A stretch of DNA of 37,803 nt, taken from contig DAHXMA010000025.1 of NCBI GenBank assembly GCA_027365725.1, positions 90,611-128,413 of the forward strand, given 5' to 3'. The notes below the pieces were generated by a model. The model was not told the DNA's origin, searched no databases, and saw only the letters and a list, made by a program, of their open reading frames with translations. The stretch's first letter is position 1. Every line of letters starts with the position of its first letter. The translations under genes were made by a program, and so were the position numbers. This document shows, one piece after another, positions 1-37,803 of this stretch. This stretch comes from Microcaldota archaeon (lineage in GTDB: Archaea; Micrarchaeota; Micrarchaeia; Micrarchaeales; CABMGC01).

Positions 1-2
1 TT

Positions 3-545
3 ATGTTCGCAAAGCATTCGCGCGAGCTGCTGGAGCACCCAAGGATATTCAAGAGCTTAAAGGAAGCCGTAGCAAGCTGCGATATAGTAATTGGCACAAC
101 CGGCGTGCCTATCAAGGCAGGCCGCGCCGCTAACATAATGTCCCTTGAACAGTCCCTGAAAAGCGCCCGCGCCGCAAAACGCGCCAAGCACATAGGCATA
201 CTACTGGGCAGGGACGATATCGGCCTGACAAAGGAAGAGCTTGACGAGTGCGATATCGTGGCTTACATACCAACAAGCCCCAAGTACCCTGTCTTGAACA
301 TATCGCATGCCCTGGCAATAATGCTATACGCACTGAAGTCCAATGGCTTTAGGCACCAGCAGCCTAGCCTGGTCCAATCCCCTGAGCGCACAGAATCAGA
401 GTACCTGTTCAGGGTATTCGCAGAAAGCATAGAAAACAAAAGGATAAGGAACAAAAAGGCCGTATTAAGGATATTCAAGAAGATCGTGCGCGCGGCACGG
501 CCAAGTCCGCAGGAGCTGCATGCACTTATAACCGCGCTAAAGTGA
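3..545 (+). CDS. SpoU/TrmJ-family RNA 2'-O-methyltransferase, 5' end probably truncated by the window edge
   Basis: Motifs GILLGRDDIGLTKEEL and YIPTSPKYPVLNISHALAIMLY are typical of SPOUT methyltransferase motifs 2/3; shorter than a full TrmJ protein. Confidence 0.75.
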   Translation: MFAKHSRELLEHPRIFKSLKEAVASCDIVIGTTGVPIKAGRAANIMSLEQSLKSARAAKRAKHIGILLGRDDIGLTKEELDECDIVAYIPTSPKYPVLNISHALAIMLYALKSNGFRHQQPSLVQSPERTESEYLFRVFAESIENKRIRNKKAVLRIFKKIVRAARPSPQELHALITALK

Positions 546-550
546 ACAAT

Positions 551-850
551 CTACTGCTTCTTGCGCTTTATTATCTTTACTTTCGCAGGCGTTATCAGTA
601 TCCTAGTGGCATCTATCTGGCCGATGTCCCCGTTAAGCTTCTCAACGTATGTTTTTAGAGCGGCAATAACGTTCTTAAGCGTGTTTGGCCTCTTGCTAAG
701 CTCAGTTATGTCAAGCAGCACTATGTTCTTTTTCGATACCTCGTCCTGTATTGCCTTGACTTCCTCCTCGCTTGCTATAGAAACCGGCTTAACGTACATA
801 TCTGCAGATTCATGCAGCAAGTCTACGTTCTCCATCTCTACAGAGTTCAT
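551..850 (-). CDS. sepF: SepF-like archaeal cell-division protein (DUF552)
   Basis: YVKPVSIASEEEVKAIQDEVSKKNIVLLDITEL...LNGDIGQIDATRILITPAKVKI matches the SepF core; GAGGAG SD upstream of the ATG. Confidence 0.8.
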   Translation of the reverse strand: MNSVEMENVDLLHESADMYVKPVSIASEEEVKAIQDEVSKKNIVLLDITELSKRPNTLKNVIAALKTYVEKLNGDIGQIDATRILITPAKVKIIKRKKQ

Positions 851-1045
851 ATACTCCTCTATGTTTATCTCTTTGTTGGATCCAAAAGCTTGGCCAAGCT
901 TGTCAAAAAACTCCCATCTAAATCACTTGTCGCCTTTAACGACTATCTATTAGTGCTCAAATCATTCTTATAAATCTTTCTAAGGCAACTCTGCCCGTCG
1001 AGGCATGCAAAACTTAGAGCAGTAACTGCAATAGCAGCGCCAAAG

Positions 1046-3199
1046 TCATGCCCCAGCATCTTTCCCTGCCACACTGCCGCCTTCAATAACCTGGGATATT
1101 ATCCTGGCTGCAATCTCGCTGCCGAACATCGATCTTATGGCTTCCTGCGCCTCAGGTCTCCTTATGTCCCTTGCCTTGGTTATTCCATGGCTGTACATTG
1201 TCCTAGCCCTCACCCGCCCCACCTGCTCAAGCCTGACCAGGTCGAGCAGCTCCTTTCTTATCCCGTACTTTACCCTTATCCTGGTTTCGAGCAGCTTTGA
1301 CGTATTCATCCTTGATAGCTTTGCAAGCTCAATGCCTGCATAAAGCAGCCAGTCCGCGTTGGTTACTTTTGCAAAAAGCGTGCCAGGCGTGGTTCCATAG
1401 TCCTTTATTATCTCCCTCTCTATCTTTTCCCCGATCCAGTCATTTAGCATAAGTGCAGTGCTAAATGGCTTCACAGGGTCATAGAAAGGCAGGCCTGCGC
1501 CTTCATGTGCAGACTCCGAAGATTCAATCATTGCTATGTAATCCATAAGCTTCTCTTCCGCATCCGCCGTTACCCTGACATACGGCCTCATCTCCGCCGT
1601 GTTTGATATCATGAATAATATGGATATTTCATCGTTAAGCTTTGGCATCACGTCCAGCATCCACCTTGCAGAAAGCGGGTCTATGTAGAGCTCGCTTACC
1701 CTGCTCCCTATCCTTGTAGCGCTGTATATGCTTGCGGTCTTGGATATAAATTTCCACCTCTCAAGCTCTTCCAGAACTTCATGTACTATGCCTCGCATCT
1801 TCTTCCTGTCCGAATACTGATATCCGTACAGCGTGCCTGACATGAAGTCCATTATTGACTCCTCGCTGGTAAGGAATCTTGTGGCTATGAATGTAAGCAC
1901 GTGGGTCCTAAGAGCAGGCAGCACGCCAAGTTTAGAAGTCACCGGTTCGATATCTGAGAGCATATACCTGTTGTAGAGTTCCTGCGCCTCCGCCTTTGAC
2001 CTGGCTATAAGCAGCGCCCTTCCTGAGCTGTCGTATTTCGGCCTTCCAGCCCTCCCAAAAAGCTGCGTCACCTCGTTTATTCCCATGTACCTGCTTCCGC
2101 CTGCTTCACCATATCTTGTGACATCCCTGACTATTACGGTCTGTGCCGGAAGGTTAACTCCGAGCCCAAGCGTAGTGGTGGAGCATATCGCCTTTATCCT
2201 ATTCTCCTTGAATGCCTCTTCAACGAGCTCCTTCTGCCCGCTTACAAGCCCGCTATGATGGAATGCCGTGCCCTGCCTTATAACCTTGGCCAGCCTTTCG
2301 CATTGCATTGTAGGCCTTCCAAGCACGCCCAGAACCTTTTCGCTTATCTCTTCAAGATATTTCTTGTCCTCGACCTGCAGCTTTTTAGATACCATCCCTG
2401 CAAGCCTCTCAGCACCAGCCTCAGCATTCCTCTTCGTGCTATAGAAAGCTATGGCCTGCTTGCCCTTTGCAATGGTATCCTCGGCTATGCGTATCTCCGG
2501 TATGCTGCTATTGCTGCAAAGCTTCTCCTCCCTTCCGCTGTCATAGCTTACATTTCCCATGAGCTCTATACCTCGCTCCAGCACGACAGGCCTATAGTTG
2601 CTTTCAACAACTTCTGCAGACATCCACCCAGCCAGCTCCCTAGAGTTGCTTATAGTCGCGCTTAGCGCTATTATTTGCGCGCCTGTGCAGATGCGCATAA
2701 GCTTAGATACAAGTATCTCAAGCGTAGGCCCTCTGCCCGGGTCATCAAGCATATGGACCTCGTCTACTATTATGCAGCCTATCTCCTCCAGCCATCCCAG
2801 TCCGTGCCTTATCAGGCTGTCGAATTTTTCCGTAGATGCAAGTATTATGTCGTATTCTGCAAGCCATTTGTCAAGGGAATCAAGGTCGCCTATGGACATT
2901 GCTATCTTCAGGAACGGGTAATCCTTTTTGAGGTCGATGTACTTCTCCCTCACAAGCGCTTTCATAGGGGCTATGTACACCGCTTTCTTTCCTTTCCACA
3001 GCACGTTATTGAGCATGGCTATCTCGGCAACAAGAGTCTTCCCGCTTGCCGTTGGCGCCGCAACAATGAAGTTCTTGTTGTCGGTTATCCCATATTCAAC
3101 AGCAAGCTGCTGCGGAGGGGTCAAGCTGGATATGCCCCTTTTCACGAGGGAATCTATCATCTCCTGCGGCACCTTGCCCTTCAAATCCTTTATATCCAT
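1046..3199 (-). CDS. Ski2-like/Hel308-type DEAD/DEAH helicase
   Basis: AAPTASGKT Walker A, DEVHMLDD Walker B, ALSATISN, QLFGRAGRP motif VI. Confidence 0.9.
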   Translation of the reverse strand: MDIKDLKGKVPQEMIDSLVKRGISSLTPPQQLAVEYGITDNKNFIVAAPTASGKTLVAEIAMLNNVLWKGKKAVYIAPMKALVREKYIDLKKDYPFLKIAMSIGDLDSLDKWLAEYDIILASTEKFDSLIRHGLGWLEEIGCIIVDEVHMLDDPGRGPTLEILVSKLMRICTGAQIIALSATISNSRELAGWMSAEVVESNYRPVVLERGIELMGNVSYDSGREEKLCSNSSIPEIRIAEDTIAKGKQAIAFYSTKRNAEAGAERLAGMVSKKLQVEDKKYLEEISEKVLGVLGRPTMQCERLAKVIRQGTAFHHSGLVSGQKELVEEAFKENRIKAICSTTTLGLGVNLPAQTVIVRDVTRYGEAGGSRYMGINEVTQLFGRAGRPKYDSSGRALLIARSKAEAQELYNRYMLSDIEPVTSKLGVLPALRTHVLTFIATRFLTSEESIMDFMSGTLYGYQYSDRKKMRGIVHEVLEELERWKFISKTASIYSATRIGSRVSELYIDPLSARWMLDVMPKLNDEISILFMISNTAEMRPYVRVTADAEEKLMDYIAMIESSESAHEGAGLPFYDPVKPFSTALMLNDWIGEKIEREIIKDYGTTPGTLFAKVTNADWLLYAGIELAKLSRMNTSKLLETRIRVKYGIRKELLDLVRLEQVGRVRARTMYSHGITKARDIRRPEAQEAIRSMFGSEIAARIISQVIEGGSVAGKDAGA

Positions 3200-3321
3200 A
3201 AAAATCTGCGTAATAATGTAGCGAAATTTGGGGAATATATTTAAATTAGTATTCCTTACATAAATACTGATTGTAAGTTAAAAAAGCTACGGGTTTGGTT
3301 TGAAACCAGGTTCTCGATGCA

Positions 3322-3756
3322 ATGGCTACCGTCTTAAAACAATACGCGAAACCGAAGGGGAAGAGCAAAGAATTGCAGGTAACTGTTCCTAAGCAAGCAG
3401 ATGATAGGATAGTCGGACTGCACGTTTTCGGAAACCTTTATGACTTGGACGTTTCCAAGGCTTCCGATGTTGCATATCTCAAGGGGCTTATACTAAGCGC
3501 TGTAAACAAGGCAAAGATGACGCTTGTAAACATAGATGCAAAGTCATTCGGCGGAAAGAAAGGAGGGGTTTCGGTAATAGCGCTAGTAACCGAAAGCCAC
3601 ATGGTCCTGCATACGTGGAACGAGTATAACTATGCGACACTTGACATATTCACATGCGGCGAGCATTCAGACCCATATGCTGCATTCAATTACATAGTGC
3701 AGGAGCTAAAGCCAAAGAAGCACCAGATATTCTATGCAAACCGCAGCAGCGACTGA
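3322..3756 (+). CDS. speD: S-adenosylmethionine decarboxylase family proenzyme (SpeD/SpeH)
   Basis: [23 protein letters not shown]: pyruvoyl-forming Ser in ESH and catalytic Cys in FTCG. Confidence 0.88.
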
Positions 3757-3874
3757 CAGCTGCGGCATCCGATATAAAATATTTGCATAGCGTGAGCGCC
3801 GAATAAAGTCCAGTCGCATTCCTGCCAAACACCCGAATCACTTTTTTAAACTTTGCAGTGTTAATCTACTTTGT

Positions 3875-3946
3875 GCCTTAGTAGCTCAGTGGTAGAGCGC
3901 CAGTTTTGTAAACTGGAAGTCGGGGGTTCGATCCCCTCCTAAGGCT
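3875..3946 (+). tRNA. tRNA-Thr(TGT)
   Basis: Acceptor GCCTTAG/CTAAGGC, anticodon loop TTTGTAA in stem CCAGT/ACTGG, T arm GGGGGTTCGATCCCC, discriminator U; upstream TATA-like ttttttaaa. Confidence 0.95.
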
Positions 3947-3987
3947 GATGGCTTATAAAGATGCCAGCGGCATGGACTTAGATATAT

Positions 3988-4869
3988 ATGACACAACCAG
4001 CACTTATTGCCGCAGCAGTTTCAACCGTATTATGGATATTCGCCGGCACTATTGCGAAAAAGATAAGCAGCGATCTCGGAGGGAGGACAGTTTCGCTCAT
4101 CTATGCTACTTTCAGCCTTCTCCCGATACTCATAATAGTATACCTGGTGGGGGACTATTCGATATCAGCATATAGCACCTTTCTTTCTGCAGCCGCCGGA
4201 CTGTTCCTAGGCGCCGGCTTCATACTGGGCTTCAAGGCGCTGCAGACGGAAAAGCTGGCAAGCGTATCCGCGCTTGCAGAAATCCAGCCGGCTTTCCTCG
4301 TCCTTCTCAGCATCGTCGTGCTTAACGAGAGCATAAGCATTTTACAAGCCGCAAGCATAGCAATAATTTTTGCAGGCGCCCTGCTGATAATAACCACAGA
4401 AAAATTAAGGATAAACATCAATCTGCTCCCTGCGCTGCTGTCATTTATTTCATGGTCCATATACTGGACAATAATGGTATATGCTGTAACTTCGGCCGGC
4501 ACCTTCGCATTGCCAATATTCATATCGCGCCTGGCAGGCGTGCCCCTTATAGCCATCTACTTTGTATATGGAATTGCGGCAAACGGAGAGAGAGGCGGCC
4601 ATGGGCTGCGAAGCATCCTGTCCAATCCTTGCTTTGCGATACCCATTATACTAACGCTTATTGCGTCGTTTGCAGATGCCGTAGGCGATACAATATTCGG
4701 GATAACAATAGGCAGCAATGTACTTGCGCTGGGCGCGGCCCTTATAGCGCTTCAGCCAATGGCCGTATCTTTCCTTGGTTTTGCGCTGTACCGGGACAGG
4801 ATGACCCGCATTCAGCTTCTAGGTTTTATCATTATGGTAGCAGGAGCATTTTCTCTAAGCATCCTTTGA
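3988..4869 (+). CDS. EamA/DMT-superfamily transporter
   Basis: Ten-TM-like hydrophobic pattern with two similar halves (GAGFILGFKALQTEKLASVSALAEIQPAFLVLLS; GAALIALQPMAVSFLGFALYRDRMT). Confidence 0.8.
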   Translation: MTQPALIAAAVSTVLWIFAGTIAKKISSDLGGRTVSLIYATFSLLPILIIVYLVGDYSISAYSTFLSAAAGLFLGAGFILGFKALQTEKLASVSALAEIQPAFLVLLSIVVLNESISILQAASIAIIFAGALLIITTEKLRININLLPALLSFISWSIYWTIMVYAVTSAGTFALPIFISRLAGVPLIAIYFVYGIAANGERGGHGLRSILSNPCFAIPIILTLIASFADAVGDTIFGITIGSNVLALGAALIALQPMAVSFLGFALYRDRMTRIQLLGFIIMVAGAFSLSIL

Positions 4870-4920
4870 GAGTTAAAAATCCCAGCCACATATTTAAATC
4901 TTGCCAAGCAAGCTATATTT

Positions 4921-6207
4921 ATGGCCCTTAAGGCAGCCAGAACAAGCACTGAAAAGGCGTATCTGGACCATATGCTCTCATGGTCCAAGTCTCTTACCAG
5001 CCGCATAGGAGATAACGGTTTCCTCTCTGCCTCCGCAACATACTCACCATACGCCCCCCACTGGATACGCGATGCCTCTTTCGTATCCATAGGCCTGCTG
5101 GATTACGCAATGTTTTCAAGGAACTCTGGCCTTGAATGGGAAAGCGCCAAGTCAGCTGCGCATCGAATAAACGTTTTTCACTGCAATACTATAGAAAAGC
5201 ATATGCCAGAAATAGAAAACGCAATCAGGACAAGGCTTGAGGATCCAGACTTTTTCAAGCTGAAAAGCCACGTCCCTGCAAGAGTAGGGCAGGATGGCGG
5301 GTATTACGCCGATTCGGCCATAAATGACAGCTATCAAAAGGAAGGCAGAAGCGGCCTTATACAATATGATTCAATACCGCTGATGATGCACGCACTTTAC
5401 ACCGAGCACAAATATTTCGGGCTCGACAAAACAGAGAAGGAGTTCCTCGGAAAGAATATTGAAAAGCTGCTGCATTACCTGGGCAAAACCTATTTTACCG
5501 AATGCGCCAACATGTGGGAGATGGAAACTAACGTTATCCATTCATACGATGTTGCTGCAATATATTCAGCATTTGAGATAGCAAAGAAGATGTCCGATGA
5601 GGGCCTGATACAGATAAAACGTCAAGAAATAGATTCGATTTCAAGCGCATATTTTCCCGGAGGCCCGATAGAATTCCTGAAAAAGTTCTTTATAAGGGAT
5701 AACATAATATATCGCGAAAAAGCTTCATTCGCAGCCGATCCGGACATATCAAAAAGCGTTGACATAGCCGCGATATATCTGTTTACAATGTTTGGCATAA
5801 ACGACAAAGTGCTTAAGATGCCCGGAGTGGAAGCTGCAACAATGTCAGAGATAGACAAAGTGCTCTTCTCATCCAACATGCTGCCAATACGTTTCATTGG
5901 AGACGAGTATTTCAAAGGAGGCAGGTGGCTAAACGTAGGAGCAGAGTTCAGCAAGTATCTGCTAAGCAAAGGAGACGATGCGCGCGCCATGGGCATAGTG
6001 GACTATATTATTGGAAAATATGGGGACAAACTTCCAGAGCAGGAAATAGTAAATCCTGCCAGTCCGAATGCTCAGGACCCATACCTATCAAATAACGGAA
6101 ACAGGCCCATAGACGACCTTGCGTGGTCGTATGCGGCAATGCTATCCACTGTATCCTATTTTTTAGGAAACAGGATGCGTGAAAACGCAGAGATTATAAG
6201 GCATTAG
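4921..6207 (+). CDS. GH15-like glucoamylase-family (alpha/alpha)6 protein
   Basis: HWIRDASF, NMWEMETNVIHSYD and LPEQEIVNP...IDDLAWSYAAML resemble GH15 catalytic motifs. Confidence 0.72.
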   Translation: MALKAARTSTEKAYLDHMLSWSKSLTSRIGDNGFLSASATYSPYAPHWIRDASFVSIGLLDYAMFSRNSGLEWESAKSAAHRINVFHCNTIEKHMPEIENAIRTRLEDPDFFKLKSHVPARVGQDGGYYADSAINDSYQKEGRSGLIQYDSIPLMMHALYTEHKYFGLDKTEKEFLGKNIEKLLHYLGKTYFTECANMWEMETNVIHSYDVAAIYSAFEIAKKMSDEGLIQIKRQEIDSISSAYFPGGPIEFLKKFFIRDNIIYREKASFAADPDISKSVDIAAIYLFTMFGINDKVLKMPGVEAATMSEIDKVLFSSNMLPIRFIGDEYFKGGRWLNVGAEFSKYLLSKGDDARAMGIVDYIIGKYGDKLPEQEIVNPASPNAQDPYLSNNGNRPIDDLAWSYAAMLSTVSYFLGNRMRENAEIIRH

Positions 6208-6215
6208 GTAAACAA

Positions 6216-6905
6216 ATGCGAAAAATAATGGTTTCTACATCCATTCTATCTGCTGACTTCGGTGACCTTAGGCAGGAAGTGAGGCGCGCAACGCGCTGCG
6301 GAGCAGACAGGATACATTTAGACGTGATGGATGGGCATTTCGTGGGCAATATATCATTTGGCCCGGCCGTTGTGTCTTCCATAAGGGGCGCTACCAAGAC
6401 GCCCTTTGAAACACACATGATGGTTGAAAAGCCCCAGGATTATATAAGTGCATTTGCAGATGCCGGCTCAGACATAATAATAGTGCACGCGGAAGCCAGT
6501 GGGAATATCAGCAACGCATTAAGCCTGATACATAAAAAGGGCGCGCTTTCAGGCATAGCGATAAGCCCGCAAACCCCTATAAAAGTCGTCTCAAAATATC
6601 TGGGTGTTATAGACACCCTTTTAGTAATGTCTGTAAATCCGGGATTTGGCGGACAAAAGTTTATTGGAAGTGCTCTGGCAAAGATATCACAGGCAAAAGA
6701 GCTTATAGATCGCATAGGCAGCAGAGCGACCATAGCAGTTGATGGAGGGGTGGATCTTGAATGGGGAGCAAAAGCCGCTCTTGCAGGGGCTGGCGAAGTC
6801 GTTGCAGGCACATATGCCTTCAAGTCGCGTAATATGGCAAAAAGCATAAGCGCGCTTAAGCATGCACTTGACGCCAGTCCAGGCTCAAAGGGCTATACCA
6901 AATAG
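6216..6905 (+). CDS. rpe: Ribulose-phosphate 3-epimerase
   Basis: STSILSADFGDL, HLDVMDGHFVGNISFGP, MSVNPGFGGQKFI, VDGGV; SD AGGTA 5 nt before ATG. Confidence 0.93.
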   Translation: MRKIMVSTSILSADFGDLRQEVRRATRCGADRIHLDVMDGHFVGNISFGPAVVSSIRGATKTPFETHMMVEKPQDYISAFADAGSDIIIVHAEASGNISNALSLIHKKGALSGIAISPQTPIKVVSKYLGVIDTLLVMSVNPGFGGQKFIGSALAKISQAKELIDRIGSRATIAVDGGVDLEWGAKAALAGAGEVVAGTYAFKSRNMAKSISALKHALDASPGSKGYTK

Positions 6906-7154
6906 CCTAAGTATAACTATTATTGCCACTCCAGGCAGCCCAAGCACTGCGGTTATTATTATAACAATCCAGTCAAAAGGTATGCCCATGCCGAACAAGC
7001 TATTAAGTACAAATATGGAGATGAATCCAAGAACTATGTTTGCTATTACGCCTATAAGTGCTTTGCCGAGCTTGAATATAAGGTAAAGTATAAGCAAGGC
7101 AAGCAGTATCACAACAAATTCAGAAATAACTGCATTTGCTATTCCAAGCGACAT
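6885..7154 (-). CDS. BofA-like (pro-sigmaK processing inhibitor family) small membrane protein
   Basis: Two TM segments, NSLFGMGIPFDWIVIIITAVLGLPGVAIIVIL C-terminal signature; overlaps the rpe 3' end by 21 nt convergently. Confidence 0.65.
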   Translation of the reverse strand: MSLGIANAVISEFVVILLALLILYLIFKLGKALIGVIANIVLGFISIFVLNSLFGMGIPFDWIVIIITAVLGLPGVAIIVILRLFGIAL

Positions 7155-7242
7155 CCAAACCGCTATTATTATGCCTGCTGCATTTTATAAAATTTCTGTT
7201 TACGTGAAATAACCAAGGATCTTGCTGCAAAGACACCCGGCG

Positions 7243-7812
7243 TTATCCAAATGCCCCCTGCGGGATTTTGTAGTCTCCATTTGCAATAAGTGTCATTGAT
7301 TCCGCATCTATAACAACAAAGCTGCAGTTTGCCGGGCATTTGAGCGCATGAACCTGTTCTCCCATGCGGTCCGCCAAATCGCATACCGCCGCCATATTGT
7401 CGCCGTGTGTAACCGCCACTGTCGTCCCGCTTTTCAATGATTTGATAAATCCGTACATGTCTTTCCTAAGCTTTGACCATTCGTATATTCCCTTGTTCCT
7501 CTCAAGTTTCCATCTGTTATCAGGGGGCATTGCCCTGCCCTCCAGCGATCCGAAGCTGCGCTCGGCAAGCCTCTTGTCCACCTTAAGCCGCTTTCCAATC
7601 CTTTCGCTTATCACTTTTGCCGTCTGCAATGCCCTAAGCACAGGGCTGGAGTACAGTTCCCCCACCTCACGCAAACAGGATAGTTCCTCTGCAGCAATTT
7701 CTGCCTGCCTGACGCCTCTCTTCGTAAGCCCGTACTTTTCAGGATCACTTGATATTATGCCCCTTACATTGGCTTCGCTTTCGCCATGCCTTACAAAAAC
7801 CACAATCCGCAA
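7243..7812 (-). CDS. Histidine phosphatase (phosphoglycerate mutase-like) family protein; start reassigned to TTG at 7812
   Basis: VVFVRHGESEANVRG, SSPVLRALQTAKVI, VTHGDNM; SD GGTG-ACTGC-TTG; the ORF-track start at 7857 lies upstream of the SD. Confidence 0.85.
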   Translation of the reverse strand: MRIVVFVRHGESEANVRGIISSDPEKYGLTKRGVRQAEIAAEELSCLREVGELYSSPVLRALQTAKVISERIGKRLKVDKRLAERSFGSLEGRAMPPDNRWKLERNKGIYEWSKLRKDMYGFIKSLKSGTTVAVTHGDNMAAVCDLADRMGEQVHALKCPANCSFVVIDAESMTLIANGDYKIPQGAFG

Positions 7813-7905
7813 GCAGTCACCAAAAACCCCCGGCTTTACCCGACATGCAGCATGCAATTACAATGGTCATTTCCTGCAGCATGCTAATCCTTTCAGTCCC
7901 CTAGG

Positions 7906-8634
7906 CTATCTGTAAGAAAATACAACTGTAATCTGCTCCTGCACCCCATCAATTCCGCTGAAGAATGACTGACCAGACTGCTGGTCTGCAGCCCCGGAAA
8001 ACTGTATATACGGATAAATATACGTCCTTGAAACCGTTATGTTATTCACCTCGAGGGTCTTGTTCCCTGACAATGTCTCCGCCTGTGCTGTTGCGTTGCT
8101 CAATGCTGCGCGCAATGCACTCTGCGTAAGCTCCGCATCCTGCTGGCTCGAGAGTTCCGCTGAAGCTTGATTTAATGAAACGCCAGGCACCTGGGAAAGC
8201 GCATCAATTGCGCCTGTTACGTTCTGCACCTGTGGTATATACAACACTACAGTCTCGCTTGCTTCATAGTAGCTTTTATTGTATACTTTTTGCAGCGAAT
8301 ATGCCTCTGTTTTCATGTTGCTTGAATTGCCCGCTATGTATTTTTGCATTGTGAAATTGAGCGTGCTTGCAGTAAGCGAAAGGTTGGAGTATGCTATCGC
8401 AGCTGTGCTTCCGGTGCCATTCATGGACACGTAAAGCCTTGCCACCTGCGGATAACCGTACGATTCGCCTGAAGCCGAAACGGTTATGTAGGAGTAACCG
8501 CTGCCTGCTCCTGCCGGTTCCAAAACGGCAAGCGCTACGATAGCTGCCATGGACAGCACCGCAACAAATGCGATTATGAACAAAAATATGTCTGTTCTGA
8601 TGTTCCCACCAAAGTATATCTTCCGGAAAAGCAT
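7906..8634 (-). CDS. SIMPL-domain (DUF541) protein with N-terminal TM anchor
   Basis: N-terminal TM helix, then YITVSASGESYGYPQVARLYVSMNGTG...; SIMPL-like alpha/beta pattern. Confidence 0.75.
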   Translation of the reverse strand: MLFRKIYFGGNIRTDIFLFIIAFVAVLSMAAIVALAVLEPAGAGSGYSYITVSASGESYGYPQVARLYVSMNGTGSTAAIAYSNLSLTASTLNFTMQKYIAGNSSNMKTEAYSLQKVYNKSYYEASETVVLYIPQVQNVTGAIDALSQVPGVSLNQASAELSSQQDAELTQSALRAALSNATAQAETLSGNKTLEVNNITVSRTYIYPYIQFSGAADQQSGQSFFSGIDGVQEQITVVFSYR

Positions 8635-8668
8635 ATAAACTTAAACCCATTACTGCCTGTTAATAATC

Positions 8669-9226
8669 ATGTTGCCTGGCTTTTCTGGTGGGTCATCTTC
8701 ATATTCTGGAAACGACACTCACAGGTACATAGAAAAGCTGCTGGATTCCAGGGGCGACATATTGATCGTGTCGCCGTATATAGACGCCTATTATGCTCGC
8801 GCCATGCTGCGAAGGCACCGCCGCGGCCGATTCTACGTCATCTCCTCCTCCATAGAGAGCAGAGCGAAGTCAATGCTTAATTCAAAGCCTAGTAGACTCT
8901 TCCTGCCAGCAGGCATACTCGCCTTCCTATTCCTGCTAATACTGCCCCTTCATTACGGTCTGAGCGGAATATACCTTGTGCCTTCTGCAATACCGTTGGG
9001 CCTTGGCATTGCGAAGGGAAGGAAGCGCGCAAATGTCGTACTAAAATGCCCAAGCGAATTCATACACGCAAAGATGTACATATCCGACACGATGGCAATA
9101 GTGGGGTCAGTGAACCTGACTTACAAAGGAACGCACAAAAATGTCGAGCAGATAAGCATACTGCGAAGCGCCAGTGATATAGGCCAGCTCAAGGACCAAT
9201 TCTGGGCCATGTGGGACAAGTTCTAG
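8669..9226 (+). CDS. Phospholipase D-like domain membrane protein
   Basis: HAKMYISDTMAIVGSVNLT (HKD-type half motif) plus a hydrophobic hairpin in the middle. Confidence 0.75.
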   Translation: MLPGFSGGSSSYSGNDTHRYIEKLLDSRGDILIVSPYIDAYYARAMLRRHRRGRFYVISSSIESRAKSMLNSKPSRLFLPAGILAFLFLLILPLHYGLSGIYLVPSAIPLGLGIAKGRKRANVVLKCPSEFIHAKMYISDTMAIVGSVNLTYKGTHKNVEQISILRSASDIGQLKDQFWAMWDKF

Positions 9227-10119
9227 GAAACGCTTGACACTGTGCCAGCGGCAAAAATCCTTGGGCTTTCCTCACGTACCAGCATGAATTCGTCACCAGC
9301 GGCAATGGGCACAGGCTTTTCAAACGATATCATCGCCCTGCCCGATGACGCATCGTCTATCCTGCACGAAGTCCTTGAGAAATTAGAGACAAAAACATAT
9401 CTCTTGCCAGCCTCAACTCTTTCTCCAGCAAAGGCGCTTAGCCTAAGCGGGGCAGTAATAGCATTGGCCTTGTTGCACTGACCGACCGTCAGCAGGTCGC
9501 CTTTTTCCACCTCGTCATGCTCAAGCCCCTTAACTGCCAGCCCAACCCGCGTACCATAGCCTGCTTCTTCAACATCAACGTCCTGGCTCTGTATCGACTT
9601 TATCATGACCTGCTTGCCTGAGCTGTGGTAAAGCGTGTCATGGACCTTTACGGTGCCGCGCGTAACTATTCCAAGAAGGACAGTCCCTATGCCTTTTACC
9701 GGAAATGCCTTGTCTATGTCTATTCTTGTGCTTCCTTCACTCGCTTTTCCGTATTCCACTATGCGGCTTAGCACCTCATCCTTTCCGCAGATCACGAAGT
9801 TCTTTATCACGCCCCCTACCATTTTAGATATGTCACTGTCATTTGTAATTATTATCCTCCTATCAAGCAGCGAAGCCGCGACTACCGCTTCGCCAAGCTG
9901 CCTGTCCACAGACGAGGTGCTTATAATTATCTGCGCAGCAATCAGCATAGATTCTGCGATGCTATAATACACTTTGTCCTCCCGGTTTGCCGGCATTACC
10001 GCAACTATCACATCGTTGTCGAGTTTTCTATTGTAGAATACAAGCCCGTCTTCACTGCTTTTCTTTCCTATAAATTCCGCAAGCTTTTCGTCAAACGGCA
10101 CAGACACTATGTAATTCAA
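9223..10119 (-). CDS. EF-Tu/SelB-like protein with degenerate G domain; TTG start at 10119
   Basis: Domain II-like DKAFPVKGIGTVLLGIVTRGTVKVHDTL...VKSIQSQDVDVEEAGYGTRVGLAVKGL; no GxxxxGK P-loop; SD AGGTG-TTGAT-TTG. Confidence 0.72.
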   Translation of the reverse strand: MNYIVSVPFDEKLAEFIGKKSSEDGLVFYNRKLDNDVIVAVMPANREDKVYYSIAESMLIAAQIIISTSSVDRQLGEAVVAASLLDRRIIITNDSDISKMVGGVIKNFVICGKDEVLSRIVEYGKASEGSTRIDIDKAFPVKGIGTVLLGIVTRGTVKVHDTLYHSSGKQVMIKSIQSQDVDVEEAGYGTRVGLAVKGLEHDEVEKGDLLTVGQCNKANAITAPLRLSAFAGERVEAGKRYVFVSNFSRTSCRIDDASSGRAMISFEKPVPIAAGDEFMLVREESPRIFAAGTVSSVS

Positions 10120-10127
10120 ATCAACAC

Positions 10128-10823
10128 CTAAGAGAAGCTTATATCCATGTCCCCTGCATAATTGAACTCCGGACACTTCATATAAAGGCTTATTATGTAG
10201 CTGTCCTTTCTGTCTGCAGTGAAAGGCAGTTTAGGGTCCGTGCTAACTATTTCGAAAGGCTTGTTCACCGCAATGCTTTTAACCTGGTCTCCGAACGAGA
10301 GGACCTTGTACGCCTGTACATTCTGCCTGAATAGCTGTGATTTCTGCATTGACGATGTGACTCCGGATTCCTCAAGTTCCACGTGCCTGTCTCCGCGATG
10401 AAGAGTAACCTTCCTTATGCTTATAGTTATGCTGTTCGCAGCTTCATTACCGAAATTTATCTGCAGAGGCCCCTCGTAAGACATGTCAGGCACGCCTATT
10501 TTAATTGTGAAGACGACCCTTGACATGAATTCGACCTGAACAGGAAGCGCAGGCGATACGCTCTCAAGCGTGAATGGCGGCATTACCGATATTTTGCTTA
10601 TCTCAGCCTTCGGGCCTTTCAGGTTATCTGGCAGAAGGTTATTCCCCATCTTGTTTTGGAATGGTATCTTCAATTCAGCTTCCCTTCCTGCCACATCCAA
10701 TCCGGCAAGCGCATGGGATACTCCCATGAACTTCACATTTACCGCAGTTATCCTGACCTTTTTATCCCTTTTTTTCGAGTTGAAGAATAACCTTTCTATG
10801 ATTGAGGGCACTGCAAACACCAC
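10128..10823 (-). CDS. Uncharacterised protein made of two tandem ~106-aa domains
   Basis: Complete ORF, leaderless GTG with TATA-like ttatataat upstream; internal repeat residues 83-124 vs 189-230. Confidence 0.75.
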   Translation of the reverse strand: MVFAVPSIIERLFFNSKKRDKKVRITAVNVKFMGVSHALAGLDVAGREAELKIPFQNKMGNNLLPDNLKGPKAEISKISVMPPFTLESVSPALPVQVEFMSRVVFTIKIGVPDMSYEGPLQINFGNEAANSITISIRKVTLHRGDRHVELEESGVTSSMQKSQLFRQNVQAYKVLSFGDQVKSIAVNKPFEIVSTDPKLPFTADRKDSYIISLYMKCPEFNYAGDMDISFS

Positions 10824-11001
10824 AAAAGCTGAGCATCATTATATAACTTTGCAAACCTATAAAATCATAGCTGAGAACCTAAGCCCTGGCGGTATAAAAG
10901 CGCAAGCTGCAACAAAAGAGATATAAGCGCCAGCAATCTACTGCCAGCAAAGGCAGGCAGAGAGCAAAGCAAGATATTGTCTTAAAGCGGGTCGTCAATC
11001 C

Positions 11002-13557
11002 ATGCACGCAAAAACAAAGAAAAAACAGGATGGAGCAAGCGCTGACCATCAGTCGCTTGGCACAGGCATTTTGCCATATAAGTATTCGATAGCCATAACG
11101 CCTAACTTCAAGACATTCAGGTATGATGGGAGCGAGGCAATAGACCTAAACGTGCTAAGCAGCACAAAAGAGATATCCCTCAACGCATCAGAGCTCGAAG
11201 TACGCCGCGCATCTGTAATATCCGGGAACACAGAGCAAAGCGCAACCATAAAAGAGAATAGGGATGAACAGAAGATAACACTGGTGCTGAAACGGCCTGT
11301 GAAGGGAAAGGCGCAGATAAAGATGAAGTTCTCAGGAACCAATAATGACGGAATGTATGGGTTCTACAGAAGCAGGTACAAGCAGAATGGAAAGCAATCA
11401 TATTCCCTAAGCAGCCAGTTCGAGGCCGCAGATGCGAGAAAGGCATTCCCGTGCTTCGATGAGCCTGCGTTCAAGGCCAGGTTCAGCGTGTCATTTGTAA
11501 TAGACAAGGACATGCATGCCATATCCAACATGCCGCCTTCGCAGGTTATAGATGCAGGGAAGGGCAAAAAGGAGGTCAGGTTCGAAGAAACCCCTCCAAT
11601 GTCAACATATCTGCTATACCTTGGCGTTGGCAAGTACGATATAATAAAGAGCATGTGCGGCAATACAGAAGTAAGCGTGATAACCTCGCCAGGAAACAAA
11701 CAAATGGCAAAGATACCGCTTACCTATGCAAAGGCCTTCCTGAAGTTCTACGAGCACTATTTTGGCATAAAATTCCCACTGCCAAAGATAGACTTCATAG
11801 CCGTCCCAGATTTTGCCGCCGGGGCGATGGAGAACTGGGGCGCAATAACATTCCGAGAATCGGCCCTTCTGCTTGACGGTAAATCATCAGTTGCGCTCAG
11901 GCAGCGCGTTGCAGAGGTCATAGCGCACGAGCTGGCCCATCAGTGGTTCGGGGACCTTGTGACAATGAGGTGGTGGAACGATTTGTGGCTTAACGAGAGC
12001 TTTGCAACTTTCATGGCCACCAAAGCGATGGATTCAGTATTTCCAGAATGGAAGGTTAAAGTAAAGTATAAGGATGATGTTATAGCAACAGCCCAAGCCG
12101 CAGACCAGCTTAAGTCCACACATCCGATAAGCGTTCATGTAGATTCGCCAGCGCAGATAGACCAGCTTTTTGACAGGATAAGCTACGAAAAAGGCGGATC
12201 CGTGCTTAATATGCTAGAAGATTATGTGTCACCAAAGATCTTCAGGGAAGGACTGCACCGTTATCTTAAGGCGCATTCGTATTCAAACGCAACAAAATCC
12301 GATCTATGGGGCGCAATAGACGAAGTTTCAAGGGAAAAGCACATGAAATTAAAGGTAAATGAGGTTGCTTCAAAATGGATAGACACCCCGGGATACCCTC
12401 TTATATGGGCAAGGCGCGGCAGGGACTGCGTTGAGCTTAAGCAGGAGAGGTATCTTCTCATTCAAAGCAAAATGACAAGCCCGACCTGGCCAATACCTTT
12501 AAGCTACTCCGTTTCGGGCAAGGAACGCAAACTGCTCATGGAAAGCAAGTCCGTCAAGATAGCCGCAGGCGGGGACGACTGGATAAAGATAAATCAAGGC
12601 CAGAACGGCTTCTACAGGGTGTATTACAGCAAAGAAGACACGGAAAGGCTCGGCAGTTTGATAAGCGCCAGGCGCATCGGCGATGTAGACGCATGGGGAA
12701 TAGCGCACGATCTATTTTCAAAGTCACGCTCAGGGAGATCCAGAATTGCAGAATATCTTGATTTTGTAAGCGCATATTGCATGAATGTTGGGTATCCTGC
12801 AAACTCAGACATACTATCAAGCCTCTCATGGATAAACAACACGCTTCATCCAATAGGCAGCGCGCAGGCAAAGGAGCTGCTGCTTAGGTACTCCGGAAAT
12901 GTACTGGACAAGCTGGGCTGGAACAGGGATCCGAAGGAAAGCAGCTTTGACACAACTATGAGGTCGCAGGCCATAATTTCTTCAGGGCTTGCAGGGAATC
13001 AGCGCACACTGGACACGGCTTCAAGAATGTTTTACTCGTCCATGCGCGAAGGAAAGGAGATAGAGCCTAATATAAAAGGCGCGGTATATGCGCTTGCCGC
13101 ATGGTCTGAGGGCGAAGCCGCGTACAATCTGCTCAGGAAAAAGTTTGCATCGGAGAAGCTGCCAGAGGAGAGCCTCAGGATACTGCGGGCCATGGGAATG
13201 TTTAGCAGCCCGGAGCTGCTGCGCAAGGCCATGGACTTTTCAATGTCAAATGACGTAAGGATACAGGACTCTTACTTAATACCGGCAATAGCCTCATCCA
13301 ATCCCTTTGCAAGAGGCATAATACTCGAATGGACGGAAAGGAATTGGCCTAGGCTCAAGGAGATGTATGCAAGCGGCACGCATATGCTTGGAAGATATCT
13401 GGAAAACCTCTCATGCCTTAACACTAGGGAAGACATGGCCGAAGTCAAGCGCTTCTTCAACTCGAAGGAGAACTTCAGGGAAGACATAGTCCAGTCAATG
13501 TCCCACGCCATCGAGCTTATAGAGTCCAACATACGGTTTTTGGAAACGAACAGGTGA
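11002..13557 (+). CDS. M1-family metalloaminopeptidase (tricorn-interacting factor F-like)
   Basis: GAMENWG and HELAHQWFGDLVTMRWWNDLWLNESFA zinc-peptidase motifs. Confidence 0.95.
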   Translation: MHAKTKKKQDGASADHQSLGTGILPYKYSIAITPNFKTFRYDGSEAIDLNVLSSTKEISLNASELEVRRASVISGNTEQSATIKENRDEQKITLVLKRPVKGKAQIKMKFSGTNNDGMYGFYRSRYKQNGKQSYSLSSQFEAADARKAFPCFDEPAFKARFSVSFVIDKDMHAISNMPPSQVIDAGKGKKEVRFEETPPMSTYLLYLGVGKYDIIKSMCGNTEVSVITSPGNKQMAKIPLTYAKAFLKFYEHYFGIKFPLPKIDFIAVPDFAAGAMENWGAITFRESALLLDGKSSVALRQRVAEVIAHELAHQWFGDLVTMRWWNDLWLNESFATFMATKAMDSVFPEWKVKVKYKDDVIATAQAADQLKSTHPISVHVDSPAQIDQLFDRISYEKGGSVLNMLEDYVSPKIFREGLHRYLKAHSYSNATKSDLWGAIDEVSREKHMKLKVNEVASKWIDTPGYPLIWARRGRDCVELKQERYLLIQSKMTSPTWPIPLSYSVSGKERKLLMESKSVKIAAGGDDWIKINQGQNGFYRVYYSKEDTERLGSLISARRIGDVDAWGIAHDLFSKSRSGRSRIAEYLDFVSAYCMNVGYPANSDILSSLSWINNTLHPIGSAQAKELLLRYSGNVLDKLGWNRDPKESSFDTTMRSQAIISSGLAGNQRTLDTASRMFYSSMREGKEIEPNIKGAVYALAAWSEGEAAYNLLRKKFASEKLPEESLRILRAMGMFSSPELLRKAMDFSMSNDVRIQDSYLIPAIASSNPFARGIILEWTERNWPRLKEMYASGTHMLGRYLENLSCLNTREDMAEVKRFFNSKENFREDIVQSMSHAIELIESNIRFLETNR

Positions 13558-13561
13558 CTCT

Positions 13562-15868
13562 GTGATAAGGTCGGTAGAGCTGAAGAACTGGAAGACCCAC
13601 AAGGACACCTCCATAGAGTTTTCCAGCGGCACAAACATACTCATAGGCCAGATGGGCTCAGGCAAGAGCTCCCTCACAGATGCTATATGCTTCGCATTGT
13701 TCGGCACATATCCTGCGATGCAAAGGAGGCATGTCAGCATCAGCAGGGTGATAAGGAACAGGCCATCGCAGGAGAAGGTAGGGCATGTGAGGCTGTCAAT
13801 GGATATCGATGGCAGCAGCTATGCCATAACTAGGACATTCGGCGTGCGCGGCAAGCCCGAGGCCGTAATAGAGAAAGACGGAAAATACCTGCAGTCCCAG
13901 CCAGAGCGGGTCACAGAAGAAGTGGAGCGGATCCTAAAGGTCGACTATGAAACATTCTCAAGGGTCATATATTCAGAGCAGAACCAGCTTGAGTATTTCC
14001 TCGATCTCCGCTCTGCGGAAAGGAAAAAGCAAATAGACGGCCTGCTCGGCCTTGACAAGTTTGCCAATGCCCAGGAAAACGCAACAACGCTCGCCAACAG
14101 GATAAAAGACATGATATCAGAAAACGAGAGGATATCAAAAGAGTTTGACATACCAAAGGTCAAGGGAGAGCTTGCGGCGATTGAGGCTTCTCTGCTCGAG
14201 TCAAAAAAAGAATACGAACAGGCGTCATCAATGCTTAAGGGCAAACTCGAAGAAAGGGCAAGGCTTGAAGAATCAATCAAGTCGCTAAAGTCTATGCAGG
14301 CAAAGAAGGCCGCGCTCGCCAGAGAGATAGAGGGCCTTCGCGGCAGGAAGAACTTTGCCGAGTCGGAAGTTTCAAAGGCAAAGTCCTTGGGTCTGCCCAG
14401 CAAGGCTGCTGCATATGCGGCAAAGGCCGCAGCAGGCGAAGCTATAAATTCGCTGAAGAAGGCGGAGCTCGAGGCAGAGGAAAACGAAAGGAGACTATAT
14501 TCAAGGCTCGCCAAGCTTGAAGCGACAGTATCAGAAGCAGGCAAGCGGATGAAGGAAAAGTCAGAGCTTGAGAAGAATCTTGCAAAAATAGATCCGGCCG
14601 CCACTTCAAAGCAGATATCCGAATGCAGCGCGTCAATCGACAGGATATCAACAGAGCTGTCTGGGGAAAAGTCAGCAGCGTCAGAGGCTGCAAAGCATAT
14701 TGCGGAGCTGTCCATGGGAATAAACCGCTGCCCTGTATGCGAGCGCGAACTAGATTCAAGCTCCGTAGCTGCCCTGCTTGCATCAAAAAAGAAGTCCTTT
14801 GCCGAGCACGATGCAAACGCATTGCGTCTATCAGAGGATCTTATAAGAAGCAGGGAAAGGCTAAAAGAGCTTAACCTTGCATTAAATTCAGCGGAAGTAA
14901 TGCTCGGGAAGATCAAGTCCTACGAAGGCGTAGAGAGCCTCCTAACTGAATCCACGCGTGAGCTTGAAAAGGCAGTGCGCGAGCGCGACCTTGCAAAGGC
15001 AAAGAGGCAAAAGGCTGCAAATGACCTGCAAGCAAAGGCGGATGAGCTGCAGAAGCTATCGTTGCAGGCAGAGGCTGCAGCACGGGCAGATGAATACTCG
15101 CTGGAGCTGAGCAGGATATCCCAGTCCATCTCGCAAAAGATGTCTGATTACGAGGCGATAAACGTCGATGACAAGCAGGTTGACTCGGCGCAGGAAGCCA
15201 TCTCTTCAATAAACTCGGAGATCGGCAAGCTAGATGCCACTGTAAAATCGAGCTCAAAATACGTGGCGGAGAAAGGAGCCGAGGCTGCAAGAAAGTCGGC
15301 GGAGATATCAAGGATAGAAGCTATATTCGGCGACATTGAAAAAAAGAAGGCCGTGGTGCAGAACCTGTCCAAATTCAAGTTGGCGCTTACAGAAACACAG
15401 GCAACCCTGAGAATGCACCTTATAGATTCTATAAACATCATAATGCAGGAAGCGTGGGAGGCGCTGTATCCATACGGCGATTACTCAGGTATAATGCTAG
15501 ATGCCTCCGAGGAAGACTATGCACTTAAGGTAAGGTCTACGATAGACGGCAGGCAGGAATGGGAGGAAGTGCAGTCAATAGCAAGCGGTGGCGAGAGAAG
15601 CACCGCATGCCTAGCAATGCGCATAGCCTTCTCGCTGGTTCTGGTTCCAAACCTTAAGTGGCTGATACTAGACGAGCCAACACACAACATAGACCAGCAG
15701 GGCATATCCCGGCTTGTGCACATATTCGGAGAAACGCTGCCAGGCATAATAGACCAGACCTTCATAATAACCCACGAAGACATGATGAAGCAGGTAAGCG
15801 GCGCGCGCATATACCTTTTCAGCAGGAACAAAGAGGAGCACAAGGCGACAGAAGTCTCGGAGGCTTAA
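13562..15868 (+). CDS. rad50: Rad50-type SMC ATPase, GTG start
   Basis: Walker A GQMGSGKSS, zinc hook CPVC, signature ASGGERS, Walker B LILDEPTHNID, long coiled coils; SD AGGTG-ACTCT-GTG. Confidence 0.93.
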   Translation: MIRSVELKNWKTHKDTSIEFSSGTNILIGQMGSGKSSLTDAICFALFGTYPAMQRRHVSISRVIRNRPSQEKVGHVRLSMDIDGSSYAITRTFGVRGKPEAVIEKDGKYLQSQPERVTEEVERILKVDYETFSRVIYSEQNQLEYFLDLRSAERKKQIDGLLGLDKFANAQENATTLANRIKDMISENERISKEFDIPKVKGELAAIEASLLESKKEYEQASSMLKGKLEERARLEESIKSLKSMQAKKAALAREIEGLRGRKNFAESEVSKAKSLGLPSKAAAYAAKAAAGEAINSLKKAELEAEENERRLYSRLAKLEATVSEAGKRMKEKSELEKNLAKIDPAATSKQISECSASIDRISTELSGEKSAASEAAKHIAELSMGINRCPVCERELDSSSVAALLASKKKSFAEHDANALRLSEDLIRSRERLKELNLALNSAEVMLGKIKSYEGVESLLTESTRELEKAVRERDLAKAKRQKAANDLQAKADELQKLSLQAEAAARADEYSLELSRISQSISQKMSDYEAINVDDKQVDSAQEAISSINSEIGKLDATVKSSSKYVAEKGAEAARKSAEISRIEAIFGDIEKKKAVVQNLSKFKLALTETQATLRMHLIDSINIIMQEAWEALYPYGDYSGIMLDASEEDYALKVRSTIDGRQEWEEVQSIASGGERSTACLAMRIAFSLVLVPNLKWLILDEPTHNIDQQGISRLVHIFGETLPGIIDQTFIITHEDMMKQVSGARIYLFSRNKEEHKATEVSEA

Positions 15869-15896
15869 AGCCTGGCCGCAGGCGCCGCCTGCGCAT

Positions 15897-16940
15897 TCAT
15901 ATCATGCCAATGCCTTCGTATCCTTCTGTGCGCTCGGCAGAGGATCTGCCTCCAGCAAGCGAAGACCCGCGTACTCCAGTAAATATGGCTATTACCTCTA
16001 TGTTGTCCCCAAAATCCGGATCAAGCCTTGCCCCCCATATGACATTTGCATTCGGGCTGCTCTTGGAAGTGAGTTTCTCCCCTATCTGATTTGCTTCGCC
16101 AAGTGTCAGGCTCGGCCCTCCGGTTATGTGCAGCATTACTCCAGTTGAATTCGAGTAGTCTACGTCAAGAAGCTTGTTCTTAAGCGTATTCCTTACCACG
16201 TCTTCGACCCTGCTGCTTCCGCTTGCGCTGCCAACGCTTATCATTGCAAGGCCACCAACAGACATTATGGTCCTCACGTCTGCAAAATCAAGGTTTATCA
16301 GGCTCGGCTGCGTTATTGCCTCAGTTATACCTCTCACTGCCTTCATTGTTATCTCATCTGCCATTGCAAATGCCTTTTCCATTGGCAGGTTCGGATAAAC
16401 CTCTACCAGCCTCTGGTTGTCGATTACTATGAGGGTGTCTATCTCCTGCTTCAGCGTCTGTATTCCTTTCTTTGCGACGTCCAGCCTAACTCTCTCAAGC
16501 GCGAAAGGTATTGTAACTATACCTACAACTATCGCGCCATTCTCCTTAAGCACACGTCCAACCACCGGCGCAGCTCCTGTGCCTGTGCCTCCCCCCATTC
16601 CTGCGCAGAGGAATGATAAGTTGAGGTCCCTTGTAAGTATCTGTATCTCGTTCCTTGAAAGATCTGCAGCCTTCTCCCCTATTTCAGGGTACCCCCCAGC
16701 CCCTAGCCCATGCGTAATCGCGCCTCCGAGCATGAGCTTTGTTATGTTAGATCCCATCATGTTGAGCTGCTTCATGTCCGTATTGAATGCCAATAGCTTG
16801 GCGCCTTTAATATCGATGCTGCTCAGCCGCTGCACAGTATTGTTTCCGCCGCCGCCGACCCCGACAACCCCTATTCTTGGCCTGAAGGCCTCAAAGTCAT
16901 TATCCTGCGAAGATAGCACTTCGCTCGTATTACCATACAT
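15897..16940 (-). CDS. ftsZ: FtsZ cell-division GTPase (probable ATG start at 16940)
   Basis: GVVGVGGGGNNTVQR, AGMGGGTGTGAAPVV tubulin signature, NLDFADVRTIM; ORF-track N-terminus before M27 looks spurious. Confidence 0.95.
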   Translation of the reverse strand: MYGNTSEVLSSQDNDFEAFRPRIGVVGVGGGGNNTVQRLSSIDIKGAKLLAFNTDMKQLNMMGSNITKLMLGGAITHGLGAGGYPEIGEKAADLSRNEIQILTRDLNLSFLCAGMGGGTGTGAAPVVGRVLKENGAIVVGIVTIPFALERVRLDVAKKGIQTLKQEIDTLIVIDNQRLVEVYPNLPMEKAFAMADEITMKAVRGITEAITQPSLINLDFADVRTIMSVGGLAMISVGSASGSSRVEDVVRNTLKNKLLDVDYSNSTGVMLHITGGPSLTLGEANQIGEKLTSKSSPNANVIWGARLDPDFGDNIEVIAIFTGVRGSSLAGGRSSAERTEGYEGIGMI

Positions 16941-17009
16941 GCTAAACACTGCACCTATTTCCCAGCACCAAAATAAATATCTTTCCAAACTGCAAAAATA
17001 CCGAGATAT

Positions 17010-17027
17010 CCTGCGCACATGCGCAGG
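17010..17027. promoter_or_regulatory. 18-bp palindrome CCTGCGCA-CA-TGCGCAGG between divergent ftsZ and polX
   Basis: Perfect 8-bp arms in the shared intergenic region, upstream of both TATA-like elements. Confidence 0.45.
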
Positions 17028-17104
17028 CTCCGTGCCTTAACATTGCGCATATGCACCGCAGCGCATCTCTCTTATTTAAAAATATTTCATGTTATACTTC
17101 AGTT

Positions 17105-18835
17105 ATGCACAACCAGCAGATAGCAGAAATTTTCGATGAGATCGCAGATATGCTGGAGGTGGAGGAGGGTGAACACCGCTTTGAGGTATTGGCATACCGC
17201 AAGGCTGCGTTGTCGCTTAGCGGCCTGACAGAAGACGTATCAGAAATATACGGAAGGCTTGGCATAAACGGGCTAACCGAGATACCCGGGATAGGTAAGG
17301 GCCTTGCAGGAAAGATTGCCGAGTTCCTCGAGTCCGGCAAGATGTCAAAATACACTGCAATGAAGCGAAAATACCCGCTAGACTTCAAGAACCTTACCCG
17401 GATACAGGGAATGGGATCAAAGAAAGCGTACCGGCTTTACAAGGAGATTGGAATAAAGACAGTGGACGACCTCAAGCGTGCAGCAGAAAAGCACATGATA
17501 CGCAGCATAGCCGGCTTTGGAGAAAAGAGCGAATCGGATATATTAAAAGGCATATACCTGCTGCAGGAGAACCAGGGCCGCATGCCGCTTGGAACCGCCC
17601 TCCCCGAGGCCCAGGACATATCCAGGAAGCTTGCAGACTCCGGCCTGGTCGAGAGGGTAGAGATAGCAGGGTCCACAAGGCGAATGCGTGAGACTGTTGG
17701 GGACATAGACATCCTTGTAACCTCTGGCAGCCCTGACAAAGTAATGCGCTTTGTTTCAGGAATAAGCAATGCGTCTGGGATAGTCCTAAGCGGCCCTACA
17801 AAGACAACAATCCGGTTAAAGATCGGCCTAAACTGCGACATACGCGTTGTAAGCGATTCCAGCTTCGCCGCGGCCCTCCAATACTTCACTGGAAACAAGG
17901 ACCATAACGTAAAGGTAAGGGAGATAGCGATAAAGAAAGGATACAAGCTGAATGAATACGGCCTTTTTGACTCACGCAAAAAGAACCTTGCAGGCAAGGA
18001 CGAGGCGAGCATATACCGCAAGCTGGGAATGGACATAATGCCTCCAGAAATGAGGGAGGATAGGGGGGAGGTGGAGCTTTCGCTCAGGCATTCGCTCCCA
18101 GAAGTGATAAGCCTTGGGGCAATTAAAGGCGACATGCATGTGCACACCAACCACAGCGACGGCGTTGACAGCATAGCCGATATGGCCGAATATGCCAGGC
18201 GCGAAGGAAGGGAATACATAGGCATAACCGATCACACAAAGAGCGAGTACATAGCCCATGGGATGTCTGACATGCAGTTTCTGAAGCATTTCTCCGAAAT
18301 CGACAAAGTGGCAAAATCAGCAAAAGGCATAACGCTGCTTAAGAGCGCGGAAATAGACATACTAAAAGACGGAAGCCTTGACCTTAAGAAAAGCACGATG
18401 GAAATGATGGACTATAGGCTTGCTGCAGTGCACACAAGCCTAGGCATGGCCAGGCAGGAGATGACAGCAAGGGTGGTGAAGGCGATGGAGAGCGGCTACG
18501 TAGACATACTCGCCCACCCCACCGGTAGGCTTGTCAATTCAAGGAAGCCCATGGACCTTGATCTTGAACGCGTATTCCAGGCAGCAGAGGACAATGGCGT
18601 GGCGCTTGAGATAGACGGCCATCCGGACAGGCTGGACTTAAACGACGAGAATATAATGAAGGCAATTAAGTACAAGGTAATGTTCTCAATAGATACAGAT
18701 GCGCACAGCAAATCCAACCTTTCATACATGAAATACGGCGTAAGCACGGCAATGCGCGGCTGGCTAGGGCCCGATAGGGTGATAAACGCATTAAGCATGG
18801 AGAAGCTCATGAAGTGGATATCATCAAGAAAATAG
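17105..18835 (+). CDS. polX: Family X DNA polymerase with C-terminal PHP domain (PolX)
   Basis: HhH motifs TEIPGIGKGLAGKI, polymerase GSTRRMRETVGDIDILV, PHP GDMHVHTNHSDG; ATG 17105 about 25 nt after TATA-like tttaaaaata. Confidence 0.93.
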   Translation: MHNQQIAEIFDEIADMLEVEEGEHRFEVLAYRKAALSLSGLTEDVSEIYGRLGINGLTEIPGIGKGLAGKIAEFLESGKMSKYTAMKRKYPLDFKNLTRIQGMGSKKAYRLYKEIGIKTVDDLKRAAEKHMIRSIAGFGEKSESDILKGIYLLQENQGRMPLGTALPEAQDISRKLADSGLVERVEIAGSTRRMRETVGDIDILVTSGSPDKVMRFVSGISNASGIVLSGPTKTTIRLKIGLNCDIRVVSDSSFAAALQYFTGNKDHNVKVREIAIKKGYKLNEYGLFDSRKKNLAGKDEASIYRKLGMDIMPPEMREDRGEVELSLRHSLPEVISLGAIKGDMHVHTNHSDGVDSIADMAEYARREGREYIGITDHTKSEYIAHGMSDMQFLKHFSEIDKVAKSAKGITLLKSAEIDILKDGSLDLKKSTMEMMDYRLAAVHTSLGMARQEMTARVVKAMESGYVDILAHPTGRLVNSRKPMDLDLERVFQAAEDNGVALEIDGHPDRLDLNDENIMKAIKYKVMFSIDTDAHSKSNLSYMKYGVSTAMRGWLGPDRVINALSMEKLMKWISSRK

Positions 18836-18917
18836 ACGCTCCGCCAGGCTCCGGATTAAAAGTTGTAGTAAATCTTTAAATATAAATTTTACACCATACC
18901 CTGTGTAAGGCTGCATA

Positions 18918-20261
18918 ATGATGTTGGGATTCAAGCCAAAAAGGGCGCGCTCGCCAGGTGAACCTGCAGCGCTGCAAGAGCCACTTAAGCAAGAGCTTCG
19001 CAGCAGCCCAGCCGCCCAGCAGACTAATGTGGCAAGACGCACCGACGCAGAGGTGCTGGCCCTGCTAAAGTCATTCAACGAGCAGCTTGCCGCGCCATAC
19101 GTCGACAGGGTCGAAGAGGCAAGGGCCATAACATTGGCACTCATATCAAAAGAGCATGTAATAATGGTAAGCCAGCCAGGCACAGCAAAGTCGCACATGG
19201 CAAAGCGCGCAGGAGACCTGCTAAATGCAAAGTTCTTCAAGACACAGCTCAACAAGTATACAGACCCTGCGCAGATATTCGGGCCGATAGACGTAAAGGC
19301 ATTTCAGGAAGGGCAGTACACCACAAAGACAAAGGAGAAGCTGCCTGAAGCAGAAATAGCGTTCATCGACGAGCCGTTCAGGGGCGGATCCGCAATACGC
19401 GACACCCTCTTTTCCATAATGAATGAGCGTGAGATGTTCGATGGGGAAAAGACAATACCCGTGCCTTTGCGCACCATAATAAGCGCCACAAACTTCGTTT
19501 CGTACGATACTGAGGACCAGGCATTCTATGACAGGTTCCTCCTAAGGCATTTCATAGATCCAGTAAAAGGCAACAGGGTCTCAAATCTTGTTGATGCCGC
19601 ATGGAATATGGAATTCAAAGGCACCGGCAGGGTGTCAAAGCCTATCATGAGCGTAGCTGATCTTGACCAGGCATATGAGCTGATATCAAAAGTCGACACT
19701 TCAGGCATAAAGGAGCAATTCCTAGAAGTGCTTTCAAGGGCGGAGACCCTAATCAAGCAATCCGGGGAAAACGACGAAGCCTTCATAACCGACAGGAGAA
19801 AGGGCAAGGCGCTCAAGCTCGTGGCTGCAAACGCACTCCTTGAAGGCAGAAAACACGCAACGATGGAGGATCTGATTGTGCTTAAGTATGTGCTTCCTGC
19901 GGACGAGCGCGAAGCCAAGCTTATAACTGCATTGCTAAATGATGTAATATCTCCGACAAATCACATTAATAGGATGCATTCTCTGCAGTTAAACATAAAC
20001 AGGTCTATAGAAGACATGGCAACGCATCCAAACACCATAAGCAACTTCGGCGATGCTCAGCGCGCAATGGCAATTGCAATGGCGTATGCCAGGAAGACTT
20101 CACGGACGTACTCAAACAAGGAGCTTAGGAAAGCTGCGTCCGAACTGACTGCAGCAGCAAAGCGCCTCTCGGACATGACGTCAAAGGCCAGGGCATTGGA
20201 GCAGGAACAGAAACCTAAGACCGAGTTAATGGTCCTGGAAAGGAACGGGGTGTCGAACTGA
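18918..20261 (+). CDS. MoxR-type AAA+ ATPase
   Basis: MVSQPGTAKSHMAK Walker A, AFIDEPFRGGSAIRDTLFSIMNER, RTIISATNF. Confidence 0.88.
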   Translation: MMLGFKPKRARSPGEPAALQEPLKQELRSSPAAQQTNVARRTDAEVLALLKSFNEQLAAPYVDRVEEARAITLALISKEHVIMVSQPGTAKSHMAKRAGDLLNAKFFKTQLNKYTDPAQIFGPIDVKAFQEGQYTTKTKEKLPEAEIAFIDEPFRGGSAIRDTLFSIMNEREMFDGEKTIPVPLRTIISATNFVSYDTEDQAFYDRFLLRHFIDPVKGNRVSNLVDAAWNMEFKGTGRVSKPIMSVADLDQAYELISKVDTSGIKEQFLEVLSRAETLIKQSGENDEAFITDRRKGKALKLVAANALLEGRKHATMEDLIVLKYVLPADEREAKLITALLNDVISPTNHINRMHSLQLNINRSIEDMATHPNTISNFGDAQRAMAIAMAYARKTSRTYSNKELRKAASELTAAAKRLSDMTSKARALEQEQKPKTELMVLERNGVSN

Positions 20262-21823
20262 TGCCTGTTTCGGTGAGGCAGAGGGGAGACGACAAGGTTG
20301 CAGAAAAAATTTCCGAGAGCGCATTGAAGGGAATCAACCCAAACCTGCCAATGAACAAGCTCCGGATGGTTGAGATAAGGCATATAATCGAGACCATATC
20401 CGGCAATAAGGTGTCTTCCGTACTTGTCAATGACCTATTCAACATACTCTATATGCCAGTGCCGCAGCTCAAGGAACATTATCCAGATGAAAACAAAGAC
20501 TATTTTCAGACAATATCGCAGCTTGCAGGCAAGCTGCAATCCTCTGAAATAAGGTCACGGACCGTAGCCGACGTTGACGAGAGCGCTGCATCTACTGTGC
20601 AAATAGCCATAAACCTAATCAAGCAGCTCCAGCAGATGGCTGATGGGCAGGGCAACCAATCCGGCAAGCCGCAGGATGACGGCAAGCAGGCCGGATCAGG
20701 CAGCGGCTCGGTTGAGCAGCAGAGCCAGGTCAGAGGCCAAAGCCAGCAGAATCCTGCCTCTTCAGGCATAGGCGATAGGAACGCGGCAGCGCAGCTTCTT
20801 AAAAAACTGCTTGAAGGAGGGCTCTCTCAGCAGCAAGTAGACGAGCTCATAAAACGCATAACAGACCAGCTCATGAAGGGAAATATGTACAACGGCACCA
20901 GCAACCAGCCAACAGGCAGGATGCCTTCAGATGCGGCAGAAGGAACATTAAAAAGATCCAGTTCAGGCGAAACGCTTGAAGAAATGATGAAGCATCTTCA
21001 TGAGCCTGGAGACGAGCCCGGCACGCTGGAGTTCAATAAACACGATCCGCTTGCTGCATACCTCTCAAGGAAAACAGACGTGCGCAAGCTGCTTAAGATA
21101 CTTAAGGGCCTGCCCGAGCTCGGGTCAGATTCAAGCAGCAATCAAAAGTTTTTAATCGGCGAGTACAAGGGATACGAATTCGGCTCTAGCTTCAATTCCC
21201 TTGCGCCGTCTGTATATGCATATCCAAAGGAGCTCCTGATGGCGCTATACGCCCACCGTCGCATACCAAGGTATGACAGGTATGTGAACGAGAGCGACAA
21301 AACCAGATATATACTGTTCGACAAATCCGATAGTATGATGGGCGACAAATCCGTGTTTGCAAAAGCCGTAGCAATATCCCTTTATCTTTCATCCGTAAAG
21401 GAAAACGGCGACTTCCACATAACCTATTTCGACCAAAATGTATACGAAAAGCTGTCTGTTCTAAAAAACAGCCGCAGGGACAGAAAGGACGCGATGGTTT
21501 CATATCTTGCGTCTGCGACGCAAAGCGGCGGAACAGACATACAAAAGGCAATAATCGCAGCATGCGTCGATCTGGCAGATGACAAGAAGAGCAAATCCAA
21601 AGACATAATACTTATAACCGATGGCGAATCTGCGATAAAGCCAGAAGAAATAAGCGAATACCTAAACTACGCAAAGGCATCCCTTATCGTAGTTTACATA
21701 AGCGATCAAAGCGCCGGGGTTTACCTTGAAAAGCTTAGAAGCGTAGCAAAGAGCCTGTTTGTAATAGAGCATTCTGACAAAGATGCACTTGTAAAGCTTG
21801 TAAAGGAGATCAGGAAAGGGTAG
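20261..21823 (+). CDS. VWA-domain protein partnering the MoxR ATPase
   Basis: MIDAS-like DKSDSMMGDKS...GGTDIQKAI...ITDGES; Q/S/G-rich linker; overlaps the upstream stop. Confidence 0.85.
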   Translation: MPVSVRQRGDDKVAEKISESALKGINPNLPMNKLRMVEIRHIIETISGNKVSSVLVNDLFNILYMPVPQLKEHYPDENKDYFQTISQLAGKLQSSEIRSRTVADVDESAASTVQIAINLIKQLQQMADGQGNQSGKPQDDGKQAGSGSGSVEQQSQVRGQSQQNPASSGIGDRNAAAQLLKKLLEGGLSQQQVDELIKRITDQLMKGNMYNGTSNQPTGRMPSDAAEGTLKRSSSGETLEEMMKHLHEPGDEPGTLEFNKHDPLAAYLSRKTDVRKLLKILKGLPELGSDSSSNQKFLIGEYKGYEFGSSFNSLAPSVYAYPKELLMALYAHRRIPRYDRYVNESDKTRYILFDKSDSMMGDKSVFAKAVAISLYLSSVKENGDFHITYFDQNVYEKLSVLKNSRRDRKDAMVSYLASATQSGGTDIQKAIIAACVDLADDKKSKSKDIILITDGESAIKPEEISEYLNYAKASLIVVYISDQSAGVYLEKLRSVAKSLFVIEHSDKDALVKLVKEIRKG

Positions 21824-21827
21824 CGAT

Positions 21828-23102
21828 CTAGTACCATCCCCTAAGCTTCATTGCCGCTGCAACCCTTCCAACAGCAACTATGTAAGCGGCAGTCCTGGGA
21901 GTTATCTTTTTACCAGATTCAGTATATTTTTCCTGCGTGGCCATTACGTCGTTGAAAGACCTTGTGACTATGGCATCAAGCCTCTTGTATACCTCTTCCT
22001 CGGTCCAGAAATAGCCTTCCCTGTCCTGCGCCCATTCGAAATACGATACTATAACTCCTCCGGAGTTTACAAGAAAATCAGGCACATCAAGCACTCCTCT
22101 CTCAAAAAGTATTCTGTCGGCTTCTGGCGTGACAGGCCCGTTTGCAAGCTCAAGCACTATCTTTGCCTTTATCTTGTCCGCATTTGCAGCTGTAATCTGG
22201 TTCTCTATGGCAGCCGGTATTATGACATCCGCATCAAGCTCAAGAAGCTCCTCATTGCTTACCTTTTCGCCCTTGTCGTATCCCTGCACCTTTCCTGTGC
22301 TCTTCTTTGCCGCAAGAAGCTTGTTGTAGTCAATCCCGTCCTGGTCGTATATGCCCCCCTCCGAGTCGCTTATCCCTACAACTTTTGCTCCGGCAAGCTT
22401 GTTTGCTATCTCGAATGCGAACATGCCCGCATTGCCAAAGCCCTGAATTACTACATCTGACCCTTTAAGGTCGAGCTTTATTTTCTTTGCAGACTCCCTA
22501 AGCACATACATGCCTCCCATTGCCGTAGAATCAAATCGCCCTTCTGACCCTCCTATCTCCACCGGTTTTCCTGTTATGAATGCCGGCTCTCCATGCCCTG
22601 CAATTGCATTGTATTCATCCATCATCCATGCCATTATCTGCGGGTTGGTGTAAACATCAGGGGCAGGTACGTCTATCTTCGGGCCTATAGAATTCCACAG
22701 GGCCCTTACATATCCCCTTGAAAGGTTTTCCAGCTCGTAGCTGTTCATCTCCTTAGGATTGCATATGACCCCGCCCTTCGCCCCGCCGAACGGGATGTTT
22801 GCCAAAGAGGTTTTCCACGTCATCCATGCCGAGAGTGCCTTCACCGTATCAAGGTTTTCCAGCGGGTGATAGCGTATCCCCCCCTTTCCAGGGCCGCGGG
22901 CGTCGTTGTAAAGCACCCTAAACCCATTGAACACCTTTACGCTTCCGTCACGCATCTTTACGGGAATGTTTACCACAACTGTTCTTTTAGGCTCGCGAAG
23001 TATCGCGTGAGCCGTCTTGTCAAGTCCCATCGCCTCTGCGGCGGAGTCAAGCTCTTCCTGCGCTATCCTGAAAGGATTCAAGTCTTCAGCCATATCAATC
23101 AA
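21828..23102 (-). CDS. gdhA: Glutamate dehydrogenase
   Basis: PGKGGIRYHP, PFGGAKGGV, VIQGFGNAGMFAFE, PDFLVNSGGVIVSYFEW. Confidence 0.95.
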   Translation of the reverse strand: MIDMAEDLNPFRIAQEELDSAAEAMGLDKTAHAILREPKRTVVVNIPVKMRDGSVKVFNGFRVLYNDARGPGKGGIRYHPLENLDTVKALSAWMTWKTSLANIPFGGAKGGVICNPKEMNSYELENLSRGYVRALWNSIGPKIDVPAPDVYTNPQIMAWMMDEYNAIAGHGEPAFITGKPVEIGGSEGRFDSTAMGGMYVLRESAKKIKLDLKGSDVVIQGFGNAGMFAFEIANKLAGAKVVGISDSEGGIYDQDGIDYNKLLAAKKSTGKVQGYDKGEKVSNEELLELDADVIIPAAIENQITAANADKIKAKIVLELANGPVTPEADRILFERGVLDVPDFLVNSGGVIVSYFEWAQDREGYFWTEEEVYKRLDAIVTRSFNDVMATQEKYTESGKKITPRTAAYIVAVGRVAAAMKLRGWY

Positions 23103-23412
23103 CCAATTTATCGTAAGCCACTTTTGAGCAGACCCTGTTCACAACAGCTCGAATGTCTTCTGCATTATCCGCGTTCGCAATCTCCTCGGCTGCATTATCA
23201 ATTATTCCAGTTGCCCTTATTTTCACAACCGCCCGGCCCACTTTCCTGGAATATTCGCCGCTTAAGTACTTGCTTACTGCAACTTGAGCTATGCCTATCT
23301 TAGCCGCTATGTCCTTTTGCTTCATCTTGTATTTTGAACTAAGCTGCTCTGCAATTCCTACTCTAACTGCCGGAAGTATGACTTTTGTTATGTTTATGCA
23401 CTCAATTTCCAC
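23095..23412 (-). CDS. Small HTH transcriptional regulator, GTG start
   Basis: KQKDIAAKIGIAQVAVSKYLSGEYS helix-turn-helix; overlaps the gdhA start by 8 nt. Confidence 0.78.
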   Translation of the reverse strand: MEIECINITKVILPAVRVGIAEQLSSKYKMKQKDIAAKIGIAQVAVSKYLSGEYSRKVGRAVVKIRATGIIDNAAEEIANADNAEDIRAVVNRVCSKVAYDKLVD

Positions 23413-23420
23413 GGCTCAGC

Positions 23421-24041
23421 TCAACTCTGTTTCTGCCGCTTGCTTCCCTGCGCGGCGTTGTCTTCATCGACTATGCCAAGCGTATCCTTTATCCAGCCGG
23501 AAAACCCGGGCCGCTTTGGCATTTTATCGTACTTTTCATCATCTGCATCTTCTGCATCTGCAGCGCGCCTTGGCTTTTGGGATCTTGCTCCCTGAGCCGC
23601 AGGCCTGGCTGACACTGCCGCGCCAATTGACTTTGCCCTCTGCTGTATATCAGAAAGGACAGGGACTCTTATCCTCATCTGCTTTCCAGTCCCTGATGCA
23701 ATTCCGGATATTATGCCATTTATCTTTGGAAGGTTCTCATATTTCATTACGACTGCGTTTATTCCATTTTCCCTTGCGCTTGCTGCGTCGTCCGCGTCGT
23801 TGCACACTGATGCATTTATTCCATCGTATTTGTTCAGCACCATGCTAGTGCCTATGGGATTGTCAGTAACAGCTATGATCAAGTCATAGCCGCTGTCCGG
23901 GAAAACCTTTGCAGCATGTGCCGCAAGTGCCTTTGCATCGACGTCCAACTCCCTGGCAACTATCGCAGTGCCATTCAAATCTATAGATTCGGCAAGCCTG
24001 TCGCCGCAGCCTTCTATATTGCTTATTAGGAGTATTTTCAT
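23421..24041 (-). CDS. RpiB/LacAB-like (sugar-phosphate isomerase fold) protein with charged C-terminal tail; start reassigned to ATG 24041
   Basis: MKILLISN...YDLIIAVTDNPIGTSMVLNKYDGINASVCNDADDAASARENGINAVVM resembles the RpiB core, with the usual GTGIG region altered. Confidence 0.6.
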   Translation of the reverse strand: MKILLISNIEGCGDRLAESIDLNGTAIVARELDVDAKALAAHAAKVFPDSGYDLIIAVTDNPIGTSMVLNKYDGINASVCNDADDAASARENGINAVVMKYENLPKINGIISGIASGTGKQMRIRVPVLSDIQQRAKSIGAAVSARPAAQGARSQKPRRAADAEDADDEKYDKMPKRPGFSGWIKDTLGIVDEDNAAQGSKRQKQS

Positions 24042-24152
24042 GCCAACACGACACGGTATTTGCAGTAAGATGCAGTGCCTGATATCCATATGCCGACTAG
24101 CATATTTAAATACCTGCACAAGAAACATATTACCGTAAAACAAGGTGCCTAT

Positions 24153-24392
24153 TTGAGAGGAAGGGAATCGCTGGTAAGGTGTGATAACTGCGGCAGGAAT
24201 GTGCCAAGGAACAAGGCAGTACAGGACGTGAGGATCATAAGATACGGCACTGATGCGAACAACAGGGACACCAAACTGATGACTACCAGGAAGGTGTACT
24301 ACTGCATAAGCTGCGCCAAGCATAAGGGCGTGTTTCAGAGAAAATCCGAGCAGGCTGCAAGAATGGCAGCAAGGCATCACAGCGGAATGTAG
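24153..24392 (+). CDS. Ribosomal protein eS26, TTG start
   Basis: RCDNCGRNVPRNKAV...YYCISCAKHKGV zinc-binding pattern; SD AGGTG-CCTAT-TTG; TATA-like tatttaaata upstream. Confidence 0.85.
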   Translation: MRGRESLVRCDNCGRNVPRNKAVQDVRIIRYGTDANNRDTKLMTTRKVYYCISCAKHKGVFQRKSEQAARMAARHHSGM

Positions 24393-24413
24393 GGATAAGC
24401 TCTGGGTGTGGCG

Positions 24414-25301
24414 TTGGCTTCAGAAGAAGAGTTTTCTGACCTGCTGATATTCAAGCGAAGAGGCATAGCCCCGGCTGCTACCCAGCCAGAGCAAAAACCA
24501 CAGCCGGCACCTCTGCAGGCCGCGACGCAGCAGGCCGGCGCACAGGCCCAACCAAAGCAAGCCTCCAAGCCGCAAAAAACTGCGCAGAAGCCTGTGCAAA
24601 GGACCGCAATTATAAACACGCAGCCAGAGCCCGAGCCGCAGTACGCTGCCAAAGCAACCGAGGAAAAGGACAAAGGCTCCAAACAGAAGCAATTTTGCAT
24701 AAGCCATCCCTGGCGCGCCGCTTACGGCACATGCTACGTTTGCAAGCTGCCATACTGCTATGCAGACCTTATAATACACAATAAAAAGATGTACTGCCTC
24801 AACGACATAGACGATGTGCTCGTTAAGGAAGGGCTTGGCACAAGCGCAAAGTCCGTAATGAACAGCTTTTCCTTAATTGCAGCAACGCTTCTAATTGCAA
24901 ACTCCGCAGTCCTAATCTTCTACCTGCATATCCAGCTGCAGTTCATACTTCAGCAGGCGCTCGCACAGGGCATATACCCATTCATCTTGCACCTCAAGGC
25001 AGCATATACGTTCCCGATGCTAAACCTGCTTGTAATCATATTCGGCCTTCTCTCAGCCGTGGCAGTGACCAGAAGGTCGATATCGCCATTTGTATTCGCG
25101 TTCTTGTTCACCTTTGTTTCCCTATTTTTTGTCATATACGAATACCTGCTCTCCCCTGCCGACTACCTGATATTCTCAAGCGTTATAATGCTGCTAACCC
25201 TGTCATCAATAATGTATTCAAGGATAAGCATGGCAAAGGAGTCATACAGCAGCATGCTTAATTCTCCTGATGTGGAATGGCCAAAGCCGGAAGTATTCTA
25301 A
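24414..25301 (+). CDS. B-box-like zinc-finger membrane protein, probable TTG start
   Basis: CISHPWRAAYGTCYVCKLPYCYADLIIHNKKMYCLND cysteine cluster, Q/P/A-rich N-terminus, C-terminal TM helices; SD GGGTG-TGGCG-TTG. Confidence 0.7.
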   Translation: MASEEEFSDLLIFKRRGIAPAATQPEQKPQPAPLQAATQQAGAQAQPKQASKPQKTAQKPVQRTAIINTQPEPEPQYAAKATEEKDKGSKQKQFCISHPWRAAYGTCYVCKLPYCYADLIIHNKKMYCLNDIDDVLVKEGLGTSAKSVMNSFSLIAATLLIANSAVLIFYLHIQLQFILQQALAQGIYPFILHLKAAYTFPMLNLLVIIFGLLSAVAVTRRSISPFVFAFLFTFVSLFFVIYEYLLSPADYLIFSSVIMLLTLSSIMYSRISMAKESYSSMLNSPDVEWPKPEVF

Positions 25302-25330
25302 AGAGGCTTCCTGCCAGAAAGCCCGCAATG

Positions 25331-27199
25331 CTACATCCTTTCAAGCGCCTCTATGCCAAGAGACTCGAGCGCCATTTTCATTGCACGCGCAAATCCTCCT
25401 ACAAGCGCAAGCCTGCAATTCCTTTCATCATCTGACGTATCCTTAAGTATCGGAGTGCTTTCATAAAAGCTGCTGAATGCGTAGGCAAGCCTACCGGCAT
25501 ACTCTGCCATTACGCTGGGCCTGAGCTCTGAGCATGATTTCTCCACGGCCTCCCATATTCCGGCAATTTCCTTTACCAATCCGAATTCGCCGTCGCTGTA
25601 TACTTTGCACACTTTATCCTGCTTTGGGGGCATTGGAGCATCCTCAAGCAGCCTTGTAGCCCTTGCATACATATACTGGCAGTACGGACCAGAGTCGCCT
25701 TCGAAGCTTAGCGCCCATTTCCACGAAAAAGTTATCCATTTCTCCGGAGACATCTTCAGGAAAGCGAACTTTATTGCCGAGAGCGCCACCGCCTCGGACA
25801 CCCTGCCCTTCTCCTCCTCACCAAGCTTTAGCCTTTCTCCGATCAGCCCATAGGCCCTCTCACGTGCCTCTTCAAGCAGCCCGTCCGCCGTGTTTTCCTC
25901 AGATATCCCCTTCCTTGCCGCCAGTGATCCTTCTTCCAGCTCCACCCTTCCATATGCAAGGTGCCTTATCCCATTTCCTATGTCTCCCCTGCCAAGCTGC
26001 CTGAATACGAGCCGCAGCAGGGACTGCGGATAACTCTGCTTCACGTCTATTATATTTATCGCCTCATAGACATTGCCAAATCCCATCCTCTCTCCGCTTG
26101 CGGAAGTGCTGTAGAGCGGTTTTCCGTTCCCCTGCCTCTCTATGAATTTGCTGTATCTGAAAGGGTCATCGAGCATCCCGAACTTCCACATGTGGAAAGC
26201 TATGTCCTTCGCTACATACGTCGGCGTCCCATCGTTCCTTACAAGAACCTTGACACTCTCTTTCAATCCGCCAAATTCGCTTGGGAGGTCTTTGATTGAA
26301 TTGAAATCTATTATCGTGCACCCGTTGTATTTTCCTTCTGTTTCACGCCTGGCCACGCCGCGCTCGAGCAGCATGTCCATTGCGCGGCCAAGAAGCTTTC
26401 CCCCAAGTATGTCGCTTTCCCATATAAGCACATCATGGTAGCTTCCGTAGTTTGCAGCAGTCTCATACTGGGCCCTTACGCATCTTTCTGCGATGCTCCT
26501 TGCAAGCCTGGACTCTTCCGTCCCATTGTTTTCGATCCTCTTCGCTAGCGCTGAGAGCTCGTCCCTGAAGCCCTCGCCCGGAGCCATCCTGTTTGCATCA
26601 GCATAAACCATTCCCAGCCAATGGTCAAACTTGCCCTCCGGCTTCTCCTTGTGCCTCATGTATCCCCATACTGCAATAACCATCTGCAGCCCCAAATCGT
26701 CGATATAATCCTCAACTTCAACATCATATCCGCAAAGCCTGTGCAGGTTGGACACCGCGTCCCCGAGCAAGAGGTTCCTGAGATGGCCAACGTGTATGGG
26801 GTGCATGGGATTTGCGCTTGGATATTCTATTATCACCTTCTTTCCATTGCCGATGCCAGACAGTCCCGTGCCGTAGGCCGCTTCAGATATCGACCTTAGC
26901 ACCAGGCTGGCGAAATCAGCCCTTTTCACAGACATATTTATGTATCCACCCTCTGCCGCTGCCTCTTCTATCAGGCTGCATTTGCCAATGCGGGATGCAA
27001 TCTTGGCCGCAATATCTGCAGGCCGCTCCCCTGCGGACTTCGATATGCGGAATGCAGCCGAGCATGATATGTCCCCGAAGCCCTTAGATGCGCCCATCGC
27101 GCCACGCACGCTGCCGGTTTTGTATCCAAGCGACGCAGCTGCTCCCTCAATGGCTTCTGCAGCCTCATCAAGCACCACAGAGAAAGGCGACACTGTCAT
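25331..27199 (-). CDS. argS: Arginyl-tRNA synthetase
   Basis: EYPSANPMHPIHVGHLRNLLLGD class I HIGH region; DALR-like C-terminus. Confidence 0.95.
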   Translation of the reverse strand: MTVSPFSVVLDEAAEAIEGAAASLGYKTGSVRGAMGASKGFGDISCSAAFRISKSAGERPADIAAKIASRIGKCSLIEEAAAEGGYINMSVKRADFASLVLRSISEAAYGTGLSGIGNGKKVIIEYPSANPMHPIHVGHLRNLLLGDAVSNLHRLCGYDVEVEDYIDDLGLQMVIAVWGYMRHKEKPEGKFDHWLGMVYADANRMAPGEGFRDELSALAKRIENNGTEESRLARSIAERCVRAQYETAANYGSYHDVLIWESDILGGKLLGRAMDMLLERGVARRETEGKYNGCTIIDFNSIKDLPSEFGGLKESVKVLVRNDGTPTYVAKDIAFHMWKFGMLDDPFRYSKFIERQGNGKPLYSTSASGERMGFGNVYEAINIIDVKQSYPQSLLRLVFRQLGRGDIGNGIRHLAYGRVELEEGSLAARKGISEENTADGLLEEARERAYGLIGERLKLGEEEKGRVSEAVALSAIKFAFLKMSPEKWITFSWKWALSFEGDSGPYCQYMYARATRLLEDAPMPPKQDKVCKVYSDGEFGLVKEIAGIWEAVEKSCSELRPSVMAEYAGRLAYAFSSFYESTPILKDTSDDERNCRLALVGGFARAMKMALESLGIEALERM

Positions 27200-28464
27200 A
27201 TGTAACTCTCCCCAACTTTTAGCATGGACTGTATCTTGCCCTTGTATCTGCGGTGCGAATATATCCGTGCATCGTAGAGCTTCTTCTTCCCTATCATCCT
27301 CATTATCAGCCCATTGCTGTCCTTAAGTATGCTGCTCACTGAGCCTTTGTCGCGTATGTATATCGATGATTTGTCATCCACAAGCCCAAGCGGCCTGAGA
27401 TACACCGGAAAGATCCACCCAGGATCGTCTATTCCGGCGGCATCGGCAAACTCCCTTGCCGCCTTCTCGTCGTATTCCATCCTCCTTATCATGGCGTTGT
27501 TGCTTGACGTGTCCTCTCCTTCGTCTGTCACTGGGTTTATGTACGATGCGCTGAGCGGCTTCCTTAGCAGGAACATGCCTATAAGCTCCTTTGTCAGCTT
27601 GTCCGTCCCTGCTTTCATGTACCTGCGCATCGCCGAGAAGAACATGTGGTCGTCGTATGCAAACAGCTCATCCTCGTCCATGCGGCCCGCAAGCTCTATA
27701 GGGCTTGTTATCTCTCCCTCGTCGACCAGGCGCTCGAATATGCGCTGCGCCATCATGCCGAACGCCACTCCCGTCTTGTGGTGGTAAACCGACCTGAACA
27801 TATGGTACCTGCCAAGCAGGAAGCTTTCAACGGCTGCCTCGTCCTTGTCAAATATTATCCTGCCCTTCTCGAACGACGCTATCCTAAGGAGCCTTTGTAT
27901 CCCCACGTTTCCATATCCTACCCCAGTATTGTGCGCGTCCCTAAGCAGGTAGTCTGATTTGTCAGCGTCGAATGCAGACGAGAGAAGCATGCCTTCGTCC
28001 CCATCCGCCCTGCCCAATATTATCTCAGATATCTCCTTAGCGCCGTAGTTGTCCAGCAGGTCTCCAAAGAACTTTTTTATTATGTCGGCGCCAAGGCTCT
28101 CATGGCTCTTGCCCCCCATCTTCCTGATTATGCACTGCTCCATGGTGTGCGAAAGCGGATAATGCCCTATGTCATGCAGCAGCGCAGCAAGCCTGAGCTT
28201 CTGCACAGTGTCCCTGTCGTCCGCAAGCACGGCCCCATTAACCCTGACATGCGACAGGAAACTGTCCATCATGAACATGGTGCCAAGGCTGTGCTCGAAT
28301 CTCGTGTTTGTTGCGCCAGGGTATACCAGATTAACAGTGCCGAGCATCATTATGTTCCTAAGCCTCTGGAATACAGGGCTGTCTATAACCTTCAGCTCAA
28401 GCTCGGTGACGCCTATGTATCCGTGCACGTTGTCATATATCTGCTTCCTAGCCTCGATGGACAT
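27196..28464 (-). CDS. HD-domain phosphohydrolase (dNTPase-like)
   Basis: RFEHSLGTMFM, LHDIGHYPLSHTME, DADKSDYLLRDAHNTGV. Confidence 0.88.
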   Translation of the reverse strand: MSIEARKQIYDNVHGYIGVTELELKVIDSPVFQRLRNIMMLGTVNLVYPGATNTRFEHSLGTMFMMDSFLSHVRVNGAVLADDRDTVQKLRLAALLHDIGHYPLSHTMEQCIIRKMGGKSHESLGADIIKKFFGDLLDNYGAKEISEIILGRADGDEGMLLSSAFDADKSDYLLRDAHNTGVGYGNVGIQRLLRIASFEKGRIIFDKDEAAVESFLLGRYHMFRSVYHHKTGVAFGMMAQRIFERLVDEGEITSPIELAGRMDEDELFAYDDHMFFSAMRRYMKAGTDKLTKELIGMFLLRKPLSASYINPVTDEGEDTSSNNAMIRRMEYDEKAAREFADAAGIDDPGWIFPVYLRPLGLVDDKSSIYIRDKGSVSSILKDSNGLIMRMIGKKKLYDARIYSHRRYKGKIQSMLKVGESYI

Positions 28465-28468
28465 GCGA

Positions 28469-29347
28469 TCAATGAATGATTTTATCGAAATCTTTTATAA
28501 CCGATGGTATGAGGTCAATTGCGTCTGTTGCGATTGCGTGGTTTCCCTCAATCCTTTCGAGCATATCCCCAATGGCGCAGTGAAGATACACGCCGGCCCC
28601 CGCAGCCTCAAAAGCGCCTGCGCCCCTTGCGCAGAGCCCGCATATCATCCCTGCAAGCACGTCGCCAGTTCCCATCGTGGCAAGCGCAGAGCTTTTTGGC
28701 GTGCATACCTTAGTGCGCCGTCCGTCCGTAACCACCGTGCTGTGGCCCTTAAGCACAACCGTAATGCCCAATTCACGCGCGCACTGCGAGGCCAGCTCCA
28801 CCTTGCCTTCCAGCCCAATGCTCCCAAGCCTTCTCTTGCAAAGCCTCTCAAATTCCGGTCCGTTCGGAGTAGCTATTATCCTTTTGCGTGCGTTGCCTGC
28901 GCATTTAAGCCTCTTAAGCGCATATATCGCATCCGCATCAACAATCACATTCTTGCCTGCCTCCGCAGCAGCGCCAATAAGCCTGCCAGCAGCGCCTGCT
29001 GCGGCCTCGCCATTTCCAATGCCCATTCCTATCGCCATTGCGTCACATCTTTCTATTTCAGATAGCGCAGCCTTTCCATAAGCTATGCGGCTATGCCCTA
29101 GCTCTCCAACAATTATGTTTGGCGACAGTGCCCTTACAGGATTAATTATAATCGACGGCACCAGGAGCTTTGCATACCCGGCCCCAATCCTTAGGGCAGA
29201 AATGGCGCAGAGCACCGGCGCGCCATGGTACTTAGCGCTTCCCCCTACAATAAGCGCCCTTCCCCTGCTCCTTTTGTCATCATATGCGCTAAAAGGCATT
29301 GCCGCTGCCCGCACATCCGACGCCCCAAGGCGCGCATAGCGTTCCAT
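28469..29347 (-). CDS. nnrD: ADP/ATP-dependent NAD(P)H-hydrate dehydratase
   Basis: ALIVGGSAKYHGAPVLCAISALRIGAGYAKL, VVLKGHSTVV, ALATMGTGDVLAGMICGL. Confidence 0.9.
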   Translation of the reverse strand: MERYARLGASDVRAAAMPFSAYDDKRSRGRALIVGGSAKYHGAPVLCAISALRIGAGYAKLLVPSIIINPVRALSPNIIVGELGHSRIAYGKAALSEIERCDAMAIGMGIGNGEAAAGAAGRLIGAAAEAGKNVIVDADAIYALKRLKCAGNARKRIIATPNGPEFERLCKRRLGSIGLEGKVELASQCARELGITVVLKGHSTVVTDGRRTKVCTPKSSALATMGTGDVLAGMICGLCARGAGAFEAAGAGVYLHCAIGDMLERIEGNHAIATDAIDLIPSVIKDFDKIIH

Positions 29348-29412
29348 CGCATCTCCTCAAAACCATTATATAAGTAATCAGGCAAATATACTCTTACTTA
29401 TCAGGTGTTTAA

Positions 29413-30303
29413 ATAGCCAAGATATACAAGTCAAAGAACGGCAAGCTTGTGGTATACCTCCCATCAGATGTGATAAGCGCCCTGAGGCTGAGGGAAGACG
29501 ATGAGATATCATTCCTAAAGGCAGACGCAAGGTCGTATGTAATCGCAAAGAGCTCCGATGTAGCAAAGATGATGCTCGGGCAGTACAAACAGGATGCGGA
29601 CCAGCAGCCTGGCCCAGAAGCGCTCAGGCAGCAAGCCTCTCAGCAGCCTGCGCAGCTATCTGCGCCTTCGCAGGAAGAGATCTCCGTGCTAAGGAAAATG
29701 GATATGATAAGATATGAAAACAGGACGCAGGAGAACACGATGAAGATACTAGACGAGCAGGAGAAGAGAGTGTTCCAGCGCCTTATAGCAAACGGCACAG
29801 TTAAAAAATTCAAGGGTAAGGAAGGCAAGGATCTTTACAGCATATCAAAAATGATATATGACCGGTTTGTGATGCGCAAGCCGCAGGCGGCAGGCGCGCA
29901 GGAGCGTGCCGCATCCCAGCCGCGCGTGCAGCCTGCAGTAAAAAGTGCAGCAGGCCCCGAAGACCAGGACATATCAGAGCTCCAGAAGAACGGCTATCTT
30001 GTATTGCAGACAGAGGCGGAGGCGAGCAGGGTCTCCTTGCTTTTAGAGCAGAGCATAAGGCATGGCCAGGTGCTTGGCACCAGGTCTTTTAACAAGAACA
30101 GGGAATTCTATATACTGCTCAGGTCATATTTCGATATGCATGCGCAGGGCATGCTCAGGAAGCTCAGGGAAAAGGGCTACAGGGTACAGGACCTTGCAAA
30201 GGAGCTGGGAATAAGCGAGGAAGGCGCCCGCGGCGTGCTTTACCTGCTTGCTGAGAGCGGCGACGTGATGGAAAAGAAAAAGGAGCTGTTTGTGATTGCC
30301 TGA
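29413..30303 (+). CDS. AbrB/SpoVT-like N-terminal domain plus winged-helix-like protein; apparent ATA start at 29413 (track start GTG 29449)
   Basis: (I)AKIYKSKNGKLVVYLPSDVISALRLREDDEISFL is a complete AbrB-like N-terminus; in-frame stop TAA at 29410-29412; SD AGGTG-TTTAA-ATA. Confidence 0.75.
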   Translation: MAKIYKSKNGKLVVYLPSDVISALRLREDDEISFLKADARSYVIAKSSDVAKMMLGQYKQDADQQPGPEALRQQASQQPAQLSAPSQEEISVLRKMDMIRYENRTQENTMKILDEQEKRVFQRLIANGTVKKFKGKEGKDLYSISKMIYDRFVMRKPQAAGAQERAASQPRVQPAVKSAAGPEDQDISELQKNGYLVLQTEAEASRVSLLLEQSIRHGQVLGTRSFNKNREFYILLRSYFDMHAQGMLRKLREKGYRVQDLAKELGISEEGARGVLYLLAESGDVMEKKKELFVIA

Positions 30304-30305
30304 AT

Positions 30306-30458
30306 TCACAGAAGCGCAGCATGGTCGAATACAAGCACAAGCACTACGAAAATAGCGACTACGGCAAGCAGCAGTTTTGCGCTGAATTCCGGGCCGCGCT
30401 CAGGTGCATCATAAAAGCTAAGGACTCCTGCCTGCGACTGCGGCGTGTTAATGGCCAT
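30306..30458 (-). CDS. secG: Preprotein translocase Sec61-beta/SecG-like subunit, 50 aa, absent from the ORF track
   Basis: Translation MAINTPQSQAGVLSFYDAPERGPEFSAKLLLAVVAIFVVLVLVFDHAALL: cytosolic segment then a single C-terminal TM. Confidence 0.78.
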   Translation of the reverse strand: MAINTPQSQAGVLSFYDAPERGPEFSAKLLLAVVAIFVVLVLVFDHAALL

Positions 30459-30576
30459 TCAACCGCCATACTTCATGCGCCCAATTATTAAAAATCTTTC
30501 TGTTGCATCGCAGCGCAAGCACGCCCGCATTGCCCATACAATCACCTTTTTAAGTATTCAAACGCAATAATATAGC

Positions 30577-31083
30577 ATGAAAAAATCACAGGACCAGGGC
30601 GATGGCCCAGCAAGGCCTGCAAAGCAGCAGACCGGCAGCATAAGCGTATACGAGCCGATGTTTGCATGGGTGGCAATGCTGCTTATAGGCGTATTCCTCA
30701 AGGTATTGATATCAAGCACCACGCTGCTACCCCAAAACTCACATGCATACGCAGTGGCGAGCCTGTATTCATCATTCATACTGCAGTTTCCCGGCACTGT
30801 GATACTGCCTTTGATCATCGGGGCCGTAATAGGCGCAGAGGTGGGCCTGCGCGCATCAAGCATGAGAAAGGCGCTAAGAAGCGGCGTACTGAACGGGCTT
30901 TATTCCGCGCTGGTATATCTTATAGCAATAATAATAGCACTAATAGTAATGCAATATGCCACTCCGCAGTACGTTTCAATAACATACCATGTAATACTGC
31001 AGAGCATAGTGCTCCCGATAGCAGTGTTTTTAGTTGTGCTTGAAGCCTTTGCAGCCCTCTCCCATCTTAGGAAAATCGAGTGA
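30577..31083 (+). CDS. Uncharacterised four-TM-type membrane protein
   Basis: Complete ORF with hydrophobic segments; TATA-like tttttaagta upstream. Confidence 0.65.
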   Translation: MKKSQDQGDGPARPAKQQTGSISVYEPMFAWVAMLLIGVFLKVLISSTTLLPQNSHAYAVASLYSSFILQFPGTVILPLIIGAVIGAEVGLRASSMRKALRSGVLNGLYSALVYLIAIIIALIVMQYATPQYVSITYHVILQSIVLPIAVFLVVLEAFAALSHLRKIE

Positions 31084-31085
31084 CC

Positions 31086-32252
31086 CTACCTTGTGCCGAC
31101 TATCTTTATAACGTCAAGATCCCTAAGGCGGTAATCTTTCTGCAGCCTCATCTTGCTACGCGCGTCGACTGCGTACTTCATGCCCTTTGCGATTTCAGAG
31201 TGTATCCTAGATGCAAGGTCATGGGCGGTAGAGCCGTTCTTCATCAGTATCGCATCAGGGAGCACATTCCCGGAATGGTCTGTGTAGTGCGTCTCATCCT
31301 CCACCGGATAGACAACGATGTTCTCAAGCAATCCGAACACAGCAGTGTCAAGCAGCTTCTGGACCCCTGTGCTTGCGTTCCTTTCAAGATACGACTGCAT
31401 GTACTTAAGGGCTGACTTCTGCTCAGGCCCTGGGTCTCCTTTGATTGCAAAGCCGCCGGATCCCGGCACATAATCTATCATGCCCGCAGCTGCAGCCTTT
31501 ACCAGCGCAAGCTCTATTGCAGCCGCGCACCCCACCACAGGCGCCCCACCCAGCTCTGCCGATATCTTCTCCGGCGCCACGCCCCCATCAACGTCACACT
31601 TGTTCGCAGCTATTATAACAGGCTTGTTCTCCCTAAGCAGCGCATCAGAAAACCTCCTGGTTGACTCTTCATCCCAGCTTGCCCTTGACAGGGAGACAAA
31701 GCTTGCTTCTGCTGCCCTTTGTATCTGGCCCAAATCGACATTCATCCCTGAAAGCAGCTCATGCAGTGCGGCTTCGCCATCGTCCCTTTTGGACAGGGCC
31801 TGCCTGTGCCTTGCTATTATACCTGCCAGCCATTCGACCATCTCCGCCCTCACCATACCCACCTCCTTTGCAGGGTCGCAGCCTGTGCACGCAGATCCGT
31901 ATTCGTCCGTCCTGCCGCTTGCATCTACGACCTGCACCAGCACGTCTGCGCCTATAAGGTCGTTTAGGAACTGGTTGCCGCGCCCCCTGCCCATGTGGGC
32001 GCCAGGCACCAGCCCTGCCACGTCTATTATGTTCACAGGTATCATCCTTGTTCCGCCGTCGCATCCCGAGTTCCTGGGGTTGCACTTCACCCCAAGGGAC
32101 CTGTCTGCGCATTCATGCCTGGCGTATGCCATGCCCATGTTTGGCTCTATGGTAGTGAAAGCGTAATCTGCTATGCCTACATCTATCGAAGTCAATGCAG
32201 AAAACAGCGTGCTCTTGCCCTTGTTCGGGGCCCCGACAATTCCTATGCGCAA
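31086..32252 (-). CDS. YchF/OBG-like GTPase, TTG start
   Basis: MRIGIVGAPNKGKSTLFSALT, VDIADYAF-like switch, VNIIDVAGLVPGAHMGRGRGNQFL, AANKCD, TGS-like C-terminus. Confidence 0.92.
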   Translation of the reverse strand: MRIGIVGAPNKGKSTLFSALTSIDVGIADYAFTTIEPNMGMAYARHECADRSLGVKCNPRNSGCDGGTRMIPVNIIDVAGLVPGAHMGRGRGNQFLNDLIGADVLVQVVDASGRTDEYGSACTGCDPAKEVGMVRAEMVEWLAGIIARHRQALSKRDDGEAALHELLSGMNVDLGQIQRAAEASFVSLSRASWDEESTRRFSDALLRENKPVIIAANKCDVDGGVAPEKISAELGGAPVVGCAAAIELALVKAAAAGMIDYVPGSGGFAIKGDPGPEQKSALKYMQSYLERNASTGVQKLLDTAVFGLLENIVVYPVEDETHYTDHSGNVLPDAILMKNGSTAHDLASRIHSEIAKGMKYAVDARSKMRLQKDYRLRDLDVIKIVGTR

Positions 32253-32316
32253 AAGACCAACCGCATCTTAAATTATCTAGCAGTGTTTTTATATGCTCCA
32301 CTCCTATTTTTAATTA

Positions 32317-33354
32317 ATGTACAGCACATACCTTACCATACTGATACCTGCGCTGATAGCGTTCATAGTTACAATAGCTGCAACCGAATTCATAATGCCC
32401 TATTTCATCGGCGCAGGCATAATAGCAGAGGACAGGAACAAGGAAAGGCCAAGGCGCATACCCAGCAGCGGCGGGCTTGCCGTTGCACTGGGCCTCATAG
32501 TAGGGATGCTCTCGTACACATTTGGCGGAAGCTTCATATTCGTGCCTGCGCTCAACGTATCCCGCCTGCTAGCAGTGGCCCTTTCAATAATGCTAATAGC
32601 CATGGTGGGGTTCATAGACGACATAAACGTGATGGCAAGGCGAGTGGCTTCAACCGGGATGAAGGACATACGCAAAGGGCTCAAGCAGTGGCAAAAGCCG
32701 CTGCTTACGCTTCTTGGCGCGCTGCCCCTCATGGCCATAAATGCCGGTGCAAGCAAGCTTGCCATACCATTTGTCGGAGTGGTCCAGCTCGGCATAATCT
32801 ATCCGCTTATAGTAATACCGCTGGAGGTGATATTCGTGTCCAACGCCTTCAACCTGCTTGGCGGCTTCGACGGCCTGCAGCCTGGCATGGGGCTTGCCGC
32901 AAGCCTTGGCCTTGTAATATATTCATTTTTCTACGGGAACTACATAGGCTTCCTGCTTTCCGCCCTTCTCTTCTCGGCGATACTTGCGTTCCTGCCATTC
33001 AACCTTTACCGCTCAAAGATTATCCCCGGGGACAGCTTCACTTACGCAGTAGGCGGCACCATAGTTGCGATAATGGTGATCGGTAACGCCGAGGCATTCG
33101 GCGCCATAATACTGATTCCCTGGATAATAGAATTCATACTGCACCTAAGGAAGGGATTCCAGGTAACCGACCTTGGAATAAGGCGCGCAGATGGCACTTT
33201 CAGGGCGCCTTATGGCAAGAAAATATACAGCCTCACGCACCTTATAATGAATTCATTTAGCGTGAGCGAAAGAAAGCTAAGTGCCTATCTTGTGGCATTC
33301 GAGGCCGCCTTCGTGGTCCTTGCGCTGCTTCTCAAGGTATTGGGCTTCCTGTAG
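32317..33354 (+). CDS. MraY/WecA/AglH-like glycosyl-1-phosphate transferase (GT4)
   Basis: EDRNKERPRRIPSSGGLAVALG, GFIDDINVMAR, NAFNLLGGFDGLQPGMG, polytopic membrane pattern. Confidence 0.88.
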   Translation: MYSTYLTILIPALIAFIVTIAATEFIMPYFIGAGIIAEDRNKERPRRIPSSGGLAVALGLIVGMLSYTFGGSFIFVPALNVSRLLAVALSIMLIAMVGFIDDINVMARRVASTGMKDIRKGLKQWQKPLLTLLGALPLMAINAGASKLAIPFVGVVQLGIIYPLIVIPLEVIFVSNAFNLLGGFDGLQPGMGLAASLGLVIYSFFYGNYIGFLLSALLFSAILAFLPFNLYRSKIIPGDSFTYAVGGTIVAIMVIGNAEAFGAIILIPWIIEFILHLRKGFQVTDLGIRRADGTFRAPYGKKIYSLTHLIMNSFSVSERKLSAYLVAFEAAFVVLALLLKVLGFL

Positions 33355-33578
33355 TAATCAGCATCGGAGTCGTTTGCAAGTATCACATCCGATGAGCGTA
33401 TAAGCTTCCTCCTTCCGGCATGGCCTGCGTATACCATTGCATTCTTGGCTATGGTACTTGCAAGCTTCTCTATCTCCTTCTCAAGCACCCTTACCGCGTC
33501 CTCAGTCACCTTTTCAGCTCCGGCCTCCTTTATGAACTGCTCCATGTCATACAGGCTAAAGGCCCTTTTTTCAACCAT
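33285..33578 (-). CDS. Archaeal histone with ~29-residue C-terminal tail
   Basis: FIKEAGAEKVTEDAVRVLEKEIEKLASTIAKNAMVYAGHAGRRKLIRSSDVILA histone fold; tail NDSDADYYRKPNTLRSSARTTKAASNATR. Confidence 0.88.
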   Translation of the reverse strand: MVEKRAFSLYDMEQFIKEAGAEKVTEDAVRVLEKEIEKLASTIAKNAMVYAGHAGRRKLIRSSDVILANDSDADYYRKPNTLRSSARTTKAASNATR

Positions 33579-33665
33579 CTAATCCCCAGAATTCAAAAGC
33601 AATAGTGATTAAATAACAAGCTTTAAAAACCTGCCCGGGTCTTGGCGAATAGTGGCAGTTAGGCA

Positions 33666-34865
33666 TCAGCTCTTGTAGCGCAGCAAAGCGCCTATGCCCT
33701 TAAATCCCATGAGAAATTCCTTCCCGTAAGAGCTCTCGCTTGATACGAAAACAGTCTCAGCGCCTTTATTGTCCGCCATGCCTATAAGCTCCTCTATCAT
33801 GTCCTTGTCAGAGACGACCTCAAGCGTGCCTCCGTCCTCAAGGTGCTTTGCCTCAACGTGCCCCGAATGCTCCACCACCTTGAATACGGAATTGTCATAG
33901 TTGCATTTGTATGTTATCTCCCGTATCTCCACGCTGTCGTTTATTATAAGCGTCGAGGCCTGGTTTGCCTCAAGCGCCTTTTTCGTATCCTCGTATCCGT
34001 AGACCGCAAGGTTCTTTCGCACTATCTCCTGCATGAACCTCTCTATTACCCTCCTCTCCTTTACCGCCTCCTGCTCCTTGAGCAGGTCCGACGCCTTCTC
34101 AACAAGCTCGTGCAGCCCGAACTCGTCCGTGTATCCCGTATCGTAAACCCCAAGTATCTTTATCTGGTAGTTGAAAGAGTTCTGCTTTACAAGGCCCTCC
34201 TTGGTCGGCCCCGGCCCGCCTACTATTACCCCCTTTATCTTGAACTGGCTTGACTCAAACACAGAGTTCACTATCTCCGAGACCCTGCTGTGGTACTCCC
34301 CTATGCTCTCCTCTATCCCCCTCTCGTATCTCCTTGCAGACTGCCCGCCTTTCCTGACCTTGGCATGAACCATTGAGTTTAGCTTCTTTATCACCTGTAT
34401 GTGCGACCCCTTCAGCGTGGCTATCGTTGCTTCCCTGCCGTCAAGCACTACCAGGACATACGTATCCCTTGCGCCGACAATCTCCTCTATAGGGTCTAGC
34501 AGGAAAGTCGATTCGCACCTGTATATGTTCACCTTGAGCGGCATGGGCGGCTCCATGGAGAACAGCTCTATGTTTACCTTGCCCGGGTTGTCCGATACGT
34601 TGCCGCAGAATATGGCAAGCCCGTTCTTGGGCGTCTCCCTGTAAAGCCTAAGGTACTGCATTATCTTCTCAAGCGCGCTCTGCACGTTGTTCCTCACCGA
34701 CTTGGATTTTATGTTTGATGACTGGCTGTGCTCTTCGCGCAGCTTTGCAATCTCATCCGAGATCTGGTAGCCTGCAGGCACGTAAACGCTTATCAATTCA
34801 GTTCCATAGCCGCGTATAGACTTAAGCCTCTTTATCTCCCTAAGTATATTGTATTCATTCTTCAT
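33666..34865 (-). CDS. prf1: Peptide chain release factor aRF1
   Basis: KGGQSARRYER GGQ motif, VGGPGPTKEGLV. Confidence 0.95.
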   Translation of the reverse strand: MKNEYNILREIKRLKSIRGYGTELISVYVPAGYQISDEIAKLREEHSQSSNIKSKSVRNNVQSALEKIMQYLRLYRETPKNGLAIFCGNVSDNPGKVNIELFSMEPPMPLKVNIYRCESTFLLDPIEEIVGARDTYVLVVLDGREATIATLKGSHIQVIKKLNSMVHAKVRKGGQSARRYERGIEESIGEYHSRVSEIVNSVFESSQFKIKGVIVGGPGPTKEGLVKQNSFNYQIKILGVYDTGYTDEFGLHELVEKASDLLKEQEAVKERRVIERFMQEIVRKNLAVYGYEDTKKALEANQASTLIINDSVEIREITYKCNYDNSVFKVVEHSGHVEAKHLEDGGTLEVVSDKDMIEELIGMADNKGAETVFVSSESSYGKEFLMGFKGIGALLRYKS

Positions 34866-34875
34866 AAGGCACCAG

Positions 34876-36174
34876 CTACCCTATCCTTTCCTTCCCGATG
34901 TAAGGCACGAGCGCCTTAGGCACAGTTATTGACCCGTCGTCGCAAAGATAGTTCTCAACTATTGCCACAAGCGTCCTGTTCGTGGCTATCGCAGTAGAGT
35001 TAAGCGTATGCGCATACCTCCTCTCCCCTCCCTCGTCATACTTTATGTCAAGCCTCATAGCTTGCCAGTCAGTGCAGTTCGAGCAGGACACCATCTCCCT
35101 GTATGCTCCCTGGAACGGCATATGCACCTCCAGGTCGTACTTCTTTGCCGCAACTGTGCCTATGTCCCCGGTGCAGATGCTCACTATCCTGTACGGGAGT
35201 TCGAGCTTCCTGTAAAGCTCCTCTGCGTTCGCGATCAATTCGTCGAAGAACCGCCACGAGTCCTGCGCCGAAAACACGAACTGCTCAACCTTATAGAACT
35301 GGTGCACCCTGAATATGCCTTTTGTATCCTTGCCGTGCGCCCCCGCCTCCCTTCTAAAGCACGGGCTAAATCCGATGTACTTCTTCGGCAGGTCCTTTGC
35401 GGAGAAGGTCTGGCCCGCGTGCATTGCAGCTATTGGGTGCTCGGAAGTTCCTATCATGAACAGCCCCTCCTCCACGCGCTCATTGGCGTTTGCATTCCTG
35501 GCATCGTCAGACTCGCCCGCCTTGTAAAGCATCTCCTGAAAATCGCCAAGCGCAGTCACCCCGCGGTAGTACTCGCGCCTCATCATCATTGGCGGAGCTA
35601 TCAGCGTATATCCCTTTCCTGTAAGTTCCTTTATGGCAAAGGCTATAAGCGCCTGCTCCAGCAGCGCAAGCTCGCCCTTCATGTAGAAGAACCGCGATCC
35701 TGAAACGCGCGAAGCCTGCTCTATGTCGAGCAGTCCCAGCCTTGTCAGCGCCTCTTCGTGGCCCATGGCTGGTTTGTCGCTGCGCACCTTGCCGAATTTT
35801 CGTACCTCTATATTCTCCGAATCGTCCTTTCCATACTGCACAGATTCGTGCAGTATGTTAGGCATATTCCACAGGATATCGTCAATCCTTTCCGAGTATG
35901 CTCCCAGCCTTGCATCCATCTCGTCTATTCTGCCCTTTATCCTGGCGAGCTCGTCCACCCTGTCCTTTCCAATTTCCTTTCCTTCCTTCTTCATCTCGGA
36001 TATCTCCAGGCTTCCTGCATTGCGCAGCTTCCTAAGCTCCTGCGACTCCAAGCTTATCCTTTTCGATTCCTCGTCAAGCTTGAGCAGCTCATCTATCGGA
36101 TAATCGCTCTTTCTCAATGCAAGCGACTTCCTTATCTCTTCAAGATGCTCCTTAACGTATTTTGCAGTTATCAT
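34876..36174 (-). CDS. serS: Seryl-tRNA synthetase
   Basis: Coiled-coil N-terminus, class II motif FSPCFRREAGAHGKDTKGIFRVHQFYKVEQF, EVSCSNCTDWQAMR-like, TLNSTAIATNRTLVAIVENY. Confidence 0.95.
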   Translation of the reverse strand: MITAKYVKEHLEEIRKSLALRKSDYPIDELLKLDEESKRISLESQELRKLRNAGSLEISEMKKEGKEIGKDRVDELARIKGRIDEMDARLGAYSERIDDILWNMPNILHESVQYGKDDSENIEVRKFGKVRSDKPAMGHEEALTRLGLLDIEQASRVSGSRFFYMKGELALLEQALIAFAIKELTGKGYTLIAPPMMMRREYYRGVTALGDFQEMLYKAGESDDARNANANERVEEGLFMIGTSEHPIAAMHAGQTFSAKDLPKKYIGFSPCFRREAGAHGKDTKGIFRVHQFYKVEQFVFSAQDSWRFFDELIANAEELYRKLELPYRIVSICTGDIGTVAAKKYDLEVHMPFQGAYREMVSCSNCTDWQAMRLDIKYDEGGERRYAHTLNSTAIATNRTLVAIVENYLCDDGSITVPKALVPYIGKERIG

Positions 36175-36244
36175 AAAGATACAATAAAGGCTATTGTGCC
36201 GCTGCAGATTTATATATGTTGATTCGGGTTATATTCCTGTACCT

Positions 36245-36330
36245 GCAGGGGTGGCAGAGCCTGGCCAAATGCGACGGGCTTAGGACCCGTTTCCTTTGTG
36301 GATGCGAGAGTTCAAATCTCTCCCCCTGCA
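36245..36330 (+). tRNA. tRNA-Leu(TAG), class II long variable arm
   Basis: Acceptor GCAGGGG/CCCCTGC, anticodon stem ACGGG-CTTAGGA-CCCGT, variable arm, T arm GAGAGTTCAAATCTCTC. Confidence 0.93.
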
Positions 36331-36355
36331 AATCCAATTTGTAGCGACAAGTGGG

Positions 36356-36402
36356 GTTCTGAAATCCCGGCCCTGCCCGCAAATTCGACTGTTTTTCAGA
36401 AC
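36356..36402. repeat. Inverted repeat GTTCTGAAA...TTTCAGAAC (9-bp arms, 29-nt loop) downstream of tRNA-Leu
   Basis: Arms at 36356-36364 and 36394-36402. Confidence 0.55.
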
Positions 36403-36652
36403 TGCCGCATTTCATCAGCTCAGTGCGACCGAACAGATTCCAAAAACTCTGCATTTTTATGCTTAATTATTGTGCCATAATATCTGTGTTCTGATAAGTG
36501 CTATGTTTGAGCTGGGATTGGGCTAGGCTGGAGCTTTGGCTTGATGGCAGCTTGGAGATAGGGCTAAAATTGCGTTCCGTATATTCGAACCCAACTGCTT
36601 TAAATATGGGCCTTGAACAGCATTAGATTCAGGTAGTTTAATGGATTCTGTT

Positions 36653-36666
36653 TGGAGGCACAGGGA
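36653..36666. repeat. Distal att-like copy of the tRNA-Val 3' end (TGGAGGCACAGGGA)
   Basis: Identical to 37664-37677, the last 14 nt of tRNA-Val on the complement. Confidence 0.85.
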
Positions 36667-36764
36667 TGTCACCTTAAATGCCCCTGTAAGACCTCGGTAT
36701 TTGCAGGTAAAAGCTGTTTTTAACGTCTGCTAGTATTTAATATCTTATAATCCTATAATCCGTT

Positions 36765-37388
36765 ATGGAAATCACATTCTCCAAAAGCAACATAACACTT
36801 AATCAGAAAGAAATTACGACTTTAGATAAATTAGTCATCAAGTTCATCGATGCAATGGGCGACGTTGACTATGTAATAGTTAGTGGCTACATAGCAATCT
36901 TTTTCGGAAGGATAAGGGGTACAGAAGATATAGATATACTACTAAACAAAATGGACATAAGACAGGTCGAAGAACTACACGTAAGGCTTCTCAAAAGTGG
37001 ATTTGAACCTGTCAACAACGTAGAAAATGCTAAAGATGCATACGATCTACTTTCTGAGGGATCGTCACTGCGATATGCTGAGAAAGGAACTTGGGCACCT
37101 AACTTCGAGCTAAAGTTCGTCAAGAAGCCTCTTGATAGGAATACCATGGACAACAAGATTAAAGTTACATTTAACTATAAATACTCAATGTATATATCTC
37201 CAATAGAACTGCAAGTCGCATTCAAGCTGTGGCTAGGCAGCGACAAGGATTACGAAGATGCGCGATACATTTATAATATTTTTAAGGCATATATTGATGT
37301 CAAAAAACTAAATGGATTTATATCCGAACTTCACGTAAAGAAAGAAATCGTAAAGAAAGTATTGGGCGAATTAAATGAAACAAAATAG
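36765..37388 (+). CDS. Nucleotidyltransferase-fold protein (AbiEii/MNT-like toxin-antitoxin family candidate)
   Basis: VIVSGYIAIFFGRIRGTEDIDILLNK (NTase G...DxD region) and ISPIELQVAFKLWLGSDKDYEDARYIYNIF, as in NTase-fold TA-type proteins. Confidence 0.65.
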   Translation: MEITFSKSNITLNQKEITTLDKLVIKFIDAMGDVDYVIVSGYIAIFFGRIRGTEDIDILLNKMDIRQVEELHVRLLKSGFEPVNNVENAKDAYDLLSEGSSLRYAEKGTWAPNFELKFVKKPLDRNTMDNKIKVTFNYKYSMYISPIELQVAFKLWLGSDKDYEDARYIYNIFKAYIDVKKLNGFISELHVKKEIVKKVLGELNETK

Positions 37389-37566
37389 CATTCTAACTGG
37401 CCTGAAGGAGGCAAAAGAGCTCAACCTTAGAAACAATTTGGAGTACATCGATGCATATTCCGATTATATAAAGAAGACGGACAACAAGACCTGGAGTAGA
37501 GGTCAGAAGAGATTTCTAGACATTTTGTACGCCAAAAAAAGAAGATCAAGGAAAATACAACTTTAA
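37375..37566 (+). CDS. 63-aa basic protein overlapping and probably coupled to the NTase gene
   Basis: ATG inside the 3' end of the NTase gene (14-nt overlap, +1 relative frame); Lys/Arg-rich C-terminus. Confidence 0.6.
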   Translation: MKQNSILTGLKEAKELNLRNNLEYIDAYSDYIKKTDNKTWSRGQKRFLDILYAKKRRSRKIQL

Positions 37567-37577
37567 TTCCATTAAAC

Positions 37578-37657
37578 TGAAAAGGTGGGGAATTGAACCC
37601 AACGATTTTTTCGAGGATATTAGTTTTTCTGCAAAAGCGTCTCTAGACGACAAATTC
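37578..37657 (-). pseudogene. Decayed tRNA (tRNA-Val-like) remnant
   Basis: Shares GGGAATTGAACCCA (37588-37601) and CTAGACGA (37643-37650), same order and strand, with tRNA-Val; degenerate acceptor GAATTTG/CCTTTTC; no proper anticodon arm. Confidence 0.6.
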
Positions 37658-37663
37658 TGGTAA

Positions 37664-37734
37664 TGGAGGCACAGGGAATTGAACCCAGGCCCGCGCCGTG
37701 TAAAGGCGCTATCCTACCACTAGACGATGCCTCC
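37664..37734 (-). tRNA. tRNA-Val(TAC)
   Basis: GGAGGCA/TGCCTCC acceptor, anticodon stem GCGCC-TTTACAC-GGCGC, T arm CTGGGTTCAATTCCCTG, discriminator A. Confidence 0.94.
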
Positions 37735-37743
37735 ATAATCCGC

Positions 37744-37803
37744 TTACTTAGAATGTCTCGCAAAGAATTTATTTATCCTGCCTATGGCTTCCTCAAGAAC
37801 GCT
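37744..37803 (-). CDS. C-terminal end of an unidentified CDS (…SVLEEAIGRINKFFARHSK*)
   Basis: Only open minus-strand frame at the window edge; too short to identify. Confidence 0.35.
   Translation of the reverse strand, partial: SVLEEAIGRINKFFARHSK

Follow-up and report, generated by a model that had tools for sequence, protein, structure and literature searches.

The 1,011-bp segment at positions 36653-37663, next to tRNA-Val(TAC) in a Micrarchaeota genome, is very probably a non-autonomous, tRNA-targeted toxin-antitoxin cassette that was moved by an integrase acting in trans. That the segment is a mobile cassette of this kind, targeted to a tRNA gene and not autonomous, is well supported. 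We establish its boundaries, its recurrence as a unit, empty sites in relatives, arrays, selection on its cargo, and larger elements and integrases at the same tRNA, which together bear out the original prediction of a tRNA-Val-targeted integrated element without an integrase. The segment is not unique but belongs to a broader class of cassettes that stand in tandem next to tRNA genes.

Results

The window, the whole stretch of 37,803 nucleotides that was analysed, forms the terminal part of contig C17 in a Micrarchaeota assembly of 646,837 bases in 30 contigs that is 77% complete. The cassette and its surroundings comprise the following features.

36543-36652, minus strand: first part of a separate element (arm family B) that lies beyond the cassette; found immediately after tRNA-Val in G011, G018, G040, G042 and G056
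36653-36666, minus strand: distal core, an exact duplicate of the tRNA 3' end; unit homology in six genomes starts exactly here
36667-36758, minus strand: conserved cassette end on the distal side, reaching the core; blastn matches in G003, G010, G009, G113 and G053
36765-37388, plus strand: nucleotidyltransferase (NTase) gene, 207 aa, predicted MenT-like toxin (ORF; AlphaFold2 and Foldseek; dN/dS)
37375-37566, plus strand: gene of the partner, 63 aa, putative antitoxin, with a 14-nt overlap with the NTase gene (ORF; conserved; parallel on a Natrinema plasmid)
37564-37663, minus strand: tRNA-side arm, family A; common to other NTase cassettes by blastn; adjoins tRNA-Val in G007 and G112
37587-37600, minus strand: T-arm-like motif GGGTTCAATTCCCC, about 65 nt past the core (GGTTCRA enrichment)
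37648-37653, minus strand: TTGTCG at +10 past the core (CGACAA/TTGTCG is enriched after cores)
37664-37677, minus strand: tRNA-proximal core, TCCCTGTGCCTCCA in the tRNA sense, an exact match to the tRNA's final 14 nt; unit homology in other genomes stops here
37664-37734, minus strand: tRNA-Val(TAC), intact, attB-like attachment site (Rfam RF00005, 60.1 bits; ARAGORN 37663-37735)

The sequence TGGAGGCACAGGGA is found at 36653-36666 and at 37664-37677 on one strand with 0 mismatches, the copy at 36653-36666 lying 1,011 bp downstream of the one in tRNA-Val. The 14-mer is the 3' end of this tRNA, beginning at the discriminator, and the segment has an intact tRNA at its near boundary and a direct repeat of the tRNA 3' end at its far boundary. 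The full 647-kb assembly contains exactly 2 copies and no third, and shuffled windows gave a mean of 0.33 matches to the 14-mer with up to 2 mismatches permitted. The repeat had been predicted at both positions, in the same orientation and in excess of chance, and all of this holds: a second exact 14-mer within 1 kb and in the correct orientation is not chance. Among tRNA-Val loci of the family the distal copies are most variable in their first three bases, which suggests CTGTGCCTCCA as the conserved core.

The 1,011-bp unit has a G+C content of 36% compared with 49.5% in the rest of the window, where the lowest value of any other 1-kb stretch is 43.8%, in keeping with the AT-richness originally described. 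Two overlapping ORFs, of 207 aa and 63 aa only, fill the cassette and both read toward tRNA-Val; the expected content of two genes and no integrase is what we find.

Segments that follow a core group into families of about 100 nt: family A lies beside the NTase cassette, family B opens larger elements, and family C occurs with Fic and other cargo. In G007 the family A arm adjoins tRNA-Val while the NTase gene sits elsewhere. The motif CGACAA/TTGTCG is present in 21 of 77 post-core segments compared with 122 of 3160 background windows (p about 1e-12), often at +14/15 or +10, and GGTTCRA in 14 of 77 compared with 35 of 3160. A T-arm-like motif (GGGTTCRAnTCC) was also seen 55-67 nt past the core in all three otherwise different arm families. 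The possibility that this motif marks a second tRNA or pseudo-tRNA in the arm was rejected, as Rfam predicts none there. Our guess is that the post-core motifs bind a recombinase or an accessory protein.

Positions 36000-37803 of the window were aligned to relatives. Homology to the NTase unit begins at 36653/36654 in G003, G009, G010, G021, G032 and G113 and stops at 37675-37680 in G009, G010 and G113. In the latter three genomes the NTase unit is the second or a later member of an array and is separated from tRNA-Val by other DNA that ends in a core-like site. The order in G010 is tRNA-Val, a 1.8-kb cassette (Fic and ParE), core, NTase cassette and core; the NTase cassette is fourth in the array of G009, and in G034 it comes after a Fic cassette of about 1.15 kb. 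No clear core copy was found on the stretches that hold four close NTase homologues (G007, G018, G071 and G086). G032 has its NTase cassette away from tRNA-Val (L063:8854-10451, contig C19), where two copies of a 171-bp repeat, 88% identical, enclose it and only one of its sides has a core.

A version of the segment at 87% identity or more is carried by 3 of the 11 same-genus genomes and is missing from the other 8, and close homologues (78-94% identical) span genera and two families of the order. The segment is therefore sporadic and not vertically inherited. For an empty-site test, tRNA-Val was joined in silico to the flank beyond the distal core and the product was aligned to relatives. Across the junction, the emptied sequence gave gapless alignments of 148 nt with G040, 163 nt with G056 and 150 nt with G011, and alignments containing few gaps with G042 and G018. 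In all five genomes the flank beyond the core directly follows tRNA-Val, providing the empty sites that insertion predicts. Vertical inheritance across the clade with no empty sites, named at the outset as the outcome contrary to an integrated element, is contradicted by these sites and by the presence of the segment in only 3 of 11 congeners.

Core copies with up to 2 mismatches were counted within 8 kb of 52 tRNA-Val loci of the family. Downstream of the tRNA and in its orientation there are 27 copies in 272 kb, compared with 1 in about 623 kb of control sequence (the 175 kb upstream hold 0 in the tRNA orientation, and the single copy is on the opposite strand), a count that is uninformative on the usage of other tRNAs since the loci were picked mostly by an exact match to the tRNA-Val 3' end. 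The arrays at tRNA-Val are tandem cassettes with one common type of recombination site, and the cargo of neighbouring arrays includes Fic, ParE and restriction-modification genes.

Cassettes were also identified at other tRNAs. In G065 a 775-bp segment encoding HicB and HicA separates tRNA-Glu from an NTase homologue, and a copy of the tRNA-Glu 3' end closes it; with this cassette removed, the sequence gave a gapless alignment over 775 of 775 nt with G063 and G083, at 87-88% identity. Similarly, G062 has a 667-bp segment that is flanked by tRNA-Leu(CAG) on one side and by a copy of that tRNA's 3' end on the other, beyond which an NTase pair follows. The cargo of this segment is a VapBC-like pair, a 93-aa ORF and a 144-aa ORF, the latter read as PIN by eye. 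Six loci in the second family of the order (L071-L075 and L077, in G075, G062, G083, G065, G063 and G078) have the NTase pair shortly downstream of tRNA-Glu, tRNA-Leu or tRNA-Arg, reading away from the tRNA and thus opposite to the orientation in the window. A scan of 32 tRNAs of the window's own genome for copies of their 3' ends returned, beyond tRNA-Val, one match with 2 mismatches and one exact match, the exact one being merely a neighbouring tRNA-Arg. The other is a copy of the tRNA-Gly 3' end 515 nt past tRNA-Gly(CCC) (L195), possibly another small cassette.

Neither ORF of the cassette matched any family in Pfam or NCBIfam or any entry in PADLOC, and the cassette has no integrase of its own. 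The own assembly, 77% complete, has no integrase at tRNA-Val either; its sole PF00589 gene is on another contig, beside tRNA-Gly, and a helper integrase encoded in this assembly was discarded as a candidate for that reason. Relatives carry PF00589 genes at tRNA-Val, and these are of two types. Type 1 proteins are about 400 aa long with a C-terminal zinc ribbon, and their genes start 34-63 nt past tRNA-Val in G002, G024, G030, G032 and G051. Relatives of type 1 start shortly after the tRNAs for Asn, His, Glu, Thr, Asp, Gly, Ser, Ala, Pro, Phe, Gln and Cys, among others. Across Micrarchaeota, genes for tyrosine recombinases of about 400 aa with a C-terminal zinc ribbon start between a few and about 80 nt after tRNA genes that cover many isotypes (G000:C20, L152:2209-3405; loci L089 and L098-L123). 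Type 2 proteins lack the zinc ribbon and lie within core-bounded segments of G001, G011, G035 and G040; they are 261-275 aa long in G011 and G040, and the G001 copy has an internal stop. In G011 and G040 the type 2 integrase is inside family B elements of about 6 kb. Both also hold DNA methylase genes, and the one in G040 encodes a Tsp45I-type restriction enzyme as well. The check suggested at the outset, for larger elements at the same tRNA-Val site, thus has a positive outcome.

These larger integrase-bearing elements are candidate helpers. The flank past the distal core is family B, and thus a family-B-type element was probably once at this site. With the own PF00589 gene at tRNA-Gly, and with G010 (93% complete) having two cassettes and 0 PF00589 hits, mobilisation in trans is the natural reading. 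This route, the recombinase that would act and a circular intermediate are inferred. No excised circle and no read across an excision junction came to light. A viral origin was considered and rejected: the NTase, the small integrase and the core-plus-arm patterns all had no match in viral contigs.

Several contigs break at tRNA genes. Two contigs of the own assembly, C13 and C27 (the ends L207 and L209), have exactly 141 identical nt in common, ending 1 nt past tRNA-Asp, and the contig of the window ends, at the window's right edge, exactly 141 nt from the first base past the core, 1 nt past tRNA-Val. C12 and C23 (the starts L198 and L200) have their first base 1 nt beyond tRNA-Gln and about 4 nt beyond tRNA-Glu(CTC), respectively, and contigs of G011, G021, G033, G034 and G113 end within 1-10 nt of the tRNA-Val core. 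The 141-nt overlaps and ends fit a k=141 assembly graph, with the assembler deduced from the overlap length, that branches where differing sequences follow one tRNA in a sample. Variation among cells of the source sample is thus supported indirectly, as are, through the contig ends at the core, excision and re-integration, and branching at any single contig may have other causes. The breaks suggest that tRNA-Asp, tRNA-Gln and tRNA-Glu(CTC) of this genome also carry variable insertions.

The cassette genes are under purifying selection, with dN/dS of 0.05-0.11 relative to their relatives, which indicates that they are in use. The original prediction of a non-autonomous element or a decayed remnant therefore stands in its first part, as no integrase lies inside, and fails in its second, since the low dN/dS and the intact recurrence of the unit exclude decay.

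The AlphaFold2 model of the NTase has a pLDDT of 92, and the ten best Foldseek hits with this model were all MenT1 or MenT3 (E 6e-7 to 5e-4, TM about 0.5-0.55). Against PF08843 (DUF1814/AbiEii) the best match among 18 NTase relatives was weak (E 0.083). Residues T53, D55, K154, D162 and D165 are invariant in 18 homologues; the catalytic T-x-D and the downstream K and D are present and were paired by eye with MenT1 T39, D41, K137 and D152. Haloarchaeal plasmids encode NTase homologues at 32-39% identity, and a Natrinema plasmid has a comparable small ORF in overlap with its NTase gene. The 63-aa partner, too, is conserved. Based on the modelled fold, the NTase is predicted to be a MenT-like toxin. 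The best functional reading is that the NTase and its 63-aa partner are probably a toxin-antitoxin pair, with putative toxicity and antitoxicity, and this reading fits the cargo of other cassettes, namely ParE, HicBA, VapBC-like pairs and Fic.

Discussion

In the mechanism that we propose, site-specific recombination would insert the cassette at the 3' end of tRNA-Val(TAC). The cassette plan would be core, an arm of about 100 nt, the MenT-like NTase toxin with its small putative antitoxin, a conserved end and a second core. The recombined stretch would be the end of the T-stem together with the acceptor, that is, the shared core CTGTGCCTCCA, so that every insertion would restore the tRNA and leave a distal copy to mark the junction. 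The most likely mover is the tyrosine recombinase of larger elements at the same site, acting in trans. Repeated insertion at one tRNA would give rise to tandem arrays, and the toxin-antitoxin cargo plausibly guards the cassettes against loss.

A first alternative is that homologous recombination between matching flanks exchanges whole tRNA-Val regions or arrays, and that the cassette itself is not acted on by any site-specific recombinase. The conservation of tRNA-Val and of the DNA around it is sufficient for such exchange, and the G032 cassette, off tRNA-Val, lies between copies of a 171-bp repeat. However, a core of 14 bp does not suffice for homologous recombination, and units nevertheless start and stop at cores; the empty site at tRNA-Glu is, moreover, exact and gapless. 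We consider this explanation unlikely for the cassette itself, although homologous recombination may contribute to the spread of already placed cassettes between strains.

It is more doubtful still that the segment is what a deletion left of a larger integrase-bearing element after loss of its middle, now immobile. Elements of 6 kb with an integrase and a DNA methylase do occupy the same tRNA in G011 and G040, and a fragment of such an element (arm B) directly follows the distal core. In contrast, the 1.01-kb core-to-core unit recurs in several genera at different array positions, and its genes are under strong purifying selection. Independent deletions would give differing endpoints, and thus the recurrence of one exact unit largely refutes this reading.

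A canonical integron, with IntI and attC sites, would also have small tandem cassettes that each close in a common recombination site and are rich in toxin-antitoxin genes. This reading is very improbable, since the sites here are copies of host tRNA 3' ends, the integrases adjoin many different tRNA genes, and reported archaeal integrons use folded attC sites and IntI (PMC9668308). That a chance 14-mer happens to stand beside an ordinary, vertically inherited gene pair is negligible and already refuted, as nothing was found in its favour and the two genomic copies, the 27:1 excess of cores on the downstream side of the family's tRNA-Val loci, the sporadic distribution and the empty sites all speak against it.

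The preferred reading, a cassette inserted at tRNA-Val by a recombinase supplied in trans, opens onto a broader one that we advance tentatively, as a serious possibility somewhat short of likely. Micrarchaeota may have an integron-like form of gene capture in which ordinary tRNA genes are the platform and copies of tRNA 3' ends are the sites. The integrases of other elements at the same tRNA would shuffle packets of up to about 1 kb that each carry a single toxin-antitoxin pair, one of them a MenT-like toxin family that would act on the tRNA acceptor end, and thus on the same part of the molecule whose coding sequence receives the insertion. It may be by coincidence that a toxin family acting on tRNA ends is carried by a cassette that inserts at the ends of tRNA genes. 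A dedicated system of integron type is conceivable, though unproven.

If the broader reading is true, tRNA 3' ends are platforms that collect single toxin-antitoxin or defence modules in reduced archaeal genomes, a route of gene gain and loss for very small, host-dependent archaea and an archaeal counterpart to integrons. It would also give a cause for the breaking of assemblies at tRNA genes. The hosts are tiny, uncultured Micrarchaeota. The excision junctions are short and predictable, which makes the reading testable. Searches for integrated elements usually begin from an integrase gene and thus miss integrase-free elements of about 1 kb.

The literature searched covers the integrated elements of Thaumarchaeota, the genomic islands of Mia14 and the integrons reported from archaea. 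In a search that mostly left aside subscription journals, we found no paper that joins Micrarchaeota with tRNA, integrase and cassette, which does not prove novelty. Tycheposons are tRNA-targeted cargo elements, and to our knowledge the known hitchers and tycheposons are all larger than the present cassette, with its roughly 0.8 kb of coding DNA. The p-dif modules of Acinetobacter plasmids are one- or two-gene modules, often toxin-antitoxin, between short recombination sites. Compared by description, they differ in using Xer/dif sites on plasmids whereas the cassettes here use tRNA genes on an archaeal chromosome. Hitcher (helper-dependent) elements resemble the cassette in that their machinery is supplied in trans (PMC11389934).

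Cryptic integrated elements of Thaumarchaeota have repeats from 8 bp upward with a median of 17 bp (PMC6563490), and they share with the cassette insertion at a tRNA 3' end, a direct repeat of that end at the far side and short repeats. Arrays of tyrosine-recombinase elements are likewise known among archaeal tRNA-targeted elements. Unlike these, the cassette here is about 1 kb, has no recombinase and carries only a toxin-antitoxin-like pair, and units of the same size repeat core to core in arrays across genera.

For the cargo, the closest solved folds are those of MenAT, which pairs an NTase with a small protein antitoxin in MenAT1 (PMC10435456, PMC11541572), and the Thr/Asp motif is conserved. 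In contrast, the NTase here is only about 15-17% identical to MenT1 with no Pfam match, and its partner is only a putative counterpart of MenA1.

Integron and CALIN arrays, including the archaeal ones (PMC9668308), are similar in having small tandem cassettes with one bounding site each, many toxin-antitoxin genes and often no recombinase. The present arrays, in contrast, use tRNA 3' ends as sites and a tRNA gene as the point of insertion, and the recombinases involved in the comparison are PF00589 proteins encoded next to tRNAs. Taken together, tRNA attachment sites, tandem elements, helper-dependent elements and toxin-antitoxin cargo are each already known; what would be new is the arraying of 0.7-1 kb units core to core in several genera of reduced archaea.

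What the first reader, a model, noticed from the sequence alone, without database searches (positions are those of the whole stretch)
36765..37566. Candidate undescribed two-gene NTase / small basic protein module
A 207-aa NTase-fold protein (GRIRGTEDIDI, where the usual hG[GS] appears as SGY) overlaps by 14 nt a 63-aa Lys/Arg-rich protein (MKQNSILTGLKEAKELNLRNNLEYIDAYSDYIKKTDNKTWSRGQKRFLDILYAKKRRSRKIQL). AbiEii/MNT-type NTases are established toxin or antitoxin components. The tiny partner matches no partner family I recognise (neither HEPN nor AbiEi by eye). Residence on an att-flanked cassette fits a selfish TA or defence function.
Basis: partly seen in the sequence, partly recalled or inferred. 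Interest (0 to 1): 0.72.

Follow-up and report, generated by a model that had tools for sequence, protein, structure and literature searches.

The report
Archaeal nucleotidyltransferase toxin–antitoxin candidate module
Two overlapping genes in a small symbiotic archaeon, an enzyme related in shape to tRNA-damaging toxins and a tiny basic partner, turn out to be a mobile pair found across archaea that looks like an undescribed toxin and its antidote, carried as a 1-kb cassette parked at a tRNA gene.

Summary
A 207-aa nucleotidyltransferase (NTase; 36765-37388) overlaps by 14 nt a 63-aa basic protein (37375-37566) in a Ca. Micrarchaeota contig. The small ORF is a real gene: dN/dS is about 0.08, and it is conserved beside the NTase in every essentially intact Micrarchaeota copy with sequence downstream (62 of 65 full-length by HMM, 2 shortened, 1 divergent). 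The NTase profile finds 84 of 301 Micrarchaeota genomes and also other archaeal phyla; the same overlapping pair sits on haloarchaeal plasmids. No Pfam, NCBIfam or PADLOC model matches either window protein. The AlphaFold model of the NTase is closest in the PDB to the tRNA-modifying toxins MenT1 and MenT3; DxD and the Thr/Ser phosphoacceptor position are conserved. Intact partners survive where the NTase is deleted, frameshifted or interrupted; intact NTases without a partner were not found. This is the toxin/antitoxin signature, with the NTase as toxin. The window copy is a 1,011-bp unit between 14-bp repeats of the tRNA-Val 3' end; in relatives the same repeat bounds tandem cassettes (NTase+partner, ParE-type TA pair, Fic). 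Best reading: an undescribed archaeal family of MenAT1-like TA modules. Toxicity, neutralisation and tRNA target are inferred, not shown.

The parts
36765..37388 (+). NTase gene, 207 aa; predicted toxin (TxDxD at T53-D57, R103, E115, K117, K154, K161-D162, D165 conserved)
37375..37566 (+). 63-aa basic partner (16 K/R, 7 D/E), motif NxxWSxxQ; predicted antitoxin; 14-nt overlap with the NTase gene
36730..36743 (+). Conserved TATA-like element (TATTTAATA) about 25-30 nt upstream of the NTase ATG; candidate leaderless promoter; homology of the more distant copies starts here (36728-36736)
36653..36666 (+). Left attachment repeat TGGAGGCACAGGGA (copy of the tRNA-Val 3' end)
37664..37677 (+). Right attachment repeat TGGAGGCACAGGGA, the 3' end of the tRNA-Val gene
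37663..37735 (-). tRNA-Val(TAC) gene, the target site; its 3' end faces the module
37588..37601 (+). Second copy of the tRNA T-arm sequence GGGAATTGAACCCA inside the cassette's right end (possible older attachment remnant)

Best explanation
The two genes form a toxin-antitoxin module of an undescribed archaeal family. The NTase is the toxin. Shown: an NTase-like fold with conserved DxD and a Thr/Ser at the position of the MenT phosphoacceptor. Inferred: it transfers nucleotides to RNA, most likely extending tRNA 3' acceptor ends as MenT1 and MenT3 do, and so stops translation. The small protein is the antitoxin. Shown: obligate linkage, overlapping reading frames, a mostly helical prediction (long helix, loop with the invariant NxxWS, short helix), and retention when the NTase is lost. 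Inferred: it binds the NTase and blocks or inactivates its active site, as the unrelated 68-aa MenA1 does. The pair travels as a passenger cassette that enters tRNA genes at their 3' ends (shown by repeats and orientation); there it would act as a stability or defence device (inferred).
For: Pair conservation: every one of 65 essentially intact Micrarchaeota NTases with downstream sequence has a partner ORF; 62 are recognised full-length by the partner HMM. The same overlapping pair is on haloarchaeal plasmids and in other archaeal phyla. Selection: dN/dS about 0.08 for both. Fold: AF2 pLDDT 93.9, pTM 0.89; PDB best hits MenT1 8an5/8an4, E 2e-6, then MenT3; the profile search also gives MenT1 first, weakly (E 0.028). 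MenT1 is described in PMC10435456 and PMC11375011. Loss asymmetry: 19 Micrarchaeota loci keep an intact partner with a broken or absent NTase, against none with an intact NTase and no partner (P 0.006 if hits were proportional to gene length). On plasmids an IS5 transposase gene splits the NTase in Halobellus ramosii, and in Natronosalvus halobius a transposase gene lies between an NTase remnant and an intact partner; H. salinarum pNRC200 and Halorussus caseinilyticus keep only the partner. Mobility: tRNA 3' end faces the module in 25 of 26 cases within 1 kb (P 4e-7); 80% identity across families but 46% within the genus.
Against: No toxicity or neutralisation data exist. TM-scores to MenT1 are moderate (0.54, rmsd 6-8 A), so the substrate cannot be read from the fold. 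Part of the members weakly match lincosamide NTase models (15/60, best 2e-4). The partner has no detectable sequence relation to MenA1, and the gene order (toxin first) differs from MenAT1. If two shortened partners (L058, L067) count as losses, the length-proportional test is not significant (P 0.10). Some frameshifts may be assembly errors.
Confidence: 0.68

Rival explanations
1. Reversed roles, as in MNT-HEPN (type VII): the small protein is the toxin and the NTase is the antitoxin that nucleotidylates it, for example at the near-invariant Ser of NxxWS.
For: Type VII MNT antitoxins do this to HEPN toxins (PMC11586414, abstract); S41 is present in 54/55 partners; the partner is small and basic in Micrarchaeota.
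Against: Intact partners persist without the NTase in at least 19 Micrarchaeota loci and several plasmids, which would be lethal if the partner were the toxin. The partner is about 63 aa without a consistent HEPN R-x4-6-H motif (8/55) and is acidic in haloarchaea.
Confidence: 0.12
2. A small-molecule (antibiotic-type) nucleotidyltransferase with an accessory subunit, spread as a resistance cassette.
For: Weak matches to Lnu(C) in 15/60 members and Foldseek matches to ANT(2'')-Ia and LnuA at E 0.01-0.05.
Against: MenT1 scores three to four orders of magnitude better. Drug NTases need no obligate small partner, and orphan partners would have no use.
Confidence: 0.1
3. A mobile defence (abortive infection) operon in which the partner senses a virus and activates the NTase, rather than an addiction pair.
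For: Passenger cassettes at tRNA genes and plasmid location; AbiE NTases are TA-type abortive-infection systems (PMC3985639, abstract).
Against: No PADLOC match and no enrichment of defence genes beside it in the clusters seen. It overlaps with the TA reading and cannot be separated by sequence.
Confidence: 0.08

Closest known systems
MenAT1 (Rv0078B-Rv0078A) of Mycobacterium tuberculosis
   Same: About 200-aa NTase with TxDxD; the Thr aligned to the phosphoacceptor T39 is conserved here as T53 (T 54/60, S 6/60). Partner of about 65 aa, predicted long helix-loop-short helix as described for MenA1 (PMC10435456). NTase is structurally the best PDB match.
   Different: SGY instead of GGF; no DUF1814/AbiEii Pfam match for the window protein; partner unrelated in sequence; toxin gene first and overlapping; archaeal; carried on tRNA cassettes and plasmids.
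MenT3/TglT and AbiEii (DUF1814) NTase toxins
   Same: NTase fold, DxD, Thr/Ser before DxD
   Different: Larger toxins (about 290 aa); partners are COG5340/AbiEi-type proteins, absent here.
MNT-HEPN (type VII) modules
   Same: NTase plus small gene, abundant and mobile in archaea (PMC2701414)
   Different: No HEPN partner; partner half the size with an invariant NxxWS; loss pattern opposite to that expected.
Pfam DUF2204 / DUF6036 NTases
   Same: N-terminal NTase motif region matches in 26/60 (DUF2204, best 2e-6) and 6/60 (DUF6036)
   Different: The window member matches neither; the L123 match covers only about 40 residues.

Membership tests
Two-gene (type II-like) toxin-antitoxin module | Two small adjacent, co-directional genes conserved as a pair with no conserved third gene | tested here: met
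Two-gene (type II-like) toxin-antitoxin module | Patchy distribution and horizontal mobility | tested here: met
   84/301 genomes; plasmids; tRNA 3' end cassettes
Two-gene (type II-like) toxin-antitoxin module | Antitoxin may persist alone, toxin does not | tested here: met
   19 against 0 in Micrarchaeota, plus plasmid cases; weaker if two shortened partners are counted as losses
Two-gene (type II-like) toxin-antitoxin module | Toxin inhibits growth and antitoxin neutralises it | not testable with these tools
   needs expression assays
MenT / AbiEii (DUF1814) NTase toxins | Match to the AbiEii/DUF1814 model | tested here: not met
   Window protein: none; 6/60 relatives at E <= 0.1, best 0.02
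MenT / AbiEii (DUF1814) NTase toxins | MenT-like fold | tested here: met
   MenT1 best in the PDB, E 2e-6, TM 0.54-0.60
MenT / AbiEii (DUF1814) NTase toxins | DxD plus Thr/Ser phosphoacceptor | tested here: met
   T/S53 60/60, D55 60/60, D57 60/60, aligned to MenT1 TRDVD
MenT / AbiEii (DUF1814) NTase toxins | Partner homologous to MenA1 or to AbiEi/COG5340 | tested here: not met
MenT / AbiEii (DUF1814) NTase toxins | Adds nucleotides to tRNA 3' ends | not testable with these tools
   biochemistry needed
MNT-HEPN (type VII) | HEPN partner with R-x4-6-H | tested here: not met
   8/55 match the loose pattern, no HEPN Pfam hit
AbiE | AbiEi partner with winged helix | tested here: not met
   63-aa partner, no Pfam hit
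DUF2204 | Full-length match above the gathering score | tested here: inconclusive
   Window: none; L123 above cut-off over residues 24-64 only

The most novel reading that the evidence does not exclude
An archaea-wide family of tRNA-end-modifying NTase toxins with a new class of two-helix antitoxin. In Micrarchaeota it is moved as single-module cassettes that stack in tandem at tRNA 3' ends, each bounded by a copy of the tRNA end: an integron-like array of addiction modules without its own integrase.
Probability: 0.4. Interest if true: 0.78.

Novelty: new variant of a known kind. Interest (0 to 1): 0.64.

Why it matters
Few archaeal NTase toxins have been studied, and this pair has no family model in Pfam, NCBIfam or PADLOC although it occurs in over a quarter of Micrarchaeota genomes and on plasmids of culturable haloarchaea. 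It offers a testable antitoxin, small enough for direct structural work, and asks whether the tRNA-end-extension mechanism known from mycobacteria is shared by archaea. The tRNA-bound cassette arrays also bear on how streamlined symbiotic archaea with small genomes keep selfish modules.

Tried and rejected
Family scans of both window proteins: Pfam, NCBIfam and PADLOC gave nothing, PHROGs only weak hits. PDB sequence searches: nothing for the single NTase, a weak MenT1 hit with the profile, no MenA1 for the partner. Viral sources: IMG/VR scan and phage tblastn found no relative; the structural search of viral proteins gives only remote NTases. HEPN partner: rejected by size and motif. Natural fusion of NTase and partner: none found by a motif search of loci L005-L074. 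I modelled an in-frame read-through of L054 (NTase-TGA-V-TGA-partner; a modelling device, not a claim of read-through): pTM 0.80, partner helices at pLDDT 66-88; this supports a helical partner but does not establish an interface, as no inter-domain error was available. Two alignments for that job were discarded because MAFFT mixed NTase and partner ends. A divergent partner as plasmid query found nothing. L153 (G088) was judged not to belong to the family. The ORF after the interrupted NTase in G162 (L018) has no Pfam match, so I do not call it a transposase.

Full report
Observation. The window ends at the end of contig C17 of a Micrarchaeota genome (related records are Ca. Micrarchaeota MAGs). 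A conserved TATTTAATA element lies about 25-30 nt upstream of the NTase ATG in 12 of 12 close copies with minor changes, compatible with a leaderless transcript covering both genes; the overlap leaves the partner no intergenic space for a promoter of its own.

The small ORF is a gene. Across 11 close copies, median dN/dS is 0.082 for the NTase and 0.084 for the partner outside the overlap. In a search of 301 genomes of the phylum the NTase query finds 82 genomes, the NTase profile 84 and the partner profile 85. Of the Micrarchaeota loci I count 66 essentially full-length NTases (at least 165 of 201 profile positions in one frame). One (L021) is cut by a contig end. Of the other 65, 62 have a full partner by HMM, L058 and L067 have a shortened one lacking the NxxWS part, and L074 has a divergent 66-aa ORF at the same place. 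The counts are mine, from the table. Usual overlaps are 4, 13-14 or 17 nt. The partner's near-invariants are W40 (55/55), S41 (54/55) and N37 (52/55).

Reach. tblastn to plasmids found the NTase only in Halobacteria, 13 records at 32-39% identity, annotated 'hypothetical protein' where annotated, with an overlapping downstream small gene carrying the same motif (e.g. WSRQQNRLIDSQ). A wider genome search found 10 genomes outside the phylum. All eight intact NTases there with downstream sequence have a partner (L118, L120, L121, L123, L125-L128). Some members, inside and outside Micrarchaeota, form a divergent branch whose partner ends in a RLxxxPGGKxKIxxLFxIxN-like tail (L071, L120, L126, L156, L157).

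What the NTase is. No Pfam, NCBIfam or PADLOC hit for the window protein; relatives match DUF2204 (26/60, best 2e-6), DUF6036 and AbiEii (6/60 each, weak). The AF2 model is confident. Foldseek ranks MenT1 first (E 1.9e-6), then MenT3/TglT; drug NTases and CCA-adding enzymes come at E about 0.01 or worse. The profile alignment puts T53-E-D55-I-D57 on MenT1 TRDVD, so T53 corresponds to the phosphoacceptor T39 and D55 to D41 of MenT1 (PMC10435456, PMC11375011). K154, K161, D162 and D165 are invariant and are candidates for the remaining catalytic residues; I could not verify this residue by residue. The enzyme therefore looks active.

What the partner is. Predicted mostly helical: a long helix, a loop containing NxxW, a short helix (low depth). 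MenA1 is described as a long helix linked by a loop to a shorter helix, 68 aa, its first 32 residues being sufficient for antitoxicity when overexpressed (PMC10435456). This is a resemblance in architecture only; no sequence relation was detected. L058 and L067, which keep only the first helix, fit that picture.

Which is toxin. Intact partner with NTase damaged: L022, L057, L072, L073, L135, L143, L145, L146, L147, L150, L156 and the interrupted copy split between L018 and L151 (12 loci). Intact partner with no NTase: L130-L134, L137 and a second copy in L136 (7). Contig-edge cases are left out. Intact NTase without partner: none. If inactivation struck in proportion to gene length, 0 of 19 in the partner has P 0.006; counting L058 and L067 as losses gives P 0.10. 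Haloarchaeal plasmids repeat the pattern: an IS5 transposase gene splits the NTase in Halobellus ramosii; a transposase gene lies between an NTase remnant and the partner in Natronosalvus halobius; C-terminal remnants only in Natronosalvus rutilus and in one Natrinema gelatinilyticum copy; solo partners in Halobacterium salinarum NRC-1 pNRC200 and Halorussus caseinilyticus, the latter beside the same kind of sugar-isomerase gene as the intact pair of H. halophilus. This is what antitoxins do and toxins do not.

How it travels. The window module is a 1,011-bp unit between two exact copies of TGGAGGCACAGGGA, the 3' end of the tRNA-Val gene; homology to seven close relatives starts at 36650-36654 and in most ends near 37677. 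In G147 (L002) four copies of the repeat (4889, 5900, 6508, 7705) bound three successive cassettes: NTase+partner, a ParE-family toxin with a small DUF7557-matching partner, and a Fic protein, ending at tRNA-Val. L004 has NTase+partner and Fic cassettes plus the ParE-type pair to the left. Elsewhere the module sits by other tRNAs (Glu, His, Thr, Ile, Arg, Cys, Ala, Leu). The tRNA 3' end faces it in 25 of 26 cases within 1 kb (P 4e-7), with repeats of the tRNA end of 17-30 nt in L044, L061, L026 and L023. Loci from related genomes are not fully independent, so that P is an upper estimate of the support. No integrase lies in the 1-kb unit. Horizontal transfer is also seen as 80% identity to a member in another family (G236) against 46% within the genus (G146).

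Verdict. An undescribed, archaea-wide TA candidate whose NTase works, most likely, like MenT toxins and whose partner is a new antitoxin type. It is not filed as MenAT or AbiE because two defining features (DUF1814 match, MenA/AbiEi partner) were tested and not met. Gene-pair conservation, selection, orphan pattern, fold and mobility are shown by computation; toxicity, neutralisation and tRNA modification are inferred.

Noticed in passing
L002:4889-7775: Tandem cassettes at tRNA-Val(TAC), each bounded by the tRNA 3' end repeat: NTase+partner, ParE-type pair, Fic. Looks like an integrase-less, integron-like array of TA-type modules.
   Followed up: partly
window 37588-37601: A second tRNA T-arm fragment (GGGAATTGAACCCA) just before the tRNA-Val gene, also present in modified form in L001; possible remnant of an earlier insertion.
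   Followed up: no
L083:3001-3243: Orphan partner gene VNG_RS11965 on Halobacterium salinarum NRC-1 pNRC200 (a second NRC-1 plasmid record, NC_010369, is also hit), a genetically tractable archaeon, with no NTase beside it.
   Followed up: partly
L085:3051-4783 and L186:3543-5275: A DUF6036 nucleotidyltransferase next to an ArsR-type regulator lies beside the orphan partner on two Natronosalvus plasmids; a different candidate NTase pair.
   Followed up: no
L136:2362-2610 and L136 minus-strand module (G147:C19:86004-86751): G147 contig C19 carries an intact NTase pair and, on the opposite strand less than 1 kb away, a solo partner of another subtype.
   Followed up: no
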